Part shown: in pieces, positions 1 to 64,000 of the stretch
How the letters are laid out: the number at the start of each line of letters is the position of its first letter
Position numbering within the stretch: position 1 is the first letter of the stretch
Made by a program: the position numbers and the translations under genes
Assembly (NCBI GenBank): GCA_019694655.1
Contig: JAIBBN010000001.1
Location: 372,001 to 436,000 of the forward strand
From: Leptospirales bacterium
GTDB taxonomy: Bacteria > Spirochaetota > Leptospiria > Leptospirales > Leptonemataceae
Length of the DNA: 64,000 nucleotides
Reading direction: 5' to 3'
Notes under the pieces: model-generated
What the model saw: only the letters and a program-made list of their open reading frames with translations
Databases searched by the model: none
Told to the model about the DNA's origin: nothing

Positions 1-632
1 CCGATTCGCTTCCTTTTGCACAGGCCGCCATCCTGGCGGACGCCGTCTCCACGCCTTACCACGCGCTGAAATATGCCGGCGCACTGCAGGCGGGAGAGAC
101 GGCGGCCATCTTTGGCTGTGGCGGACTGGGCATTCATGGCGTGCTCATTGCCCGCGCTCTGGAGGCCCGCGTCATTGCCCTTGATGTGGACGCTGGCGCT
201 CTACAAAATGCCCGCGATGCCGGCGCTCATGAAACGATAGACCTGAATAGCAAAATCAATGCCGGTAAGATCCTGAAGCAAATGGGCGGCGTTGACGTCA
301 TCGCGGATTTTTCTGGATACTATAAAAATATAGAAGATTGTGTTCGATCCATGAATTCCGGCGGGCGAATGGTCATGGTCGGAATCGGACGCGGTCAGTT
401 GCACATTGGCGTTCCGGCCTCGCTCACCTTCAAGATGATTCAGATTTGTGGCTCCTACGGCTCCGATGCGCGGGCCCTGCCGGAGCTGATCCATCTGGTA
501 GAGCGCGGACAGCTGGATCTGTCGCGCTCCATAACAGCTCTGCATCCGCTGGAAGATGCGCAACTCTGCCTGGAACACCTCGAGGGAAAAGTAGGCAATC
601 CGATTCGCTTTGTACTGCAACCCTCGGCTTGA
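1..632 (+). CDS. Zinc-type alcohol dehydrogenase (MDR family), C-terminal part
   Basis: The reading frame is open from the first bases of the window (frame starting at base 3), so the N-terminus, with the catalytic zinc ligands, lies upstream. What is visible is the nucleotide-binding half of a medium-chain dehydrogenase/reductase: a Rossmann glycine motif GCGGLG followed about 20 residues later by the acidic end of the second strand (ALDVDAG), then a DFSG segment and a C-terminal GNPIRFVL tail. These enzymes oxidise alcohols or reduce aldehydes with NAD(P). The substrate cannot be told from this fragment. It ends in TGA 78 bases before the cyclase gene on the same strand. Confidence 0.85.
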   Translation, partial: DSLPFAQAAILADAVSTPYHALKYAGALQAGETAAIFGCGGLGIHGVLIARALEARVIALDVDAGALQNARDAGAHETIDLNSKINAGKILKQMGGVDVIADFSGYYKNIEDCVRSMNSGGRMVMVGIGRGQLHIGVPASLTFKMIQICGSYGSDARALPELIHLVERGQLDLSRSITALHPLEDAQLCLEHLEGKVGNPIRFVLQPSA

Positions 633-710
633 GCAGTTTTCGGCGCTCTGCGGGCGAACATTGGTTGTAATTTTAACTTGCATCCATGCTTGCGCGAGCG
701 GCCTTGAGTT

Positions 711-2540
711 GTGACTGCTGGCAAGCCAAAAGGCAGCGCCCTGGCCTGGCGAATTCTGGAATGGCTGTTGATCGCCGCCGCCTACATTGGCGGCGCCCAG
801 ATAGGCTTCAGGCTCGCCTTCCTGAATTCGCAGGTTTCGCCGGTCTGGCCGCCGGAGGGCATTGCCCTGGCCATCGTCCTGCTGCGCGGCCCGCGCGCCC
901 TTGTCGGCGTGGCGCTCGGCGCCATTCTGGCCAACTACCTGAACAATCCCCATCTGCCGACGGCGCTTTTGATTGGCGCCGGAAATACCGGAAGCGTCGC
1001 CCTGGCGGCTTTGATGGTCCGGCGACTGCTGGGAACGAAGAACCCATTTCGGCGTCGTCGTCATGTCATCGGGTTTATAACCATCGGTACTATGCCCGGC
1101 GCCGCGCTCAGCGCTCTGGTGGGCGTTGGCTCGCTGTACCTTTTTGGATTCGTCGATGCCCAGAAATTCTGGGGCGTCGCGCTTACCTGGTGGACCGGCG
1201 AAATGCAGGGGCTGGTGATTGTGGCCCCCTTCCTCTACGCCTTCAGCCGTCGGCCGGAGCTTGCACCGAATTTGCGCGGCCGTCTGGCACAGGCCGTGGA
1301 AGCGCTGGTGTTACTTGCGGCCTTGCTGGCCCTGAGCATTTTTGTATTTGTTGATCGATACCAACTTTCGTATTTGCCCATTCCCTTGATTCTCTGGGCT
1401 ACCTTCCGCTTCCGCCTGCATGGCGCGACGGCGGCGACCATCCTGCTTTCCGGCGTAGCGGCCTTTTATACTGTTAACGGCTACGGTCCCTTTGTGCGCA
1501 TTGATGGCGAGACGCTCAGCTTGAATACCTCGTTGCTGCTGCTGGAACTCTACCTCAGTTCGTTGACCGTGATGACCTTGCTGGTTTCGGCTACAGTCAA
1601 TGAGCGCGCTGAATCGCTGGACCGGCAGCGTCATCTGGCTGACAAGCTGCGCGCTCAGAACCGTTCTTTCTATCGCTTTGTACCCGCCGACTTTGTGCGC
1701 GTTCTTGGCCGGCGCAGCGCTCTGGATATCCAGCTGGGCGATACGCGCGAGGCCGATGTGGCCGTTCTGTTTTCAGATGTGCGCTCCTTTACCAGCATCA
1801 GCGAAAAGCTCAGTCCCAGAGAAAACATTGAACTGATCAACGCCTATCTGGCGCGCATGGCGCCGATTGTCGAGTCCCATGGCGGCTTCATCGACAAATT
1901 CATCGGCGATGCAATCATGGCCCTGTTTGTGGAGGGCGGCGGCGGCCAGAGCCCCGCCGATCGCGCCGTCGCCTCGGCGGTGGCAATGCGGCGGGCCTTG
2001 TTGCAGTTCAATGCATTGCGAAGTCGAAGCGGCGAGCTGCCCATTGAAGTGGGCATTGGCATCAGCAACGGACCGGTGATTCTTGGGACGGTAGGCGGAT
2101 TGGAACGTCTGGATACTACGGCGATCGGCGACACGGTCAACCTGGCTTCGCGACTGGAAAGCCTGACGGGGCGCTTTGGCTTGCCGCTGCTGGTTTCCGC
2201 TTCCACGGTCCAGAATTTGTCCGCGCCCGGCGCCTGGCAGATGCGACCGCTGGGCGTTGTTACGGTCAAAGGCAAGACACGACCGGTGGAAATCTATGAG
2301 GTCTTTGACGCCGATGATCCGGAGCAGGCGCAACGCAAAGTGCAGAGCGGCGATAACTTCTCGCAGGCATTTCCACTCTACGTTGGTCGGGAATTCAAGG
2401 CCGCCTTGCCGCTCTTTGAAGCCGCCGGACGCTCACTGCCGGAGCCATTGATCGATCAATACATTGAACGCTGCCGCCTTTACAAAGAGCAACCGCCGCC
2501 AGAGGACTGGAGCGGCGCCGAAGTATTGCGCGAAAAGTAG
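711..2540 (+). CDS. MASE1-domain class III adenylate cyclase
   Basis: A 609-residue membrane cyclase. The first ~300 residues are hydrophobic with about eight membrane spans and carry the MASE1 hallmark WPPEG (46-50). A linker of about 40 residues follows, then a class III cyclase domain (about 345-535). It shows the metal-binding Asp in FSDVRSFT (D356) and FIGDAIMA (D400), a Lys four residues before D400 as in adenylate rather than guanylate cyclases, and the transition-state Asn/Arg in GDTVNLASR. It should make cAMP in response to a signal sensed by the membrane part; the signal is unknown. The start is GTG. No ATG fits before the WPPEG segment. Confidence 0.9.
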   Translation: MTAGKPKGSALAWRILEWLLIAAAYIGGAQIGFRLAFLNSQVSPVWPPEGIALAIVLLRGPRALVGVALGAILANYLNNPHLPTALLIGAGNTGSVALAALMVRRLLGTKNPFRRRRHVIGFITIGTMPGAALSALVGVGSLYLFGFVDAQKFWGVALTWWTGEMQGLVIVAPFLYAFSRRPELAPNLRGRLAQAVEALVLLAALLALSIFVFVDRYQLSYLPIPLILWATFRFRLHGATAATILLSGVAAFYTVNGYGPFVRIDGETLSLNTSLLLLELYLSSLTVMTLLVSATVNERAESLDRQRHLADKLRAQNRSFYRFVPADFVRVLGRRSALDIQLGDTREADVAVLFSDVRSFTSISEKLSPRENIELINAYLARMAPIVESHGGFIDKFIGDAIMALFVEGGGGQSPADRAVASAVAMRRALLQFNALRSRSGELPIEVGIGISNGPVILGTVGGLERLDTTAIGDTVNLASRLESLTGRFGLPLLVSASTVQNLSAPGAWQMRPLGVVTVKGKTRPVEIYEVFDADDPEQAQRKVQSGDNFSQAFPLYVGREFKAALPLFEAAGRSLPEPLIDQYIERCRLYKEQPPPEDWSGAEVLREK

Positions 2541-2596
2541 CGCATTGTAGCACAAAAGCGTCTTGCATTGCCCTCCTGCCAGGGCTCATTCAGAGC

Positions 2597-4108
2597 ATGA
2601 TAGCTGCCGCACGTCGCCTTGCGCCAATCCTGATTGTTGCCTGCTTGCTATCGAACTGTCTGGCCGTCTGGGAACGCTACACCAGCGCCGATCTGGATCA
2701 GATCAAGAAGCGCGGCGCCTTGCGAGTAATCACTGCCTACAGCGCCAACAGCTATTTTATCTATCGCGGCGAACCGCTGGGCTATGAATACGAACTGCTG
2801 CGCATGCTGGCCGATGAACTGGGCGTCAAACTGGAGCTGATCGTTACAGACGATGTAGAAAACATTGTCTACATGTTGAACAGCGGTCGCGGCGATCTGG
2901 TCGCCGCCAATATTGCCGAGACGCGGGGCCGCGCCCGTCAGGTGCAGTTTACTGAACATCTCCTGACCACGCGTCAGGTGCTGGTGCAACGCAGTAGCGC
3001 TGGCCCAGCGGCGCCGCCGCCGGCCACGGGCGCTGCGCAGTCGCCCGCTGCCGTAGGCGGAATTGTCGGCTTGCCGCCCCTCGGCCTTGGAATCTTTGGC
3101 AGCGCCCCGCCGCTTGCGCCGATGCATGTTGGCGAGGCAGTGGATCTGATTGGGCGTACCGTTCATGTGCGCCGCCGTTCGGAGTTCGAATCGCGTCTGC
3201 GACACTTGAGCGACGAAATCGGCGGCGATATTCATCTGGCATACGTCGAAGGCACCGTATCAACGGAGGAGTTGATTCGTCGCGTCCACAAGGGCGAAAT
3301 CGAGCTAACCGTAGCCGATGAACCGACAGCGCTGATCAATCGCGCCTACTACAGCAACATCGACGTCGCCACGGCCATCAGCTTTCCCCAGCGCATCGCC
3401 TGGATTACTCCGCGTAGCAGTCCGGCGCTGCAGGCTCGCGTGAATGAATGGATCAAGAAGATCAAGGGCGACGGGCGGCTCGCTTCGCTCTATGCGCGTT
3501 ACTACCGCAATCCTCGCTTTTTTGCCGAACGTGTTGATAGCGAGTACTCGTCGACCTCGGGAGGCAAGCTCTCGATTTTTGATGATCGCATCAAGGCGGT
3601 GGCCGCCGACCTGCACTGGGACTGGCGCTTGCTGGCGGCGCTGGTCTACCAGGAATCGCGCTTCAATCCAAACGCCCGCTCCTGGGCTGGCGCCTCCGGT
3701 TTGATGCAACTGATGCCGGCCACGGCGCGCGCCCATGGCGTCTCCAACCTCGCTGACCCGGAGCAGAATCTGCGCGGCGGCGCCCGTTTTCTCAGAGTTC
3801 TGGAGCAGCGCTTTGAATTCATTCCCGAGAAAAAGGAACGATTGAAGTTTGTTCTCGCCTCCTACAATGCCGGGGCCGGCCACGTGGAAGACGCACAGTT
3901 GCTGGCGCGACAGTTTGGTCGCGATCCCAATCGCTGGGAACATCATGTAGACGAAATGATGCTGCGTCTGGCCGATCCGGCCTACTACAACAGTTACGGT
4001 CTGCGCAGCGGCTACTGCCGCGGCGAGGAGCCCTACAACTACGTACGCGAGATTCTCGACCGCTATGAGCAATATCGCAAACTCATTCCAGAGCGCGATT
4101 CAGGCTGA
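2597..4108 (+). CDS. mltF: MltF-like lytic murein transglycosylase (lipoprotein)
   Basis: 503 residues. A short signal peptide has two candidate lipidation cysteines, C16 (IVAC) and C21 (LSNC). Residues ~35-310 form a family-3 solute-binding-like domain (starts KKRGALRVIT), and ~330-480 an SLT lysozyme-like domain with the catalytic Glu in YQESRFNP (E353) and the ASGLMQLMPATA motif. This domain order is that of MltF, which cleaves peptidoglycan glycan strands from the outer membrane and releases anhydro-muropeptides. An Ala/Pro/Gly-rich insertion (about 132-175) splits the binding domain and is unusual. The gene starts 56 bases after the cyclase gene and faces the next gene tail to tail. Confidence 0.88.
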   Translation: MIAAARRLAPILIVACLLSNCLAVWERYTSADLDQIKKRGALRVITAYSANSYFIYRGEPLGYEYELLRMLADELGVKLELIVTDDVENIVYMLNSGRGDLVAANIAETRGRARQVQFTEHLLTTRQVLVQRSSAGPAAPPPATGAAQSPAAVGGIVGLPPLGLGIFGSAPPLAPMHVGEAVDLIGRTVHVRRRSEFESRLRHLSDEIGGDIHLAYVEGTVSTEELIRRVHKGEIELTVADEPTALINRAYYSNIDVATAISFPQRIAWITPRSSPALQARVNEWIKKIKGDGRLASLYARYYRNPRFFAERVDSEYSSTSGGKLSIFDDRIKAVAADLHWDWRLLAALVYQESRFNPNARSWAGASGLMQLMPATARAHGVSNLADPEQNLRGGARFLRVLEQRFEFIPEKKERLKFVLASYNAGAGHVEDAQLLARQFGRDPNRWEHHVDEMMLRLADPAYYNSYGLRSGYCRGEEPYNYVREILDRYEQYRKLIPERDSG

Positions 4109-4117
4109 AGCTGCGCC

Positions 4118-5020
4118 TCAAGCGGGCTTCTTCTTACGCGGGCTCGGCGCGCGAGCTTTTTCGATTTTCCTTTCCACGCTGCGCACCAGTTCCTTGCCGT
4201 CCTGTTCTACGCGGCGCGCAAGGTCAGCACGTTCGCCGCGATAGATTTCAAAGCAAAGGGCCCAGAGGGTTCCGCCCACAGCGCCAGCTACCACGCTCCA
4301 GACAAAGCCCAGATAGAGCGTCGCGGTTAGAAAGACCTGGTCCAGCGAAAAGGGATCCAGCCAGAGCACTGTTGCCAGCGGTAGCCAGCCCAGTCCCAGC
4401 GCCGCCATGCCCATCAAGATGAAGGCCAGGGTCTTCAGCGTTCGCCCGCTGGTCAGCAAGTAGGATTGTTTCAGTGCAGCGCGAAGGTTGAGGCGTTCTT
4501 CCAGAATATAAGCCGGCGCAAATACCATCCGCGCCAGCAGCCACAGAAAAAGCGCAAAACCCAGGGCCAGGCGCAGCTGCATAATCGCGCCCTTGAGCGC
4601 TGGCAGATCCTCCCAGTCCAATGCCGCCTGAAACAATGTGAGGTAGGTAAGGTAGTAGCAGAAGACCCATAGCAGCAGCCAGAGATAGGCGCGCCAGCCG
4701 AAGATCGTCAGACGCAGCCGAAAGCGTTCGTGCCGCGCCAGCTGAAGAAACATCCGCGCCAGAAGGCCAAGGGCCAGCGCCGTTACCGGCAGCGCCAGCA
4801 GGGTCAAGAGCACCTCCTGCGAATAGCGTTCGTACGCCAGTTGCAGAGTTGCCTGCAGGCTCAGAAAATAGGCGCCTGCTACCACGAGACCCATGGCCGC
4901 CGCGGCGCTCAGGGCGTAGCCAGAGTTGCCCAGCAAGATACGCCACGCCTCAATTACATAGTTGAAGAGAACGCGCGGCGGCAGCGGGAAACTCTCCAGA
5001 TGAAATCGCCAGGAGCGCAT
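4118..5020 (-). CDS. Polytopic membrane protein of unknown function
   Basis: 300 residues with about six hydrophobic membrane-spanning stretches and a strongly basic cytoplasmic tail ending in a cluster of Lys/Pro (RKKKPA). I recognise no catalytic motif. A segment after the fourth span (LRAALKQSYLLTSGR) resembles the amphipathic turn seen in several DUF-type bacterial membrane proteins, which is not enough to assign a family. It sits alone on the minus strand between mltF-like and lgt-like genes, with 9 bases to the former, so it is transcribed toward it. Function not inferred. Confidence 0.7.
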   Translation of the reverse strand: MRSWRFHLESFPLPPRVLFNYVIEAWRILLGNSGYALSAAAAMGLVVAGAYFLSLQATLQLAYERYSQEVLLTLLALPVTALALGLLARMFLQLARHERFRLRLTIFGWRAYLWLLLWVFCYYLTYLTLFQAALDWEDLPALKGAIMQLRLALGFALFLWLLARMVFAPAYILEERLNLRAALKQSYLLTSGRTLKTLAFILMGMAALGLGWLPLATVLWLDPFSLDQVFLTATLYLGFVWSVVAGAVGGTLWALCFEIYRGERADLARRVEQDGKELVRSVERKIEKARAPSPRKKKPA

Positions 5021-5105
5021 CGGAGAATCAGGCGCTGCCAGTCGGGAGCCGTCAATCGGATTGCGCAGGGCATGTGGCCTTAGCCTGTTGCCAGGCGGAG
5101 GCCAG

Positions 5106-5906
5106 ATGGAGCAAAGCGTAGCTCATTTTCCGGTGATGCTGGGCCTGGGCCCGTTGCGCGTTCATCCGCACTTCCTCTTTGAGATGCTGGCCTATCTGCT
5201 GGGCTTTCGCTACTACCTGAGCCTGCGTCGTAAGACTGTGGATGCGGTTGATCCGCAGGTGCGGCTCTGGACTCTGGTGGGCGCCGCATCGGGCGCACTA
5301 CTGGGTTCGCGCCTGCTGGCGGCGCTTGAGCATCTGGATTGGTTCTCTTTTTCCTGGCATTCGCTGTGGCTGTTGTACTCCACCAAGACCATCGTCGGCG
5401 GATTGCTGGGGGGCTGGATCGGCGTCGAACTCTGCAAGCGCTGGATTGGCGAGCGGCGTTCAACTGGAGATATCTACGTGCGGCCGCTGATAGCGGCGAT
5501 AGCCATCGGTCGCGTGGGATGCTTTCTGACTGGCGTAAGCGATGCCACAACTGGCCTGCCAACCGATTCGATCTTTGGCCTTGATCAAGGCGACGGCCTG
5601 CGCCGTCATCCGGCGGCGCTTTATGAAATCCTGTTTTTGGCCGCGCTCTGGCTGTGCTTTGTTGCTCTGGAGCATCCATCGATCGGCAACATCGCCGACG
5701 CCTGGCCTGCTGGCCGTCGCTTCCAGTACTTTCTGTTCGCCTATCTCAGCTTTCGATTGCTGATCGATTTCTTGAAGCCGCGTTATGAGCTTGCTCTGGG
5801 TCTGAGCGCCATTCAATGGGCGTCGCTGGCCGGGCTGCTTTACTATTCTGGCTTCTGGCTTGCTCGAAGTTTGCAGCCGCCAACTGGTAAATTAACCCAA
5901 AACTAA
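5106..5906 (+). CDS. Prolipoprotein diacylglyceryl transferase-like membrane protein (Lgt family)
   Basis: 266 residues from the ATG at 5106, chosen because a purine-rich ribosome-binding site (GGCGGAGG) precedes it; the frame is open upstream to a TTG at 5061. Lgt-type features are seen: an early HPHFLFEML span, KTIVGGLLGG (Lgt has a similar GGxxGG segment), IGRVGCFLTG and RRHPAALYE. Lgt adds diacylglycerol to the lipobox cysteine of prolipoproteins. The usual strictly conserved Lgt signature is only partly kept (IGRVGCFLTGVSDATTG instead of the usual glycine-arginine-asparagine pattern), so this may be a divergent paralogue with another lipid or sugar substrate. The many lipoproteins in this window would need an Lgt. 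Confidence 0.7.
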   Translation: MEQSVAHFPVMLGLGPLRVHPHFLFEMLAYLLGFRYYLSLRRKTVDAVDPQVRLWTLVGAASGALLGSRLLAALEHLDWFSFSWHSLWLLYSTKTIVGGLLGGWIGVELCKRWIGERRSTGDIYVRPLIAAIAIGRVGCFLTGVSDATTGLPTDSIFGLDQGDGLRRHPAALYEILFLAALWLCFVALEHPSIGNIADAWPAGRRFQYFLFAYLSFRLLIDFLKPRYELALGLSAIQWASLAGLLYYSGFWLARSLQPPTGKLTQN

Positions 5907-5995
5907 CCTTTTCACTTTGCAAACTGCTTCATGGCGCGGAGGGCGCTTGCGTCTTATGACTGCAGAGATCCGCGTTCCGGCGCCGGGGAGTGTTG

Positions 5996-8728
5996 ATGTT
6001 TGAGCTGTGGGAAGGAGCTGCCAGGAGCAGGCAGCGCAAGAGCATTGTATTTGCTGTAACGAGCCTCGCTGTGGGCGCCCTGGTCGCTTGCAGCTCGCCT
6101 GAGGGCGGCGCCGATCGCTTGCTTTTTGGCGCCACCATTACCGACAACATCTCGCCTGCCGTCAGTTGCGCCTCGGAGATTGCCGTTACGCCGACGATGG
6201 TTGATTTAATTGAGGACGGCGACGTCAATCGCTCCTACAATACGGTTGATCCCTACTTTACTGACGCCGATACCGACGGCGGCGTGGCCTGGGGCCTGCG
6301 CTCCTCCGAATTTTGTATTTATCCGATGCTGGCCTTCACCGGCACGGTGACTGTTCCAATCAGCACCAATGGCAGCCTGGCCGGCCGAACAAGTATTGCC
6401 TCAACCTTTCCCGTTGCCTCCAATCCGCTGCCCGCCTCTTTGAGTTTCACCGGCGACGGCGTGACTGGCCACGGCACGGCTGCGCGGCAGTGTTTTCGCG
6501 TTACACGCGTGGACGACGGCATTCGCAATCCGGTAGAGTCGGCGCTGGTTGTCTCGCTGGGGGCGATCACCAGCGGCGATGACAATGCCGTCTATACCGG
6601 CAAAAATCCCTGTGATGTGAATATTTCGATGGAAGACGACGAGGGCCCCGGCGTCCGCGTTTCCAACATTTCACGCATCATGGAAGAACCGGGCGGAACT
6701 GGCTTTTCTAACGCCAGCTTTTCGGTGCGGCTGCGCACGGCGCCCACATCCAATGTAACCATTCCGATCAACGATATCTACGATGCTACCAATGCCGGCC
6801 ATCGCGAGGGAACAGCGGGTCCAGCGTCCCTGACCTTCACCAATGCCAATTTTGCAACGCCACAAGCCGTAACCATCAATTCCGCGGATGACCTGGAGGT
6901 GGACGGCACCAAAACCTATACAGTTGAAGTACAAACGACCAGCAGCGCCGACTCCCAGTACAACGGCATCAAGCCGCGCAATGTGGTAGTAATCAATAAT
7001 GACAAGAGCGTCCCCGGCTACACCTACACGCTGTGGGATACAAGCACCGGCAATGCCACGGGCAGCGTCACCGGCTTTGCCACCGACGAGCAGAATAACT
7101 TTGGAACCAACTACAGCAGCTTCCGTATCAAGTTGCGCAGCAAGCCATCGTCCAACGTGACGCTGAACTTTGCCACCTCGAAGGCAAGCGTCAGCACCAT
7201 TCAAACGCCGACGCTGACCTTTACGCCCTCGAACTGGAATGTCGACCAGTGGGTGTTGGTCAACGGCAAGTCGGACAGCGCCAACGGCGGTAATCAGGAC
7301 TATGACGTCAGTTTCACCGTGACCACCACCGATCCCACCTACACGGTAGAGGCGCGGCCCTCTTTCCGCATACGCTCCTGCGACAATGACGTGGCTAACC
7401 TGATTCAGCCCTGTAACTTCTCCGGTTCGCCGATGGGCACGGCTGGCGAGCGGCTGAGCGGAGCTGAGCCTTCAGCGACCAACTATATCTGGCTGATTAC
7501 ACAGGCCAGTCCGGGATCGGCAGTTACTGTGCCGCTGAGCAGCACAGATACCACCGAGGGTACTGTTCCGGCCAGCGTGACGATTGATAGCTCGAACTAC
7601 AATACGATGGGCGCCAACGCCAACCGCATCGCCCTCACGCACGTTGACGATACGCTGCTTGATGGCCCGGTAAACTGGACAGTGACCACTGGACTTTCCG
7701 GCGGCGGCCTCAGTTTTGATCCGCTCGATGTTTTTGCAACGACCACCGACAACGAACAGTACTACTATATCGATGTCTCCGGCAGCACTAACGAAAGCGA
7801 CACGGTCACGGCTACCATTTCCATCTGCCTGGGCGCTACCAACGCCGACAACGTGCAGATCAATGCGGCCTGCAGCGGCGATGAGTGCGGCTCGGTATCG
7901 CCGGCCAACGTGACCTTTACGCCGGGTCAGGTGATCACTGCCGGTACGCCCAGCAATGCGGCCTGTGCCAGCGATCCCAATCGCCTGACCTTCACCGTGC
8001 ATGGCGCCGATGATGCCTTTGCCGACGGCACGCAGACTTTTACTGTGAATCTTTCTTTGACCACGACAGATTCGACTTACAGCGGACATCCGCCGTCTAA
8101 CCAGACAATCAGCAATGCCGATAACGAAAGTCCAGGCAAGGCGGTCTTTGTGCCCGGCATTTCCTTTGTGGGCGAGATGACTGCCGCCGGCGTTGGCGGG
8201 GCCGATAACTACTGCACCACCAACAAGCCCGCGTATGCTCCGGCTGGAACCTACAAGGCGCTGATTGTCAGCGATAGCGCTACCAACCGACGGATGGCCA
8301 CCACCACCGGTACGGACGCCACCGGTCAGGTAGGCTGGGTGCTGACGCCCAACTATTACTACTACCGATGCACCGGCTCAGGAACCAGTTGTGATGATGA
8401 GCACCAGCACTTGTTCATCGCCAATTCAGCTGGACTGATCCCCTTCCCAATGAGCCGTGATTTTACCGGTAATGCTGCCGATCAATTCTGGACTGGCATG
8501 AATGTCAACATGACCGCCGCCACGCAGACGATGACGCCGGCCAAGGTTGACGTCTCCGATCCAGACTACCGCGACAATTGTGCTGGCTGGACCTACCAGA
8601 ACGGGCCAACCAATCCCTTCCCGGCCTACTACGGCCAGACCTGGCAGAGTGACGGCTCCTCAGGTGTGAACAGCAATACTAATGTTGCCTGTACCACTTC
8701 TCGGAAGTTGATCTGCGTGCAACAGTAA
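5996..8728 (+). CDS. Large surface lipoprotein with Calx-beta-like repeats and C-terminal DUF1554 domain
   Basis: 910 residues from the ATG at 5996, preceded by GGGGAG; an in-frame GTG lies 6 bases upstream. The signal peptide ends in LVAC (C32), a lipobox. The body has several repeats of the pattern Thr-Phe-Thr-Pro ... VDGTKTYTV ... NNDxS, which look like Calx-beta/cadherin-like beta-sandwich repeats (about four or five copies between 120 and 700). The last ~190 residues, from FVPGISFVGEM to the end, carry DUF1554 features: conserved Cys, a QFWTGM stretch and a C-terminal KLICVQQ. DUF1554 is typical of leptospiral lipoproteins. A role as a surface adhesin or binding protein is inferred. A stem-loop follows the stop codon directly. 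Confidence 0.85.
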   Translation: MFELWEGAARSRQRKSIVFAVTSLAVGALVACSSPEGGADRLLFGATITDNISPAVSCASEIAVTPTMVDLIEDGDVNRSYNTVDPYFTDADTDGGVAWGLRSSEFCIYPMLAFTGTVTVPISTNGSLAGRTSIASTFPVASNPLPASLSFTGDGVTGHGTAARQCFRVTRVDDGIRNPVESALVVSLGAITSGDDNAVYTGKNPCDVNISMEDDEGPGVRVSNISRIMEEPGGTGFSNASFSVRLRTAPTSNVTIPINDIYDATNAGHREGTAGPASLTFTNANFATPQAVTINSADDLEVDGTKTYTVEVQTTSSADSQYNGIKPRNVVVINNDKSVPGYTYTLWDTSTGNATGSVTGFATDEQNNFGTNYSSFRIKLRSKPSSNVTLNFATSKASVSTIQTPTLTFTPSNWNVDQWVLVNGKSDSANGGNQDYDVSFTVTTTDPTYTVEARPSFRIRSCDNDVANLIQPCNFSGSPMGTAGERLSGAEPSATNYIWLITQASPGSAVTVPLSSTDTTEGTVPASVTIDSSNYNTMGANANRIALTHVDDTLLDGPVNWTVTTGLSGGGLSFDPLDVFATTTDNEQYYYIDVSGSTNESDTVTATISICLGATNADNVQINAACSGDECGSVSPANVTFTPGQVITAGTPSNAACASDPNRLTFTVHGADDAFADGTQTFTVNLSLTTTDSTYSGHPPSNQTISNADNESPGKAVFVPGISFVGEMTAAGVGGADNYCTTNKPAYAPAGTYKALIVSDSATNRRMATTTGTDATGQVGWVLTPNYYYYRCTGSGTSCDDEHQHLFIANSAGLIPFPMSRDFTGNAADQFWTGMNVNMTAATQTMTPAKVDVSDPDYRDNCAGWTYQNGPTNPFPAYYGQTWQSDGSSGVNSNTNVACTTSRKLICVQQ

Positions 8729-8753
8729 GCGGCGGCCGCTGAGGGCCGTCCGC
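8729..8753 (+). terminator. Stem-loop directly after the DUF1554 lipoprotein gene
   Basis: The 9-base arm 8729-8737 pairs with 8744-8753 if one T (8749) is bulged, leaving a 6-base loop. It begins on the base after the TAA stop. Only two T residues follow, so it is either a weak intrinsic terminator or an mRNA 3'-end stabiliser. Confidence 0.4.
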
Positions 8754-8796
8754 TTGCACTTGACGCTCAGAGCGCCGACAATGCAGCTAGGCGCCG

Positions 8797-9261
8797 ATGA
8801 ACCTGAGGCGCATGGTGCTGATAGCGGCGATAGCCGCAGCGGCTTTGATAGCCTTGCTTCTGTTTGGGCCGCTGGCGGCGTACTGGACTGCTTTGCAGAT
8901 CAGCCGTCAACAGTATGCCCATCTCGACGATCTGTCCCAGCCAGCGCCTCCTCCTCCTCTGGATCGTCTGCCGCTGGGCGAAACGCTGCGCATTCCCCTG
9001 GCTGACGGCGCCCACGCCATTCAAACCCAGGTGCAGCTGGGCTATGCTCCCAACGCGCCGGCATTCAAGGCCGAGTTACAAAGGCGCATCCCGCAGATGC
9101 GCAACATCATTGTGCTGATCATAAGCAGTAAACGAGTGGAGCAGGTCCAGGGCGTCGAACAGCGTCTAGAGTTGCAGACCGAAATCAAAGCCAGCCTGAA
9201 TCATATCCTTGAGCGCGGCCAGATTGAGGATGTCTGGCTACAGAATTTTCTCATGTTGTAG
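8797..9261 (+). CDS. fliL: FliL-like flagellar basal body-associated protein
   Basis: 154 residues: one N-terminal membrane span (about 7-29), a Pro-rich linker (SQPAPPPPLD), then a periplasmic domain. Its end matches FliL: an R-x-x-I-x-x-I-I-S-S-K stretch, a helix (LQTEIKASLNHIL) and the closing IEDVWLQNFL strand. FliL surrounds the stator units of the flagellar motor and affects torque, which fits a spirochaete with periplasmic flagella. It is not next to other flagellar genes here, so it may be a second copy outside the main flagellar operon. Starts at ATG 8797, 68 bases after the lipoprotein stop. Confidence 0.75.
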   Translation: MNLRRMVLIAAIAAAALIALLLFGPLAAYWTALQISRQQYAHLDDLSQPAPPPPLDRLPLGETLRIPLADGAHAIQTQVQLGYAPNAPAFKAELQRRIPQMRNIIVLIISSKRVEQVQGVEQRLELQTEIKASLNHILERGQIEDVWLQNFLML

Positions 9262-9282
9262 ATCCGTTGGCGGAGCGAATCG

Positions 9283-9729
9283 ATGAGCGATCAGAACCCA
9301 TTTGAAAGCGCAAAGACATCCGCTTTGCCTCCGGCTGCGGCGGAGAAGCGCTCGCAAAATGCGCGCATACTCCTATGGAACTTTGGACTGCTGCTCTCCT
9401 GGCCGTTGCTGTTTCACTTTGTGCTGCTTGGCGGCGGCTATGCGATCGGTCAGGCGCTCAATCCCCACTTCCTGCAGGATGGCGGCATCTTCGAGGGCCC
9501 GATGGTCGGAGCAGTCTACTTTCTGGCGCTGGCCCCGGCCCTTGCGTCGCTGGGCCAGGCAATCTGGAATGTGCTGCGCTATGTGCGCAGCGTACGCGCC
9601 GCCGATGGCGAAACGCGTCCCATGTATCTGCTCAGCGCAGCAATCATTCTGGTCGTTGGCGCGCCGGTTTGCGCGGGAAGCGGTCTGGCCGGGTTCTTGC
9701 TCATCTACAGTATCAGTTCCAATCAATAA
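9283..9729 (+). CDS. Small membrane protein, unknown function
   Basis: 148 residues with a hydrophilic N-terminus (about 1-25) and three predicted spans (about 29-52, 67-88 and 112-141). No known motif is visible. It begins 21 bases after the fliL-like gene and ends 6 bases before the radical SAM gene, so the three are probably co-transcribed. Its job may be linked to either neighbour, but nothing in the sequence decides this. Confidence 0.7.
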   Translation: MSDQNPFESAKTSALPPAAAEKRSQNARILLWNFGLLLSWPLLFHFVLLGGGYAIGQALNPHFLQDGGIFEGPMVGAVYFLALAPALASLGQAIWNVLRYVRSVRAADGETRPMYLLSAAIILVVGAPVCAGSGLAGFLLIYSISSNQ

Positions 9730-9735
9730 CTACGG

Positions 9736-11166
9736 ATGCCGACGCGCAGTTACACCTACTACGATTTTACGCTCAGTCTCTGCGCCAGCTGCTTGCGTCG
9801 GGTCGATGCGAAAATCATTATCGAAGAGGGCGGCGTCTTCATGCTCAAACGTTGTCCACAGCACGGACCGGAGCGCGTCCTCCTCTCAACGGACGCCGAA
9901 TACTATCGATTGTGCCGTGATGTTCGCAAGCCAGGTGAAACGCCGCTGCAATTCAATACTAACACGCATTATGGCTGCCCCTATGACTGCGGACTCTGTC
10001 CGGACCACGAACAGCATTCCTGTCTGACAGTCTTAGAGGTCACCGATCGCTGCAATCTCAGTTGCCCGCTCTGCTACAGCGCCTCCAGCCCGCGCGCCGG
10101 AAGGCATCGCAGCCTGGCTGAAATCGACGCCATGCTTGATGGCATCGAAGCCAACGAAGGCCGCGCTGATGTTGTGCAGATCTCCGGCGGCGAGCCGACG
10201 ATGCATCCGCATTTCTTTGAGATCCTGCGACGCGCCAGGCGACGTTCCATCCGCCATTTGATGCTGAATACCAACGGCCTGCGCATCGCCCGGCGTCGCG
10301 ATTTTGCCCGGCAACTGGCGGAATTTCAGCCTGGATTCGAAGTCTATCTTCAATTTGACTCGCTGGAGAGCGACGCGCTGCGCCGCTTGCGGGGCCTGGA
10401 CCTCGCCGATCTGCGACGCGCTGCCATCGATCGACTGAATGAAGCCGATTTGAGTACAACGCTGGTCGTTGCGCTGCAGCGCGGCGTAAATTTGCACCAG
10501 ATTGGCGAGATCCTGGAATTTGCGCGTCAGCAACCCTGCGTGCGCGGCGTCACGTTTCAACCGGTTCAGTTTGCCGGCCGTGTTCCGGCTGATCTTGATG
10601 GCGCAGCGCAACGCCTGACCCTCGCCGAAGTACGCCAGGAAATCCTGAAGCAGTCTTCCATTTTCAGCCCCGCGGACCTCATTCCTACGCCTTGCAATCC
10701 CGATTCTCTGGCGATGGCCTACGCGCTTAAGATGGACCAGCATTTATTGCCGCTTTCACGCTTTGCCGATCCCCGGTCGCTTTTTGCTCAGGCCGGCGCC
10801 ACCATCGTCTTTGAACAGAATGAAGCGTTGCGCGAAAATGCGCTGAAAGAAATGCGCGAGCTGGCCGGGCGCGTATTCAGTCTGGGCGCCAGCGCCGAAG
10901 GCGCCGCCGGCGATTTGAACCAGCTGCTCTGCTGCTTGCCCGCGATTCGCGCCCCAGGACTCAGCTACAAGAATATCTTTCGCGTCATCATCATGCAGTT
11001 TCTGGATGCACACAGCTTCGATGTGCGCGCCGTCAAGCGCTCCTGCGTGCACATGATACAGCCCGATGGCCGCATGATTCCCTTCGATACCTTCAATCTG
11101 CTTTACCGCGATGCGCTCGCCGCGCAGAGGCTGGCGCCGCTGCGCGAACTGGCTAGCCAGGCTTGA
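9736..11166 (+). CDS. Radical SAM protein of the MJ0619/Tes type (tetraether-lipid-synthase-like)
   Basis: 476 residues with three cysteine groups. An N-terminal zinc- or cluster-like set has C16, C19, C40 and H43. A second set is CPYDCGLC (81-88) plus C96. The canonical radical SAM motif CNLSCPLC is at 106-113, followed by GGEPT (151-155). A C-terminal CVHMIQPDGR motif (from C437) is close to the end. This layout matches the archaeal MJ0619/Tes group. Tes joins two phytanyl chains to make membrane-spanning tetraether lipids, while MJ0619 was earlier reported as a pterin methylase. Bacterial relatives are candidates for spanning-lipid synthesis. The substrate here is therefore open. It is the last gene of a three-gene run and faces glnK. 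Confidence 0.8.
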   Translation: MPTRSYTYYDFTLSLCASCLRRVDAKIIIEEGGVFMLKRCPQHGPERVLLSTDAEYYRLCRDVRKPGETPLQFNTNTHYGCPYDCGLCPDHEQHSCLTVLEVTDRCNLSCPLCYSASSPRAGRHRSLAEIDAMLDGIEANEGRADVVQISGGEPTMHPHFFEILRRARRRSIRHLMLNTNGLRIARRRDFARQLAEFQPGFEVYLQFDSLESDALRRLRGLDLADLRRAAIDRLNEADLSTTLVVALQRGVNLHQIGEILEFARQQPCVRGVTFQPVQFAGRVPADLDGAAQRLTLAEVRQEILKQSSIFSPADLIPTPCNPDSLAMAYALKMDQHLLPLSRFADPRSLFAQAGATIVFEQNEALRENALKEMRELAGRVFSLGASAEGAAGDLNQLLCCLPAIRAPGLSYKNIFRVIIMQFLDAHSFDVRAVKRSCVHMIQPDGRMIPFDTFNLLYRDALAAQRLAPLRELASQA

Positions 11167-11185
11167 ATAGCCCCGTCAGCTGCTG

Positions 11186-11533
11186 CTAGATTGCATCATG
11201 GCTGGCCACGCCGTCGCTGATCCGGATGCACTGCTCCAGCGGAACGACGAAGATTTTTCCGTCGCCCACCTGGCCGCCATCATCGCCGCGCGCCCCGGCC
11301 ATGATGCCGTCGATGGCAGTCTGCACAAAGCTATCGTTTACTGCGATCTGGATCTCGATTTTGTTTATTAGAGTGGAGTCAAGTTCCTGTCCGCGGAAAA
11401 TCTTGACCTGACCCTTCTGACGACCATAGCCGCTGGCATCCAGCACGGTCAGCCGATGGATCTCTCGTTTCTGCAACTCTCGTTTGACCGCTTCCAGACG
11501 ATGCGGTTGAATCAAAGCAATGATCAATTTCAT
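11186..11533 (-). CDS. glnK: PII nitrogen regulatory protein (GlnK/GlnB family) without Tyr51
   Basis: 115 residues from the ATG at 11533, chosen because GGAGG lies 8 bases upstream; an in-frame start further up is less likely. It aligns along its length with PII: MKLIIALIQP start, GYGRQKG before the T-loop and GDGKIF in the B-loop. PII senses ATP/ADP and 2-oxoglutarate and gates the ammonium transporter. Position 46 is Phe and position 51, the uridylylated Tyr in enteric PII, is Leu. Position 49, phosphorylated in cyanobacteria, is Gln. The B-loop has a 3-residue insertion (ARGDDGGQ). It follows amt by 21 bases, the classic amt-glnK pair. Confidence 0.92.
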   Translation of the reverse strand: MKLIIALIQPHRLEAVKRELQKREIHRLTVLDASGYGRQKGQVKIFRGQELDSTLINKIEIQIAVNDSFVQTAIDGIMAGARGDDGGQVGDGKIFVVPLEQCIRISDGVASHDAI

Positions 11534-11554
11534 AGTCGCTTCCTCCGGCAAAGA

Positions 11555-12934
11555 TCAGCGGAAGGTGAAGCTGACTTCGCCATGCTGGGTCAGATCCAAT
11601 CCAAGGGTTTCCTCTTTCTTGCTGACGCGCAGACCGATGGTTCGATCGACCAGAAAGCCAAGAATCAGAGTGCCAACGGCGCAAAAGAGGACCGCCACGC
11701 CCGCGCCCTGCAATTGCAGCAGGAATTGCGTGGCATCGCCGCCGGTGAAAAGTCCGAGGTGCGCCGTACCAACGCTGGCAAACAAGCCGGTGCAGAGTGC
11801 GCCGGTGAGTCCGCCCATTCCATGCACGCCAAAGACGTCCAGTGAATCGTCGTAGCCAAGTATGCTTTTCAAATAGACGGAGAGATAGCAGATCAGGGCG
11901 GCAATGGCGCCGATCAAGATCGCACTGGCAACGCTGACATGTCCGGCCGCGGGCGTGATGGCCACCAGCCCGGCCACCATGCCCGAGGCGAGGCCCAGAC
12001 CGGTAGGTTTTCCGCGATGCATCCATTCGGCGGCCATCCAGATCAACGCGGCCATTGCCGCGGCAACCTGCGTGGTGGTGAAGGCAAGTCCAGCGCGCAG
12101 CATGAAGTCGTCAGCCGATGCAATAGCGCTGCCCGCGTTGAAGCCAAACCAGCCAACCCAGAGCAGGGCGGCGCCAAGCAGCGTTTGGAAGAGCGAACCG
12201 GGTCGGATGGCGTCCTCCGGATAGCCGATGCGCTTCTTCAAGAAAACCAGCGCCAGCGCCAGCGCGGATATTCCGGCCGAGATATGAACGACAGTGCCGC
12301 CGGCAAAGTCCAGGACGCCAGCCTTGAACAGCCATCCGTCGCTGGCCCATACCATGTGCGCCAGAGGATTGTAGATCAGAATGGCCCAGAGCAATGCAAA
12401 GACCATGAAACCGGAGAACTTCACTCGTTCCACGATCGCTCCGGTGATCAGCGCTGGCGTAATGATGGCAAACTTTCCCTGAAACATAACGAACAGCAGC
12501 TCCGGTACGCCGCTGGGATGCACGCGGTCCCATGGAATGTTGCCCAGGGCAAAGCCGCCGGAACTCCAGCCCAGCAATCCGGCGTGAGATTGGCCGAAGG
12601 CCATATTGTAGCCGACCAGCACCCACTCCACGCCAATCACCGCGATACAGGCCAGGCTCAAGATAATGGTGTTCAGCATATTTTTTTGACGCACCATGCC
12701 GCCGTAGAAGAGCGCCAGGCCCGGCGCCATCAAGAGCACAAAAGCCGAAGAGACCAGCATCCACGCCGTTCGACCGGAGTCGATATGCGCCGCAGCATCG
12801 CCAGGCGGCGGAGACTGCAGCGCCGCGCCGGTCTCTGGCAAAGCGCTCTGCGCTGCCAGAGGCAATGCAAAGCATAGAGCAGCTGCTCCTGCCATCAGGG
12901 CCGGCAGCAGGCCAAATCCTTTTCTTCCGTACAT
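11555..12934 (-). CDS. amt: Ammonium transporter (Amt family)
   Basis: 459 residues from the ATG at 12934, preceded by AGGGGGAAGGA. A signal-peptide-like start (LPLAAQSALP) is followed by 11 expected spans. Amt landmarks are present: the FYGGMVRQKN segment, WVLVGYNMAFG, a FQGKFAIITPALITGA block, the twin-His region with DFAGGTVVHISAG, and FGVHGMGGLTGAL near the end. Amt conducts ammonium across the inner membrane and is blocked by GlnK when nitrogen is plentiful. It lies upstream of glnK on the same strand and 42 bases downstream of the sensor gene. Confidence 0.95.
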   Translation of the reverse strand: MYGRKGFGLLPALMAGAAALCFALPLAAQSALPETGAALQSPPPGDAAAHIDSGRTAWMLVSSAFVLLMAPGLALFYGGMVRQKNMLNTIILSLACIAVIGVEWVLVGYNMAFGQSHAGLLGWSSGGFALGNIPWDRVHPSGVPELLFVMFQGKFAIITPALITGAIVERVKFSGFMVFALLWAILIYNPLAHMVWASDGWLFKAGVLDFAGGTVVHISAGISALALALVFLKKRIGYPEDAIRPGSLFQTLLGAALLWVGWFGFNAGSAIASADDFMLRAGLAFTTTQVAAAMAALIWMAAEWMHRGKPTGLGLASGMVAGLVAITPAAGHVSVASAILIGAIAALICYLSVYLKSILGYDDSLDVFGVHGMGGLTGALCTGLFASVGTAHLGLFTGGDATQFLLQLQGAGVAVLFCAVGTLILGFLVDRTIGLRVSKKEETLGLDLTQHGEVSFTFR

Positions 12935-12976
12935 TCCTTCCCCCTTCAATTTGCAGCCTTACTGCGTCTGACCGGC

Positions 12977-14806
12977 TCAGGCCGGAGTTGCTGCGGCAAA
13001 GCGTTTCAGCAAAAATACCCTGTTTCCGCGTTCATTGTAGCGCATGATATCAAATACCTGCCGACTCATGACGATGCCGCGGCCATGGCTGTGGCTTGCA
13101 GCGTTCAGCAGATCCAGTTCGGCCTGCAGCGCCGCACGGTGGTCGAAGCCGGCGCCTTCGTCGGCAATAATGTAAGCTGCATGACGTTGCGTAAGGCTGT
13201 AGTAGACTCGCACGCGACGCTGCCGAAAACGCTGATCCTGCTGGCGCTCGTTCATAAAATGAAAGTACTCGCCGGCGCGAATTGCCTCGCTCTTTTCGTG
13301 GAAGGTGATGCCAAGATTGCCGTGTTCAATGGCGTTCAGAATCATTTCGCGAACGCCAAAGCGAACCGCATTGGTTTCATCCGCATCCAGGTAGTGCTGC
13401 AGGTTCTCGGTGATTCGTTGGCCGACTTGTTCGCCAATAGTCAGATAGTTTCCAAACTCATAGTACTTACGCTCCGCCCGCACGTAGCGCAGCAGATTGT
13501 CTTCGAGGATTGTCGAAGCGCGAGCAAATAGCAGCGGTCCGTCCTGCTGAGCGTCGATCCGTTCGACTCGAAACTGCAGCTCCACGGGCTCCTGATGACG
13601 CGTCGCCAGCGCCACGCTGAAACTCGATACGCCGCCTGGTCCGCAGGCCTCCCGCAGCTTCTCACGCAGCAATTCGACGCCAATGGTCGCGGCGCTGGCG
13701 GCTCGCTGGTGAACCAGATCAGCCAGCGGGCGACCCAGGACATCATCGCGGCGGCAGCCCAGCAGCTCCTCAATTGCAATGTTGACGCTCAGGATGTCGC
13801 CCTGAGGCGTCAGCGAAAGGATTAGCTCGCGAGCGTCTTCGACCAGGTGACGGTATTTGATTTCGGAGTGGATCGCAGCGAGACGCGCCTGATTGAGCTC
13901 CTCATTGCTTCTGGCCAGTTCAAGATTCAACGCTCTGGCGGCATCAAGCATTTCACTCAAACGCTGGCTGTGGCGTCGGCCGTAGCGCGGCGCAAGAACC
14001 GCAAACAGCGCCAGACTGATCAAGACCTGCACGCCGAGCATGAACAGCAGCGGCGGCAAGGTCAGGGAAAGGGCCGATTGTCGCGGCCGGGCCAGCGCCT
14101 TCAAGTCCTGAGCGGGCCAGGCCAGGCCCTGCAGCGCCAGCACCGTCTCCTCGCCATCTGGTCGGTTGCCAAGGCGCAGCGTAACCGGTATGACCTCTTC
14201 GGCCTTGCGCATGAATCGCTCCAGATCGTAGGCCACCAGCTCCACGCCCGGCGTCATCGGCGCGCCGTTGATGCGACACAGCGCCGAGGCTGAAAGCAAG
14301 TACCAGCGGCCGTCGCTTAACTGCGCCACCAGGTGGCTGTCGCCAGCCTGCATGCTTCGCGTAGCAAATAGATGCCTCGCCAGCGGGTCCGGCAATCGCA
14401 GTTGCTGGCGGTCGCTGCCGCGCAGCTCTACAGCCGGACCGCCGGGGTCCAGGTAAACCGCAAAATAATCAAATTCACTGCTGAGCGTGAGGTCTTCCTC
14501 AAAGAGCGCGCGCATCTCGGCGAGGCGGCCGGCCAGCGCCAGACGCCAGGGTTCATCCCACCAGGCGTAGCCGGTTAGCTTGCTATGATGGATTGCAAGG
14601 CGCTGGTGTACATAGTTGTCCCACGCGCTGCGATAGTCCTGACTGCGCTCTGTCTCAATGCGCTGCAGAAAGAAGCCGGCAAATACCAGGCCGGCTGGCG
14701 CCTCCACGGCGAAGAGCACGGCCAGATAGATGAGAATGCTGCGACTGAAATCGCGATTCTTCTGATAACTCTGAATCGACTGACTGAGGTCTACAGAAGG
14801 GGGCAC
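12977..14806 (-). CDS. Membrane sensor with CHASE4-like, PAS and RsbW-type ATPase domains
   Basis: 609 residues, GTG start. A first span (about 23-47) is followed by an extracytoplasmic domain of ~200 residues that begins like CHASE4 (YAWWDEPW, 80-87), then a second span (around 255-280). Next come a coiled linker and a PAS domain (starting near KYRHLVEDARELIL). The end is an HATPase_c_2-type domain like the anti-sigma kinases RsbW/SpoIIAB: the N-box MILNAIEHGNLGI, a GAGFD G1-box and HGRGIVM. There is no histidine phospho-acceptor domain, so it probably acts on an anti-anti-sigma factor or binds a sigma factor. It precedes amt-glnK in the same direction. Confidence 0.8.
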   Translation of the reverse strand: MPPSVDLSQSIQSYQKNRDFSRSILIYLAVLFAVEAPAGLVFAGFFLQRIETERSQDYRSAWDNYVHQRLAIHHSKLTGYAWWDEPWRLALAGRLAEMRALFEEDLTLSSEFDYFAVYLDPGGPAVELRGSDRQQLRLPDPLARHLFATRSMQAGDSHLVAQLSDGRWYLLSASALCRINGAPMTPGVELVAYDLERFMRKAEEVIPVTLRLGNRPDGEETVLALQGLAWPAQDLKALARPRQSALSLTLPPLLFMLGVQVLISLALFAVLAPRYGRRHSQRLSEMLDAARALNLELARSNEELNQARLAAIHSEIKYRHLVEDARELILSLTPQGDILSVNIAIEELLGCRRDDVLGRPLADLVHQRAASAATIGVELLREKLREACGPGGVSSFSVALATRHQEPVELQFRVERIDAQQDGPLLFARASTILEDNLLRYVRAERKYYEFGNYLTIGEQVGQRITENLQHYLDADETNAVRFGVREMILNAIEHGNLGITFHEKSEAIRAGEYFHFMNERQQDQRFRQRRVRVYYSLTQRHAAYIIADEGAGFDHRAALQAELDLLNAASHSHGRGIVMSRQVFDIMRYNERGNRVFLLKRFAAATPA

Positions 14807-14952
14807 GTCCGCAGTGCAAAGTCCGTTGCCAGAAAGACAATAGAAAAGCGTAAACGCCCTGGCTCATTTCCAGCAGATTTGCTTTTTTTCGGCGCACAGC
14901 GACGGGGGCTGGACAGCGCTCTACCCGGCCTTCCTGCTGGCCGGGGCTGACC

Positions 14953-17031
14953 ATGAAAGACGCCGAGGCCCCTGCTATCGTCGAACGCAACTGGAGCGAA
15001 TCGAAGTATGCTTCGTTGTTCGGACAGCTGCTGCCGGCGGCGCTGTCGCTGCTATTGGGGCTATTGCTCAGCAGCTTTGAGAACGACCGCTACGTGGCCG
15101 AGGAACGAGCGAGCGTTGCCAATCAGCTTTCGCAGTTGCGCGGTCGGCTGGAGCTGGAGCTAAGCAAGACCATGCATCTGACGCGCGGACTGGCCGCCAT
15201 CGTTGCCGTAAAGCCACAACTGCAGCAATCGGAGTTTGAGTCTCTGGCCGCCGAACTTGTCGCCAGTCGGGCGCACATTCGTAACATTGGGCTGGCGCCG
15301 GATAACGTACTGCGCATGATCTATCCGCTCCCCGGAAACCAGGCGGCGCTTGGTCTTCGCTATCGTAACAATTCGGCGCAATGGCCCGCCGTCGAACACA
15401 TGATGACCATTCGCCGTACGGTTGTGGCGGGACCGGTAGATCTGGTGCAGGGCGGACGGGGACTTGTCTCTCGAACGCCGGTCTATGTCGGCGCCAATCG
15501 TCAACGCTACTGGGGCCTCATCAGCGTGGTCATTGATATGGACTCGCTATTCTCGGCGGCCGGTTTGATGGAGGAGCGCAACTTACAATTGGCCCTGCGC
15601 GGCAAGGATGGATTGGGGGCGGCGGGAGAGGTCTTCTGGGGCCAGGCCGAAATCTTTCAGGCTTCGCCGGCCGTTTTGCCGGTGCTGCTGGCCGAAGGCG
15701 AATGGCAATTGGCGGCGTCGCCACGTCGTGGTTGGTCGCGCTTCTCGCCATACCTCTACTGGCTATGGATTCCGCTGCTGATCTCCGGTCTGGCGATCGG
15801 CCTGTTTGTCCGCAGCAGTATCATCCGCCAGCGTCGACGCTACGAGGAAATGCGTCGCATGACTCGCGAAGCGCAGGCGGCCAATCTGGCCAAGAGCGAA
15901 TTTCTGGCGGCGATGAGTCATGAGATTCGCACGCCCTTGAACGCGACCCTGGGCTTTGCCGAGATCTTACAGGAGGAGATCGAAACGCCGCAACACCGCG
16001 AGTACCTCGACACCATTCGCAAGAGCAGCAAGGCCCTGCTGGATTTGCTCAACGATATACTCGACTTTTCCAAGATCGAAGCGGGCAAGCTGGCCATTCA
16101 CAGCCGCGATTTTGCCTGGCGCGATGTCCTCGACGAGATCGAAGCGATGGTTCGCTATTCATTGCTGCGCAAGAAGCTGGACTGGAAGCTGGAAATTGCG
16201 GAAGATCTGCCGCCGGTGATTTACAGTGATGAGCACCGCCTGCGGCAAGTTCTCTTGAACTTGATCGGCAATGCAGTCAAATATACCGATGAAGGCGGAG
16301 TGAGCGTATCGGTCTCAGCCAGCAAGACCGCGGCCGGACGCTATGATTTTTGCTTTCGCGTGAGCGATAGCGGCCCCGGCATTCCTCAAGATAAGCAGGC
16401 CAGCATTTTTGACGCCTTTGTCCAACACCGGCCGGCGGAGGACATGGTGCGCGAGGGCGTCGGATTGGGTCTGGCGATTTCCAGTCGACTGGCAGCCATG
16501 CTTGGGGGGCGCATTGATCTTTCCAGCACGCCCGGTCAGGGCAGCGAATTCACGCTCTGGCTGCCGGGCCTTGAGGGGCGCGACCGGGCGTCCGCCGCCG
16601 ATTCCCCGGCCGACGCGGCGGCAATGCAGCGAGCCTTCAGGGATGAGACTGTGCTGGTTATCGATGATAACGAGGACAATCGGCTGCTGATCCGGCACTA
16701 CCTCAAGAATGACGCACTGCGGGTCGTCGAGGCGGAAAACGGCTGGCACGGTATTGAAATAGCCCGGCGGATGCGGCCGCAGTTGATTCTGCTGGATCTG
16801 CACATGCCAGTTATGGATGGCTTTCAGTTTGTGGAGCGCCTTGCCGCCGATCCAACATTGCGCCAGACGCCGATATTGATTTTTACCGCCGATGTCATTG
16901 AGGAACGACTGTCGCGGCTGAATCCGGCGCACGTCGCTGGCGTCCTGAAAAAGCCGCTGCGTAAACAAGAGTTGCGCGAGGCTCTGGCTGCCTGTCTGAA
17001 TGCCGCTGCCCGGCCAATGCCGGCAGAGTAA
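14953..17031 (+). CDS. Hybrid histidine kinase with CHASE sensor and receiver domain
   Basis: 692 residues. A first span (about 24-41) is followed by an extracytoplasmic CHASE domain (about 60-250, with the NIGLAPDN and GLVSRTPVYV motifs) and a second span (262-287). The HisKA domain has the phospho-acceptor His in SHEIRTPLNA (H323). The ATPase domain has N-box NLIGNAVKYT, G1 SDSGPGIP and G2 VGLGLAIS. A C-terminal receiver (about 565-685) has its phospho-acceptor Asp in LLDLHMP (D615) and a conserved Lys in VLKKPL. It senses a small molecule outside and starts an internal phosphorelay. It is divergent from the CHASE4-like sensor gene across 146 bases. Confidence 0.93.
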   Translation: MKDAEAPAIVERNWSESKYASLFGQLLPAALSLLLGLLLSSFENDRYVAEERASVANQLSQLRGRLELELSKTMHLTRGLAAIVAVKPQLQQSEFESLAAELVASRAHIRNIGLAPDNVLRMIYPLPGNQAALGLRYRNNSAQWPAVEHMMTIRRTVVAGPVDLVQGGRGLVSRTPVYVGANRQRYWGLISVVIDMDSLFSAAGLMEERNLQLALRGKDGLGAAGEVFWGQAEIFQASPAVLPVLLAEGEWQLAASPRRGWSRFSPYLYWLWIPLLISGLAIGLFVRSSIIRQRRRYEEMRRMTREAQAANLAKSEFLAAMSHEIRTPLNATLGFAEILQEEIETPQHREYLDTIRKSSKALLDLLNDILDFSKIEAGKLAIHSRDFAWRDVLDEIEAMVRYSLLRKKLDWKLEIAEDLPPVIYSDEHRLRQVLLNLIGNAVKYTDEGGVSVSVSASKTAAGRYDFCFRVSDSGPGIPQDKQASIFDAFVQHRPAEDMVREGVGLGLAISSRLAAMLGGRIDLSSTPGQGSEFTLWLPGLEGRDRASAADSPADAAAMQRAFRDETVLVIDDNEDNRLLIRHYLKNDALRVVEAENGWHGIEIARRMRPQLILLDLHMPVMDGFQFVERLAADPTLRQTPILIFTADVIEERLSRLNPAHVAGVLKKPLRKQELREALAACLNAAARPMPAE

Positions 17032-17125
17032 TTTTCGTCTACTCAAGGTACCCGTGATTGGATCGCAGGTTGGGCGACGGCGTTACGCTGCGTTGGCGTC
17101 CTGACCTCGGATCGGCTTCATCTAT

Positions 17126-17986
17126 ATGGAAGATCAACTTCTGCAGCTGTTATGCGACCATGGCCTGCTGGATGGCGCGGGGATGGCCCGCGTTGAACGC
17201 CGCATGACTGCCGCAGCAATGGCGCCGGGAAGGGCTCTGGCGGAAGAGCGATTGCTGGACGAAAGCAGGCTCTACCAGATCATTCAGCGCGACCTCGGGA
17301 TGAACTCGCCGCTGCAAACGGTCTACCGAACCTACACGATCTGTGGGCAGACCTTGCCGCGGTTCAAGGTCAGCGGCGACTTTTACGGCTATTTCTGGCT
17401 GGATGAAGGACGCCTGGCAATTACGCTGAGCGATGTAAGCGGCAAAGGCCTCGAAGCAGGGCTGTTGGCGTTGTTGCTTGGCAACTTGCTGCGCCAGTCG
17501 GTGCGTATGAAGAACGTGATACCCTCTGTCATCATGCGCAAAATCAATCAGGCCTCCGCCTCCTTCTTCGGAGTGGAGCAGTTTGCCACATTTACCGTAT
17601 TGATTGTCGATATGCACTCGGGCACGGCCGAGTTCAGCTCGGCGGGGACGCCGCCAATGCTTTTCTACCGCCACCGCGAGCGCAGCATCGAGGAGATTGA
17701 CATGCGCAATATCCCCGTGGGTATCGATGAGAACTGGATGTACAGCGGTCGTCGCACTGATATCAACAAAGGCGATGTGATTCTGCTCTTTACCGACGGC
17801 GCCTATGAGGCGCAAAACTTCAGCAATGAGTACTACGGGATTGAACGAATCAAGAATACGCTGCACGCCGGCAGCAAAGGCGACGCCCGACAGGTTCTTT
17901 CCCGACAGCGTCGGGCGCTGCGCTGGTTCTCCCTGCTGCGCGGCCTGAATGACGACACCACCTACGTGGCCATCAAACGCAGCTGA
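17126..17986 (+). CDS. PP2C-type serine phosphatase (SpoIIE/RsbU family)
   Basis: 286 residues. The first ~70 residues have no clear family; the rest is a PPM/SpoIIE-type phosphatase domain, with metal Asp residues in KVSGDFYGYFWL, LSDVSGKGLEAGL and LFTDGAYEAQN. Such enzymes dephosphorylate STAS-type anti-anti-sigma factors in partner-switching pathways. The gene is 94 bases downstream of the hybrid kinase and may serve as its output. A candidate substrate, the STAS protein at 41431, is encoded in the same window; the pairing is only inference. Confidence 0.9.
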   Translation: MEDQLLQLLCDHGLLDGAGMARVERRMTAAAMAPGRALAEERLLDESRLYQIIQRDLGMNSPLQTVYRTYTICGQTLPRFKVSGDFYGYFWLDEGRLAITLSDVSGKGLEAGLLALLLGNLLRQSVRMKNVIPSVIMRKINQASASFFGVEQFATFTVLIVDMHSGTAEFSSAGTPPMLFYRHRERSIEEIDMRNIPVGIDENWMYSGRRTDINKGDVILLFTDGAYEAQNFSNEYYGIERIKNTLHAGSKGDARQVLSRQRRALRWFSLLRGLNDDTTYVAIKRS

Positions 17987-18068
17987 AAGGGTCGGGCGGC
18001 GTAAGCGTCGCCCGGCCTCTGGCGCCGAACACTTGACCGGCGCCCCTCCCGGAAAAAATCTGCCCGCC

Positions 18069-18221
18069 ATGAACGAGAAGACAGCCAAGCTGCTCAATCG
18101 CTACTCTCTGGCCCGCGGCGGAAATCTCAAGGCCTTGAAGCGGGAATGGCTTTCGCTGAACGCCAGGCAGCGCTTTGAGCGTCGTCAGGCAATCCTGCGC
18201 GAATTGAAGGGTAAATCCTGA
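18069..18221 (+). CDS. Small basic protein, unknown function
   Basis: 50 residues, very basic (MNEKTAKLLNRYSLARGG at the start, then two Lys/Arg-rich helices). The frame is open upstream to 17949, but that would overlap the phosphatase gene and lacks a better start. I recall similar short proteins in leptospires, but that cannot be checked here. No strong ribosome-binding site is visible. Its stop touches the end of the biotinyl-protein gene, with no base between them (convergent). Confidence 0.45.
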   Translation: MNEKTAKLLNRYSLARGGNLKALKREWLSLNARQRFERRQAILRELKGKS

Positions 18222-18740
18222 TCAAGGGCCTTCCTCAGGCCCCACCTCAACCAGAATCTGTTCGGCGGAAACCAGATCTCCGACAGCACAATGTACGGCC
18301 AGAGCAACGCCTGCACGACGAGCGCGCAGAGTTTGTTCCATTTTCATCGCCTCGATAACCAGTAAGGGCTGCTCAGGCTCTACTCGCTGCCCGACACTTA
18401 CCTGCACGGCAAGCACCTTGCCGGGCATGGGCGCCTGGTAGCGGCTTCGGCCGCCAGCCTCTTGATCTTGCGCCTCAACCCCGCGCTGCCGCAGTCGCAA
18501 GGTGCGTCCATCCAGCAGCAGATAGATCTCCTCGCCATCGCAGGCAAAGCGAGCATCGACCAGTCCAGCGCCGTTGCGAAATCGAATCGCATCCGCGCCC
18601 CTGAGTTCGAAAGACTCGAGCCGGGACTCCAGCGACTCTGCGGCGCCTTCCGGTTGGCGCCGGCAGCGGAAACTGCCGTCGGCCTGACGCCGTAGATCGA
18701 TGCGCCAGCTCTGTTCGCCAATCAGGAAGTGATTGAACAC
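18222..18740 (-). CDS. Biotin/lipoyl-attachment domain protein (BCCP-like)
   Basis: 172 residues, GTG start. The C-terminal ~75 residues form a biotinyl domain: APMPGKV, then EAMKMEQ with the modified Lys at 133. The N-terminal ~95 residues resemble the linker region found before the biotinyl domain in acyl-CoA carboxylase alpha chains. The protein should carry biotin and pass CO2 to an acyl-CoA carboxyltransferase. No carboxylase or carboxyltransferase gene is adjacent, so its partner must be encoded elsewhere. It is transcribed away from mazG. Confidence 0.8.
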   Translation of the reverse strand: MFNHFLIGEQSWRIDLRRQADGSFRCRRQPEGAAESLESRLESFELRGADAIRFRNGAGLVDARFACDGEEIYLLLDGRTLRLRQRGVEAQDQEAGGRSRYQAPMPGKVLAVQVSVGQRVEPEQPLLVIEAMKMEQTLRARRAGVALAVHCAVGDLVSAEQILVEVGPEEGP

Positions 18741-18768
18741 GCCCTACGACTCCCAAAGCTGACCGGGC

Positions 18769-19560
18769 ATGTCCACGAAAAATCCCGGAGCAGGTCTGGC
18801 AGAATTGCGCGCTGTGACGGCAAGGCTGCGCGCCCCAGGCGGTTGTGATTGGGATCGCGCTCAGGATTACGGCAGCATGCGCCGCTTCTTGCTGGAAGAA
18901 GCCTACGAACTGATCCATGCAGTGGACGGCGCTGACTACGAGAATCTGCGCGAGGAGCTTGGCGACCTGCTGTTCATTCTCTTTTTCTACGCGCAACTGG
19001 CCGAAGAAGAGCAGCGCTTTGACCTGGATCAGGCCGCCGCCGAATGCGCACAAAAGCTGATCCGTCGACATCCGCATGTATTTGGCGATGTGCAGGTCAG
19101 CGGCGTCGAAGAAATTCTCAGCAACTGGGATGCTATCAAGGCCGGAGAGAAGGGCGGTCCAGGGGGCAGGCCGCAGGACCTGCAGGAATGGCTGCCGGCT
19201 TTGCTGCGCGCTGAAGAGGCCCAAAAGAAAGCGGCAAAGATCGGTTTCGACTGGCCGGACGCCGCCGGCCCTCTGGCCAAGGTGCGCGAAGAATGCGCCG
19301 AGGTTGAAGACCAAATGCAGGCCGATGGCGCGCGCCTGGAGGAAGAAATCGGCGACTTGATTTTCTCCTGCGTCAATCTGGCGCGCAAACTCAAGGTAAA
19401 TCCCGAACTCGCATTGCATCGCAGCACGCGCAAATTTCAAGACCGCCTGCAGGCCGTCCGCGAGCTGGCCGCAACACGCGGACTGCAATGGTCCGAGCTT
19501 GACGCCGCCGCCCTGGAACAACTCTGGAACGAGATTTGCGGGAAAACTTTGCCGGATTAA
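18769..19560 (+). CDS. mazG: Nucleoside triphosphate pyrophosphohydrolase MazG
   Basis: 263 residues with the duplicated MazG fold. The first half shows CDWDRAQDYGSMRRFLLEEAYE and a downstream EELGDLLFILFF. The second half has EECAEVEDQM and EEIGDLIFS. The paired E-E-x-x-E and E-x-x-D clusters bind Mg. MazG hydrolyses NTPs to NMP plus PPi, cleaning damaged nucleotides or lowering ppGpp responses. It starts at ATG 18769 and ends 6 bases before murB, so the two are likely one operon. Confidence 0.93.
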   Translation: MSTKNPGAGLAELRAVTARLRAPGGCDWDRAQDYGSMRRFLLEEAYELIHAVDGADYENLREELGDLLFILFFYAQLAEEEQRFDLDQAAAECAQKLIRRHPHVFGDVQVSGVEEILSNWDAIKAGEKGGPGGRPQDLQEWLPALLRAEEAQKKAAKIGFDWPDAAGPLAKVREECAEVEDQMQADGARLEEEIGDLIFSCVNLARKLKVNPELALHRSTRKFQDRLQAVRELAATRGLQWSELDAAALEQLWNEICGKTLPD

Positions 19561-19566
19561 ACTATC

Positions 19567-20637
19567 GTGGCGCTGCTCATTGAAAACAATCGCTCGCTTG
19601 CCGAATGGACCACGCTGGGCGCCGGCGGTCCGGCGCGCTGTTTTTGCGTAGTAGAATCGATCGAGGATCTGGAGCAGGCTTTGCTCTACGCTCGTCGCGA
19701 AAAGCTGCGCTTTTTCTTGCTGGGCGGCGGCAGCAATGTTGTCATCTCCGACCGCGGCTTTGACGGCCTTGCAGTCAAGAATGCGATTGGCGGAATTGCG
19801 GTGGAGCGTCGCGGCGGCGCGGTTCAGTACCGCGTCAGTTCAGGCTTTGAGTGGGATCGCTTTGTCCTGCGCAGTATAGAAGATGGCGCTCAGGGGATCG
19901 AATGCCTCTCCGGCATTCCGGGCAGCGTCGGGGCCACGCCCATTCAGAATGTCGGCGCTTACGGGCAGGAAGTGGGCGAGACGATCCAGAGCGTGGAGTG
20001 TATCAATGCCTACAGTCTGGAGCGTCGCCGCTTCAGCAATGCCGAGTGCGCTTTTGGATATCGCAGCAGCTATTTCAAGCAGGCGCCAGCCGAAGGCTGG
20101 CTGGTGCTGAGCGTCGAGTTTGCCTTACGCGCCGATACGCCGACCTTGATCCGCTACGCCGAACTGGAGCAGCGACTCACACTGCGTACGCCGGAATGGC
20201 GCACGATGCCGCCGGGGAACGCTCAGCTGGCTGCGGTCCGTCGCGCGGTGCTGGAATTGCGTCGCAGCAAGGGCATGGTAGTCGATGCGACCGATCCAGA
20301 TTCGCGCTCCGCCGGCAGCTTTTTTGTCAACCCGACGCTCAGCGAAGAGGAGTTCGCCAGCTTGCAGCAGCGCTGTGAGAATCAAGGCTTGCCGTCGCCG
20401 CCGCAGTACACAGTGCAGGGGGGGATCAAGACCTCTGCAGCATGGCTGGTAGAGCGCGCCGGTTTCGCGCCTGGCTACTTGCAGGGCGGCGCAGGCGTTT
20501 CCAGCAAGCACAGTCTGGCGCTGGTCAATCGGGGCGGCGGTTCTGCGGCGCTGCTCTCGCTGGCCCGTGAAATACAGGAAGGGGTCCTGGAGCGCTTTGG
20601 CGTTCGTCTGCTGCGCGAGCCGATCTTCATTGAATAG
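19567..20637 (+). CDS. murB: UDP-N-acetylenolpyruvoylglucosamine reductase
   Basis: 356 residues, GTG start, the length of the type I (E. coli-like) MurB. The FAD-binding region shows LGGGSNVVISDRGFDG and GIECLSGIPGSVGATPIQNVGAYG; the catalytic Ser is in AGSFFVNP and the catalytic Glu near the end in LLREPIFIE. MurB reduces UDP-GlcNAc-enolpyruvate to UDP-MurNAc with NADPH in the cytoplasm, the second committed step of peptidoglycan synthesis. It follows mazG by 6 bases. Confidence 0.96.
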   Translation: MALLIENNRSLAEWTTLGAGGPARCFCVVESIEDLEQALLYARREKLRFFLLGGGSNVVISDRGFDGLAVKNAIGGIAVERRGGAVQYRVSSGFEWDRFVLRSIEDGAQGIECLSGIPGSVGATPIQNVGAYGQEVGETIQSVECINAYSLERRRFSNAECAFGYRSSYFKQAPAEGWLVLSVEFALRADTPTLIRYAELEQRLTLRTPEWRTMPPGNAQLAAVRRAVLELRRSKGMVVDATDPDSRSAGSFFVNPTLSEEEFASLQQRCENQGLPSPPQYTVQGGIKTSAAWLVERAGFAPGYLQGGAGVSSKHSLALVNRGGGSAALLSLAREIQEGVLERFGVRLLREPIFIE

Positions 20638-20686
20638 GGCGTTTCGGGCGCACAACAGGAGGCTTGCCCGGCCGCGCCGCAGGCGT

Positions 20687-21058
20687 TCAGGAGCTGGAGC
20701 GACGGTCAAGATAGCGAATCAGGAAAACCCAGAGGCGGCCGATTTGCGACAGGGCCAGAGCCGAGAACAGGATGTCGGGCCAGAGCATTGTGCTGCGCGC
20801 TGGAAGCAGCTGCAGGGCGTCGAAAAGCCGCAGCGGAGGCAGGCTGAAGGTCAAGAAAACGGCCAGCGCCAGATTCAACAGGTGCATGCCCAGGTCAAAC
20901 CACCACTTGCCGCTGAATCGCGACAGACCGGGAAAGCGCTGGATTGCCTGCAATGCGAAGTGCAAAAAGAGCGCCATCAACATAAAGCGCACAAAAACCA
21001 GCAGCCAGGCGGTCAGCAGGGCATCGTTGCGAGCGGTCTGTGCAAGAAACTCGATCAT
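20687..21058 (-). CDS. Small membrane protein, unknown function
   Basis: 123 residues with three hydrophobic stretches (about 12-40, 55-75 and 90-113) and a short Arg/Ser-rich tail. No motif recognised. It lies 55 bases downstream of the rimI-like gene on the same strand and is convergent with murB. Real by length and codon content, but with no other support. Confidence 0.6.
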   Translation of the reverse strand: MIEFLAQTARNDALLTAWLLVFVRFMLMALFLHFALQAIQRFPGLSRFSGKWWFDLGMHLLNLALAVFLTFSLPPLRLFDALQLLPARSTMLWPDILFSALALSQIGRLWVFLIRYLDRRSSS

Positions 21059-21106
21059 GTGCGCCTCAGAAGCGATTCAGCTATCTATCGGCGCCGTCCC
21101 CGGCTC

Positions 21107-21123
21107 ACTTTCGCTACGAAAGT
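21107..21123 (-). other. Hairpin with the rimI-like stop codon in its loop
   Basis: ACTTTCG (21107-21113) pairs with CGAAAGT (21117-21123). The 3-base loop is the TAG stop of the rimI-like gene on the minus strand. There is no T run, so it is more likely a stabilising hairpin than an intrinsic terminator. Confidence 0.4.
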
Positions 21124-21605
21124 GCAAGTTTCATTTCCAGGCCATCCTTGCCGCGGCCATAGTAGTCCCGGCGTCGGCGGTAACACTCAAATCCCAGCCG
21201 CTGGTAGAGGGTTACGGCAGGCCGATTTTCTTCCTGGACTTCAAGCAGGGCCTGGTCTGGCTTCGGAAACAGGAGCGGCGGCAGGCGCTGGCAAAAGTCG
21301 CGCAGCATCACAAGGGCCAGGCCCCGGCGACGATGGCGCGGCAGAACGGCAATACGCAGCAGTTCCAGGGCTTGCTCGCCGCGCAGCCAGCGGCCAAGCA
21401 GCGCTCCGACTGCGCCATCCAGTTCGTTCTGGCTGGCGGATGCCCTGGCGTCGGGATTTTGCGAAAATAACGGCTGTCCCTGGCTGTCGTAGAGCCATGA
21501 GATACTGTCTGCAAGCGTGAGGTGTGATGCAATGCTCAGTGCTGACCACGGTCGAACAAAACAGGAAACTTCAACGGCGGCAAAGACCTCGATGTGGTCG
21601 GCCAT
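21114..21605 (-). CDS. rimI: GNAT acetyltransferase, RimI-like
   Basis: About 164 residues from the ATG at 21605. The acetyl-CoA-binding block LRIAVLPRHRRRGLALVML and the C-terminal NRPAVTLYQRLGFECYRRRRDYY are typical of RimI, which acetylates the N-terminus of ribosomal protein S18. The PWS-like segment near the start also fits. The frame is open further upstream (another ATG at 21671), but starting there would overlap the divergent lipoprotein gene by 80 bases instead of 14. The stop codon lies in the 3-base loop of a 7-bp hairpin. Confidence 0.8.
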   Translation of the reverse strand: MADHIEVFAAVEVSCFVRPWSALSIASHLTLADSISWLYDSQGQPLFSQNPDARASASQNELDGAVGALLGRWLRGEQALELLRIAVLPRHRRRGLALVMLRDFCQRLPPLLFPKPDQALLEVQEENRPAVTLYQRLGFECYRRRRDYYGRGKDGLEMKLALS

Positions 21606-22527
21606 AAGCGCACAAGCCTGGGCAAAAGCATGCTCCGGGCCAAGTGCGATTTTGCTATTTGCAGCGACCATCACTTTGCTGTTGCCTTCTTGCCAGAAGC
21701 TCAGCGATTCCATTCGTTCGCTGGGCGAGAAGAATCGTCAGCCCGTGGAAAAGCCGGATCAGGCGGAGATGGAACGTCTGGAACGAGATTTCAGGCTCAG
21801 CCGAGAGCGGGCGCTCGATCTGCAGGATAAGATCCATCAACTGGCCAACGAGGAGCGATTGCAGGGCCGTCTCGCCTGGCAGCTGGCCAGAGCGCATATG
21901 CAACGTGCGCGCTACGACATGGCGGCGGCCTATATGATGCAGGCCGCCGGAGGAGTACACGAGGGCGACGTGCAAGATCCAGGCGTCTCCTTTGAAAAGG
22001 CGCTGCCCTACTTTCGCGAGGCGCTGCGCAAACACAGCATAGATCCCGATCTGCTGCTGGAGGCAGGACTGGCCTTTGCCAATGCCTCGCGCGCCATGGG
22101 CTGGGAACCCAACCGCTTCGACACCGCTGTATTTCTTCTGGAACGAATGGCGGCCTTGCGACCCGAAGACTCGCGACCGCGCTATCAGCTGGCCTTGCTC
22201 TTTGGCAAAACCGGCGACGCCTCGCGGCGGGATGTTGCTCGCGCCATCGAGCTATTGCGCGGCATTACTGCTGTCGAAGAGGCGCATATTCCGGCGCATT
22301 TTGCCCTCGGTCATCTCTATGTAGAAAGCGGAGACCTGGCTTCGGCGCGTCTGGAGTACCAGGCCGTGCTGGAGCAGCTGGAATCGTTGCGCCGCCGCGG
22401 GGCCATCAGCGGCGATCTGGATGCGGTCCCCAATTACCGGCAGGCAAAGCAAAACCTGGAAGCGCTGGATCAATGTCTGAACAACGCTGATGCCTGTAGC
22501 ACCGGTTCCTTTGATGCCGCGCCCTGA
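21592..22527 (+). CDS. TPR-type lipoprotein
   Basis: 311 residues from the ATG at 21592. A long hydrophobic signal ends in LPSC (C34), a plausible spirochaete lipobox. The mature part has helical repeats of TPR type (for example ALPYFREALRKH, AVFLLERMAALRPED, AHFALGHLYVESGDLASARLEYQ). TPR proteins act as scaffolds; here probably in the outer envelope. The start codon is weakly supported and overlaps the rimI-like start on the other strand. Its 3' end overlaps dprA by about 38 bases. Confidence 0.75.
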   Translation: MWSAISAQAWAKACSGPSAILLFAATITLLLPSCQKLSDSIRSLGEKNRQPVEKPDQAEMERLERDFRLSRERALDLQDKIHQLANEERLQGRLAWQLARAHMQRARYDMAAAYMMQAAGGVHEGDVQDPGVSFEKALPYFREALRKHSIDPDLLLEAGLAFANASRAMGWEPNRFDTAVFLLERMAALRPEDSRPRYQLALLFGKTGDASRRDVARAIELLRGITAVEEAHIPAHFALGHLYVESGDLASARLEYQAVLEQLESLRRRGAISGDLDAVPNYRQAKQNLEALDQCLNNADACSTGSFDAAP

Positions 22528-23530
22528 GCGAAGACTGCAACAAGCGCTGTTCCTGGCCGCCTTGCCCTACCGGCGAAACTTGTTTGCCAGTGGGAATGCA
22601 GCAGCGCTGCGATCACTGGCGCCACGCAATCGGCGCGCGTTTCTGGAGCAAAACTTCAGCATGATAGAATTGCAGTCAGCGTCCGCCCTGGCGCAACGCA
22701 GTGTTCGTCGTTGTGCGGCTTTGCCGCTGGACATTGCCTCTTTCACGCTCTTCGATTTGGACTACCCGGCGCTGCTGGCCGAGATTTATGATCCTCCCCT
22801 GGCCTTTTTTGTGCGTGATGGCGGTCGTCCGCGTCCAGAGCTTCGCCGGCGATTTTTGTCGGCGCTGGATCACGCTGTCGCTGCAGTCGGCACGCGCAAT
22901 CCGGCGCCCTTCCTGGACGCAGCGCTTGCAGCATGGATCAAGGCGCCGACCGCCGGCTGCGTCGCCCTGGTTTCTGGATTTGCACGCGGCGTGGATCGCC
23001 TGGCGCATCTTGCAGCTATTGCAGCCGGGCGCGCAAACGTGGCCGTGCTGGGCGCGGGCATTCTGAATCCGGGCCCACAGAGTAATCTCGATCTTCCGAA
23101 GACGGCTGATGCTGCGGAACTCGACTTTTTCTTTGTGTCCGAGTTCTTGCCGGATGATCGCGCCTTTGCCGGAAATTTTCCGCGTCGCAATCGAATCATT
23201 GCCGGACTTGTGGAACAACTGAATGTATTCCAGGCGCCGCATGGCAGCGGCGCGCTGATCAGCGCACGCTTTGCGCTGGAGGAGGGGCGCACAGTTCAGG
23301 TCTTTGATCATCAGGCCTTCGATCTCTTTCCAGGCAGCAACGATGGGGGGCGAGCCTGGCTGGCCGATGGTGCCGCCCCCATTCTTCTGCCGGCGCGACT
23401 CGAACTGCACACAATCCCCTCGTCAGCAGAGGACCCGCTGGCGCCGCGCAGCCCACAACAGCTGCAGTTCTGGCGCGAGCGTCGCCACGGAATCTCCCTG
23501 GGCGCCCGACATTTCCTGCGCTGGCAGTGA
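22490..23530 (+). CDS. dprA: DNA processing protein DprA (Smf)
   Basis: 346 residues, or 338 from the in-frame ATG at 22514. The Rossmann fold of the DprA/Smf family is clear: VGTRNPAPF, SGFARGVDRLAH, FPRRNRIIAGL and SGALISARFALEEGR. DprA loads RecA on incoming single-stranded DNA in transformation. A neighbouring topA is a common arrangement. The protein lacks an evident C-terminal winged-helix domain. It overlaps the TPR lipoprotein gene. Confidence 0.9.
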   Translation: MPVAPVPLMPRPERRLQQALFLAALPYRRNLFASGNAAALRSLAPRNRRAFLEQNFSMIELQSASALAQRSVRRCAALPLDIASFTLFDLDYPALLAEIYDPPLAFFVRDGGRPRPELRRRFLSALDHAVAAVGTRNPAPFLDAALAAWIKAPTAGCVALVSGFARGVDRLAHLAAIAAGRANVAVLGAGILNPGPQSNLDLPKTADAAELDFFFVSEFLPDDRAFAGNFPRRNRIIAGLVEQLNVFQAPHGSGALISARFALEEGRTVQVFDHQAFDLFPGSNDGGRAWLADGAAPILLPARLELHTIPSSAEDPLAPRSPQQLQFWRERRHGISLGARHFLRWQ

Positions 23531-23662
23531 TCCAGGCTTGCTACCGGGCGCTTGTGCGTGGCAGCGGCAGCGTCGAGCTCGCGCATTATGTCGAAAAAGG
23601 AATGACAGATATTTTTTCTTCCATAGTACGGGGATCAACAGCCCGGAACTCAGGACAGAAGC

Positions 23663-25870
23663 ATGGAAGAATCCCAGGAGACAGCGCCCGGCAAGAGCCA
23701 GAGCGCCAGCGGAGCAAAGAAGAAGGCCAGCAGCCGGAAACGCAAAGGCGGCGCCGCGAAGAAGGGGCGGGCGCGGACATTGGTGATTGTGGAATCTCCA
23801 GCCAAGGCCAAGACCATTCACAAATACCTGGGCAAGAACTATATCATCGAGGCCTCCATGGGCCACATCATCGACCTGCCTAAGTCCAGAATGGCTGTCG
23901 ATGTAGATCAAGACTTCCAGCCGGAATACATTACTGTTCGCGGTCGGGCCAGTATCTTGAACCGCCTGAAGAAGCTCGCCGGTAGCGCGGAGCGCGTCTT
24001 GCTGGCGGCAGACCCTGATCGCGAGGGCGAAGCAATCAGCTGGCATCTTTCGCGAGCCCTTGGAAAATTGAACGGCGATATCAAGCGCATTGAATTCAAT
24101 GAGATAACCAAGACAGCTCTGGAAGAAGCAATCAAGAAGCCGCGCGAGATCAATCAGGACCTGGTCAATGCCCAGCAAGCCCGTCGCATCCTCGACCGAC
24201 TGGTTGGCTACAATATCTCGCCGCTGTTGTGGAAGAAAATCAAGCGCGGTCTCTCTGCTGGACGCGTGCAATCCGTGGCGCTGCGTTTGATCTGTAGCCG
24301 CGAGGCGGAAATCGATCGCTTTACTCCGGAAGAATACTGGACTCTCGAGGCGCGCCTGGCGCACGGCAAGGATAGCTTCAAAGCTGCCCTGCATTCCCTG
24401 GATGGTAAGAAAGCGGCGATCGGCGCGGGCCCGGAGATGCAGGCAATAGTCGATGAGTTGCAGGATGCGTCCTATGCCGTACGCTCCGTTTCAGTAAAAG
24501 AGCGAAAGCGTCAACCGACGGCGCCCTATACGACCTCCAAGATGCAGCAGGATTCGGCAAACAAGCTGGGTTTTACCTCGCAAAAGACAATGATGGTGGC
24601 GCAGCAACTTTATGAGGGCATTGAACTGGAGGGCGGAGTCGCCACCGGTTTGATCACCTACATGCGCACGGACTCTACGCGCGTATCGCCGCAGGCCATC
24701 GAACACGTTCGCGAGTTCATTGCGGGGCAGTTTGGCCGCGAGTATCTCTCTGCAGAGCCCAGAGTCTACAAGACCTCGCGATCGGCCCAGGACGCTCACG
24801 AGGCCATTCGGCCTACCGATCCGGCCTGGACGCCGGATCGAGTTGCGCCTTTCCTGAGTCGTGACCAGATGAAGCTCTATCAACTGGTCTGGCAGAAGTT
24901 TGTCAGCTCGCAAATGTCCGACGAAATCGCCGATCACACCTCAGTGGATATTGCCGCCGGCCGCGCCATTTTTCGGGCCACCGGCCGCACCGTAAAATTC
25001 CCTGGATTTGCTCGAGTTTTCGGCGGAGAAGAGGGGGAACGCGACGAAAAGTCGGAGAAGGCGGACAAGAAGAAGAAAGAGGCGCTATTGCCGCCGCTTG
25101 CTGAGAATGATCCGCTGCAGCTAAAAAAGCTGGAACCCGAGCAACACTTTACGCAACCGCCGCCTCGCTATACGGATGCGTCGATGGTCAAGGCCCTGGA
25201 AGAGTGCGGCGTCGGTCGTCCCTCTACCTATGCGCCCACGCTCTCTACTCTGCTCAAGCGTTACTATGTGACGCGTCTGCAACGGGCGCTCAAGCCAACG
25301 GAGCTGGGGCGTATGGTTGATCGCATCATGGGCGATCATTTTCCCGATCTGATCAATACCAGTTTTACAGCTCAAATGGAAGACAACCTGGACCGCGTCG
25401 CCCGCAACGACCTGGACTGGGTGGAGATGTTGCGCTCCTTTTACGGACCCTTCGCCGGCGTTTTGAAAAATGCCCACGAAACCATCGGCGAAATGAAAAA
25501 CGCGCTTGATGAACCTACGGATCACGTTTGCGAGAAGTGCGGCCGCAATATGGTAAAAAAGCTGGGGCGCAAGGGCTACTTCCTTGCCTGCCCGGGATTC
25601 CCCGAGTGCCGCAATGCCAAGCCCATCCCGCTCGGTCCCTGTCCAAAATGCGCCGATGGCCAGATCATCCAGCGCTCAACCAAGCGCGGCCGGGCCTTCT
25701 TCGGCTGCAGTCGCTATCCAGAATGCGATTTTTCCACCTGGGACAAGCCGGCGGAGCATAACTGCCCGCAATGTGGAAAGCTGCTTTTTGAAAAGAGCTC
25801 TCGCGAGCGCGGGCGTTACGTCGCATGCGCCGCTTGCAGCTACGAAGAGGCTGCCAGCCAGAGCGCTTGA
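23663..25870 (+). CDS. topA: DNA topoisomerase I
   Basis: 735 residues. A Lys/Ser/Gly-rich leader (about 1-38) precedes the Toprim domain (VIVESPAKAKTIHKYL, then DPDREGEAISWHL). The catalytic Tyr is in GLITYMRTDS. The C-terminus has three zinc ribbons with CxxC pairs (about 615-730): CEKCGRNM, CPKCADGQ and CPQCGKLL. TopA relaxes negative supercoils. The order dprA-topA is widespread. Start ATG at 23663 with a purine-rich stretch upstream. Confidence 0.97.
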   Translation: MEESQETAPGKSQSASGAKKKASSRKRKGGAAKKGRARTLVIVESPAKAKTIHKYLGKNYIIEASMGHIIDLPKSRMAVDVDQDFQPEYITVRGRASILNRLKKLAGSAERVLLAADPDREGEAISWHLSRALGKLNGDIKRIEFNEITKTALEEAIKKPREINQDLVNAQQARRILDRLVGYNISPLLWKKIKRGLSAGRVQSVALRLICSREAEIDRFTPEEYWTLEARLAHGKDSFKAALHSLDGKKAAIGAGPEMQAIVDELQDASYAVRSVSVKERKRQPTAPYTTSKMQQDSANKLGFTSQKTMMVAQQLYEGIELEGGVATGLITYMRTDSTRVSPQAIEHVREFIAGQFGREYLSAEPRVYKTSRSAQDAHEAIRPTDPAWTPDRVAPFLSRDQMKLYQLVWQKFVSSQMSDEIADHTSVDIAAGRAIFRATGRTVKFPGFARVFGGEEGERDEKSEKADKKKKEALLPPLAENDPLQLKKLEPEQHFTQPPPRYTDASMVKALEECGVGRPSTYAPTLSTLLKRYYVTRLQRALKPTELGRMVDRIMGDHFPDLINTSFTAQMEDNLDRVARNDLDWVEMLRSFYGPFAGVLKNAHETIGEMKNALDEPTDHVCEKCGRNMVKKLGRKGYFLACPGFPECRNAKPIPLGPCPKCADGQIIQRSTKRGRAFFGCSRYPECDFSTWDKPAEHNCPQCGKLLFEKSSRERGRYVACAACSYEEAASQSA

Positions 25871-25902
25871 CGGGGCTCCGTCGGGCGAAACTGTGGCCGC
25901 GT

Positions 25903-27222
25903 ATGAAATTACCTCATCGTGTCGCCGTATCTACTCTGCGTCGGACTCCGTTTGCACAGATTGCCAAGGGACTTGCGCCCTACCAGTCGCATGAGCTGGG
26001 TTTCATCGTCGCTAAAGACATCATCGATCAATCCAAACTCAAACTAAGCGAACTGGACGGGGTGCTGGTGGGAGAGGGCTTTCCTTTTGCGCCCAATCCA
26101 GCGCGCGTCATTGCCAACAAGCTTGGCGTGCCGGTCGAGACCCCGGCGCTGACGCTGGCCAACAACTGCGTCTCCTCTATGGAAGCGGTAGCGGAAGCTG
26201 CGCGCCGCATCAATCTGGGCGAGGGCAAAGTATACCTGACGCTTGGCGAAGAGTCGCAGACGCACATTCCCTTTGTGGTGAAGAACGCCCGCGCCAATAA
26301 GAAGGCAGGCAGCATCGATAAGTTGATGAAGCTGCTGCCAGATCAACTGCCGGCCGATGTTAAGATCATGGACAGCCTGGAAGAGGGTCTGGGCGACTCA
26401 GAAACCAGCTACGGCATGGCTGTAACCGCCGAGGTGGTAGCTCAGAACTACGGCATCAGCCGCGAAATCAGCGACAAACTGGCTTACACCAGCTACAAGC
26501 GCGCATACGATGCAACGCTGGCCGGCAAGTACAAGCCCTTTCTGGTTCCAGTAAAGGACGACGAAGGCAGCGAGATGGTCGATGACGAGGCCGTGATGTT
26601 GCGCAAGGGCATCGTTGAAAACCCCAGCCGCATGGACAAAGCCATGCTGCTTTTCGAGAACCCGGTCATGAAGTTTGACCAGTTCAAGACGCAGTACAAG
26701 GACTTTCTTCAGAAGTCCACGACTCCGACAGTTACTATCTTCAACGCCTGTGCGCGCTCCGATGGCGCTGCAGGCGCCATCATTTCTTCCGAAGAAAAGG
26801 CTCGTGAGCTGGGCTTGAAGGTGCAGGCCTATATCACCGGTTTTCGTATGAAGGGCGTGCATCCCAATCTGATGGGTATCGGACAGGCCGAGGCAAGTCT
26901 GGCGCTGCTGGAAGATCTTGGCATCACTATTGATCAGGTCGACCAGATAGAGATCCATGAGGCCTTTGCAGCGACGGCAATTGGAGCGCTGGAAGAAATC
27001 AAGAAGCGCACCGGACTGGACTGGGAGAAGAAGTTCGAGGCCGGACGGATCAATGCCTACGGCGGGTCTATAGCGCTGGGGCATCCTTTTGGGGCCACCG
27101 GCATTCGCCTGATTGGCAACGCCATCATGGTAATGAACGAGCATTCCGACGTGAAGCGCGTGCTGATCACCGCCTGCGCCCACGGCGGCGTGGCCGGCGC
27201 AATGATGATTGAGCGCGCCTGA
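25903..27222 (+). CDS. Thiolase (acetyl-CoA acyltransferase family)
   Basis: 439 residues from the ATG at 25903; the frame is open back into topA, but the family N-terminus (KLPHRVAVSTLRRTPF) begins here. The nucleophilic Cys is in LANNCVSSMEA (C89). The other catalytic residues are in HEAFAATAIG (His), GGSIALGHPFGATG (His) and ITACAHGG (Cys-His-Gly-Gly). Thiolases cleave or form 3-ketoacyl-CoA. The length and motifs suggest the FadA/FadI type for fatty acid beta-oxidation, though no other beta-oxidation gene is near. A strong terminator follows. Confidence 0.93.
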   Translation: MKLPHRVAVSTLRRTPFAQIAKGLAPYQSHELGFIVAKDIIDQSKLKLSELDGVLVGEGFPFAPNPARVIANKLGVPVETPALTLANNCVSSMEAVAEAARRINLGEGKVYLTLGEESQTHIPFVVKNARANKKAGSIDKLMKLLPDQLPADVKIMDSLEEGLGDSETSYGMAVTAEVVAQNYGISREISDKLAYTSYKRAYDATLAGKYKPFLVPVKDDEGSEMVDDEAVMLRKGIVENPSRMDKAMLLFENPVMKFDQFKTQYKDFLQKSTTPTVTIFNACARSDGAAGAIISSEEKARELGLKVQAYITGFRMKGVHPNLMGIGQAEASLALLEDLGITIDQVDQIEIHEAFAATAIGALEEIKKRTGLDWEKKFEAGRINAYGGSIALGHPFGATGIRLIGNAIMVMNEHSDVKRVLITACAHGGVAGAMMIERA

Positions 27223-27239
27223 TTCGCTGGCGCTGCACA

Positions 27240-28991
27240 TCAGGGAGGCCCGCCGGAGCTTCTGCTCTTGCGGGCCTTTTTGTTGGCTTTTCCAGGGCCG
27301 ACCTTGCTGGCCTGCGCCGTCACAGCGGGGCCATCCGCCAGCAGATCAGCAAGCATACTGGCCAGTCCGGAGGCCCGTTCCGTTTGGCGATCCACAGACT
27401 GGACAAAGGTTGAGATAGGGCCAAACAGAATTGCCCGTCGGCTGGCGCGAGTCAGGCCAGTATAGAAAAGCTCGCGTGTGAATAATGGCAAGTCCGGTCG
27501 ATCCGGCGCTACAATCAGCACGGTTTCATATTCGCTTCCCTGACTCTTGTGCACGGTGATAGCGAAGGCTGCTTCAAAGCGCGGAAGCATATGCAGCGGA
27601 AGGCTCTTCAGTTCCGTTCCGCGTCGAAACCATCCGCGTATGCGCCCCTGCGAATCGGCAAAGAGAACGCCGCTATCGCCGTTAAAAAGGCCAAGTTCAT
27701 AACTGTTTTCCAGGATCAAGATCGGACAACCGGAGAACGCCGGCGATGGAAGGGCTTGCGCGTAACCGGCCTGACGCAAACTTTCCAGGGCAAAGCGATT
27801 GAGATTGTCCACTCCGGCCGGTCCGCTGCGTGTAACGGCCAGCAGTCGAAATTGATCCAGCGTCTGCAGCGCCTCATCCGGAGACGTCGCCTTCAATGCA
27901 GGTCCGTAACCATCGACGATCCAGCGCCGCAATTCGGAGCTATCAGAGCCTGCACAGAGCAAATCATCGAACATTTCTGGCAAATCAAGGCAGCGCTGCA
28001 GCAGCGCCTGGCACTGCTGGCGCTGGCCCTGGCGGACCAGCGAGGAGAGTTGCGCTATCTGACTTTGATCAGAAAATCGAAAGTTCTGCGATAGCAAGGC
28101 CACAGCGCCCTGCATCGCCGGAGCGCGACAGAGTTCAGCAAAAGCGGCGCCCGCTTCCACCGATGCCAGTTGGTCGCGGTCGCCGAAGAAGGCCAGCGCC
28201 GTGCTGGAGGGCAGGGCGCGCAGCAAGGCGGCCAGCATCTCCAGATCCAGCATCGATGCCTCGTCAATCAAGCAGAGTTCGATCGGCGCCTTTCGCTGCT
28301 CATTGTAGTGAAAGCTGCCATCCGGACGCGCGCCGAGGAAACGGTGGACGGTCTGGGCAATGGGCGACGAAGCAGGTGCGACGGCGACAAAGGGGACCAG
28401 CGATTCATTCAGGCGCGCCGCTGCCTTTCCGGTGGGCGCAAGTAGCGCACAGCGCGCTTGCGGCTGTCGCTGCTTTCTGGCTGCCAGAATTGCTGCTGCG
28501 GTTCGCGTCTTGCCGGCGCCCGGACCGCCGCTTACCGCCAGAATTGGAGAAGAAAGCGAACGTTGCACCGCAGCATTCTGTTCGCTGCTCAGTTGAATTC
28601 CTCCAGCATGTTCAGGCGGGAGCACGGCAATATGTGGCGCTGTGGCTTGTTGCAGCCGTTGCGCCAGCGCCTGGGCAACGCTTCGTTCCTGAAGAAAATG
28701 TCTGCGAAAATAGAGCATTTGCCGGTAGTACAGCAAGGGAGCGGGCAATGGTTCGTTTTGCAGCTCTGCCAGCGCTGGCGCCTCCGCCCAGGCCGCAGAC
28801 GCGGCCAGCATCGAAAGTCGCAATTGCCTGGCATGATCCATCGGCAGGCAGACATTGCCCTGATCCATCGCCCGGCCAAGCTCCGCACAAATTTCCATCA
28901 GGAAAGCAGCGCCTTCGGCATCGCCGACGCTTTCCTGATGCAGACGCGCGCAGAGCGACGCCATTTGATCAGCAAGCGCTTCTGGCTTCAT
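27240..28991 (-). CDS. recD: Exodeoxyribonuclease V subunit RecD
   Basis: 583 residues. The Walker A motif GGPGAGKT (155-162), the helicase motif APTGKAAARLNES and the C-terminal VHKSQGSEYETV and LTRASRRAI motifs identify the 5'-3' SF1B helicase subunit of RecBCD. The ATG overlaps the recB stop by 4 bases (ATGA), showing translational coupling. It is the last gene of the recC-recB-recD operon. Its C-terminal tail is basic (GPGKANKKARKSRSS) and holds the thiolase terminator sequence. Confidence 0.93.
   Translation of the reverse strand: MKPEALADQMASLCARLHQESVGDAEGAAFLMEICAELGRAMDQGNVCLPMDHARQLRLSMLAASAAWAEAPALAELQNEPLPAPLLYYRQMLYFRRHFLQERSVAQALAQRLQQATAPHIAVLPPEHAGGIQLSSEQNAAVQRSLSSPILAVSGGPGAGKTRTAAAILAARKQRQPQARCALLAPTGKAAARLNESLVPFVAVAPASSPIAQTVHRFLGARPDGSFHYNEQRKAPIELCLIDEASMLDLEMLAALLRALPSSTALAFFGDRDQLASVEAGAAFAELCRAPAMQGAVALLSQNFRFSDQSQIAQLSSLVRQGQRQQCQALLQRCLDLPEMFDDLLCAGSDSSELRRWIVDGYGPALKATSPDEALQTLDQFRLLAVTRSGPAGVDNLNRFALESLRQAGYAQALPSPAFSGCPILILENSYELGLFNGDSGVLFADSQGRIRGWFRRGTELKSLPLHMLPRFEAAFAITVHKSQGSEYETVLIVAPDRPDLPLFTRELFYTGLTRASRRAILFGPISTFVQSVDRQTERASGLASMLADLLADGPAVTAQASKVGPGKANKKARKSRSSGGPP
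27246..27283 (+). terminator. Rho-independent terminator after the thiolase gene, inside recD
   Basis: The 8-bp stem AGGCCCGC/GCGGGCCT (27246-27253 with 27270-27277) has a 16-base loop and is followed by a T run on the plus strand. It ends plus-strand transcription from the thiolase gene. The same bases encode the last residues of recD on the minus strand, so it is a terminator within coding sequence. Confidence 0.75.
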
Positions 28992-31900
28992 GGCGTCTCC
29001 CCGCTCAGCAGGCCTGGCGCTGCAGCGTTTGCGTCCGGCCGATACGCCACCAGCCCGCTACGATCGTCGTCGGCTGCTTCCGGGTTGATGCCGCGCAGAA
29101 AAACGTAAAGCGCTCCGCCGAAGTGTCGCTCATCCTGATAGTCGACGATTGATTGTCGCAGCAGACGCCGCAGCGCGGCGCAATATACCTGAGCTTGCTG
29201 CAGATAACCGCCGTCCTGCATGGCTCGATCCAGGGCGTCGGCGTTGTAGGCGGCGAAGTCTGGACCCAATCGATTGGATTTCCAGTCCAACAGGTAGTAG
29301 CGCTGGCCGCAGCGCAGCGTAAGGTCAATGGCGCCAATCCACTGTACGTCGCGCTGGCCGGCATCGGCAAATTGAAAGCGCATTTCGGCGCTACGGTCGC
29401 GGCGCGGCAGATCCCGGAGGCGCAGGCCTGGCGCCAGTTCGCGACGCAACAGGGCCTCCAGCATTGCCAGCATTGGTTTCAGCCAGCGTTGCATCAGGTC
29501 GTGCGTATGCAATGGCCGGTAGGATGCCAGCTCTCGTTGCGTGATTTCTAGAAGCTTCTGCGTATCTCTGAGATCTTCGAGCTGCAGTATGGACTCTAAC
29601 CAGCTGTGAAAGAATATGCCAGCGCTGGCGCCGGAGGGAAATCCATGCAGGCCAACCGCCCCGGCTTCGGAAGCAGAAGGTTCAATGTTGAAGCGAGTCG
29701 CAGCGAGGGCAGCCGGATCTTCAGCTGCCGGCGGCAAAGGCGATTGATCAAGGTCGCGGGCGTCGTCGCTGAGGGTAGACATCGATTGTTGCTGCTGCGC
29801 CCGGTGGTACTCGGCGGTAAAGCTGGTCCAGCGCAATCCAACGGATACCTGCGGCGTGGCGCCCAGGGCGTATTCTTCTTCGACGCTGCTGGCGGCGGAG
29901 ATCGGAAATGGCGACGGAGCGCTCTGCGTATTGCGGGAATCCAGGATCTGGATCGCTCCGTCGGAAAGTTGCTGCAAATTGTTCAGGGCGTCGACCAGTT
30001 GCTCGCGGGCAGCCGGCGGGCGCGCCAGGGGCCGCCAGAACAGCAAGTGTGTGGCGGCGTCGCGCGCCACAGCTTTTCCGCGGGCCGGGGCCGTGTGCAA
30101 TGCATCGCGAGCGGGGCCCACAAAGAGCGTCAGTCGCTCCCGGGCCCTGGTAAGCGCTACGTAGTACAGACGAATACGTTCCTGACGTTCCTGCAGGGCG
30201 CCGCTTTCTTCCGCCCTCTTCAGAGTCGCTGCATCGGCCCACGGCCGATCGAGCGCATCCTTCAGCCAGCTTGGCGCGCAATACGATTGCGGCGCGGTTG
30301 GATCCGTTGCGAGATCGGGCAGCAGGTCGTCAGCTACAATCCAGTGGCGATCCCTTCTTGCACTTGGGCCATAGAAAAACGGAATGTAGACCGAGGGAAA
30401 TTCAAGACCCTTGCTGGCGTGTACTGTCAGCAATTGAACGGCGGGGCTTTCGCTTTCCTGTCGAATGGCGCTGTCTTCTTCATCACGACCGGCGGCAATC
30501 CTGGCTTCCAACCACCGTAGTTGTTCGCGGGGATTTTGAGCGGGCGACGTCTCCAGCAGCTCGGAAAGGTGGCCGAGGTTCGCAATCCAGCGCAGTCCCT
30601 CGCGGTCGCCGGCCAGCCGGCGATGCATCTGGCGCAGGGTCTGCAGCTCCATCGAAAAGGCCAGCGCGCCGCGCGTGCGCCAGCAGGATTCCAGGGCGCG
30701 CAACTGAGCGAGGCATTCCTCCATCAAGCCTTCATCCGCCAGGTCGGTGAAGCGCAGTCCCCAGAGCGCAGTGACAAAAGCCCGGCGGGCCAGGCCGATT
30801 TGTTCCGGCGCCAGCATCGCGTGCATCAGCGCCGCCAGCTCCAGAGCCGCGGGCTCGCCAAATACGCTCTGGCGACGACGCAACGCGGCGGCGATGCCCG
30901 CTGAGCGCAGGTCGGCGGCCAGTTCTTCCGCTTCCGAATGTTTGAGTGTCAGCACTGCAATTTCATGCGGCGGCCGGCCATTGCTGAGTTCAGCGGCGAT
31001 AGCCTGTACCGCAAGGACGCTTGCCCGGCGACGCAGATCCGCAATTTTCCATTGCCCATCCATTCCATCCGGCGGCCACAGCAGCTGAATCTGAAGCGCC
31101 GCTGCCGGCTCAGTGCTCGAAGACGGTCGCGCAGATTGCAGCGGCGGCGATGGCAATTTCTCATGCAGAAAGGGCGGCGCCGCGCCGTCACGCTCGGCAA
31201 AGATCGCGTTGAGGGCGCGGGTCATTGCTTCGCTGAAGCGACGACTGGCATGGAGACCGTAGAGTCGCTGGGCAGCCTGCGCCCGGTCGCGAGCCAAAAA
31301 GTAAGTCGGCAAGTCTGCGCTGCGAAAGCGATAGATGGATTGCTTCGGATCGCCAATCAGAAACAGCGTGCTGCGCTCCGCCAGCGCCGCGAAAATCTCC
31401 CACTGCAGGCGATCGGTGTCCTGAAATTCGTCTACCAGCGCCGCCGGATAGCGCAGCCAGAGCGCCTCGCGCAACCCGGGCCCGCGGCGATCGTCGCGCA
31501 GCGCTGCTGCCAGGCGACCGAGCATATCGCGATAGGTTTGTTCGCCGCGTCGCGTCGCCGCGCCTGCGATGTACTGCGGCGCCTGATCCAGCCACAGCTG
31601 CAGTTGCTGCAAACTGTAGATTTGCAAGGCGTCCTGCGGCGTGGCTGCTTCTTGCTGGAGCGCCTCCGGTCGCAAACCAAACAATTGGAGGGAAGGCCTC
31701 CGCGACCATTGCATTGCCAGGTCATAGAGTATTTCCGGCGAAAGCAGATTCTGGAGCGCAGCTGCGGCAGTCTGTTCGGCCCTGGAATGCATCAACCGAT
31801 CCCAGAATTCAAAGGCCGCCTCCGCCAGCAGCGAGCTCTCATCGGGCTGAACGCGCACTTCAATTGGCGCCCCGCTGGCCAGGGCCTCTTGCTCCAGTGT

Positions 31901-32275
31901 TGTTGCGCAAAAGGCGTGGATGGTGTAGATAGCCGCCTCTTCGAACTCATGTTGCGCGCGCTGAAGAATTTGCCGAACGGCTGCGCGTCCCTGCTGCTGG
32001 ACGGCTTTTTGCACTACCGTCTGCAAATCGGAGCTATCAGCGCCGTCCTCAAGCGCCTCGCGCAACGTGCGATGCAATCGCGAGCGCAATTCGGCGGCGG
32101 CAGCTTCTGAGAAAGTAACCGTCAAAATTTGCGCCGGTCGCAAATTTGCTTCCAGAAGCAGGCGCAACCAAAGTCGCGTGATAGCGTGCGTTTTGCCACA
32201 GCCGGCGGAGGCCTCGATCAAATTCAGTCCATCCAGCGGACAACTTGAGGGATCCAGCGCCGGGATCATTTCCAT
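28988..32275 (-). CDS. recB: Exodeoxyribonuclease V subunit RecB
   Basis: 1095 residues. The N-terminal Walker A is EASAGCGKTHA, with a UvrD-like DEFQDTD motif, RFRSADLPTYF and LLTVHASKGLEF. The C-terminal nuclease domain has GAIDLTLR (D984), DWKSN (D997 and K999) and YLQQAQVY, the RecB nuclease residues. RecB is the 3'-5' helicase and nuclease of RecBCD, which starts repair of double-strand breaks and degrades unprotected DNA. The start overlaps the recC stop by 10 bases. Confidence 0.95.
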   Translation of the reverse strand: MEMIPALDPSSCPLDGLNLIEASAGCGKTHAITRLWLRLLLEANLRPAQILTVTFSEAAAAELRSRLHRTLREALEDGADSSDLQTVVQKAVQQQGRAAVRQILQRAQHEFEEAAIYTIHAFCATTLEQEALASGAPIEVRVQPDESSLLAEAAFEFWDRLMHSRAEQTAAAALQNLLSPEILYDLAMQWSRRPSLQLFGLRPEALQQEAATPQDALQIYSLQQLQLWLDQAPQYIAGAATRRGEQTYRDMLGRLAAALRDDRRGPGLREALWLRYPAALVDEFQDTDRLQWEIFAALAERSTLFLIGDPKQSIYRFRSADLPTYFLARDRAQAAQRLYGLHASRRFSEAMTRALNAIFAERDGAAPPFLHEKLPSPPLQSARPSSSTEPAAALQIQLLWPPDGMDGQWKIADLRRRASVLAVQAIAAELSNGRPPHEIAVLTLKHSEAEELAADLRSAGIAAALRRRQSVFGEPAALELAALMHAMLAPEQIGLARRAFVTALWGLRFTDLADEGLMEECLAQLRALESCWRTRGALAFSMELQTLRQMHRRLAGDREGLRWIANLGHLSELLETSPAQNPREQLRWLEARIAAGRDEEDSAIRQESESPAVQLLTVHASKGLEFPSVYIPFFYGPSARRDRHWIVADDLLPDLATDPTAPQSYCAPSWLKDALDRPWADAATLKRAEESGALQERQERIRLYYVALTRARERLTLFVGPARDALHTAPARGKAVARDAATHLLFWRPLARPPAAREQLVDALNNLQQLSDGAIQILDSRNTQSAPSPFPISAASSVEEEYALGATPQVSVGLRWTSFTAEYHRAQQQQSMSTLSDDARDLDQSPLPPAAEDPAALAATRFNIEPSASEAGAVGLHGFPSGASAGIFFHSWLESILQLEDLRDTQKLLEITQRELASYRPLHTHDLMQRWLKPMLAMLEALLRRELAPGLRLRDLPRRDRSAEMRFQFADAGQRDVQWIGAIDLTLRCGQRYYLLDWKSNRLGPDFAAYNADALDRAMQDGGYLQQAQVYCAALRRLLRQSIVDYQDERHFGGALYVFLRGINPEAADDDRSGLVAYRPDANAAAPGLLSGETP

Positions 32276-35200
32276 AGCTCCGGCAGCGTTGTTGTTTGAC
32301 TGAGCAGCGACCAGAATCGAAGAGCAAGCTCCTCAAATTGCGGCAACCAGGGCGACGATTCAGCCAGCGGCGCAAGGTCCGGAAATAGCAAACGCAGCTC
32401 GGGCGTCTGACCCTCGCCAGGAGCTCCTGTAAAGGATGGAAGATAGCATGCCAGCGCCTTCTGCTGCGCGCTACGCCGGTCTGCGCCCTCCATTTGAATG
32501 CTCTGGTAGTAGCGCAACGAGCTCTTCAAGAACAGCGGCGAAAATTCCTGCTCGAGTCCATGGTAGAATTGCACCGCAAAGCGCAGCAAGTCTTCGCCGG
32601 CCTGGCCGCGAATGCGGAGCATGGAGGCCTCAGACTCGCGCGAAAAAAAATAGGAATCGCCCTCGCAGCCCGCCGCGCTGTAGATCAGGCAACTCTCCAC
32701 AATTCGCCGCGCATTGATAGCGCCATGGTTGAGTAGTAGCAGCCGTCCGTCGCCCTCCAGGACTGGCAGCTCATCTTCCAGCAGTGCATCGCCAATATGT
32801 CTCGAAAGTTTCAGAACTGTCGCGCGCATGCCGGAAGGCGCTGCCGCAAGCAAGTGCTGCGCCTCGGCACAGAGTTGCTGCGCGATTTGTCGACCGCTCC
32901 ATCCCGCAGGAAGGGCGGCATCGATCAGCGCATCCTCCACTGCATCCTGGACGCTTTTCCCGGAAATCAACCAATGCAGAATGCTGCCGCGCAGCGCATA
33001 CTGCTGCAACGGATCGGCGCGCCAGGGAGATTCGTTTTGTTGTTCCCACTCGCGGCAGCTCCCTGGCTTTTCGCTGAGGCGATCGGCGGGGCTGAGCCGC
33101 AGTCCGATATTGCGCAGGTAACGAGCTGCCGGATTGCGCAGCGCATCGAGCAACTGGCCCAGATTGAGCGGCCCGACCAGGTTAGCGCCTGTCTTGCGCG
33201 CCGAATTGCCTGGGACAATCTGAGCTGAGCGACGCGGACCGGCGACTGTGACGCTGCGCGCCGCCTCCAGCAATCGCGGCGAGGTCCCGCGCGGCAGCAA
33301 GGAATCGCCTGGCAATCGTCCGCTGATGAAGTAGCGTCGGTCCCAGGCGTAAAGCGGATGCAGCGTTTGACGATCGAGCAACGTTTGTCCATCGTTCGCA
33401 CCCAGTGCCGTAGAAAGCTCATCGATCAGCGTCGAAGGTCCGCGCAGCAACTTCGCGCCAGCGGCATCCTGTCCACAATAGCTGAGGTAGAGCCAGTCGC
33501 CGGCCGCCAGCAGCGCCTCCATAAAAAGCAGACGATCCTCCAGGCGGCGCGAGGGATCGCCGGCTCTCGGATAGCGCTGCAGCAAATGAAAGGAAATGGT
33601 TCGGCGCCCGCGGGGGAAGGAGCTTTCGTCCATGCCAAGCAAACAAACAATCCTGAAAGGTACATTGCGCATGGGCATCATGGTACAGGCGGCAATGCCG
33701 CCTGACATGAATCCCTTGCCGGCTGCACTCTCGACGGCGAAACGCCGTAAGTATGCGGAAATGCAATCAACGGACAGCGGAAGCGAGGGCTGCAGACGCA
33801 GCGCCATTGTCTTGAATCGAGTAATGGCCCGTTCGATCGCCAGGCGCTGCGGATAAGCGGGCAGCAGCGCTTCGATCATCTGCAAGAGGCGTTCGGTCCA
33901 TGTTGCGGCGGACAACAATTCTTCCATGCCCCGGGTGGAATCCAGTATGGCATCGACGGCTGCGGCCATGGCCGCAAGTTCTCGGATGTTTTCCGTGTTG
34001 AGCGGCGGACTGCCTTCCCTGGCTTGCTCTGTAGACCAGGCCAGCAGCAAGCGATCAAGGCCTTCTCGCCAGCTGCCTGGATGCTGATTTGCCGGCCGCC
34101 GGGACTGGCGAAAGTTCCTGTCTGCGCCCCAGCGAATATGCGCGGCGGCCACATATTCATCGACCAACTCGGGTCGATAGCCAAACTGCTGCGCAAGCAA
34201 GGGATGTTGCAGCAGGCCGGTCAGCAGTCCTGCGCGGTAGCGTTCGCCCGGCAGTTGCAGGGCGGCCAGCAGCAGTTCAAGGCCCTCGCGCTCCGGCGCA
34301 GCCGTGCGGTCGGCAACGCTGATTGGCATCGAAGCGGACCCGGCCTTGCGAAAGACCGCTTGCAATGCGGGGGCGTAGCGATTGATGTCCGGGGCCATCA
34401 CCAGGACGTCGCTTGCCCGAAGCGATGAATCTTCCTGAAAGCGTTGCAACAGCCAGAGCTGCAGCGCTTCAACCTCGCGCAACGGCGTGTGGCAGCTGTG
34501 CAGTTGTACACGCCGGGATAGATGCAGAGGATCGCCTTCGCCGTGGGGCGTAATGGCGAAGCCTTCCATTGCCGCCGCTATCTGGTGCAGCGGGCTCAAT
34601 GGTCGCTTCTGCGCGTCATCGAGCCATCGCCAGCTGCTGAACTTCTCACGCGAAAGTCGTTGCAGAAAATCGCGGAGGCGAATGGCGCCGCTTTGAGCAG
34701 CGAAATCCGGCAGACCAGGAGAGAGAGTAAACAGATGAACGTCGCGTCGTTGTGCAAGTTCAACTAGAATGCGCAAATGGATCTCCGGGAGATAGGAGAT
34801 CGCGAAGCAGTAAAGATTTCCTGTGAAAGGCGCCGAATGCTGGCCAGCGCGATGCAGCGCCTGCCACTGCTGCAACCGATCGGGCAGGGCAAACTCCGGA
34901 TAGCGTTGGATCAATTTTTCCCAGAGGCGCCGCTGCCAGAGCCAGTCAAGATCCTCAATCGGCGGTTGGGAAGCAAGGACGGCGGCGCGATCGGCCAGCA
35001 TCCAATCCGGTCGATGACTCAGATACTGATCAAATACCTCGGCAAGGGCGCCTGCCAGCTGGTCGCGGCGGCGCGCTTGATCGGGTCCATCGCCCGGGTA
35101 GTCCGCCAGGGCGCCAGAGGCGGCTTCGGCCGCGTCTTCCAGCAGCAGCGCCTGCAGCGCAAAGCGCGCTGCCTCCTTATCAAAGGGAAAATGAACTTGC

Positions 35201-35430
35201 TCCAATCCGGAAAGAATGCATTGTACGAGACGATTGGGAAACAGGTACTGAATGCCAAAGGTCGCGCCGTCCGAACCGGCGAGGCAGAGATTGAGGTAGC
35301 GTTCCATGCCGTGCGCCTGGATTAGAATGGCTGGCGGATCAAGCGGATCGCGGCCTTCGGCGCTCAGGCAGGACTTCAGTTCCGCTGAAAGCCGCGCCGC
35401 CGAATTACTGAGGACTAGATGAAGAGCCAG
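32266..35430 (-). CDS. recC: Exodeoxyribonuclease V subunit RecC
   Basis: About 1054 residues if translation begins at the CTG at 35430, where the product starts ALHLVLSNS and matches the length of the RecC N-terminus (E. coli: 7 residues before SNR). A GAGGG lies 7 bases upstream. The nearest standard in-frame start codon is a TTG about 250 bases further upstream, deep inside the divergent lipoprotein gene. RecC motifs seen include LFPNRLVQCIL, QAHGMERYLN, WLLQRFQED, FPRGRRTISFHLLQR and LLFMEALLAA. RecC has an inactive helicase fold that reads Chi. First gene of recC-recB-recD. Confidence 0.9.
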   Translation of the reverse strand: MALHLVLSNSAARLSAELKSCLSAEGRDPLDPPAILIQAHGMERYLNLCLAGSDGATFGIQYLFPNRLVQCILSGLEQVHFPFDKEAARFALQALLLEDAAEAASGALADYPGDGPDQARRRDQLAGALAEVFDQYLSHRPDWMLADRAAVLASQPPIEDLDWLWQRRLWEKLIQRYPEFALPDRLQQWQALHRAGQHSAPFTGNLYCFAISYLPEIHLRILVELAQRRDVHLFTLSPGLPDFAAQSGAIRLRDFLQRLSREKFSSWRWLDDAQKRPLSPLHQIAAAMEGFAITPHGEGDPLHLSRRVQLHSCHTPLREVEALQLWLLQRFQEDSSLRASDVLVMAPDINRYAPALQAVFRKAGSASMPISVADRTAAPEREGLELLLAALQLPGERYRAGLLTGLLQHPLLAQQFGYRPELVDEYVAAAHIRWGADRNFRQSRRPANQHPGSWREGLDRLLLAWSTEQAREGSPPLNTENIRELAAMAAAVDAILDSTRGMEELLSAATWTERLLQMIEALLPAYPQRLAIERAITRFKTMALRLQPSLPLSVDCISAYLRRFAVESAAGKGFMSGGIAACTMMPMRNVPFRIVCLLGMDESSFPRGRRTISFHLLQRYPRAGDPSRRLEDRLLFMEALLAAGDWLYLSYCGQDAAGAKLLRGPSTLIDELSTALGANDGQTLLDRQTLHPLYAWDRRYFISGRLPGDSLLPRGTSPRLLEAARSVTVAGPRRSAQIVPGNSARKTGANLVGPLNLGQLLDALRNPAARYLRNIGLRLSPADRLSEKPGSCREWEQQNESPWRADPLQQYALRGSILHWLISGKSVQDAVEDALIDAALPAGWSGRQIAQQLCAEAQHLLAAAPSGMRATVLKLSRHIGDALLEDELPVLEGDGRLLLLNHGAINARRIVESCLIYSAAGCEGDSYFFSRESEASMLRIRGQAGEDLLRFAVQFYHGLEQEFSPLFLKSSLRYYQSIQMEGADRRSAQQKALACYLPSFTGAPGEGQTPELRLLFPDLAPLAESSPWLPQFEELALRFWSLLSQTTTLPELWK

Positions 35431-36363
35431 AACGCAACCCTCGCTAAAATCATCGCAGACTTTCCAGGCCGGGCGAGCATAGCTCGCGTCTGCGACACCC
35501 GGCCGCGCTACAAGCTGCGCAAGCTGAGCGTTACGGTCTTGTTGCTGTGCGGCCTGCTGGCCGGCAACTGTTCCCGGGTTGTTGTAAGGACCGCCTATCG
35601 TCAGGCCGATACCTTGCTCTATTATCGTCTGGACCGGGTCTTCGCATTTGATGATCAGCAGGAGCAATGGGTCCGGCGGCAAATCCAGGCGCACTACCGG
35701 TGGCATCGAACGACCCAGCTGCCAGCCTACAGCGCATTCTTGCGCGACCTTCGCGGCCGAGTGCAACGCGGTCTACAGGAAGCGGATCTTGACTGGGCGC
35801 AACAGCAAATGACGGGCTTTCGCAACGCGCTGATGATTCGAATCTACCCGGATGCTCGCTTGCTGCTGCTGGGACTTGGCGACCGGCAGCTGCAAGACCT
35901 TCCCGATCGCCTGGCAGACTACAACGAAGAGCTGGCGCAAAAGGCGGCATTGTCGCCGGAAGAACGCACTGAACGCAGCGCAAAGGAGACCGTAGAATCT
36001 GTAGAGGAATGGTTGGGCAGTCTGCAGCAGGACCAGAAAGGCGAGCTTGGTCAGATCGCCCGGGCCATGCCCGATGAGACGCCGCTGCGATTGCAAATGA
36101 ATCGCGAACGACAGGCCCAGTTGCTTGCAGCGTTGCAATCTCCAGAGCGGGGCGCCCGGACCGACGCCTTGCTTCGCGCCTGGTTGCTGCATGCTGAAGC
36201 CAGCCGCCCCAATTACTACCGGCTGGCTGTCCTCCGCTGGCGGCGCAGCTTCAAGGATCTGGCGCTGAAAATCGACCAAATGATGACCGCCGAACAGCGT
36301 CAGTATTTCAGTGCGCGGCTGGGCGAATGGATTGAAGATCTGGAGCAGTTGAGTCGCGGCTGA
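35419..36363 (+). CDS. Lipoprotein of the DUF6279 type
   Basis: 314 residues. The ATG at 35419 has a good ribosome-binding site (GAGG, 5-8 bases upstream). A 51-residue leader ends in LLAGNC, a loose spirochaete lipobox. The rest resembles DUF6279 lipoproteins: YRQADTLLYYRLDRVF, an acidic FDDQQEQWVRRQI, and HRTTQLPAYSAFLRDL. Family recall only; function unknown. Its first ~12 bases are shared with the 5' end of recC on the opposite strand. Confidence 0.7.
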   Translation: MKSQNATLAKIIADFPGRASIARVCDTRPRYKLRKLSVTVLLLCGLLAGNCSRVVVRTAYRQADTLLYYRLDRVFAFDDQQEQWVRRQIQAHYRWHRTTQLPAYSAFLRDLRGRVQRGLQEADLDWAQQQMTGFRNALMIRIYPDARLLLLGLGDRQLQDLPDRLADYNEELAQKAALSPEERTERSAKETVESVEEWLGSLQQDQKGELGQIARAMPDETPLRLQMNRERQAQLLAALQSPERGARTDALLRAWLLHAEASRPNYYRLAVLRWRRSFKDLALKIDQMMTAEQRQYFSARLGEWIEDLEQLSRG

Positions 36364-36417
36364 GGAAGGGAGGATCCGCAGCCACCGGCCCCTCGCGACG
36401 CGCCAATTGCGGGCGTG

Positions 36418-37008
36418 CTAAAAGATCCGCGGCCCTGCTTTGATCTGGTTGTACACGCGGCGCACGCCTTCGCTCTCCTGGGCCGCCAGCACAGCGCGAA
36501 CGCGCTGTGTGTCGGCGGCGACGCGTCCAATCAGATACACTTCGCCATCGTAGACAACAATCTTGATATTCTGACCCTTCAGATCGCTTTCTGCCGCCAG
36601 CGATTCGCTGATCTGTTGCCGTAAGTTGCGATCGGCATCGGCGCTAGTATAGCGACGATCGCCGAGGCGCATCCGATTGATGACGCTCCAGACTCCGGTG
36701 GATCGGCGAGCGTAGTCCTCAAAGCGCCGCAAAGCTGACTCCGAGGCAGCCCGGCCAATCAGATAGACTTCGCCTTCGTCGGTAAGCACTTGAACCGAGG
36801 AGGCATCGCTCTCCTGGTCCTGTGCAATGCGAGCGAAGACGCTTGCTGTAATTGCGGCATCGTCAAGTTCGGAGCGAAGCAGGCGCGAGGCAGCGCACTG
36901 GGCAGCAAGCAGCGTCAGCACGATGAGCAACCCGAAGCGGGCCGGGCGTTCGTCGAACCGACCGCCCAGGTCGACCTTTCCGGAGCTGCAGGCTGTCCTT
37001 GTTTCCAT
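36418..37008 (-). CDS. BON-domain lipoprotein (OsmY-like)
   Basis: 196 residues from the ATG at 37008; the frame is open further upstream but only low-quality residues would be added. The signal peptide ends in LAAQC (C38). Two BON-type repeats follow, each with the VxLxGRV/A pattern (for example GEVYLIGRAASESALRR, then GEVYLIGRVAADTQRV). BON domains bind phospholipid or outer-membrane surfaces and are stress-linked in OsmY. Function is inferred. It is convergent with the DUF6279 gene. Confidence 0.75.
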   Translation of the reverse strand: METRTACSSGKVDLGGRFDERPARFGLLIVLTLLAAQCAASRLLRSELDDAAITASVFARIAQDQESDASSVQVLTDEGEVYLIGRAASESALRRFEDYARRSTGVWSVINRMRLGDRRYTSADADRNLRQQISESLAAESDLKGQNIKIVVYDGEVYLIGRVAADTQRVRAVLAAQESEGVRRVYNQIKAGPRIF

Positions 37009-37261
37009 CGCGGCCGACCCTGACGGGCACGCATTGGCCCGGCAGGAGAAGCTGAGACCCCTGCCGCGCTGCAGCGCAAGGGAAAAGGCTCCAGAGATTT
37101 CAGGTTTCTTAAAATTCCGAAATGAACTATATTGATGCATGGATGAAACAAAAGCCATCTATGAAGACTAGAAATGACTCAAAATAGTTCAATTCTTGGC
37201 CTCAGTCCGATTGCCGAAGCGGCTTCCGGTCAAGCGCGGGCCTGAACGCCCTCTGGCCGAT

Positions 37262-37282
37262 GGGAAATACGCTCGATTTCCC
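37262..37282 (+). other. Perfect 7-bp stem-loop in the gene-free stretch
   Basis: GGGAAAT (37262-37268) pairs with ATTTCCC (37276-37282) around a 7-base loop. It lies about 250 bases upstream of the terminator and is part of the possible small RNA or leader described for this stretch. Confidence 0.4.
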
Positions 37283-37529
37283 CCGTCAGCGATCCGTTTC
37301 CCCTGCTTCAGATATTTTTCTTTCAAAAACCGTTCTCCGGGTACGCAAGCTGCAACAAGGCAGCACAGGCAAGAATCAGAAGGGGCAGAGCAGTAAGCGC
37401 AGACATGGGTCCGTTATGCAGAAGACCGCAAACAGGCCTTGCGCATGCAACATGTGTTATCTGAGTTTTGAGCGTTCAAAAAAAAGGAAGAGAGAAAAAA
37501 ATGCGAACGGCGGCCGAAAAGGTCGGAAG

Positions 37530-37560
37530 AGCCCCCGGATGCCGGGGGCTTTTTTGTTTT
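37530..37560 (+). terminator. Strong Rho-independent terminator upstream of the NarL-type regulator
   Basis: A 9-bp GC-rich stem (AGCCCCCGG with CCGGGGGCT, 37530-37538 and 37542-37550) is followed by a T run (37550-37560). It would end a plus-strand transcript, although no plus-strand gene is seen between 37009 and here; it lies 114 bases before the regulator ATG. Confidence 0.85.
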
Positions 37561-37673
37561 TCGTCCATCCGGGTTTATGATCTCGGCTTTTGCCGGGAGG
37601 CGCTGCAGCGCAGCGGAACTCGATTGGGCTATCTCGGCGCGGACGCGCTGGCGAGCATGCGGGAGGCCAATCG

Positions 37674-38336
37674 ATGAAGAAGGTGCGTCTTTTTCTGGTC
37701 GATGATCACGTCATCGTACGTGAGGGCCTGCGTCATATTCTAGGCCGGCAGAGTGATCTTGAAATTGTGGGCGAGGCTGGCGACGGACAAAGCGCCTGCG
37801 AACAGATTCAGGAAATCAAGCCTGACCTGGTTATCATGGACATCTCCATGCCGCGGATGAGCGGGCTGGAAGCGGCCCGTCGGTTGCGGCGACAGAACCG
37901 GCAGCTCAAGATCATCATGCTGACGCGGCACGACAGCAACGAATTCATCGATCAGCTGCGCAGCCAGCATATCGAGGGCTACGTACTCAAAGACGACGCA
38001 GGCGATGATCTATTGCAGGCCATTCAAGCAATTCGACAGGGCGGGACCTATCTCAGTCCGCGCGTAGCCGGCCGCCTTACCGAACGTTCGAGTCCTTCGC
38101 TCGAAGCCAGCAATCGTAGCGGCTCGCTGGCGCTGCTTACGGATCGCGAGTGCGAGGTTCTGAAGTTGATCGCTCAGGGAAAAAGCAACGAGGAAGCGGC
38201 CCGGGCATTGCAGATTTCACCGCGTACCGCAAAAGTCCACCGCGCCAACATTATGAAGAAGCTGGATTTTCACAAGGCTGCGGACCTGGTTAAGTTTGCA
38301 GTCAAAGCGGGAATGGTAGAAACAGGCGCTCGCTGA
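37674..38336 (+). CDS. NarL/FixJ-family response regulator
   Basis: 220 residues from the ATG at 37674, with GGGAGG upstream. The N-terminal receiver has VDDH (acidic pocket), the phospho-acceptor Asp in VIMDISMP and a Lys in YVLKDDAG. The C-terminal LuxR-type helix-turn-helix reads LTDRECEVLKLIAQGKSNEEAARALQISPRTAKVHRANI. It binds DNA when phosphorylated. No histidine kinase is next to it; a terminator-bearing gene-free stretch precedes it. Confidence 0.93.
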   Translation: MKKVRLFLVDDHVIVREGLRHILGRQSDLEIVGEAGDGQSACEQIQEIKPDLVIMDISMPRMSGLEAARRLRRQNRQLKIIMLTRHDSNEFIDQLRSQHIEGYVLKDDAGDDLLQAIQAIRQGGTYLSPRVAGRLTERSSPSLEASNRSGSLALLTDRECEVLKLIAQGKSNEEAARALQISPRTAKVHRANIMKKLDFHKAADLVKFAVKAGMVETGAR

Positions 38337-38380
38337 TTGGCCGGCGCCGCGCCTGCCGCGGCCGCTGCCAGCTTTGCAAT

Positions 38381-41314
38381 TCAGTGCGCCTCGTCCCAGT
38401 TATCGCCAAATTTCCAATCCACGCGCAGCGGAGTCCGCAGCTCAGCGGCGCGCTCCATTCGCTGCAGGGCGATGTCACGGATCATCTCGGCTTCATCCGG
38501 TGTAACATCGAAAAGCAGCTCATCGTGCACCTGCAATATCATCCGGCTTTGCACGCCGGCTTTGCGCATATCCTCATGAATCTGCAGCATCGCCATCTTG
38601 ATGATATCGGCGCTGGCGCCTTGAATGGGCGTGTTGATTGCGGTGCGAGCCGCCCCTTCGCGGCGAAATCGATTGGAGGATTGGATCTCTGGAATCTGTC
38701 GAATGCGACCGGAAAGGGTCTGGACATAGCCATGTTTTTCGGCAAAGGCCACTGTCTCGTCCATGTAGCGCCGCACGCCCGGGTACTGCTCAAAGAAGCG
38801 ATCGATGTAGCCGCGCGCCTCCTCCCGGGCAACTCCCAGATTTCGCGAAAGGCCAAATTCGGTGACGCCGTAGATGATGGAGAAATTGACGGCCTTGGCC
38901 CGGGCGCGCATATCTGCGGTCACATCCCTTTCCGCGACATCAAAAAGCGACGCGGCGGTGCGCGCATGAACATCCAGGTCTTTCTTGGTGAATGCTTCAA
39001 TCAGCGACGGATCTTCGGAATAATGCGCCATGATGCGCAATTCGATCTGACTGTAGTCCAGGCTCAGCAATCGATTGCCGCGCGCGGGGACAAATCCGCG
39101 ACGTATGGCGCGACCGGCCTCCTCGCGAATCGGGATGTTTTGTAGATTCGGATCTACAGAAGACAGACGTCCGGTGGCGGCGATTGTCTGGTTGAAGCTG
39201 GTATGGATGCGTCCAGTCTGCGGATGAATTTGCTCTGGCAAAGCTTCAATATAGGTGCCCAGCAGCTTTGCCAGTTTACGACGGTCGAGGATCCAGTCGA
39301 CCATCGGATGAACGCCGCTCAGCTCCTCCAGGACGCTCTGGTCGGTTGAGAAGCCCGTTTTCGTCTTTTTGCCATGCGGCAGCTTGAGATCTTCAAACAG
39401 CAGCTTCTGCAATTCGCGAGTTGAATTCAGGTTCAGTTGGTAGCCAGCTTCTTTGAAGATGCGCTTTTCCAGAGCGGCGATCTCCCTGTGGTACTCTTTG
39501 GCCAATTGCGCAAAGTACTGCGGATCGATGGCTACGCCGGTCATTTCCATGGAGGCCAGCACAGGAATCAGCGGCGTCTCGATCTGTTCATTGACGGGCC
39601 GTAAGCCTTTGCTGTCAATCTGCGGGGCCAGGCAATGATGCAGGCGCAGAGTGATGTCCGCATCCTCGCAAGCATAGTCCGCCACCTTCTCTGGCGGCGC
39701 CTGATCCAATGTGATCTTGTTGCGGCCGCTTCCGGCGATGTCTTCGTACTTGATCGTGTTGTATGCCAGTTGATCAAGCGCAAGATCGTCCATATTGTTG
39801 CGGCGAACATTTGGATTAAGCAAATAGGAAGCGATCATAGTATCAAAGGAGATGCCCGGGATGGTAAATCCATGACGCTTCAAAACAATATAGTCGTACT
39901 TTATATTCTGTCCGACGATGCGCAAGCCCGGCGCGCTCAGCAGGCGGCCGAGGTCCTTCCAGAGGTCTTCGGGTTTCAAACCCTGGCTGGCAAAGGGCGT
40001 CCCGGCGGGCGGGGCGTTGATGTACCAAGCCTGGCCAGGGAGCGCAGACAGAGAAATGCCGACCAGCCGGGCGCGCATCGGATCGGCGCTATCGGTCTCG
40101 GTGTCAATGGCCAGAATTCCGCTTTGCTCGATTGCGGTCTGTAGCTCGGTCAGACAGCGCTGCCACTGTGCGCTATCACTGACTAGCTGGTAGCGAAGGG
40201 CGCCTGCCGCATGGGCGCTGGCAAAATCGGAGAAAGAATCAAGCGCTGCCGGGGCGCCGGCCAAATCCTCAGTCGCCGCGACCTCTGCTGCTGGAGGCGG
40301 ATCAAAGAGGCCGCCTTCTGCGTCGGGCTTTTTCTTGCTCTTTCTGGGCCGCGCGCCGGCTGCTGCAGGGGCGCCGGTTGTCGGCGCAGCAGCAGCATTT
40401 GCGCTGGCCGCGCGCCGATCAGCGGCTTTGCGCAATTCAAGATAGATTGCGTTGTAGCCCTCCTGGCGAAAGAGCTGGATGCGCTCCGCCGCCGTGATGT
40501 CCGGGGTCGCCAGCTTTGCTTCATCCAGTTCATCAATCTGGGCAATGCTTGTGCGGATCGTCGCCAGGTCGCGCGACAGAAACGCCAGGTCGCGCGCCTC
40601 GCTCAACTTCTGTTGCAGGGACTTGCTTTCGACCTCCGTCACATGCTCGTAGACTTCTTCGAGAGTCGGATAGGCCTGTAATAGTTTTGCCGCCGTCTTG
40701 GCGCCGACGCCCTTGACGCCTGGAATATTATCCGAGGCGTCGCCCACCAGCCCCATGTAATCCGGAATCTGAGCGACACTGACGCCAATTTCCTGCTGCA
40801 CCCATTGCGGAGTTATTTCTGTAAATTCCGTTACGCCCTTTGCGCCGCGCAACATGGTGACGTTGTCGTTGAGTAATTGATAGCAATCCTTGTCCCCGGT
40901 AATCAAGAGCACCCGGCGTTTCTTACCAAAGCGATGAGCAAGTGCGCCAATCAAATCGTCCGCTTCATAGCCGCTTTGCTGCAAATTGACAAAGCCGGCG
41001 CGCTGGCACAATTCCTTGATTTCGTCGATTTGCGGACGCAGATCGTCCGGCATCGGCTTACGCGTGGCTTTGTATTCTGAGTAGAGATCGTCGCGCAAGG
41101 TCTTGCCCGGCGCGTCCCAGACTACGGCGCAATGTTCCGGTTGATAGTCCAGCAGCAGTTTCACAAACATCCGCAAGAAGCCGAAGATCGCATGCACCGG
41201 CTGTCCGGTGCCCGGGTGTGTGAGATTTTGACCCTGCAATGCGTAGTAAGCGCGGTAGGCCATGGCGTGCGCATCAATGATGAGAAGTCCGGCGGAGCGA
41301 CTGACGGAGGACAC
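38381..41314 (-). CDS. polA: DNA polymerase I
   Basis: 977 residues, GTG start. The N-terminal 5'-3' nuclease (IIDAHAMAYRAYYAL, ITGDKDCYQLL) is followed by an Ala/Pro/Lys-rich linker (about 300-345). The 3'-5' exonuclease keeps its metal residues: DTETD, NIKYDYIVLKRHGF and YACEDADI. The polymerase shows YSQIELRIMAHYS, RAKAVNFSIIYGV and MILQVHDELLFDV. PolA fills gaps and removes RNA primers and has proofreading here. It is convergent with the response regulator and divergent from the STAS gene. Confidence 0.97.
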   Translation of the reverse strand: MSSVSRSAGLLIIDAHAMAYRAYYALQGQNLTHPGTGQPVHAIFGFLRMFVKLLLDYQPEHCAVVWDAPGKTLRDDLYSEYKATRKPMPDDLRPQIDEIKELCQRAGFVNLQQSGYEADDLIGALAHRFGKKRRVLLITGDKDCYQLLNDNVTMLRGAKGVTEFTEITPQWVQQEIGVSVAQIPDYMGLVGDASDNIPGVKGVGAKTAAKLLQAYPTLEEVYEHVTEVESKSLQQKLSEARDLAFLSRDLATIRTSIAQIDELDEAKLATPDITAAERIQLFRQEGYNAIYLELRKAADRRAASANAAAAPTTGAPAAAGARPRKSKKKPDAEGGLFDPPPAAEVAATEDLAGAPAALDSFSDFASAHAAGALRYQLVSDSAQWQRCLTELQTAIEQSGILAIDTETDSADPMRARLVGISLSALPGQAWYINAPPAGTPFASQGLKPEDLWKDLGRLLSAPGLRIVGQNIKYDYIVLKRHGFTIPGISFDTMIASYLLNPNVRRNNMDDLALDQLAYNTIKYEDIAGSGRNKITLDQAPPEKVADYACEDADITLRLHHCLAPQIDSKGLRPVNEQIETPLIPVLASMEMTGVAIDPQYFAQLAKEYHREIAALEKRIFKEAGYQLNLNSTRELQKLLFEDLKLPHGKKTKTGFSTDQSVLEELSGVHPMVDWILDRRKLAKLLGTYIEALPEQIHPQTGRIHTSFNQTIAATGRLSSVDPNLQNIPIREEAGRAIRRGFVPARGNRLLSLDYSQIELRIMAHYSEDPSLIEAFTKKDLDVHARTAASLFDVAERDVTADMRARAKAVNFSIIYGVTEFGLSRNLGVAREEARGYIDRFFEQYPGVRRYMDETVAFAEKHGYVQTLSGRIRQIPEIQSSNRFRREGAARTAINTPIQGASADIIKMAMLQIHEDMRKAGVQSRMILQVHDELLFDVTPDEAEMIRDIALQRMERAAELRTPLRVDWKFGDNWDEAH

Positions 41315-41357
41315 AAGCGAAAGATGCGACGCTCCTGGCCTGGGTCAATGCATTCGC

Positions 41358-41385
41358 AAAAAGGGGACCATCAAGGCCCCTTTTT
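41358..41385. terminator. Strong bidirectional terminator-like hairpin between divergent genes
   Basis: AAAAAGGGG (41358-41366) pairs with CCCCTTTTT (41377-41385); a further CC/GG pair with a bulged A tightens the loop. It has a T run on the plus strand and one on the minus strand. It lies between polA (minus) and the STAS gene (plus), with no gene ending there, so it is likely a leader or attenuator, not an ordinary end signal. Confidence 0.65.
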
Positions 41386-41454
41386 CTTGACATGCCGCCA
41401 GCCCGCGGGGCCCACTGAACCGCCGTTCCATTGGCGTCGGGGGCCAGAACCTTG

Positions 41455-41778
41455 TTGAATTCAAAGAAAGTCGGCGAGAAGCTCGTAGTCTATCTGGAGG
41501 GTCGACTGGACGTCTCCGTGGCCAACGAAGTCGAGAAGGAGCTGGGCAAATTGATTGATGCCGGCGCGCAGCACCTTATCTTGAACATGGAAAAGGTGGA
41601 GTATATGAGCAGCTCTGGTTTTCGGGCCTGCATTGCCACCTTGCGTAAACTCAACTCGCGCGAGGGCAGCCTCAAGCTTTGTTGCATTCGCCCCTCGGTG
41701 AAACGTATTTTTGATGTCATCGAACTAACCTCGCTTTTCGAGATCTTTGAATCGGAGGCAGAGGCGCTCAACGCGTGA
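41455..41778 (+). CDS. STAS-domain anti-anti-sigma factor
   Basis: 107 residues from the TTG at 41455 (a TTG also precedes it, and the frame is open up to 41431). It is one STAS domain: NSKKVGEKLVVYLEGRLD at the start, LILNMEKVEYMSSSGFRA in the centre with the phosphorylatable Ser, and a C-terminal helix. STAS proteins bind RsbW-like kinases and free sigma factor when dephosphorylated by PP2C-type phosphatases. It overlaps trpC by 4 bases (GTGA). Which kinase and sigma factor it works with cannot be told. Confidence 0.85.
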   Translation: MNSKKVGEKLVVYLEGRLDVSVANEVEKELGKLIDAGAQHLILNMEKVEYMSSSGFRACIATLRKLNSREGSLKLCCIRPSVKRIFDVIELTSLFEIFESEAEALNA

Positions 41779-42575
41779 GCGCTTCTGCGCTTTCCGGCGC
41801 CAGTCTTCTGCAGCGGATTGTTGCCGCAAAACGCAGCGAACTTCAAGCGCTACGGTCTTCGGGAACGCTGGCGGCCAGTCCGCGTCCTCACCTTGGTCAA
41901 ACGTACTTCGAGTCCGCTTTGCGACGCCCCGCCGGCGCAGCGCTGCGCGTCATCGCCGAATGCAAGAAGGCCAGCCCCTCGATGGGCCTGATTCGTCCGG
42001 ACTATGATCCAGCGGCCGCGGCTCAGGAGTACCGGCGCTGCGGCGCCAGCGCACTGTCCGTGCTAACCGACCGCGAGTTTTTCCAGGGCGACCTGCAACA
42101 TCTTGCCGCGGCCGCGGAGGCTGGCCTGCCGCTGCTGCGCAAAGACTTTATCATTGCGGAGGAACAAATCCTTGAGGCGCGATTGGCCGGCGCCGACGCA
42201 GTGTTGCTGATAGTGCGCATTCTGAACGAGGAGAGTCTTGGCCGATTGCTGGCCGCCGCTGCGGCGCAAGACCTTGCGGCTCTGGTTGAAGTGCACAACG
42301 AAAGCGAGGCGGCGCTTGCCGCCGAGGCCGGCGCGCGCTTGATTGGCATCAACCATCGCGATCTGGATACGCTGCAAATGGATTTGAGTTTGAGCGCGCG
42401 CATCGCGCCAGCGCTGCGCAGACTGCGCCCGGACGCAATTTTGATAGCCGAGTCCGGGGTAGAGGACCGCAAGGGGTTGGCCGCTGTGCAGGAATGCGCC
42501 GATGCCGTCTTGATAGGCACGGCCTTCATGAAAAGCCGCAGCATCAGCGCCGCCTGGCAGGAACTCTTTGCCTGA
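41775..42575 (+). CDS. trpC: Indole-3-glycerol phosphate synthase
   Basis: 266 residues, GTG start overlapping the STAS stop. TrpC motifs: IAECKKASPSMG, DREFFQGDLQHL, LLRKDFIIAEEQILEARLAGADAVLLI, LVEVHNESE, GINHRDLDTLQ and ESGVEDRKG. It converts carboxyphenylamino-deoxyribulose phosphate to indole-3-glycerol phosphate in tryptophan synthesis. The pairing with a STAS protein instead of other trp genes is unusual. Ends 134 bases before the MBL-fold gene. Confidence 0.95.
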   Translation: MSASALSGASLLQRIVAAKRSELQALRSSGTLAASPRPHLGQTYFESALRRPAGAALRVIAECKKASPSMGLIRPDYDPAAAAQEYRRCGASALSVLTDREFFQGDLQHLAAAAEAGLPLLRKDFIIAEEQILEARLAGADAVLLIVRILNEESLGRLLAAAAAQDLAALVEVHNESEAALAAEAGARLIGINHRDLDTLQMDLSLSARIAPALRRLRPDAILIAESGVEDRKGLAAVQECADAVLIGTAFMKSRSISAAWQELFA

Positions 42576-42650
42576 GCCGCGCGGTCCTGCCAGCCAGTTG
42601 CCGGCGCTTTCAACTGCATTGATTTTTCAAGAAGGCCATTGGAAAGTCGA

Positions 42651-42667
42651 CCGCCAGCGACTGGCGG
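42651..42667. repeat. Perfect 7-bp inverted repeat
   Basis: CCGCCAG and CTGGCGG are separated by 3 bases (CGA), in the gap between trpC and the MBL-fold gene. There is no T run. It may be an operator or a stabilising mRNA hairpin. Confidence 0.4.
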
Positions 42668-42708
42668 CCGCGTTATAGAAAGGCGATGCAGAAGAGGTCA
42701 CAAGTTTT

Positions 42709-43854
42709 ATGACTCGCAGCTTTGGCAAGAGGGCGACCGGTCTACGCCTGGAACGTATGCGCGCCTCGAAGCTCTGGCGGGACGGCGGTTTTCGCAATAT
42801 CCATCCGCAGCTGCCGGGTTTGCGCCGCGGCGAGGAGCGTCCTGGCATTGGCGACTTTCTGTGGGGCGGTCAGTGGCGCACTCCTGGCGCTCCGCTGCCG
42901 ATGGAAGATCCGCGAGAGCCGTGGACGAAAAAGCCGCAAAGCGGGCTGCGCCTGACCTGGCTCGGTCATTCAACTGTATACATTGAAATAGACGGTGTGC
43001 GTTTGATCACCGATCCGGTCTTTGGCCACCGCGCCTCGCCCTTTGCCCTGGTTGGTCCCTTGCGCTTTCATCGCCCGCCGGTCGCGCTGCGACAGACGCC
43101 GGAAGTCGATGCGGTGTTGATCTCTCACGATCACTACGATCACCTCGACTACCCGACCATTCTGCAACTGGCGCGCGGCAAGTCGCCCTTTATCACGGCG
43201 TTGGGAGTGGGCGCCCATCTGGAAGCCTGGGGCGTGCCGCCCGAGCGCATCATCGAACTCGACTGGTGGGAAAGCGCGACCGTAGCGGGCAGCGACATTC
43301 AGGTTACCGCGACCCCGGCGCAGCATTTTTCGGGACGCGGTCCAGGTTTGAGTAATTCTACTTTGTGGTCGTCTTTCGCAGTTCGCGGCCCGAAAAATTC
43401 CGTTTTCTTCAGCGGCGATACAGGTCTGAGCACTCAGTATACACAGATCAAGGAACGACTGGGCGTCTTCGATGTTGCGATGCTGGAAGTCGGCGCCTAC
43501 CATCCTTCCTGGGGCAACATCCATCTAGGTCCTGAAAATGCGCTGCGCGCCTTCGGTCTGCTGGGTGCGCGACGCTTCATGCCAGTCCACTGGAGCACTT
43601 TCAACCTGGCAATGCACAGCTGGGACGATCCGGCGGAGACGGTCTTCCAGCAGGCGCCTGCGCTTGGCGTTGAGTTGTTTCTGCCCTTGCTGGGCCAGGC
43701 GCAGGAGCCATTGCGCGCTGAGGCGCCGCAAGCCTGGTGGCGTTCGGTAGTGGCCGCAGAGCGCCGCCAGGGCGACGGACGCAGCAGGCCGCCGGTCACA
43801 GAGGGAGAACAGCAGCGAGCCATTCAAACCGTGCCGCAGTGGCCTCTGGACTGA
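42709..43854 (+). CDS. Metallo-beta-lactamase-fold hydrolase, NAPE-PLD/UlaG-like
   Basis: 381 residues, ATG start. WLGHSTVYIEIDG and TDPVFGHR are typical of the NAPE-PLD-like group. The metal site has SHDHYDHLD, a second His in ATPAQHFSGRG and an FFSGDTGLS Asp. A His in FMPVHWSTFN completes it. NAPE-PLD hydrolyses N-acyl phosphatidylethanolamine, but bacterial members act on varied lipids or sugar phosphates. The substrate is unknown. It is convergent with RNase R. Confidence 0.85.
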   Translation: MTRSFGKRATGLRLERMRASKLWRDGGFRNIHPQLPGLRRGEERPGIGDFLWGGQWRTPGAPLPMEDPREPWTKKPQSGLRLTWLGHSTVYIEIDGVRLITDPVFGHRASPFALVGPLRFHRPPVALRQTPEVDAVLISHDHYDHLDYPTILQLARGKSPFITALGVGAHLEAWGVPPERIIELDWWESATVAGSDIQVTATPAQHFSGRGPGLSNSTLWSSFAVRGPKNSVFFSGDTGLSTQYTQIKERLGVFDVAMLEVGAYHPSWGNIHLGPENALRAFGLLGARRFMPVHWSTFNLAMHSWDDPAETVFQQAPALGVELFLPLLGQAQEPLRAEAPQAWWRSVVAAERRQGDGRSRPPVTEGEQQRAIQTVPQWPLD

Positions 43855-43890
43855 GGTCCGTTGCGGAGCGCCACTCGCTGATGCTGCCCG

Positions 43891-46164
43891 CTATTTTCCC
43901 TTTGCACTGGCAAGGAGCGGTCGGCAATAGATGCGCATCTCCTCAAAGTCCAGTCGCTCCAGGGCCAGGTCCCATTCTTCGCCAAGCAGCGCCGGGCGGC
44001 CCAGGCGTTTGACATAGACCGAGAAACGGTCGGGCAAGGGCAGTTCGCGTTCATTGGTTAGATGCTGCGCTTCAACAACTGCTTCCGCCGGCGCATCGCT
44101 GATTTCCAGGAAGACTCGATCGGGCTTAAAGCCGGTGATAACGCCGCGAAATGAGCGTAAGTCGCGCTGTTCAAGATAGCGCATTACTTTAAGTTTAAAT
44201 AGATCCCGCTCCGCATCCATTGCGTTGCGTTCTTGCTCGCTGCAATGGTAGCCCAGCTCCTCGACCTCTTCCGGCAAATAGGCCGGCTTTTTGCGCGCGA
44301 GCAGGGCCTCCAGCGAACGGTGTACGACAAGGTCTGGATAGCGTCGGATCGGCGAGGTAAAGTGACAGTAGTCGCGGAAGCCCAGGCCCCAGTGTCCGAG
44401 GGCCTGCGGGCGATAAGAGGCCTGCATGAAGGAGCGCAGCAGCGTCATGTGAAACACGCGTTCCAGCTTCTCTCCGCCCAGGTGTTTGCGCACGGCTTCA
44501 ATAGCCTTCTGAATGCGTTTGCTGCTGCTGTCCTTGATTGTGAAGGGGACATTGTAGGATTCGAAAAATGCGTTCAGGTTGAGCACCTTTGCCTCGTCCA
44601 TAGGCTCGTGAACGCGAAATAGCGTAGGCGATTTTTTGCGGCGCAGCGCTTCGGCGACGGCGATATTGGCGGAGAGCATGCACTCTTCAATCAGCATGCT
44701 GGATTTCAGCCGCGCTCGCTGGTCAATGGCTTCGATGCGATCGTCCGCGCCAATGCGCACTTTCGATTCCGGGACATCGAGGTCGATGCGACCGGCGGCC
44801 ATGCGCTGGCGTCGCTGTAACAGCGCCAGATTCCAGAGTTGCGTGAGGGTCGACGGTTCTCCGGGAGCGCTGCCATCGGATGCCAGATCGCTGTCGCCGC
44901 GTTTGCCGCGGGGCATCTCGCCGCGCGCTTCCTGGTCGATTTCCGTTTCGGCGATGTCGTAGGTCAGTCTTCGATTAACGTGGATCACTGACTTGTAGAA
45001 CTCGGCCTTGCGAATGGCGCCGGTTCCTGGATCGATATGCATCTCTGCAGTAAACGCCAGGCGATCCTTACCCGCTACCAGCGAGCAGAGATTCTCGGAA
45101 AGGACCGGCGGCAGCATCGGCGCCACCCGGTTGGCCAGGTAGCAGGAGGTCGCCCGACGCGCGGCCTCGCGATCCAGGGCCCCGCCCTTCTTTACATAAT
45201 GGCTTACGTCGGCAATATGCACAAAGAGTTTCCACAGACCGCTGCGGTTACGCTGCAGCGAAAGGGCGTCGTCGAAGTCTTTGGAATCAGCGCCATCGAT
45301 GGTGATGGTGTAGAGCTGGCGCAGATCGGCGCGTTTTTTCCAATCGTGTACGCGATCCGGCGTCGGTTGATCCAATTCGCCGGGCAGCTCAATCTCGTCG
45401 GGATAGACGGGATCGATGTCATATTTCATCAGGATGCGAGCATAGTCGGCATCCATGTCGTTGGCATTTTCAAAGCGCTGGAAGATGGCCTCTTGAAAGT
45501 GCGCGCCCTGGTAGCGCACCTGTCGACCGCTGAGCTTCACAATTACGACCTGATCGGTCTTCAGCCGCGCCAGGGTATCTGCTGGCAAGCGGCGCACATC
45601 GGCGCAGGCGGCAATCTTGCCGGGCGCATCGAGCACTACGCCTGGGGCCAGACCATTGCGCGGAGGTCCCTCCAGTCGCAACCGGTAGAGCTGCCGCGCG
45701 CGTTGCAGAACCTCCGACACCACGCCTTCGAAACGATCCCGGCTGCGATCGGTCAGGCGCAACAGCACATCATCGCCGGGCAAAGCGCCGCGTTGGTCCT
45801 GGGGGGCGACAAAGACTTCGCGCGCCGTCGGAGAGGCGCCGCGCAAGGCCACGAAGGCCATGCCGCGCGGACTCAAGGAGATTTTTCCGCGAAAGAGGAA
45901 GGGTTTGCGGGCCACTACGCCGCTGCCGCTCAAATGGACGACGCCAAGCTCGACCAGCGCCGCAAGCGCCGCCTCCAGATCGGCGCGCTGCCAGCGCCGA
46001 CTGTCCGCATCGCGATCCTTGCGCTGGAGCTTGCCTTTGCCTCCAGACTTGTGCGAGCGAGGCCGCGCATCGTCGCCCTGCAGGTGTTTGAAAAGGTCGG
46101 CAAGTTTGATAGTCTCGCCGGCGCGGCGCTCTAGAAAACGCAACAATCTTGCAATGATACTCAT
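43891..46164 (-). CDS. rnr: Ribonuclease R
   Basis: 757 residues. The RNB catalytic domain has TIDGADSKDFDDALSL with its Asp cluster, SHYVKKGGALD, RATSCYLANRVAPMLPPVLSENLCSL and HFTSPIRRYPDLVVHR. A C-terminal S1 domain begins near RSFRGVITGFKPDRVF, and cold-shock-like domains lie near the N-terminus. The enzyme degrades structured RNA 3' to 5'. Its ATG overlaps the tsaB stop by 4 bases. It is the last gene of an operon starting near 47873. Confidence 0.95.
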   Translation of the reverse strand: MSIIARLLRFLERRAGETIKLADLFKHLQGDDARPRSHKSGGKGKLQRKDRDADSRRWQRADLEAALAALVELGVVHLSGSGVVARKPFLFRGKISLSPRGMAFVALRGASPTAREVFVAPQDQRGALPGDDVLLRLTDRSRDRFEGVVSEVLQRARQLYRLRLEGPPRNGLAPGVVLDAPGKIAACADVRRLPADTLARLKTDQVVIVKLSGRQVRYQGAHFQEAIFQRFENANDMDADYARILMKYDIDPVYPDEIELPGELDQPTPDRVHDWKKRADLRQLYTITIDGADSKDFDDALSLQRNRSGLWKLFVHIADVSHYVKKGGALDREAARRATSCYLANRVAPMLPPVLSENLCSLVAGKDRLAFTAEMHIDPGTGAIRKAEFYKSVIHVNRRLTYDIAETEIDQEARGEMPRGKRGDSDLASDGSAPGEPSTLTQLWNLALLQRRQRMAAGRIDLDVPESKVRIGADDRIEAIDQRARLKSSMLIEECMLSANIAVAEALRRKKSPTLFRVHEPMDEAKVLNLNAFFESYNVPFTIKDSSSKRIQKAIEAVRKHLGGEKLERVFHMTLLRSFMQASYRPQALGHWGLGFRDYCHFTSPIRRYPDLVVHRSLEALLARKKPAYLPEEVEELGYHCSEQERNAMDAERDLFKLKVMRYLEQRDLRSFRGVITGFKPDRVFLEISDAPAEAVVEAQHLTNERELPLPDRFSVYVKRLGRPALLGEEWDLALERLDFEEMRIYCRPLLASAKGK

Positions 46165-46850
46165 AGTTGGTTGATTCCCTGAGGGTAGCGCGCGTGCGCT
46201 GGATCGAGTCGCAGGTATTCTGGCAGCGCCAGCGACCAGTGTCGCGCCGCGTCTTTGCCGCCCAATTCAATTGCCAGGCGAAAAAGGTCTGCCAGCCGCG
46301 GTTCGGGCATGGCTTCTAGCCGTTGTTGCAGATCGGGGCGCGATTCCAGCAGCGGACGCACTGCGCCCAGATCATCCGTGTACAGGCGACAGGCGGCGTC
46401 GACCTGTTCCAGCCAGAGCAGCGGGGGCGCGTCTACCGTCGGCGGCGGCGTCAACCACTCGATTGTGTCGGCGGCTGTTGCGTAGACGCGACCCTGGCGC
46501 GCATCCAGCAGAATTGCAGCGTTGCCGTGATCATTCTGCAGCATGGCAGAATAGAGATAATAGTGCAGGCTGTTGATCGTAAGTACTGGCGCCTCCCATA
46601 CCTGGGCGAGGGTGCGCGCGGCGCTCAGGGTCACGCGAATGCCAGTAAAGGAGCCCGGGCCTCGGCCGCATAGAATCCAATCCGGACGTCGTACATTGTG
46701 ACTGCTCAATAATTGTTGAAGACTCGGTATCAAGCGCTGAAAGGATTCGCGCGGGGCCAGCTCGCTATGGACGCCGATGGCCTTCCCAGCAAAGATGCCA
46801 CACTGCAAGAAGCGACCGCAAGCGTCCAATGTCAGGCAGAGATCAGACAA
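46161..46850 (-). CDS. tsaB: tRNA threonylcarbamoyladenosine protein TsaB
   Basis: About 229 residues from the TTG at 46850, chosen because GAGGG lies just upstream and the product then starts like TsaB (SDLCLTLDACG). ATGs at 46877/46880 are alternatives that overlap tsaE more. The hallmark GPGSFTGIRVTLSAARTLA is clear. TsaB dimerises with TsaD and, with TsaE, makes t6A37 in tRNAs. It overlaps tsaE by about 8 bases and rnr by 4. Confidence 0.85.
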   Translation of the reverse strand: MSDLCLTLDACGRFLQCGIFAGKAIGVHSELAPRESFQRLIPSLQQLLSSHNVRRPDWILCGRGPGSFTGIRVTLSAARTLAQVWEAPVLTINSLHYYLYSAMLQNDHGNAAILLDARQGRVYATAADTIEWLTPPPTVDAPPLLWLEQVDAACRLYTDDLGAVRPLLESRPDLQQRLEAMPEPRLADLFRLAIELGGKDAARHWSLALPEYLRLDPAHARYPQGINQL

Positions 46851-47331
46851 AATGTCCCTCAAGCGATGGCGGCGCATCAAAGATGCTCAAGCGGCGCTCC
46901 TCCTCGAGGACGCCCGTTTGTATATTGATCCATAGCATTCCGGAACCGCCCTGCCAAACCCGGCCGGCGCGCTCTGGCCATTCTACACAGTGCCATTCAT
47001 TTGAACTGTTGCGATTTTGCCAGCGTTCCAAAAAGTCCAGTTGTTCCAGCTCTGCCGGCGAGCCCAGTCGATATAGATCATAGTGGAAAAGCCGAAGGCC
47101 GGCGGCGTCATAGACATTCAGGAGATTGAAGCTGGGGCTGTTTACATTGTCCTGGATGCCTAACAGAGCAGCCAGCTGGCGTATGATTGTGGTCTTACCG
47201 GCCCCCAGCTGGCCGGAGAAAAGCAGCAAGCGCGACTGGCGTTCTTGAGCGCTTTGCAGTATCCATCGTGCAGCTTCCTGCGCCTGATCCGCCGAGCGTA
47301 TGTGAAGCGCGCTTTGCGCTGGATGGCTCAT
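46843..47331 (-). CDS. tsaE: tRNA threonylcarbamoyladenosine ATPase TsaE
   Basis: 162 residues. The Walker A is GQLGAGKTT, followed by NVNSPSFNLLNVY, FHYDLYRLGSP and a VEWPER motif, all typical of TsaE (YjeE). It powers the TsaBDE cycle for t6A37 in tRNA. The start overlaps the upstream Arg-rich membrane protein stop by 4 bases. Confidence 0.93.
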   Translation of the reverse strand: MSHPAQSALHIRSADQAQEAARWILQSAQERQSRLLLFSGQLGAGKTTIIRQLAALLGIQDNVNSPSFNLLNVYDAAGLRLFHYDLYRLGSPAELEQLDFLERWQNRNSSNEWHCVEWPERAGRVWQGGSGMLWINIQTGVLEEERRLSIFDAPPSLEGHFV

Positions 47332-47873
47332 TCGTCGGGCGATCCATGGCCTGGTCGACGTCGGCGGCGACCGCCTCGTCTGCGCCGCGGCCCTCGCGCC
47401 TCTTCTTCATAGCGGCCTTTCCGTGAATCCCGCGCTTCGGCATCAGCGCGTCGCTTCCCGCTTTGCTCTTCCTCGAATTCCGCATCCATGATCCGCGTCG
47501 ACTGCGGCGCGCGCGACTGCGCACTGCGTGAAGGCTGACGCCAGCGCTTGCGCTCCGCCCGCCACGGATCTGCACTCAGCGAACCGCCGGCTACAGCATT
47601 GGCGCCGGCATAAGCAAGCATTACAATCGCAGTGAAGATTCCGACCGCAGCGGAGAGACTGTTGCCATCTATGCCTTCGGGCGCCGCAAGGATTCCCGGG
47701 CGCCAGGTCTCAAGGGCATAGTAGGCCATTGCATAAAAGGCAATGGAAAAGACTACAAAGGCTACGCTGTGCAACGCTCGTTTACGGAGGCTCAAGACCT
47801 TGCTCTGGAAACGGAAAAGGATTTGCTCGGGCGCTGGTCCGCGCAGTGCTGGAGCCGTGGCTCCCTGGTTCAA
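47328..47873 (-). CDS. Membrane protein with an Arg/Gly-rich tail
   Basis: 181 residues. A basic N-terminus precedes two spans (about 36-56 and 75-95); the C-terminal ~85 residues are hydrophilic and charged, ending in an Arg/Gly-rich cluster (around 160-176) that resembles RNA-binding RGG tails. No family recognised. It is the first gene of an operon with tsaE, tsaB and rnr, all coupled by overlaps of 4-8 bases. The start overlaps the divergent ExbB-like gene by 17 bases. Confidence 0.65.
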   Translation of the reverse strand: MNQGATAPALRGPAPEQILFRFQSKVLSLRKRALHSVAFVVFSIAFYAMAYYALETWRPGILAAPEGIDGNSLSAAVGIFTAIVMLAYAGANAVAGGSLSADPWRAERKRWRQPSRSAQSRAPQSTRIMDAEFEEEQSGKRRADAEARDSRKGRYEEEARGPRRRRGGRRRRRPGHGSPDE

Positions 47874-48345
47874 CTACCTGCTTGCCGGCGGACCGGCGAT
47901 GCTGGCTCTGGCGCTCGTTTCCGTGGTCATACTGGCGCTTGCAATCTATTGCGCAACGCGTTTCCGCCAAATTGAGGCGGCCAGCGTGCAGATGCGTCAG
48001 CGTATTCAGGAACGAATTCGCCAGGGGGAGGCCAGCCACCGCCTGGGCGCCTTCTGGCTGGAAAGCCTCAGTCTGCGATCGGCAGTGATGTGGTTGCTCT
48101 ACCTGGCGCATATCGCCACCTTGCTTGGTCTGCTGGGAACTGTGCTGGGCGTGCAGGAGGCCTTTGGTCGCGTGGCGCAGTCGCAACAATCCATTCTTGC
48201 GGAGGTGGCCGGCGGCATCCATCAGGCAGTCAGTACAACGATTGCCGGTCTGTGCCTGGCCATCCCCGCCCTGGTCCTGCACTATGCATTTCGTGATCGC
48301 TACCGTCGCCTGGAGTTGCTGTTCAGCGCCGGAGAAAAAGGTTGA
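47857..48345 (+). CDS. MotA/TolQ/ExbB-type proton channel protein
   Basis: 162 residues from the GTG at 47857, with GGAG upstream; the frame is open further up but crosses the membrane-protein gene. Three spans. The channel motif ATLLGLLGTVLGVQEAF and the last-span motif STTIAGLCLAIPAL are typical of ExbB/TolQ. With the next protein it should form an energy-transducing complex in the inner membrane. It has a shorter cytoplasmic loop than ExbB. Overlaps the ExbD-like gene by 4 bases. Confidence 0.85.
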   Translation: MAPWFNYLLAGGPAMLALALVSVVILALAIYCATRFRQIEAASVQMRQRIQERIRQGEASHRLGAFWLESLSLRSAVMWLLYLAHIATLLGLLGTVLGVQEAFGRVAQSQQSILAEVAGGIHQAVSTTIAGLCLAIPALVLHYAFRDRYRRLELLFSAGEKG

Positions 48346-48761
48346 GCGACGGATTTGAAACCGACAGTCCGCTGGACGCCCTTTCGATGGATGAGGATGC
48401 GCCGTCTCTGCCTCTGATATCGCTGCTTGATATCGTCTTCATTCTGGTGCTCTTCTTGATTGTCGCCGTCAACTCGGCAACGCTGCTGGCCCCGACCGAG
48501 CTTCCGGCGCTTGGCGGCAGAGGCGCTGGCGCCGACCTTCAGCTGAGCCTCGGTCTCAATGGCGAGCTGCAGTGGGCGGGCCGCTCCCTGACTCTGGGGC
48601 AATTGCGACTCAGGGCGGCGGAGTTACATGGCCGACGGATTCAATTGCAGGCGCATCGTCGCGCGCCGCTGGAGCGCTTTTTGCAGCTCTCGGCTTTGCT
48701 GAAGGAACTTGGCGTCGCCGAGCTGCAGGTGCAGTCCTCGGGCCAGGCCGAAAAAGAATGA
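48342..48761 (+). CDS. ExbD/TolR-like protein
   Basis: 139 residues, TTG start. One span with the essential Asp (PLISLLDIVFILVLF) follows a short acidic cytoplasmic end, then a small periplasmic domain of ~80 residues ending in GVAELQVQSSG. The layout fits ExbD/TolR. No TonB or TolA gene is near, so its partner is not known. Likely one transcript with the ExbB-like gene. Confidence 0.85.
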   Translation: MSDGFETDSPLDALSMDEDAPSLPLISLLDIVFILVLFLIVAVNSATLLAPTELPALGGRGAGADLQLSLGLNGELQWAGRSLTLGQLRLRAAELHGRRIQLQAHRRAPLERFLQLSALLKELGVAELQVQSSGQAEKE

Positions 48762-48848
48762 AATTGAGTTGCCCTCTGGCTGTTATTACTATAGAAACTC
48801 TCTCGTCCTATGTTGAGCAGGCTGTCTGTAAAGTGCAGGTTTAGTGTT

Positions 48849-49967
48849 ATGAAGCTAAGGTTACTGGTTTCGCTCCTCTTTGCGAGCGCTCTTGCGTTTC
48901 TTCCCCTTCAGTCGCTGTCGGCCCAGATTGCCTGTAACGGATCGGTGTGCTCCTCTCTGCCTGTTTCGCAAGCTCAGTATGATCAGCTATATCGAGACTT
49001 CTACGATCAGTACGTAAAAGACTTTTTTGACCGCATGGCCTACGCGGCAGTGCTGGGCAACCTTGCCTCGCCCTATATTGGCACCGTGAATCTCTATGGC
49101 TGGACTGCCGGGGCCAATGTCGGCGCTGGCTATCGTAAGCTGGAAGAGAAGACCGTATCCTCGCCCGGCGTTGGCCAGCTGGAGGATATCCCCAGCGCTG
49201 GCGCTTCTGTAAACTCTCGCGTCTTCTTTGGCATCAACCTTGGCGCCTTGACCGGCAACCCCTACGATCCTTTTAACGAAAATCGCGAATCCTCTCCGGG
49301 CTTCTTTTCGCTTTCACGTTTCGATGTCTACGTGAGCGGCATCCGCCATTCGGAATCCTTTGAAGACCAGAACGGACTGCGGGGCGATCTCAATGTGCGC
49401 ATGGAAAACCGCGGCGCAGAACTGCGCTACCATCTGGCGGAGGCCAGCGACATTGCCATGGGACCAATCCTGCGCTTCCGCGGCATATCTGTGGGCATCG
49501 GCTACTATGCTTCTGACATTCGGCTGCGCTACGCGACCACGACCCCCGAGTCCACCACCCTGCGTCTGGAGGGCGGAACAGCCTTGACCTGGGCGGCAGA
49601 CGATCTGGCTGAAATCAAGACCAGCGTTCAATCTGTTCCAATTGATATACGCACTGGCGTTCAGTTGCTCTATATATTCAATGTTACTTTTGGATTTGGA
49701 CTGTCACGCAACACTGGCAATCTGGATGCGCTCTTGCTGCGCGGCGGCGCTTTTGCCCTGGAGCCCAACCCGGCAATCCCATCCTCGCTCAGCGGACAGT
49801 CGGCAAACTTGACTATGACCGTACAGCGTTACGCTTCGGTTCCGCGTGACGTCTACTTCATTCGCACTGGCGTCGAATTGAACCTCGGGCCGGTGAAGGT
49901 CGGCGTGGAAGCCCTTGGCACCCGCGAGGACTACGCTGCCAGCGCCAACCTGCGTCTGGAATTGTAA
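48849..49967 (+). CDS. Outer-membrane beta-barrel-like protein
   Basis: 372 residues from the ATG at 48849 (a TTG at 48810 is in frame but unlikely). The signal peptide is cleaved after LSA (around 25). The mature part is rich in alternating polar/hydrophobic strands with many Tyr/Gly and ends in a strand closing with SANLRLEL, typical of a beta-barrel although it lacks the usual terminal Phe. No family recognised. It may be an outer-membrane partner of the ExbB/ExbD-like proteins, which is inference. Confidence 0.6.
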   Translation: MKLRLLVSLLFASALAFLPLQSLSAQIACNGSVCSSLPVSQAQYDQLYRDFYDQYVKDFFDRMAYAAVLGNLASPYIGTVNLYGWTAGANVGAGYRKLEEKTVSSPGVGQLEDIPSAGASVNSRVFFGINLGALTGNPYDPFNENRESSPGFFSLSRFDVYVSGIRHSESFEDQNGLRGDLNVRMENRGAELRYHLAEASDIAMGPILRFRGISVGIGYYASDIRLRYATTTPESTTLRLEGGTALTWAADDLAEIKTSVQSVPIDIRTGVQLLYIFNVTFGFGLSRNTGNLDALLLRGGAFALEPNPAIPSSLSGQSANLTMTVQRYASVPRDVYFIRTGVELNLGPVKVGVEALGTREDYAASANLRLEL

Positions 49968-49968
49968 A

Positions 49969-50790
49969 ATGTGGCGCGCCCCGGCGCGATGCTGCGTATT
50001 CGCATTTGTTCTGGCAATGCCAGGCGGCTGCGTTGTCATTCAAGAATGGAATCGCAGCCTCTTTGGCGATACACTGTATGTTACGGCCGCTGTGCTTCAC
50101 ATCCGCGCAGCGCCATCTACCGCAGCGCCCATCATCAATGCACTCCCCTATGGAACCCCGCTTCGGGCCGCGAGCGTGACAGGCGAAGAGCTGATCTCTG
50201 GCCGACGCGGTCAATGGTATTCAATTTCCGCGAATGCCTTTGTATTTGGGGGCTACTTGAGCCCTGTCGAACCGCCGCACAGTGACCGCCTTGGTTTGCG
50301 TTTGCTGGCACGTCATGCGAATGTCATTTGCGACTCTGACATCTCCTCCTTCTATGAGACAAAGTATTTCCTGAGCAGCGGCGAACTGCGACTGTCAGCC
50401 AGTGCTGATCACGGGTGCACCTCACCTCATTCAGAGTCTATCGCAGGTCGGGGAAGCTATCGTGCATTTGAAAACGGTCTGGAAATTTTGATTCACAGCA
50501 AACGGACACAATTCGGAGAGAATGAATGTGGAGATCCCGGTACTCCGCCGCCAAGGGATGAAATTGTTGATCGTAAGCTCAGACTGCATTGGCATAGCAG
50601 TATCAGCGCATTTATCGAGGAAGATATCTTTGCGGAATTTAGCGCCCGCAGCGATTATCGTTACTCGAAAATAGCCTGTGCGTTTGTCCCGCTTGCCTTG
50701 AGTGAACAGATCGCCGTGCAGAGTATTTGCACGGCCGAGGCCGACTCAACTACCTCGTACGAAGTGATCGGCGCCTATTGTCCCCAGTAA
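49969..50790 (+). CDS. SH3-domain lipoprotein
   Basis: 273 residues from the ATG at 49969, one base after the barrel gene. A short signal ends in MPGGC (C21). A bacterial SH3-like domain (LYVTAAVLHIRAAPSTAAPIIN ... ALPYG, then GQWYSISANAFVFGGYL) occupies about 32-93. The remaining ~180 residues have no known family. Bacterial SH3 domains bind cell-wall peptides. G+C is lower than neighbours (about 52 % in 120 bases counted), which may mark recent acquisition. Confidence 0.7.
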   Translation: MWRAPARCCVFAFVLAMPGGCVVIQEWNRSLFGDTLYVTAAVLHIRAAPSTAAPIINALPYGTPLRAASVTGEELISGRRGQWYSISANAFVFGGYLSPVEPPHSDRLGLRLLARHANVICDSDISSFYETKYFLSSGELRLSASADHGCTSPHSESIAGRGSYRAFENGLEILIHSKRTQFGENECGDPGTPPPRDEIVDRKLRLHWHSSISAFIEEDIFAEFSARSDYRYSKIACAFVPLALSEQIAVQSICTAEADSTTSYEVIGAYCPQ

Positions 50791-50798
50791 GCCCTAGC

Positions 50799-51602
50799 TC
50801 ACGGCCGCTGTGCTTCAATCAGGGGCGCAATACGCCGAGCAACCACGCGATAGCCCTCGGCATTGAAATGGACCAGGTCAAAAGCCGGTCCAAGTGGAAT
50901 CCGAAACTCGTCGCGCAGGCCGGGTCGATCGCTGCGCGAAAGTTCAGGCCATAGATCAACAAAGCTCAGGTCCGTTTCTTGCCCCAGTGCGGAACGAAGC
51001 CGCTGGTTATAGAAAGGCGTAATGGTATTGGGACGTTCCGCCACCGTCGGCGGAATGGAGAGCAGCGCAATACGCACGCCGGGCGACTGCTGGCGCAGGT
51101 GTTGAACGATGGCCAGCGTGTTTTGCATCGTCAGTTCCAGGCAACGGCCCATAATCAGGTCATTGCCGCCAATCGAAATAACTACCAGCTTTGGCCGCAG
51201 CGGGACGATGTCGGTATCGAGCCGCTGTAAGAGCATCGCCGTGGTATCCCCCGGAATGCCGCGATTGGCAACATCGATGCCGGGCAGGTAGGCGGCGCTC
51301 AGCGTCGGCGTAAAGAGCGCGGCAATCGAATCGCCGGCTATGACCACGCGCGCCCCGCCGACGCCGCGCTGCTGTGTATCCCGTGCAAAGGGCAGCTGAA
51401 AGTTGGCGATGCGCAGACCGCGGATGCGCTCATCGGATTCCGCTTCCAGCTGCGTTTTACATTCGAAGTCGGAGGCAAAGTAATTTGCGCCCATCGAAGA
51501 GCGCCCGAAGTAAGCGTTGACGCTCTTGCAAGAAGAGAAGGCGAGCAGGCCAGTGATGCCAAGAGCGAGCGCGACGCTGTAGCTTCCCAGATACCTTTTC
51601 AT
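50799..51602 (-). CDS. SGNH/GDSL-type esterase lipoprotein
   Basis: 267 residues from the ATG at 51602. The signal ends in AFSSC (C25). The SGNH motifs are in place: block I VIAGDSIA (Ser), the Gly in ANRGIPGDT, block III SIGGNDL (Asn) and block V DLVHFNAEGY (Asp and His). Such enzymes deacylate lipids or carbohydrates. The substrate is unknown. It lies 5 bases downstream of the alpha/beta hydrolase gene on the same strand, so the two may form one operon. Confidence 0.85.
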   Translation of the reverse strand: MKRYLGSYSVALALGITGLLAFSSCKSVNAYFGRSSMGANYFASDFECKTQLEAESDERIRGLRIANFQLPFARDTQQRGVGGARVVIAGDSIAALFTPTLSAAYLPGIDVANRGIPGDTTAMLLQRLDTDIVPLRPKLVVISIGGNDLIMGRCLELTMQNTLAIVQHLRQQSPGVRIALLSIPPTVAERPNTITPFYNQRLRSALGQETDLSFVDLWPELSRSDRPGLRDEFRIPLGPAFDLVHFNAEGYRVVARRIAPLIEAQRP

Positions 51603-51607
51603 CTTGC

Positions 51608-53008
51608 TCAAGCCTGGATCACGCCGGAGGGGCGGTTGCTGTCGCGATAGTCGCGAAATTTCCGAGCGCGCCTGGGGCCCTTCTTCTTGCGACGAAAGAC
51701 GCGCTTGATCCAGCCGCGCCGCCGCCGCTCGATCCCATATTGCTCCAGCCAGTCCAGAACCAGCGGGAAGACATCCTCTGGAGCGCGTTCGCCAAGCACC
51801 AATCCGGTGTGGCAATAGTCCACAGGCAGGCCCTGCTCATGACCAAGTTCTATGTACTTCTTAATTTTCGATCCGGCGCGTTCGTAAGCAAAGCGAACGC
51901 TCTCGGGGATAGCCACATGATCTCTGGCGCCGGATAGAAAGAGGGTGGGCGTCTCGATATTGCGCAGGCCCTCGCGATAGTTGAAACTTCCATCGACGCT
52001 GAGCTCCTTGCCGCTGCGCATCCAGTTGATGAACTGATTGGCCAGGCCATAGGAGATATTTTCCACGCCGTTCTTCATCATCTTGCGAATGGTCGTAGTG
52101 GAAACGTTGTCCTTGCTGAAGATCATCTCTTCGATCGGCGTTGTAAAGCGGCCGGTCAGGGGCGAAACAATCTGAGCGCCAAACCGAAAGTCGATCAACT
52201 CATTGACCCACGGGAAGCGAGTTACTGCGCCCCATAGCGAGCGGCGCGTATGATCAATGCGGCCAGGGCTGCCGATGGCTACGAAGCTGGCCACATCCTC
52301 ATGTCCGGCCAGCTTGCGTCCCTGCAAACCGTACATGACCATCCCGCCCATGCTGTGTCCCACCCAGTTCACCCTGGGGGCGCCGGTCAGGCGACGAACG
52401 GTGGCGATGATGGAAGGAAGATCGTGTTGTACAATGTCATCGAAGTTGAAATCACGATAGCGGGTGCGGCCCTGATGGTAAGAGCGGCCGACGCCGCGCA
52501 GCGACACGACAAAGACCGGGAAGCCCTGACGCTTCAGGTAGTAGGCCAGGCTGTGCGCACGATCGAGATCAACGCTGAATTTGTTGGCGGCGATGCCATG
52601 ACTCAGGATCACCGGATATGCGCCTGGCCTTGGATGCGAGGGGCGATGGAAATGCAGCGGCAGATTCCAGCCATCCTCGGTATGCGCGTAGAAAACCTGA
52701 TCGGCGATATCGTCTGCGCCGTAGACCCGCTCCCAGATCCAGAGGAAGATTGGATAGAGCAAGGTCATCAGGACCAGGGCGACAGCGATAATTACTGCGG
52801 CGCTGCCCATGGCCAGGGCCAGCAGGGCGATGGCCAGAATCGAGGTTACAATGTAGACCGGGCTCTTGCGGTATTTTTGCGGTCCAAGAATCAAAACACC
52901 GACATTCGCCCTTCTGCAATCGCTCAGGTCAAGCCGGATGATGACGGCCTCGCCTTCAGGTCTAGCTGCTTGACGCCCGCGGCTGCCACGCAAGCCTCGC
53001 AGATTCAT
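51608..53008 (-). CDS. Alpha/beta hydrolase, membrane-anchored
   Basis: 466 residues. Two spans lie near the N-terminus (about 50-95). The hydrolase fold shows VILSHGIAANKF, the nucleophile elbow GHSMGG (Ser), an acidic residue after LFLSGARDHV and His in ELGHEQGLP. The C-terminal ~45 residues are strongly basic. The ATG at 53008 shares its CATG with the start codon of the divergent next gene, so a later start (TTG at 52894) is an alternative. Substrate unknown. Confidence 0.8.
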   Translation of the reverse strand: MNLRGLRGSRGRQAARPEGEAVIIRLDLSDCRRANVGVLILGPQKYRKSPVYIVTSILAIALLALAMGSAAVIIAVALVLMTLLYPIFLWIWERVYGADDIADQVFYAHTEDGWNLPLHFHRPSHPRPGAYPVILSHGIAANKFSVDLDRAHSLAYYLKRQGFPVFVVSLRGVGRSYHQGRTRYRDFNFDDIVQHDLPSIIATVRRLTGAPRVNWVGHSMGGMVMYGLQGRKLAGHEDVASFVAIGSPGRIDHTRRSLWGAVTRFPWVNELIDFRFGAQIVSPLTGRFTTPIEEMIFSKDNVSTTTIRKMMKNGVENISYGLANQFINWMRSGKELSVDGSFNYREGLRNIETPTLFLSGARDHVAIPESVRFAYERAGSKIKKYIELGHEQGLPVDYCHTGLVLGERAPEDVFPLVLDWLEQYGIERRRRGWIKRVFRRKKKGPRRARKFRDYRDSNRPSGVIQA

Positions 53009-53450
53009 GGAAGCCGAGGCCGCTTACCGTATTTTCCACGGCGTATTTTTTCAGGTCTTCGTTCCGGCCGACTGGGAGCAGGAGATCATTGAGAACATTC
53101 CATGCTTTTTTGATCCCGATGGCGCCGGCGCTTTGCAGCTGGCGGCCACCCGTCGCGATGCCGAAGAGGCCTTCGACCCGGCCGAAGAACTGCGCTATTA
53201 TCTGGAAAAGAATGGCGTGGAGTATGCCGAGGATCGCGTCGCCCTCTACCACACCCCACAGGGAGCGCTGGCCGCCGCTTGCGAATACCGCCGCGACGGC
53301 CGCTTCTGGATGGTGCAAATGATCGCCGAAGGTCGACGCATGATAGTCGCCCTCTACAATGCCGATGCGACGCCGGACGAAGAACTGGCTCGCGAACTCT
53401 CCGTGATTCTCTCATCGATACGCTTCAGCGAAGAGGCCGCCCGTCGGTGA
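53007..53450 (+). CDS. Small soluble protein, unknown function
   Basis: 147 residues: no signal peptide or membrane span. Pattern of beta strands and helices, with a PADWEQEI motif and FDPDGAGALQLAATRRD near the start. It resembles small uncharacterised proteins with a Trp-Glu start, but I cannot name the family. It overlaps purN by 4 bases (GTGA) and probably belongs to the purN-purH transcript. Its ATG overlaps the divergent hydrolase start. Confidence 0.6.
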   Translation: MEAEAAYRIFHGVFFQVFVPADWEQEIIENIPCFFDPDGAGALQLAATRRDAEEAFDPAEELRYYLEKNGVEYAEDRVALYHTPQGALAAACEYRRDGRFWMVQMIAEGRRMIVALYNADATPDEELARELSVILSSIRFSEEAARR

Positions 53451-54061
53451 GCAAGCTGGCCGCAGTGGCTCTGGTCTCCGGGCGCGGCAGCAATCTCGCG
53501 GCGCTGCTGGAGGCGATACGCAGCGGCCGCCTGGCCGGGCTGCAGATCGTCGCCGTAATAGCCGACAGGCCGCAAACCGGCGCCGAAGCGCTGGCCCGCC
53601 ACGCCGGCATCGATGTGCAGGTTGTTGATTTCAGGGGCTTTGCCTCGCGCAGCGATTTTGATCGCGAACTTCTGTCGGCGGTTGAAAGCCGACGGCCCGC
53701 GCTGCTTCTGGCCCTGGGATTCATGCGAATCTTTTCCGCCGAGCTGGTGGAGCGCTACAAACATCGACTGATCAACATTCACCCATCCTTGCTTCCGGCC
53801 TTTCCTGGCATGCATGGACAACGGCAGGCCTTTGAATATGGCGTGAAGCTGGCCGGATGTACCGTGCATTTTGTCGATCAGGGACTGGACTCCGGTCCGA
53901 TCATCCTGCAAGCAGCCGTGCCGGTAAACGAAACCGACGACGAAGCTGCTCTGGCGGCGCGCATACTCACTGAGGAACATCGAATACTAACGGAGGCCGT
54001 TGATCTGTTTGTGCGCGGCAAACTGCGCATTGAAGGTCGACGGGTTAGAATACTGGAATGA
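53447..54061 (+). CDS. purN: Phosphoribosylglycinamide formyltransferase
   Basis: 204 residues, GTG start. GRGSNLAALLEAI at the start, INIHPSLLPAFPGMHGQRQAFEYG with catalytic Asn-His, and VDQGLDSGPIILQ with catalytic Asp. It transfers a formyl group from 10-formyl-THF to GAR in purine synthesis. It overlaps the upstream gene and purH by 4 bases each. Confidence 0.95.
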   Translation: MSKLAAVALVSGRGSNLAALLEAIRSGRLAGLQIVAVIADRPQTGAEALARHAGIDVQVVDFRGFASRSDFDRELLSAVESRRPALLLALGFMRIFSAELVERYKHRLINIHPSLLPAFPGMHGQRQAFEYGVKLAGCTVHFVDQGLDSGPIILQAAVPVNETDDEAALAARILTEEHRILTEAVDLFVRGKLRIEGRRVRILE

Positions 54062-55656
54062 GCGAAATCAAACGAGCCTTGCTGTCTGTGTCCGACAAGA
54101 GCGGACTGATTGAACTGGCGCAGTATTTGTCCGGCCGCGGGGTGCAACTGATCTCCACCGGCGGTACGCTCAAGGCCTTGCAGTCGGCGGGAATCGCTGC
54201 GCAGGCCATTGAGGATTACACAGGATTTCCAGAGATCATGGATGGCCGGGTCAAGACTCTCCATCCGCGCATCCATGGCGGTCTGCTGGGATTGCTGGAT
54301 CAAGACTCGCATCGCAAGGCAATGAGCGATCACAACATTGAGAGCATCGACCTGCTGGTAGTCAATCTCTACCCCTTTGCGCAGACCATAGTGCGATCTG
54401 ATGCAAGCTTTGAAGATGCAATCGAGAATATCGATATTGGCGGCCCGGCGATGCTGCGCGCCGCCGCCAAGAATTACGGCTTTACAACCGTGGTCTGCGA
54501 CCCGGCGGACTATGCGGCTCTGCGTCAGGCGATTGAGGGCGATGCTTTGCATCAAGAGTATCGTCTGGCGCTGGCGCGCAAGGTATTCAATCATACCGCC
54601 GCCTACGATGCGATGATTGCCGAGTACCTGAACCAGAAGGCGGGCGAGACTTTTCCAGAACGAACGACCATTACCCTGCAAAGAAACATGTCGCTGCGCT
54701 ACGGCGAGAATCCGCACCAGCAGGCGGCGCTCTATCGGCCGGCGATCGAAGCGGCGCGTGAGGCGGCCGGCGGCCGCGCTGGCATCGAGCAGTTGCAGGG
54801 CAAGGAGCTATCCTACAACAACATGCTGGATTTCAATGCCGCCTTGCGCACTTCGCTGGAATTACCGGCGGCTGGCGCCGTCATCGTCAAACACCTCAAT
54901 CCTTGTGGCGCGTCCGTGGTGGAAAGCGCGGCAGCTTATGGCAGTCGGCTACAACCTGGCGAATTGCAGGCCGCCTTTTTGCGCGCGCGCGCCTGCGATC
55001 CGATCAGCGCCTTTGGCGGCATCATTGCTCTGGGCGCCGTGTGCGATGCGGCTACGGCTGCCTCGATCAATGAGAACTTTGCGGAAGTAATCGTGGCCCC
55101 GGATTTTGAAGATGAGGCCCTGAAACTATTTTCCGAAAAGAAAAATCTGCGCCTGCTGCGCGTCGCGGCGCCCGAGCGCTATCGTGCGCCCTCCATGGAA
55201 GCGCGCTGGATTGCCGGCGGCGTCCTCTTGCAGGAGCGAGACGCATCGCTGGTGATGCGTCAGGATTGGAAACTGGTAGCGGGGGCCGGCCTCGACCAGG
55301 GCCTTGCTCGCGCCCTGGATTTTGCCTGGCGAGTCGTCAAACACGTCAAATCCAATGCCATCGTATTTGCCAGCGAACTTGCCACTCTTGGCGTGGGCGC
55401 CGGACAGATGAGTCGGGTAGATTCAGTGCAAATTGCGGCCAGCAAGGCGGCGCGCGCTGGACTGAGTCTGCAGGGTTCGGTCGCTGCATCGGACGCCTTT
55501 TTTCCCTTCCGCGATGGCCTGGATGTGCTGGCCGACGCTGGCGCGCGGGCTGTGATTCAACCGGGCGGTTCGGTGCGTGACGATGAAGTTATTGCCGCTG
55601 CCAACGAGCGCGGCGTAACCATGGTTTTTACGGGGATGCGTCACTTCCTGCATTGA
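54058..55656 (+). CDS. purH: Bifunctional AICAR transformylase/IMP cyclohydrolase
   Basis: 532 residues. The N-terminal cyclohydrolase has [25 protein letters not shown] and [15 protein letters not shown]; the transformylase has [39 protein letters not shown] and [12 protein letters not shown]. It does the last two steps to IMP. ATGA overlap with purN. Confidence 0.97.
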
Positions 55657-55681
55657 GCAGGGGCGTCTGCAATTTGAAAAA

Positions 55682-56104
55682 ATGCCGCAAGCTGTTGCCA
55701 GAGGGAAATGGTTGCTGGTCCTGGCAACGCTGGCGTCTGGCTGGCATGTGGCCTGTGTCAGTTACGTAGATATTGCCGCAGGGCAGCGCGGCAGCCTGGA
55801 GGCGCCAATCCAGTGCGATTCGCCCGAGGGGCAGCGTCGCTATCTGCGTCGCCTGCTCAAGAGCGACGGCGATCGAGCGGAATTTGAATACAGGGGCGCT
55901 GTCATCGGACCCGAGCACGCAATCCTGGACCGCTTTGTGGTAGAAAATCCGGCGCTTGATGAACGCGGGCCTCTGGAACTATTCCTGGACCTGTTTCGCA
56001 ACGAGCCATACTATGCACCGGCCTATCGCCTGCATATGAGCATCTACGGCGCTCCCTGTGAGGACGGTCCGCCGCCTGGCTTTAGCTTTGGCGGCGGCGG
56101 CTGA
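55682..56104 (+). CDS. Small secreted or lipoprotein, unknown function
   Basis: 140 residues. A hydrophobic N-terminus ends in HVAC (C25), a doubtful lipobox. The rest is hydrophilic with two Cys and a C-terminal Gly-rich end. No family recognised. It starts 25 bases after purH without a clear ribosome-binding site and faces the slipin gene. Confidence 0.45.
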   Translation: MPQAVARGKWLLVLATLASGWHVACVSYVDIAAGQRGSLEAPIQCDSPEGQRRYLRRLLKSDGDRAEFEYRGAVIGPEHAILDRFVVENPALDERGPLELFLDLFRNEPYYAPAYRLHMSIYGAPCEDGPPPGFSFGGGG

Positions 56105-56119
56105 GCATTTTCGGTTCTT

Positions 56120-56863
56120 TTAGCGCTTCATTTCCAGGAATGGGCGTAACAGCTCAATTGGCAGCGGAAAGATCGTCGTAGAATTTTTGTCCGCTGCGAT
56201 TTCGGTGAGCGTTTGCAAGAAGCGCAGCTGGATGGCAACCGGGTGGGCGCCAATGACCGCCGCCGCCTCGCCCAGTTTTTGCGAGGCCTGAAACTCCCCT
56301 TCGGCAGCAATGATCTTGGCGCGACGTTCGCGTTCCGCTTCCGCCTGACGGGCCATCGCGCGTTGCATTTCGGCGGGCAGGTCGATGTGCTTCACTTCGA
56401 CCATCGAAACCTTGATGCCCCAGGCATCCGTGTGCTTATCGATGACCTTCTGCAGCTCGGCGTTGATCTTTTCGCGTTCCGAAAGAATCTCATCCAGTTC
56501 CGATTCGCCCATGATGGAACGCAAGGTAGTCTGTGAAAGCAGGGAGGTAGCGAAAAAGTAATCTTCAACATCGATGATCGCTTTTTCCGGATCCATCACA
56601 CGGAAGTAGACCACGGCATTGACCTTGATCGAGACGTTGTCTCTGGTGATCACATCCTGCGGCGGAACATCCATGGTAACGGTGCGCATGCCAACCTTTA
56701 CCATCTTGTCGATGAAGGGGATCAGCAAGATCAATCCCGGCCCCTTGACTTTCGAGAAGCGACCAAGGCGAAAAACAACGGCGCGCTCATATTCGCGAAG
56801 GACCTTGATGGACGAGGCTAGAAAAAACAGGGCCAGCGGAATCGCTATGTATATCGGGGTCAT
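56120..56863 (-). CDS. Slipin (stomatin/prohibitin-like, SPFH family)
   Basis: 247 residues, ATG with AGGAG 8 bases upstream. One N-terminal span (about 2-20), then [70 protein letters not shown] and a C-terminal coiled [22 protein letters not shown]. It scaffolds membrane domains and is regularly encoded next to NfeD-type proteases, as here. Confidence 0.93.
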
Positions 56864-56963
56864 GGGTCAGTCTCCTGCGCCTGATTGTCGCTGCGCCCGA
56901 TGTGGACGCTGCGCGAAGCGGCATCGCTGCGACAGTGATTGCCAGGCCCTGTATCGACCAGCA

Positions 56964-58358
56964 CTATTCCTGGCGCACCGTAAGGCAAAGGCCATTGCGC
57001 GCCACGACGCTTACTTTTGCGCCGCGCGGAATTGGCCCGCCTTCGCTGCGCGCCTGCCACAATTCGCTATGAATGAAGACCTGTCCGCTGCTGGCGTTTA
57101 TTTCCGTGCTTGCCTCGCCGCTCTCGCGAATCAGCTGCTCCGAGCCAGAAACTCGCGGCGCACGCTGCGCCCTTGCCGCAAGGTAGGCGATCGCGGCCAT
57201 GCCGGCGGCGCCCATAATGGCGATGGTCAGAATGGCGCTCTGGCCTGCGCCCAGGAATTCATCGCCGCTGCGAAATAGCATCAGCGCGCCCAGCGATATG
57301 CTGATCAGTCCGGCAACCGAAAGCAATCCGTAGGAAACGATCTTGATTTCCAGAATGAAAAAGAGGATGCCCAGAGCTATCAAGGCGAGGCCGCTGTAGT
57401 CCACGGGCAGCGTCTGCAGGGCGTAAAGTCCGACAACCAGGCAGAGCGCGCCCAGAGCGCCTGGAAAGATGGCGCCGGGCGAGTAGTAGACTTCGGCCAT
57501 CAATCCCAGCATGCCAAGCATCATCAGTATCATGGCAACTTGCGGATGACTGAGAATGGAGAGGATGCGATTGCGAAAGTCCGCCGATATTTCGCGAATT
57601 TCTGCGCCTTGCAGGCGAAGGTCCTCGTAGCCCGCGGCCATGCGCACTCGCCGGCCCTCAATCCTTTGCAATAGCTGCGCTTCGTTCTCGGCGATCAGAT
57701 CAATAGCGCCGATCGCTGCGGCCTCCTCGGTGGTCAGGTTATCGGCGTGCGTGATGCTGCGCTCCGCAAAGCGCTGGTTTCGACCATAGTACTGCGCCAG
57801 GCTTCGAATCTGGGCCTGGGCGTGGTGTAAGATCTTGCGCTTCATATTCAGCTCATCATTGGCCCCGGCGGTTTCGGGAATGCGATCCTCGCCGGCCTCC
57901 GGTTGCTGCTCGCCGCCAAATCCGCCGCCTCCCGTGCTGACGGGCGTAGCGGATCCGATGTTGGTTCCAGGGGCCATAGCCGATACCTGGGAAGCGTACA
58001 TCAGGAATACGCCGGCCGATCCGCAGCTGGCGCCAGGCGGCGCCACGTAGCTGATCACCGGAACCTTAGAACTCATGATGGCGCGCACCATTTCGTCCAT
58101 GGAACTGACCAGGCCGCCGGGCGTATCCAGGCGGAGGATCAGCGCCAGCGCGCCATCCTCTTCGGCGCGCTGCAGCGCGTATTGCAGCGTTTCTGCCGCC
58201 GCCGGCGTGATCGGTCCGCTGAGCTGCAGGCGATAGGCAAAGGGCGCAGCATCCGGCGCCGCAAGGGCCGGCGATTTCGATCCAAACACAGTGAGCGCCA
58301 GAAGCGCGCCAATGGCCAGATGTCTGGCGCTTCTTGATCGTAGCCGGTGCAAACTCAT
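56964..58358 (-). CDS. NfeD-type membrane-bound ClpP-class serine protease
   Basis: 464 residues. A signal sequence precedes a ClpP-like protease domain: RLDTPGGLVSSM, the catalytic Ser in SCGSAGVFLMY and a Lys in KRKILHHAQAQIRSLA (Ser/Lys dyad). About six spans follow, then a C-terminal OB-fold NfeD domain ending in VARNGLCLTVRQE. It cleaves membrane-linked proteins such as stomatin. It is 100 bases upstream of slipin. A Gly-rich loop (about 145-165) is unusual. Confidence 0.9.
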   Translation of the reverse strand: MSLHRLRSRSARHLAIGALLALTVFGSKSPALAAPDAAPFAYRLQLSGPITPAAAETLQYALQRAEEDGALALILRLDTPGGLVSSMDEMVRAIMSSKVPVISYVAPPGASCGSAGVFLMYASQVSAMAPGTNIGSATPVSTGGGGFGGEQQPEAGEDRIPETAGANDELNMKRKILHHAQAQIRSLAQYYGRNQRFAERSITHADNLTTEEAAAIGAIDLIAENEAQLLQRIEGRRVRMAAGYEDLRLQGAEIREISADFRNRILSILSHPQVAMILMMLGMLGLMAEVYYSPGAIFPGALGALCLVVGLYALQTLPVDYSGLALIALGILFFILEIKIVSYGLLSVAGLISISLGALMLFRSGDEFLGAGQSAILTIAIMGAAGMAAIAYLAARAQRAPRVSGSEQLIRESGEASTEINASSGQVFIHSELWQARSEGGPIPRGAKVSVVARNGLCLTVRQE

Positions 58359-58394
58359 GGCGAGAGCCTGCCTTCGACGTTCGGATCTGGCCAG

Positions 58395-59165
58395 CTAAAA
58401 AAAGGAACGACTGGCGTAGATATGACGCAGTCGCTCGCGCTCATGCTCGCCGCCCATGCTCTGCAGCTCGCCCTCAAAATGGCGGCGCTTTGGCGTGTAG
58501 GATTCGTTCAGAGGGACTTCCAGGCGGGCGGCCGTCTCATTGAATTCATTGGAATACAGCGTGAGCAGGTGTTTGTCAATCCCGCTGTTATCCAGCATGA
58601 TCCCGACCATAGTCAGGCCCAGTCCCTGGCCTTCGGTTTCGTCGCCGTATTCCGTGTAAAAGTCCAACAGGCTGGAAAATGACCGCGCCTTTTCAAACTT
58701 TTCGCGGATGCGACTTTCTTCGAAGGGCAGCAGCGTGAATCGATTCTTAACCTTGATGTGCATGACCTCGGGCTTGTAGTAGAAAGTGGCGATCACTGGA
58801 AAGTTAAGCTCGCGAAAGAGCGGAACGAACTCCAGGATCTTTTCTTCGACCAGATTGGTGCGGTAGTGGCGCATGGCCTCTTCATATTCGGCAGGGCTCT
58901 GCGGCAGTCGGCCCAGCTTGTGAAACATGGCGCGCTTCAAATTGGCTTTGGTGGCGTTGATCACCAGCTCTTTGGCTGCGGTGTAGACCATATCGAGCAG
59001 CTCGATACGGCCGGCGGACTTCAAAATTTCTTCGGCGATGGCGTGCAGCAGGAACTCGCCGTACTCGGAAAGGTAGTACGTCTTCAGAGAAATGATCCGT
59101 CGCTGTTCCACGGCCCTCAGGATGATGTTCCGGGCCTGGCTTTTTTTTGCTTCGCTGACCGCCAT
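58395..59165 (-). CDS. GHKL-type ATPase-like protein, unknown role
   Basis: 256 residues from the ATG at 59165, with GGGAG 5 bases upstream. An N-box-like KELVINATKAN (66-75) and a G-box-like EGQGLGLTMVG (around 195) suggest a histidine-kinase-type ATP-binding fold, but there is no phospho-acceptor domain. Similar proteins occur in leptospires by my recall. Possible anti-sigma or regulatory role, not established. It lies 36 bases upstream of the NfeD gene and may share its transcript. Confidence 0.65.
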   Translation of the reverse strand: MAVSEAKKSQARNIILRAVEQRRIISLKTYYLSEYGEFLLHAIAEEILKSAGRIELLDMVYTAAKELVINATKANLKRAMFHKLGRLPQSPAEYEEAMRHYRTNLVEEKILEFVPLFRELNFPVIATFYYKPEVMHIKVKNRFTLLPFEESRIREKFEKARSFSSLLDFYTEYGDETEGQGLGLTMVGIMLDNSGIDKHLLTLYSNEFNETAARLEVPLNESYTPKRRHFEGELQSMGGEHERERLRHIYASRSFF

Positions 59166-59287
59166 AGGACTCCCGCGATAGGGCGGACGGCGGCCAATAC
59201 GGGCAAGCTCCTTTTTTGGCCGCAACCCGCAGCCTGCGACCGGAGGGCGTCGGCCGCGAATCGAACTCTGGAAAATTCGGCGCTGGT

Positions 59288-60679
59288 TCAATCGGGCAGC
59301 ATTTTGCCAGGATTCATGATCCCATCCGGATCCAGCGCGCCTTTGATCGTTTTCATCAAGGCGATTTCTGGCGAGCTGCGATTCAGACTTAGCCACTCCC
59401 GTTTCAGAATGCCGATGCCATGCTCAGCGCTGATGCTGCCGCCCAATTCGGCGGTCATGGTGAAAATCGTCGCATCCAGCTCTGCCAGTAGCGTCCGCCA
59501 GCCGGCAGCTGAAATTCCCTCTTCTTGCACCAGGTTGAGATGAATATTGCCGTCGCCGGCGTGTCCAAAGAAGACTGGCCGCACCGCTTTCGCTGCCAGC
59601 AAAGCGTGGCAGCGCGCTACAAAATCGGGCAAGGCGGCAATGGGCACGGAGAGGTCGTATTTGTGCAGCGGCGGCCCCATGGAGAGACACTCGCTGATTG
59701 ATTCACGATACTTCCAGAGCGTTTGCCGGCCGGCGCTGGAGCTGGCAATCTGGACATCTTCGGCAAGTTCGGCCTCAAGACATTCAGCCAGAAGCGTTTC
59801 CTCCGTCTCGCGCTCAGCGTCCCATTCCAGCAGTGCATAGCAGGGATAGTCGCCGCCAAAGGGGGCCGGAAGTTGCAGGTGTCGGCGAACGACAGCCAGG
59901 GCTTCGCGATCAAAGATCTCAAAAGCCAGCAGGCGAGCGCCGCGGCTGCGCAGCCGGGCCAGCAAGTCCAGCGATTGGCGCAAATCACGATGCGCTGCCA
60001 TTGCCGTGCGCAGCATCGTTGGCTGCGCCGCGAGGCGAATCGTGGCTTCCAGAATAATACCCAGTACTCCTTCGCTGCCGATCCACAGATGCTTGAGATC
60101 AAACCCGGTGTTGTTTTTGAGAATGGCGCCAGGAAAATGAAGTATATCGCCGGCGCCGCTCACGGCGCGCAAGCCAAGGACATAGTCGCGCAGCATCCCG
60201 TAGCCGATCACGCGAATGCCGCCGGCATTGGCGGCCAGATTCCCGCCCAGCATCGAAGCCCCTGCCGCCGCCAGATCGAGCGGGAAAAGCAGTCCGCGTT
60301 CGCTGCAGGCCTGCTGTAGCGTCGCGGTAATACAACCGGCTTGAGCGCGAACGGCTGGCAGATAGGGATCAAAATCGAGAATCCGATCCATGCGATGCAG
60401 CGAGAGCACCAGCTCGCCATTCTGGGCGACGGCGCCGCCAGCCAATCCGGTGCGACCGCCGGAGGGAACGATTGGCATCCGGTACTGGCGACAGAGCCGA
60501 ACGATTGCAACGATTTGGTCTTCGTTTTCTGGAAAGACGACGCCGCCAGGCCGAAGCTCCAGACAGCGCGTTCGATCCGAGGCCCAGGCCCGTAGATCGT
60601 CCTCGGCATCTTCGCCGGCCGCCAGAAGATGAGCGCGGCCAACAATTTCGCTGAGGCCGCGCAACAATTCAAGGTTCAT
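59288..60679 (-). CDS. FAD-linked oxidase, GlcD/D-lactate dehydrogenase type
   Basis: 463 residues from the ATG at 60679. The FAD-binding part has PSGGRTGLAGGAV and NAGGIRVIGYGMLRDYVLGL; the C-terminal part has FFGHAGDGNIHLNLV, ISAEHGIGILKREW and DPDGIMNPGKML. It oxidises a 2-hydroxy acid such as glycolate or D-lactate. The substrate is undecided. Its start overlaps the DUF368 gene end by 11 bases. Confidence 0.9.
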   Translation of the reverse strand: MNLELLRGLSEIVGRAHLLAAGEDAEDDLRAWASDRTRCLELRPGGVVFPENEDQIVAIVRLCRQYRMPIVPSGGRTGLAGGAVAQNGELVLSLHRMDRILDFDPYLPAVRAQAGCITATLQQACSERGLLFPLDLAAAGASMLGGNLAANAGGIRVIGYGMLRDYVLGLRAVSGAGDILHFPGAILKNNTGFDLKHLWIGSEGVLGIILEATIRLAAQPTMLRTAMAAHRDLRQSLDLLARLRSRGARLLAFEIFDREALAVVRRHLQLPAPFGGDYPCYALLEWDAERETEETLLAECLEAELAEDVQIASSSAGRQTLWKYRESISECLSMGPPLHKYDLSVPIAALPDFVARCHALLAAKAVRPVFFGHAGDGNIHLNLVQEEGISAAGWRTLLAELDATIFTMTAELGGSISAEHGIGILKREWLSLNRSSPEIALMKTIKGALDPDGIMNPGKMLPD

Positions 60680-61949
60680 GGATTGGAGCGTCAGGATCGT
60701 GCAGCCTGGTCGAAGCGCGCTCCAGTAGAAAAACCAGAACGGCGCCGCCGACGGCGCAGCCGATGCCAGCCACAACGTAAAAGAAGAGTCCGTCGCCCTC
60801 CGGCAGGGCCGAACCGGGCCAGATGGCGCGCAGGCTGCCAATCATCAGACCGGTTAGCGCCGCCATCGTTGGCGAGTGCCAGCGCGCCAGCAGCCACTTC
60901 AGCAATCGTACAAAGGTCAGAATTCCAGTCAAGATTCCGGCCACAAAAACGATGACCAGCGTCGCTGCCTGGCCGCCGCTGGCCGCCGCTGCGGACCAGC
61001 CCTGCGCCAGAAGCACGGGCAGGGCGCCGCTCAAATCGCGCAGCGCTTCCAGCGTCAGCTGATACTGGCCCATGACCACCAGCATATAAGCCCCGGAAAT
61101 GCCGGGCAGGATCATTGCACAGATGGCGATGGCCCCGCTGAAGAAAACAAAAAGCGGGTTGGTATTGCCGCGCACCGCAAAGCGCCCGCTGATCTCCAGT
61201 TCGCTGTCGCGACGATGAGAAGATTGGATGGAAGCCAGAAGCGTGCTATCGGAATGGAGCGCGACCTGAGCTTCGGCGCCGGAAGCGGAGAGCGGATCTA
61301 CACGCACTACAAACTCTTCGACGCCGCCGCTGGCCTGCAAGCGAGCGCGCCAGTCCTCGGCCCTGGTTCCCAGCGGCAGGCGCAGCGACCATTCGCCCTT
61401 CTGATTGGTAAGCGTCTGCGCAGTCTGGCCGCTTTGACTCTGCAGGGTCAGTCGACCATCGGAAACCCTTGATACGCCGGTGAGTACAAAGGCGGCCGCT
61501 GCAAACAGGGCAATCAAGACGTACTCCAGCGCGCGGTGACGCATCATTCGATAGGGTACAGAGATAGAAAAAAGGATCAGTCCAAACATGAAAGAGAAGG
61601 AATAGAAGGCATAGCGCTCCAGCATAAATGGGATCACGCGGACCATAACGAGCATAGCGGCGACGATGCCGCCCAGCAGCGGCAAGAGGAAGTTCCAGGG
61701 AATCTCGCGAAGGCCATCAAAAACGATCTTACGGCGCGTTGGCCTGAATATCGCCAACGGCGCCTCGATGGCAAGGAGCGCCTGGCGCAAACCGACGGAA
61801 CTGATTGCCTGGATCAGGTGGTCGTAGATGCCGCTGATCAGGGCAATGGTGCCCCCGCTTACGCCAGGTATGATGTCCGCTGTTCCCATCGCCAGACCCT
61901 TGCTGGCCAGAATCAATTTTGCGCGAGTGCTGCGGTAGGCCTGTTCCAT
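60669..61949 (-). CDS. DUF368 (PopT-like) membrane protein with an inserted domain
   Basis: 426 residues from the ATG at 61949 (the frame is open further up). The two DUF368 repeat motifs are IIPGVSGGTIALI (26-38) and LPGISGAYMLVVMGQY (281-296). DUF368 proteins were recently linked to undecaprenyl phosphate recycling (PopT). Between the halves lies a ~100-residue hydrophilic insertion (about 161-262), probably extracytoplasmic, which is absent from typical ~280-310-residue members. It begins the run popT-like/glcD-like/GHKL/nfeD/slipin. Confidence 0.85.
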   Translation of the reverse strand: MEQAYRSTRAKLILASKGLAMGTADIIPGVSGGTIALISGIYDHLIQAISSVGLRQALLAIEAPLAIFRPTRRKIVFDGLREIPWNFLLPLLGGIVAAMLVMVRVIPFMLERYAFYSFSFMFGLILFSISVPYRMMRHRALEYVLIALFAAAAFVLTGVSRVSDGRLTLQSQSGQTAQTLTNQKGEWSLRLPLGTRAEDWRARLQASGGVEEFVVRVDPLSASGAEAQVALHSDSTLLASIQSSHRRDSELEISGRFAVRGNTNPLFVFFSGAIAICAMILPGISGAYMLVVMGQYQLTLEALRDLSGALPVLLAQGWSAAAASGGQAATLVIVFVAGILTGILTFVRLLKWLLARWHSPTMAALTGLMIGSLRAIWPGSALPEGDGLFFYVVAGIGCAVGGAVLVFLLERASTRLHDPDAPIHEP

Positions 61950-62031
61950 CGCAGGAAGCGCGGCGGAAAGCGTCGCGGTTGTAAACGAAATTATGAATTG
62001 CTTCCGGGCTGGCTGACGCGAAGCCTGCAGT

Positions 62032-63111
62032 ATGCTCGCTTTTCTGCCTGCGCGTCGGCAAACCCTGCGCCGTCTTCTTACGGCGCTGCTGGCTCTGTGG
62101 GCCAGCGCCCTCATTGCCAGCGACTCTGATCCGTTGCCGGACCTGTCGCGGCACGATGTGTTGCCGGAAGATACCGGGCTGCACGCCGACCACTATCCGG
62201 CCTCCAACGAGCGGCGCATCGATTTGTTTCGAGCGCATATCGCCAACCTGGGCGGCGGCTATGTTGGCGTTGGCACGGATCAAAACTTCACCTTCATCGC
62301 CTGGGCGCGCAGTGAATATGCCTGGCTGATGGACTTCGATTACGTCGCTGTAGACGTAAATCGAATCCATATGTTCTTCATTACGATTTCGCCGCGCTAC
62401 GCTGACTTTCGCTCGCTGTGGGAAAAGCGCAATCGCGCCCAATCGCTGCGACTGCTGGAGGCCCGTTTTGGCGGGGAGCCGGACTACCCCCGCATTCGGG
62501 CCGCCTTCCAGGTAGCGCATCGCGGCTCCACGGATGTGCCGGAGCGCATCCGCGATCTGGACTACATGGTCCGTAAGTTCAGTCTCTCTACCTTTGTGAA
62601 TAACCAGGATGACTACAACTATATCCGGGATATGATTCGCGCCGGACGCATCCGCGCCGTTCCAGGCGACCTCAAAGGTGATGTCACCATGCAGGAAATC
62701 GCACGCATCTCGGAGGACCAGGATGCTCCTGTTCGTCTGATATACACCTCCAATGCCGAGGAATACTTCCGCTATCCGGATGCAATGCGACGCAATTTTC
62801 TGGCCTTACCGCACGATGAGCGTGGCTTTGTAATTCGCACTGCGACCTCCGGCGCTAAGTACGTGCTTGGCTATCCCGAGGGTGAAAAGTTTCCCGACGA
62901 CTTTCCCTTTCATTACAATCTGCAAACCATTCCCAGCTTCCGCGCCTGGATGTCTCAGTCGCAGGGCTTCCGCCTGCTGGATATGCTGCGCACCGCGACG
63001 CGCGTATCACGGGGCCTGTCGCTGCTGGACAAGACGCCTGCAGAGCTTGGCTTCTCGCCAGCAGCAGGCGCGGCCCCGGGAGCCAGGCCCGGCGGAGCGC
63101 GCCAGCAATGA
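62032..63111 (+). CDS. Secreted protein of a leptospira-like family, unknown function
   Basis: 359 residues. A signal-type N-terminus (LLTALLALWASALIA) is followed by a mature protein with a DQNFTFIAWARSEYAWLMDFD segment and VAVDVNRIHMFF, a pattern I associate with a leptospiral family (of the LIC_10091 kind) related in fold to methyltransferases. This is recall, not checked. No catalytic motif stands out. The C-terminal tail is Ala/Gly/Pro-rich. ATGA overlap with the CapA-like gene. Confidence 0.6.
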   Translation: MLAFLPARRQTLRRLLTALLALWASALIASDSDPLPDLSRHDVLPEDTGLHADHYPASNERRIDLFRAHIANLGGGYVGVGTDQNFTFIAWARSEYAWLMDFDYVAVDVNRIHMFFITISPRYADFRSLWEKRNRAQSLRLLEARFGGEPDYPRIRAAFQVAHRGSTDVPERIRDLDYMVRKFSLSTFVNNQDDYNYIRDMIRAGRIRAVPGDLKGDVTMQEIARISEDQDAPVRLIYTSNAEEYFRYPDAMRRNFLALPHDERGFVIRTATSGAKYVLGYPEGEKFPDDFPFHYNLQTIPSFRAWMSQSQGFRLLDMLRTATRVSRGLSLLDKTPAELGFSPAAGAAPGARPGGARQQ

Positions 63112-64000
63112 AGTCGCTCCGATCGCGGCCGGGCGCGCTGCTTCTGCTTGCCCTGTGTCTGACGGCGTCGGGGGTCGAGAGCTGCTGGACGCAGCCGCTG
63201 CAGGCCGACGATCAAGAGGACTGGTTGACGATTGCCAACATTGGCGATATCATGTGTCACGATCCGCAACTGGCTGCCGCCTGGGATGCGCAGACTCAGC
63301 AATACAATTTCGACGGCGTCTTTGAACCAATTGCCGCCGAACTCTCCAGCGCCGATTTGACCATTGCCAATCTGGAGACTACGCTGCCCGGCGAACGAAG
63401 GCTCTATTCCGGCTATCCGGAATTTGGTTCGCCCGACGCTCTGCCGGCGGCGGCTAAGCGCGCCGGCGTTGATGTGCTGACGCTGGCCAACAATCATTCC
63501 GTCGACAAAGGGCGCCGCGGGATTTTGCGCACCATTGATGTTGTCGAAGAGCTTGGATTTCGACGACTGGGAACCTATCGCTCGCTCGATGACTGGAACC
63601 AGCATCGCATTTTATGGCTGGAGATCAAGGGCCTGCGTCTGGCGCTGCTCAACTACACCTACGGAACCAACGGCATCCGGGTTCCCGCCGGAGTAGTAGT
63701 GAATCAAATTGAAAACGGCCGGCAGATCGCCGAAGATCTGGAGCTGGCGCGCGGTCAATCGCCCGATGCAATCATTGTCATTTTTCACTATGGCACTGAG
63801 TACATGCGTCTGCCGGACGCCTACCAGCGGCGCTGGACTGATTTTGCGCTGCAGAATGGCGCCGACATTGTGCTCGGCGGACATCCCCATGTTGTGCAGC
63901 CCTATCAGATCACAAGCATCACCGATCGTTTTGGCGAGACGCGCGATCGACTGATCATCTACAGTACAGGCAATTTTGTCAGCAACCAGCAGAAGCGGTA
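63108..64000 (+). CDS. CapA-like (PGA_cap) metallophosphatase-fold protein, partial
   Basis: Starts at ATG 63108 and is open to the window end, so the C-terminus is missing. A signal sequence (C26 in VESC may be lipidated) precedes motifs of the PgsA/CapA group: IGDIMCHDPQ, TIANLETTL, LTLANNHSVDKG, IFHYGTEY and GGHPHVVQPY. These proteins take part in poly-gamma-glutamate capsule or related envelope polymer work. The ATG overlaps the previous stop, so the two genes are coupled. Confidence 0.85.
   Translation, partial: MKSLRSRPGALLLLALCLTASGVESCWTQPLQADDQEDWLTIANIGDIMCHDPQLAAAWDAQTQQYNFDGVFEPIAAELSSADLTIANLETTLPGERRLYSGYPEFGSPDALPAAAKRAGVDVLTLANNHSVDKGRRGILRTIDVVEELGFRRLGTYRSLDDWNQHRILWLEIKGLRLALLNYTYGTNGIRVPAGVVVNQIENGRQIAEDLELARGQSPDAIIVIFHYGTEYMRLPDAYQRRWTDFALQNGADIVLGGHPHVVQPYQITSITDRFGETRDRLIIYSTGNFVSNQQKR

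Follow-up and report, generated by a model that had tools for sequence, protein, structure and literature searches.

A radical SAM protein related to archaeal tetraether synthase and its linkage with an Lgt paralogue and a small cysteine-ended membrane protein in bacteria

A spirochaete genome encodes a radical SAM protein, here named TesX, and we judge the chances to be about even that it is the radical SAM member of a membrane system built from three components. The other two components are LgtX, a paralogue of prolipoprotein diacylglyceryl transferase (Lgt), and a small membrane protein ending in a cysteine motif. The three-part cassette probably serves to modify either membrane lipids or a lipid anchor. 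The support was read from the sequences, and comprises the homology of TesX and LgtX, their linkage and co-occurrence, the cysteine motif, and a charge bias in the small protein; from the same material we infer the topology, substrate, acceptor, chemistry and step order that are proposed below. The genes are listed in Table 1, with positions in the window, which is the whole stretch of 64,000 nucleotides that was analysed. The source genome is a spirochaete as judged by its kin genomes, and among named relatives a Spirochaetia MAG (L020) is nearest.

Table 1. Genes of the tesX locus in the window
Feature	Position	Strand	Remarks
LgtX, divergent prolipoprotein diacylglyceryl transferase paralogue (PF01790)	5061..5906	+	281 aa
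Predicted lipoprotein, signal ending LAVGALVAC, C-terminal DUF1554 domain	5990..8728	+	between LgtX and the rest
FliL-like single-pass protein	8797..9261	+	PF03748, 54.4 bits
Small membrane protein	9283..9729	+	148 aa, three predicted helices, 6 bp before TesX
TesX, Tes/GDGT-MAS-related radical SAM protein	9736..11166	+	476 aa, ATG start

The open reading frame of TesX, as given by an earlier sequence-only reading, is real, and the motifs listed there are exact: C16/C19/C40/H43, CPYDCGLC at 81-88, CNLSCPLC at 106-113, and the C-terminal CVHMIQPDGR, which lies at 437-446. An alignment with 82 relatives of about 56-63% identity shows little or no variation at C437 and at the Cys and His residues of the three N-terminal groups. 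The protein can be divided into a rubredoxin-like Cys/His site, an N-terminal auxiliary Fe-S site, the radical SAM core, and an altered C-terminal auxiliary site. Pfam recognises the HMPTM zinc ribbon, which is named after an old annotation of MJ0619, and the radical SAM domain PF04055. When the PDB was searched with phmmer, residues 11-471 matched MJ0619 (7TOL) with an E-value of 1.8e-64, and the next-best solved relative reached 4.8e-06. The entries 7TOL and 7TOM are structures of MJ0619, the GDGT-macrocyclic archaeol synthase (GDGT-MAS), or tetraether lipid synthase Tes. The AlphaFold2 model of TesX (mean pLDDT 73, pTM 0.81) matches 7TOM with a Z of 37.9 over 400 residues, the next fold being MoaA at 17.9; it is poor at residues 376-409, the C-terminal cluster region (pLDDT 28-48). 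By these comparisons of sequence and modelled fold, the homology of TesX to the archaeal tetraether synthase MJ0619/GDGT-MAS is clear and far above chance, and the earlier assignment to the bacterial Tes/MJ0619 homologues, with the same domain plan, was borne out.

LgtX, which the sequence-only reading left out, is a conserved partner of TesX. In the window it lies four genes upstream on the same strand. It scores 61.7 bits against Pfam PF01790 (cut-off 24.9) and 23.5 bits against the equivalog TIGR00544, far below the cut-off of 118.9. The model of LgtX matches 5AZB, which is E. coli Lgt with bound phosphatidylglycerol, with a Z of 13.3, and the next match is at 7.2. LgtX and Lgt have in common the fold, the GRxG Arg, the RHPxxLYE motif, and the Tyr/Arg pair (Y235/R239); R151, Y228, and R232 of LgtX are the kept counterparts of R143, Y235, and R239 of E. 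coli Lgt. However, LgtX is divergent from Lgt in lacking the His at the H103 position (the His of FHGG), where Val or Met is found, as well as in its equivalog score. These E. coli residues, R143, Y235, R239, and H103, belong to the catalytic site. A canonical Lgt is encoded separately in the same genome (G000:C4:311708), and the four Bacteroidota genomes examined also have a canonical Lgt in addition to LgtX.

The nearest named relatives of TesX are nearly all from Bacteroidota, such as Flavobacterium, Aquimarina, Hymenobacter, Saprospiraceae, and others. Among 80 named loci, LgtX is within 1.2 kb of tesX in 67 and within the fetched stretch in 72, and lgtX and tesX mostly overlap by 8-11 bases. 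An even draw of 247 Bacteroidota species contained clear TesX in 20, and LgtX is present in all 20 of these genomes; LgtX alone was found in one genome. The distribution of TesX in Spirochaetota is patchy: 198 genomes yielded 3 close matches and 4 distant ones, and the 3 genomes with a close match carry both TesX and LgtX. Naive hypergeometric probabilities of this co-occurrence are 1.6e-28 for Bacteroidota and 7.8e-07 for Spirochaetota, both of them too low in view of the relatedness of the genomes. Even in two genomes where the genes are on separate contigs or far apart (G240 and G100), TesX and LgtX are both present. The spirochaete copy L016 nests inside the Bacteroidota part of the tree, and its placement suggests gene transfer. 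A separate case is L129 of G223 (4653-5498), the sole LgtX in the Bacteroidota draw whose genome has no TesX; no small Cys-ended ORF lies near it. A phage or virus origin of TesX was rejected, as no viral relative was present in IMG/VR. A defence system was also rejected, PADLOC having given only weak generic viperin (radical SAM) matches.

The neighbours of TesX had been said to settle nothing, which was wrong: the small membrane protein encoded just before it is a conserved partner. Across the loci these proteins have 54-148 residues, and in most cases the small ORF follows tesX immediately, overlapping it by 4 bases or leaving a gap of a few bases. A near-constant, Gly-rich motif with a Cys closes the last helix a few residues before the end, for example LVGLGIC-G or LVGFSAC-L, and is looser than the standard lipobox, with Ile or Val at -1. 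An ORF with this motif was found directly 3' of tesX in 64 of the 80 loci, whereas the other parts of these loci give an expectation of 0.0014 per slot; this count is descriptive, the pattern having been drawn from the loci later counted. A few of the small proteins (L035, L037, and L043) do not have the motif. Additionally, the scan pattern misses the copies of the window (GAPVC), L127, L128, L136, and L137, which were recognised by eye. The same scan gave no such ORF in the vicinity of the unlinked genes of G240, G100, and G223. In several flavobacteria (L053, L067, L083, L078, L094, and L082), two small membrane ORFs are located in tandem 3' of tesX, one of them sometimes without the Cys.

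In the window the small gene is upstream of tesX, unlike its usual downstream place. The last helix of its product ends IILVVGAPVC-AGSG, with the Cys 19 residues from the C-terminus. By BLAST the window protein matches the sister protein poorly (E 0.018), and its assignment to the same family is a putative one, made by size, helices, motif, and position and not by alignment. For the small proteins the net charge is +2.5 over the 18 residues preceding the last helix and +0.05 in the tail past the Cys. According to the positive-inside rule, this bias predicts that the Cys is at the outer end of the last helix. This is the side where Lgt acts on lipobox cysteines, and the Cys would be the likeliest acceptor for LgtX.

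More divergent cassettes were also found. In two divergent members within the Bacteroidota draw (L127 4486-8088 and L128 3435-6941), tesX is followed in a row by genes for an ICMT/PEMT-family methyltransferase and a DUF4395 protein, then by lgtX and the small membrane protein gene, and the small gene is coupled to lgtX, not tesX. The added methyltransferase supports a lipid theme. In plasmids of Mycobacterium branderi and M. avium and in a Nonomuraea record, an Lgt-family gene adjoins a gene for a Tes-like radical SAM protein; between the two, M. branderi encodes a pair of small membrane proteins that end GGLCTG and VGVCTG. The Actinomycetota radical SAM protein (L142, L143, and L144) is without the N-terminal cluster cysteines and keeps the Tes-type C-terminal ones.

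In the mechanism proposed for the three components, of which the step order and exact product are guesses, cytoplasmic TesX would draw a lipid chain into a tunnel like that of GDGT-MAS. By means of a 5'-deoxyadenosyl radical it would abstract hydrogen from an unactivated carbon, and the radical-bearing carbon would be coupled to sulfur or another chain. For GDGT-MAS, phospholipid binding and a cluster-bound intermediate with a C-S bond are known (PMC9433317). LgtX, as a membrane enzyme that probably binds phosphatidylglycerol, would work at the membrane's outer face, passing a diacylglyceryl or related group most likely to the lipobox-like Cys of the small protein. The product may be a lipid whose chain is modified or cross-linked, or the small protein carrying such a lipid as its anchor. 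Several findings count against the three-component reading: the altered and poorly modelled C-terminal cluster region of TesX, so that the lipid pocket and cluster are putative; the lack of the H103-position His in LgtX; the loose or missing Cys motif; and the split locus of the window. A more specific form of the mechanism, in which LgtX puts diacylglyceryl on the Cys of the small protein and TesX joins the chain of this lipid end to end with another lipid to give a cross-linked or membrane-spanning anchor, is distinctly unlikely in our estimate. If true, the cross-linked anchor would be a new lipid modification in Bacteroidota, some Spirochaetota, and some Actinomycetota.

Alternatively, TesX may couple the tails of two ordinary phospholipids into free membrane-spanning lipids of the iso-diabolic acid or brGDGT type, an explanation that we regard as unlikely but still arguable. 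It agrees with the homology of TesX and the fold match to GDGT-MAS, and has been published as a hypothesis for bacterial Tes homologues (PMC8941075, PMC10087280). Moreover, the Tes pocket accepts ester lipids (PMC9433317), and iso-C15:0, the usual precursor, is a main fatty acid of one cultured Flavobacterium (PMC10025309). However, making free spanning lipids would require neither a dedicated Lgt paralogue nor a Cys-ended membrane protein, and the cluster cysteines of Tes are changed in TesX. When TesX is aligned with MJ0619 (Mj), C16, C19, C40, and H43 correspond to C9, C12, C33, and H36, and the rubredoxin-like CxxC...CxxH is kept. Also kept are the ligands of the N-terminal auxiliary cluster (C81, C85, C88, and H91 for Mj C73, C77, C80, and His), the radical SAM CX3CX2C (C106, C110, and C113), and M420 at the position of the labile Mj M439. 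Mj C455 and C470 are S436 and D451 in TesX, with Ser and Asp/Glu in 82 of 82 relatives; Mj C338 has no aligned Cys, the nearest being C320. C320, C399-C400 (the CCLP motif), C437, and C268 are invariant cysteines new to the TesX group. A ligand role for Mj C338, C455, and C470 is suggested by their conservation in Tes and TrsS, and the text of PMC9433317 names only M439 as a ligand of the C-terminal cluster. From the alignment, a changed ligand set is likely for this cluster in TesX. Mj Y459, which is strictly conserved in archaeal Tes, is M440 in TesX and Ile in 81 of 82 relatives, and Y459 variants of MjTes remain active (PMC9433317). Compared with Tes, TesX also has a shorter insertion ahead of the C-terminal domain, and is bacterial and linked to LgtX and the small membrane protein. 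Strict membership in Tes was rejected on the altered residues and on the score against NCBIfam NF045702 (275.7 bits, cut-off 450).

Ether bonds made by the PlsA/Ger route are disfavoured as well, since no match to PF09989 was found in the source genome (G000, 95.85% complete), with Thermotoga maritima positive as control. The bacterial Mss/Ger enzymes of membrane-spanning and ether lipids share with TesX the supposed chemistry, a radical SAM coupling of lipid tails. They differ in that no PF09989 gene was found in the TesX genome and that the Mss/Ger literature searched does not describe the cassette. No report of free spanning lipids was found for Flavobacterium, and the lipid study at hand did not target them. 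The earlier suggestion that this bacterium makes membrane-spanning or ether-linked lipids is thus left unsupported: TesX appears to lie outside the Tes clade (represented by one archaeal Tes) and scores below its cut-off, the cluster cysteines are lost, and no PF09989 gene was found.

Another explanation regards the small membrane protein as the direct substrate of TesX, in the manner of a RiPP: TesX would first modify the C-terminal part, at the Cys or the glycines for instance, and LgtX would then lipidate or anchor the protein. The close coupling of the small ORF to the coding sequence of tesX, often by the 4-base overlap, would fit such a role, as would the invariant Cys and glycines, the tandem small ORFs of some flavobacteria, and the two copies in M. 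branderi. We consider this unlikely as well: the domain plan of TesX is that of Tes and not of SPASM or peptide-recognition (RRE) proteins, the predicted topology puts the Cys outside, and the small gene of the two divergent cassettes is coupled to lgtX instead.

It is very unlikely, in our view, that TesX is an enzyme of the TrsS type, the radical SAM partner of a methyltransferase, with a non-lipid function and recruited to the locus. TrsS (NF045646), a radical SAM (seleno)protein, belongs to the same superfamily branch and is the best NCBIfam match of TesX, at 322 bits. However, the cut-off of 490 bits is missed, and the spirochaete TrsS-locus proteins L012 and L013, from the neighbouring phylum sample, reach 650 and 639 bits. 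The C455/C470-type cluster cysteines are common to MJ0619 and TrsS and absent from TesX. TrsS membership was rejected on this score and these missing cysteines. The neighbours are also different, with LgtX in place of an adjoining methyltransferase; the eight neighbours of TesX in the window include no methyltransferase or AMP-ligase, unlike the TrsS loci L012-L014. In a maximum-likelihood tree, the TesX group forms its own clade (98/99, or 89/89 with the two divergent members), and MJ0619 groups with TrsS and haloarchaeal proteins (100/96), apart from TesX. This tree has long branches and a single bona fide Tes, its archaeal sample being MJ0619 and the haloarchaeal plasmid homologues.

A methyltransferase as the next gene, in line with a TrsS-type role, is found for the Tes homologues of haloarchaeal plasmids (L139, L140, and L141) and Mycolicibacterium (L138), and no LgtX was present in their fetched stretches. 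The haloarchaeal homologues lack the N-terminal cluster cysteines and may be a different enzyme; Halobacteria have Tes homologues yet no GDGTs (Zeng et al.). The existence of methyltransferase-linked homologues without LgtX implies that the term Tes homologue spans several systems. A pterin methylase, as once proposed for MJ0619 and surviving in the Pfam name HMPTM zinc ribbon, is almost certainly the wrong description of TesX: the annotation, repeated in the sequence-only reading, is outdated, Lloyd et al. 2022 having withdrawn it for MJ0619 itself, where pterin methylation was not corroborated and a hydrophobic pocket and lipid activity showed a tetraether synthase that couples lipid chains (PMC9433317).

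The homology class of TesX is already known. A set of 456 bacterial Tes homologues and a brGDGT hypothesis for them were published in 2022 (PMC8941075), and this function was still unconfirmed in 2025 (PMC11868695). By homology, TesX would count among the bacterial Tes homologues of Zeng et al. 2022, a mixed group with at least TrsS-like, methyltransferase-linked, and LgtX-linked kinds. The three-part cassette, spread across at least three bacterial phyla, is apparently undescribed. No description of it was found in the literature searched, subscription papers being outside the scope, and none of the curated families scored corresponds to it. Bacterial Tes homologues, in their hundreds, serve to predict the makers of membrane-spanning lipids, and such predictions feed the arguments on brGDGT climate proxies and the lipid divide. 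The present case places a large, mostly aerobic and mesophilic group of homologues in another system, one that includes an Lgt paralogue and a small membrane protein, so counting its members as tetraether makers is unsafe. The cassette may also reveal a new lipid or lipoprotein modification, and its presence in cultivable flavobacteria makes the function directly testable.

At the locus of the window, two unrelated genes part LgtX from the small protein and TesX. The predicted lipoprotein is not conserved at the loci of relatives, and its membership in the system is doubtful. The same holds for the FliL-like protein, also not conserved in relatives; its gene lies between those of LgtX and the small protein and is not part of a flagellar operon. 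Promoter and terminator scans at the locus gave background levels, with no bearing on the operon question. Convergent with TesX, a PII-type protein is encoded beside an AmtB-type ammonium transporter on the minus strand (11186-12949), as read from the sequence.

Follow-up and report, generated by a model that had tools for sequence, protein, structure and literature searches.

An orphan intrinsic terminator ahead of a NarL-type response regulator gene in a Leptospirales bacterium, and the transcripts that it may end

What does a strong intrinsic terminator end when no gene on its strand stops beside it? This question is raised by a 665-nt gene-free gap (37009-37673) in a 64,000-nt stretch of a Leptospirales genome (the whole stretch analyzed is hereafter called the window), which separates a minus-strand gene for a BON-domain protein from a plus-strand gene for a response regulator. 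The following features define the gap and its terminator:

36418-37008, minus strand: gene for a BON-domain protein, a probable lipoprotein, forming the divergent left flank of the gap (ATG at 37008-37006)
37674-38336, plus strand: gene for a NarL-type response regulator with receiver and GerE domains, forming the right flank (ATG at 37674, Pfam match)
37526-37561, plus strand: strong intrinsic terminator with a T6GT5 tail (terminator scans, fold and shuffles)

The first-pass annotation had given the same bounds for the gap, and they agree exactly with the flanking ATGs at 37008 (minus strand) and 37674 (plus strand). Its description of the right-hand neighbor as a NarL-type regulator is supported by the receiver and GerE domains seen in the plus-strand gene that starts at 37674, ahead of which an SD sequence GGGAGG can be read. 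The BON-domain gene was recovered with an E-value of 3.8e-31 against the Pfam BON model when scanned with a longer N-terminus, and the reading of this N-terminus suggests that the product is probably a lipoprotein. Downstream of the regulator, and convergent to it, lies a frame that we take from its sequence to be polA; this frame has a counterpart in 22 of 22 family genomes.

The terminator and its rarity in this genome

A strong plus-strand terminator had been proposed at 37530-37560, and our scans and folds locate it at 37526-37561. It consists of a 13-bp stem (37526-37538 with 37542-37554), a 3-nt loop and the tail TTTTTTGTTTTT, with a folding energy of about -22 kcal/mol, and the stem is still paired throughout its length. 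A cut-off of at least 10 perfect pairs misses the stem-loop 37526-37554 because of a G-U pair in the stem, and 9 pairs were therefore used: one stem of 9 Watson-Crick pairs with 7 or more T among the 10 nt that follow is present in the gap, such a signal arises in 3 of 5000 first-order shuffles, and at this strictness both strands of the window are otherwise free of it. In a looser scan of 36500-38500, one terminator-like site was detected versus 2.2 expected in shuffles. What exceeds chance is therefore how strict the site is, not that some terminator-like match occurs. That no plus-strand gene ends at the terminator had also been stated correctly, with the nearest one upstream, a DUF6279 gene (35419-36363), ending 1162 nt before it, beyond the opposite-strand BON gene.

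We surveyed 864 kb of the same genome, comprising the window and 40 sampled 20-kb stretches, in which 732 frames were called as genes by a script. The strict finder returned 15 candidates, and nine of them are strong and compact, their stems reaching -16 kcal/mol or below. A recognizable gene ends at eight of the nine: seven sit 16-28 nt past a protein gene of the same strand (two of them, at window position 27246 and at L133:3814, were labeled as 'inside' since a predicted frame overlaps them as well), and the eighth lies past the 23S end of an rRNA operon that was recognized by reading (L119). The ninth is the gap terminator. The weaker candidates comprise five within genes and one orphan (-13.8 kcal/mol) at 41358-41385. 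Hence, a terminator of such strength normally marks a gene end in this genome. Given that strong terminators are rare away from gene ends here, a real plus-strand transcript end at 37526-37561 is likely; the terminator is genuine and very probably ends transcription. As a terminator, the orphan does not look to be of an unusual kind.

A candidate non-coding transcription unit

Our tentative first choice, to which we would assign a probability of roughly 0.4, is that the terminator ends its own short plus-strand non-coding transcription unit, which begins within the gap, while the regulator is transcribed separately. Such a transcript would start inside the gap, perhaps near 37140 at an AT-rich inverted repeat, and would stop at 37554-37561, with the regulator gene being transcribed from beyond the terminator. 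The RNA might act in trans, possibly with Hfq by means of an A-rich stretch and its U-rich tail. The elements of the gap that bear on this reading are:

37140-37561, plus strand: putative non-coding transcript of up to about 420 nt, with an uncertain 5' end (terminator and lack of coding signal)
37119-37195, no strand assigned: AT-rich inverted repeat with arms 37119-37140 and 37174-37195, a candidate operator pair or divergent promoter region
37106-37133, plus strand: weak candidate promoter TTCTTA-16-TATATT, with a predicted start at about 37140, overlapping the first repeat arm (sigma-70 matrix)
37554-37581, plus strand: weak candidate promoter TTGTTT-16-TATGAT for the regulator, with a start at about 37588 and its -35 element in the T tract of the terminator (sigma-70 matrix)
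37262-37282, plus strand: stem-loop named in the first-pass annotation, with a perfect 7-bp stem and a 7-nt loop, at chance level
37478-37500, plus strand: A-rich purine tract ahead of the terminator (sequence)
37511-37525, plus strand: small hairpin CGGCC-GAAAA-GGUCG (fold)

We place this non-coding unit first because the terminator stem is intact while no lost gene is traceable nearby; the persistence of the stem, with no remnant of a lost gene recognizable beside it, suggests that the terminator is under selection. Codon scores were trained on the genes of the window, whose 58-codon pieces average 0.27 per codon, with other open frames averaging -0.07. The frames before the terminator score as non-coding, at -0.14 (frame starting at 37260) and -0.27 (frame starting at 37196) per codon, by which a small protein in the gap before the terminator was ruled out. 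Two marks of an sRNA gene are present, namely a strong terminator belonging to no protein gene and the absence of coding signal before it.

Against these stand the lack of DNA relatives and of an Rfam family, a body with no structure beyond that of shuffles and a possible length of about 420 nt, all of which weaken the non-coding RNA reading. The RNA 37140-37524 is no more structured than its shuffles (z -0.30, with 34 of 100 shuffles folding as well). Searches of the gap against Rfam, at both gathering and permissive thresholds, recovered no family, the matches being terminator-like or due to chance. The segment 37160-37680 has no DNA relatives in 60 other genomes, none of which is of the same genus, beyond one 25-nt match; this match (in G054) falls inside an open frame there and was taken as chance. 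No match to the gap DNA was found in plasmids and phages. An identity with 6S RNA was rejected, the 6S RNA of this genome being located elsewhere.

The inverted repeat, which was absent from the first-pass annotation, matches at 18 of 22 nt between its arms, with 0 of 300 shuffles as good, and its core motif has no perfect copy in the genome other than those in the two arms. From its sequence it may represent an operator pair, and a repeat beyond chance with a unique core is consistent with a regulated start site. The same element is also a candidate operator for the divergent BON gene and for any plus-strand start. The two candidate promoters rank 19 and 26 among about 128,000 positions scored with a textbook sigma-70 matrix. 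They are given little weight, because this matrix is not validated for the organism and its sites are hardly enriched in the intergenic DNA of the window, with 4 of its 40 best sites being intergenic versus an intergenic share of 7.7% (the 37140 site was counted as genic, since the longest BON frame was taken). A stricter consensus scan found no promoter in 36500-38500. The perfect stem-loop that had been claimed at 37262-37282 does exist and adds nothing: perfect stems of the 7-bp class average 0.45 per shuffled gap versus 4 in the gap, and by our own reckoning these 4 are three nested slices of the terminator together with this stem-loop. The second small hairpin that had been claimed is real, with arms at 37511-37515 and 37521-37525.

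Two Hfq genes that pass the Pfam cut-off are present in the genome (L155, G000:C4:290250-290435, and L156, G000:C3:273280-273459), which make an Hfq-type sRNA possible without showing one. The A-rich tract at 37478-37500 resembles the kind that we take to be bound by Hfq. As in intergenic trans-acting sRNAs of the Hfq class, the candidate is intergenic, possesses its own strong terminator with a U-rich tail, is preceded there by an A-rich stretch and a small hairpin, and occurs in a genome with Hfq. It differs from them in that no conserved seed, structured body or Rfam match is seen in the gap, and in its possible length of about 420 nt. In a study of Leptospira interrogans, the predicted sRNAs average about 100 nt, the vast majority of them have no following intrinsic terminator, most are intergenic and the species is described as having an Hfq-like protein (PMC5243855). 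The gap candidate shares the intergenic location and the presence of Hfq with those sRNAs, and departs from them in its possible length of about 420 nt and its strong terminator (PMC5243855). Should transcription be borne out, the unit would add a candidate regulatory RNA to a bacterium with few intrinsic terminators and two Hfq genes.

The locus in relatives and the case for a possible lost gene

The first-pass annotation had allowed the terminator only two roles, as the end of a small RNA or of an attenuated leader of the regulator gene. The premise stood, in that the terminator is significant and ends no recognizable gene. The dichotomy proved too narrow, because 5 of 9 orthologous loci carry a strong terminator that ends a lipoprotein gene, which is absent from the genome of the window, and a leftover or insulating terminator fits as well. 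In the latter case a plus-strand gene that once lay between BON and the regulator would have been lost, and its terminator would now only block read-through. This is our second choice, somewhat less probable than the non-coding unit. The lost gene could have been either the lipoprotein gene seen at the regulator loci of relatives or a lipase-like gene seen beside BON in G011.

Orthologues of the regulator were found at 45-57% identity in relatives, and nine loci (L033-L041) were taken as orthologous, with L042 (41% identity) left out as a probable paralogue; the regulator search of the genome contigs gave 22 distant loci, none of which was used. In 8 of the 9 orthologous loci the regulator follows a kinase-like frame at a short distance or with an overlap, which in L034, L035 and L036 is exactly ATGA, and this regular pairing favors a loss in the window. 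Upstream of the kinase lies the lipoprotein gene. In G006 this gene matches DUF4842 (6e-26) and the kinase matches HisKA_3 and HATPase_c; Pfam tests of these identities were confined to G006, and the other loci were judged by likeness. A strong terminator lies between the lipoprotein gene and the kinase in 5 of the 9 loci, drawn from three genera (L036, L037, L039, L040 and L041), about 13-30 nt past the stop of the upstream gene and ahead of the kinase, and is absent in L033, L034, L035 and L038. Its position just before the kinase in the five loci implies that kinase and regulator owe their expression to read-through or to a promoter that lies within the terminator tail or directly past it; a search for a conserved promoter between terminator and kinase in these five relatives gave weak sites only.

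The gap thus resembles these loci in carrying a strong terminator at the same relative place, just before the transcription unit of the regulator, as would be expected of a leftover. It is unlike them in that the window has neither the lipoprotein gene nor the kinase and in that the letters of the terminator differ, and the general dissimilarity in sequence between the terminators of different loci counts against a leftover. So does G011 (L033), which has the closest regulator and shows no terminator before it; there, too, no kinase is adjacent. The lipoprotein gene has no match in the genome of the window, while the same query matches 5 of 5 relatives, one of them its own source, and the best matches to a relative's kinase are 27-33% identical and located elsewhere, the first and third adjoining other regulators. 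From these comparisons we conclude that the regulator is orphaned at its locus, with no adjacent kinase or lipoprotein gene, and that a partner kinase elsewhere is possible.

The other side of the gap offers a second candidate. Relatives of the BON gene are found in 3 of 21 other family genomes. G011 repeats the convergent arrangement of the window, with a DUF6279 homologue facing BON, and the gene divergent from BON there is a 273-codon frame with no Pfam match, which we take to be lipase-like. A same-strand terminator (-13.6 kcal/mol) follows about 200 nt past this frame, and then a DUF4785 gene. Homologues of the lipase-like and DUF4785 genes adjoin elsewhere in the genome of the window (L133), with a strong terminator past the region of the lipase-like gene. 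That the G011 gene ends at a terminator, and that its homologue at L133 has its own, again speaks for a leftover; on both sides of the gap, relatives have a plus-strand gene ending at a terminator. The lipase-like and DUF4785 genes adjoin in both genomes (L133:1748-3840 and L158:5421-7795), in swapped order, with a terminator after the lipase-like gene in each.

A further point concerns the segment between the terminator and the regulator, which includes the end of an open frame:

37501-37677, plus strand: 58-codon open frame across the terminator, whose TGA overlaps the regulator ATG (ATGA); part of the frame 37468-37677

Overall this frame scores 0.062 per codon, with the first 20 codons, through the terminator, at -0.244 and the last 38, after it, at 0.222. 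From this composition, part of an older coding sequence may survive in the last 38 codons; this coding-like stretch and the same ATGA overlap as between kinase and regulator in L034-L036 fit a lost gene. A search of 21 other family genomes with the 58-codon frame gave no convincing relative, the best match having an E-value of 0.012 and two internal stops, and the 69-codon frame 37468-37677 has no Pfam match.

The gap itself speaks against the leftover explanation, since in it no remnant of the lipoprotein, kinase, lipase-like or neighboring gene rises above shuffles: 24 of 40 and 15 of 40 shuffles gave equally good traces of the lipoprotein gene and the kinase, and 60 of 60 and 45 of 60 did so for the lipase-like gene and its neighbor. 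Moreover, an unused terminator would be expected to decay along with its gene. If the terminator is nonetheless a leftover, the locus would be a small case of a response regulator outliving its kinase and operon. Either way, an orphan terminator is by itself no proof of an sRNA.

Leader and read-through alternatives

An attenuated leader, the other half of the earlier dichotomy, would have an RNA started in the gap either stop at the terminator or read into the regulator, as set by translation of the 58-codon frame. We place this third and consider it unlikely. It draws on the frame 37501-37677, which runs across the terminator and into the regulator ATG, and on one predicted structure:

37620-37674, plus strand: possible hairpin TCGATTGG/CCAATCGA over the regulator start, dependent on the assumed transcript ends

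In this model the start of the regulator could be covered by pairing of TCGATTGG (37620-37627) with CCAATCGA (37667-37674). The accessibility of this start is predicted to be the lowest among 62 frames of the window, yet among 268 genes there are 7 whose start is no more accessible. Whether the hairpin forms varies with the transcript that is assumed. The predicted probability of the helix is 0.80-0.91 for a transcript from 37588 and stays at or below 0.13 in 21 of 24 combinations with a start no later than 37562; the exceptions start at 37480 and 37501 and have the shorter 3' end (0.74 and 0.32). As a leader structure the start-covering hairpin is suggestive only. Furthermore, the frame scores as non-coding before and across the terminator (-0.244), and neither the list of inverted repeats nor the fold contains a competing antiterminator upstream, although attenuation by a ribosome could do without one; the terminator 5' arm has a single 8-bp complement, which lies downstream of the terminator. 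No equivalent is seen upstream of the regulator orthologues in relatives. In Salmonella, a small ORF ahead of a Mg2+ transporter gene is described as exerting translation-dependent control by an upstream frame (PMC8092293). The gap is like that case in having an upstream frame near a possibly sequestered start, and unlike it in that the coding status of the gap frame is doubtful and a full terminator lies inside the frame (PMC8092293).

Fourth, and quite improbable, is that the terminator closes an extended 3' tail on the DUF6279 gene (35419-36363), the RNA of which would pass through the BON gene in antisense: this is the nearest upstream plus-strand gene, no strong terminator intervenes between it and 37526, and the BON and DUF6279 homologues are convergent neighbors in G011 too, but a distance of 1162 nt compares with 16-28 nt for 7 of 7 other strong terminators after protein genes. 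Least probable, and in our judgment very unlikely, is a two-lock leader gained after kinase loss, in which the 58-codon frame, holding the terminator and the start-covering hairpin and ending in ATGA, would have to be translated to admit first RNA polymerase and then ribosomes to the regulator, thereby replacing the translational coupling of kinase and regulator.

We also considered orphan terminators as a class of insulators, and rejected it, with one other case in hand (41358-41385) and the polA/STAS gap lacking a terminator in the stretches from G011, G006, G013 and G018. This second plus-strand orphan terminator (-13.8 kcal/mol) lies between polA on the minus strand and, on the plus strand, a downstream gene that is presumably of the STAS type. 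Its T tract directly abuts a TTGACA sequence.
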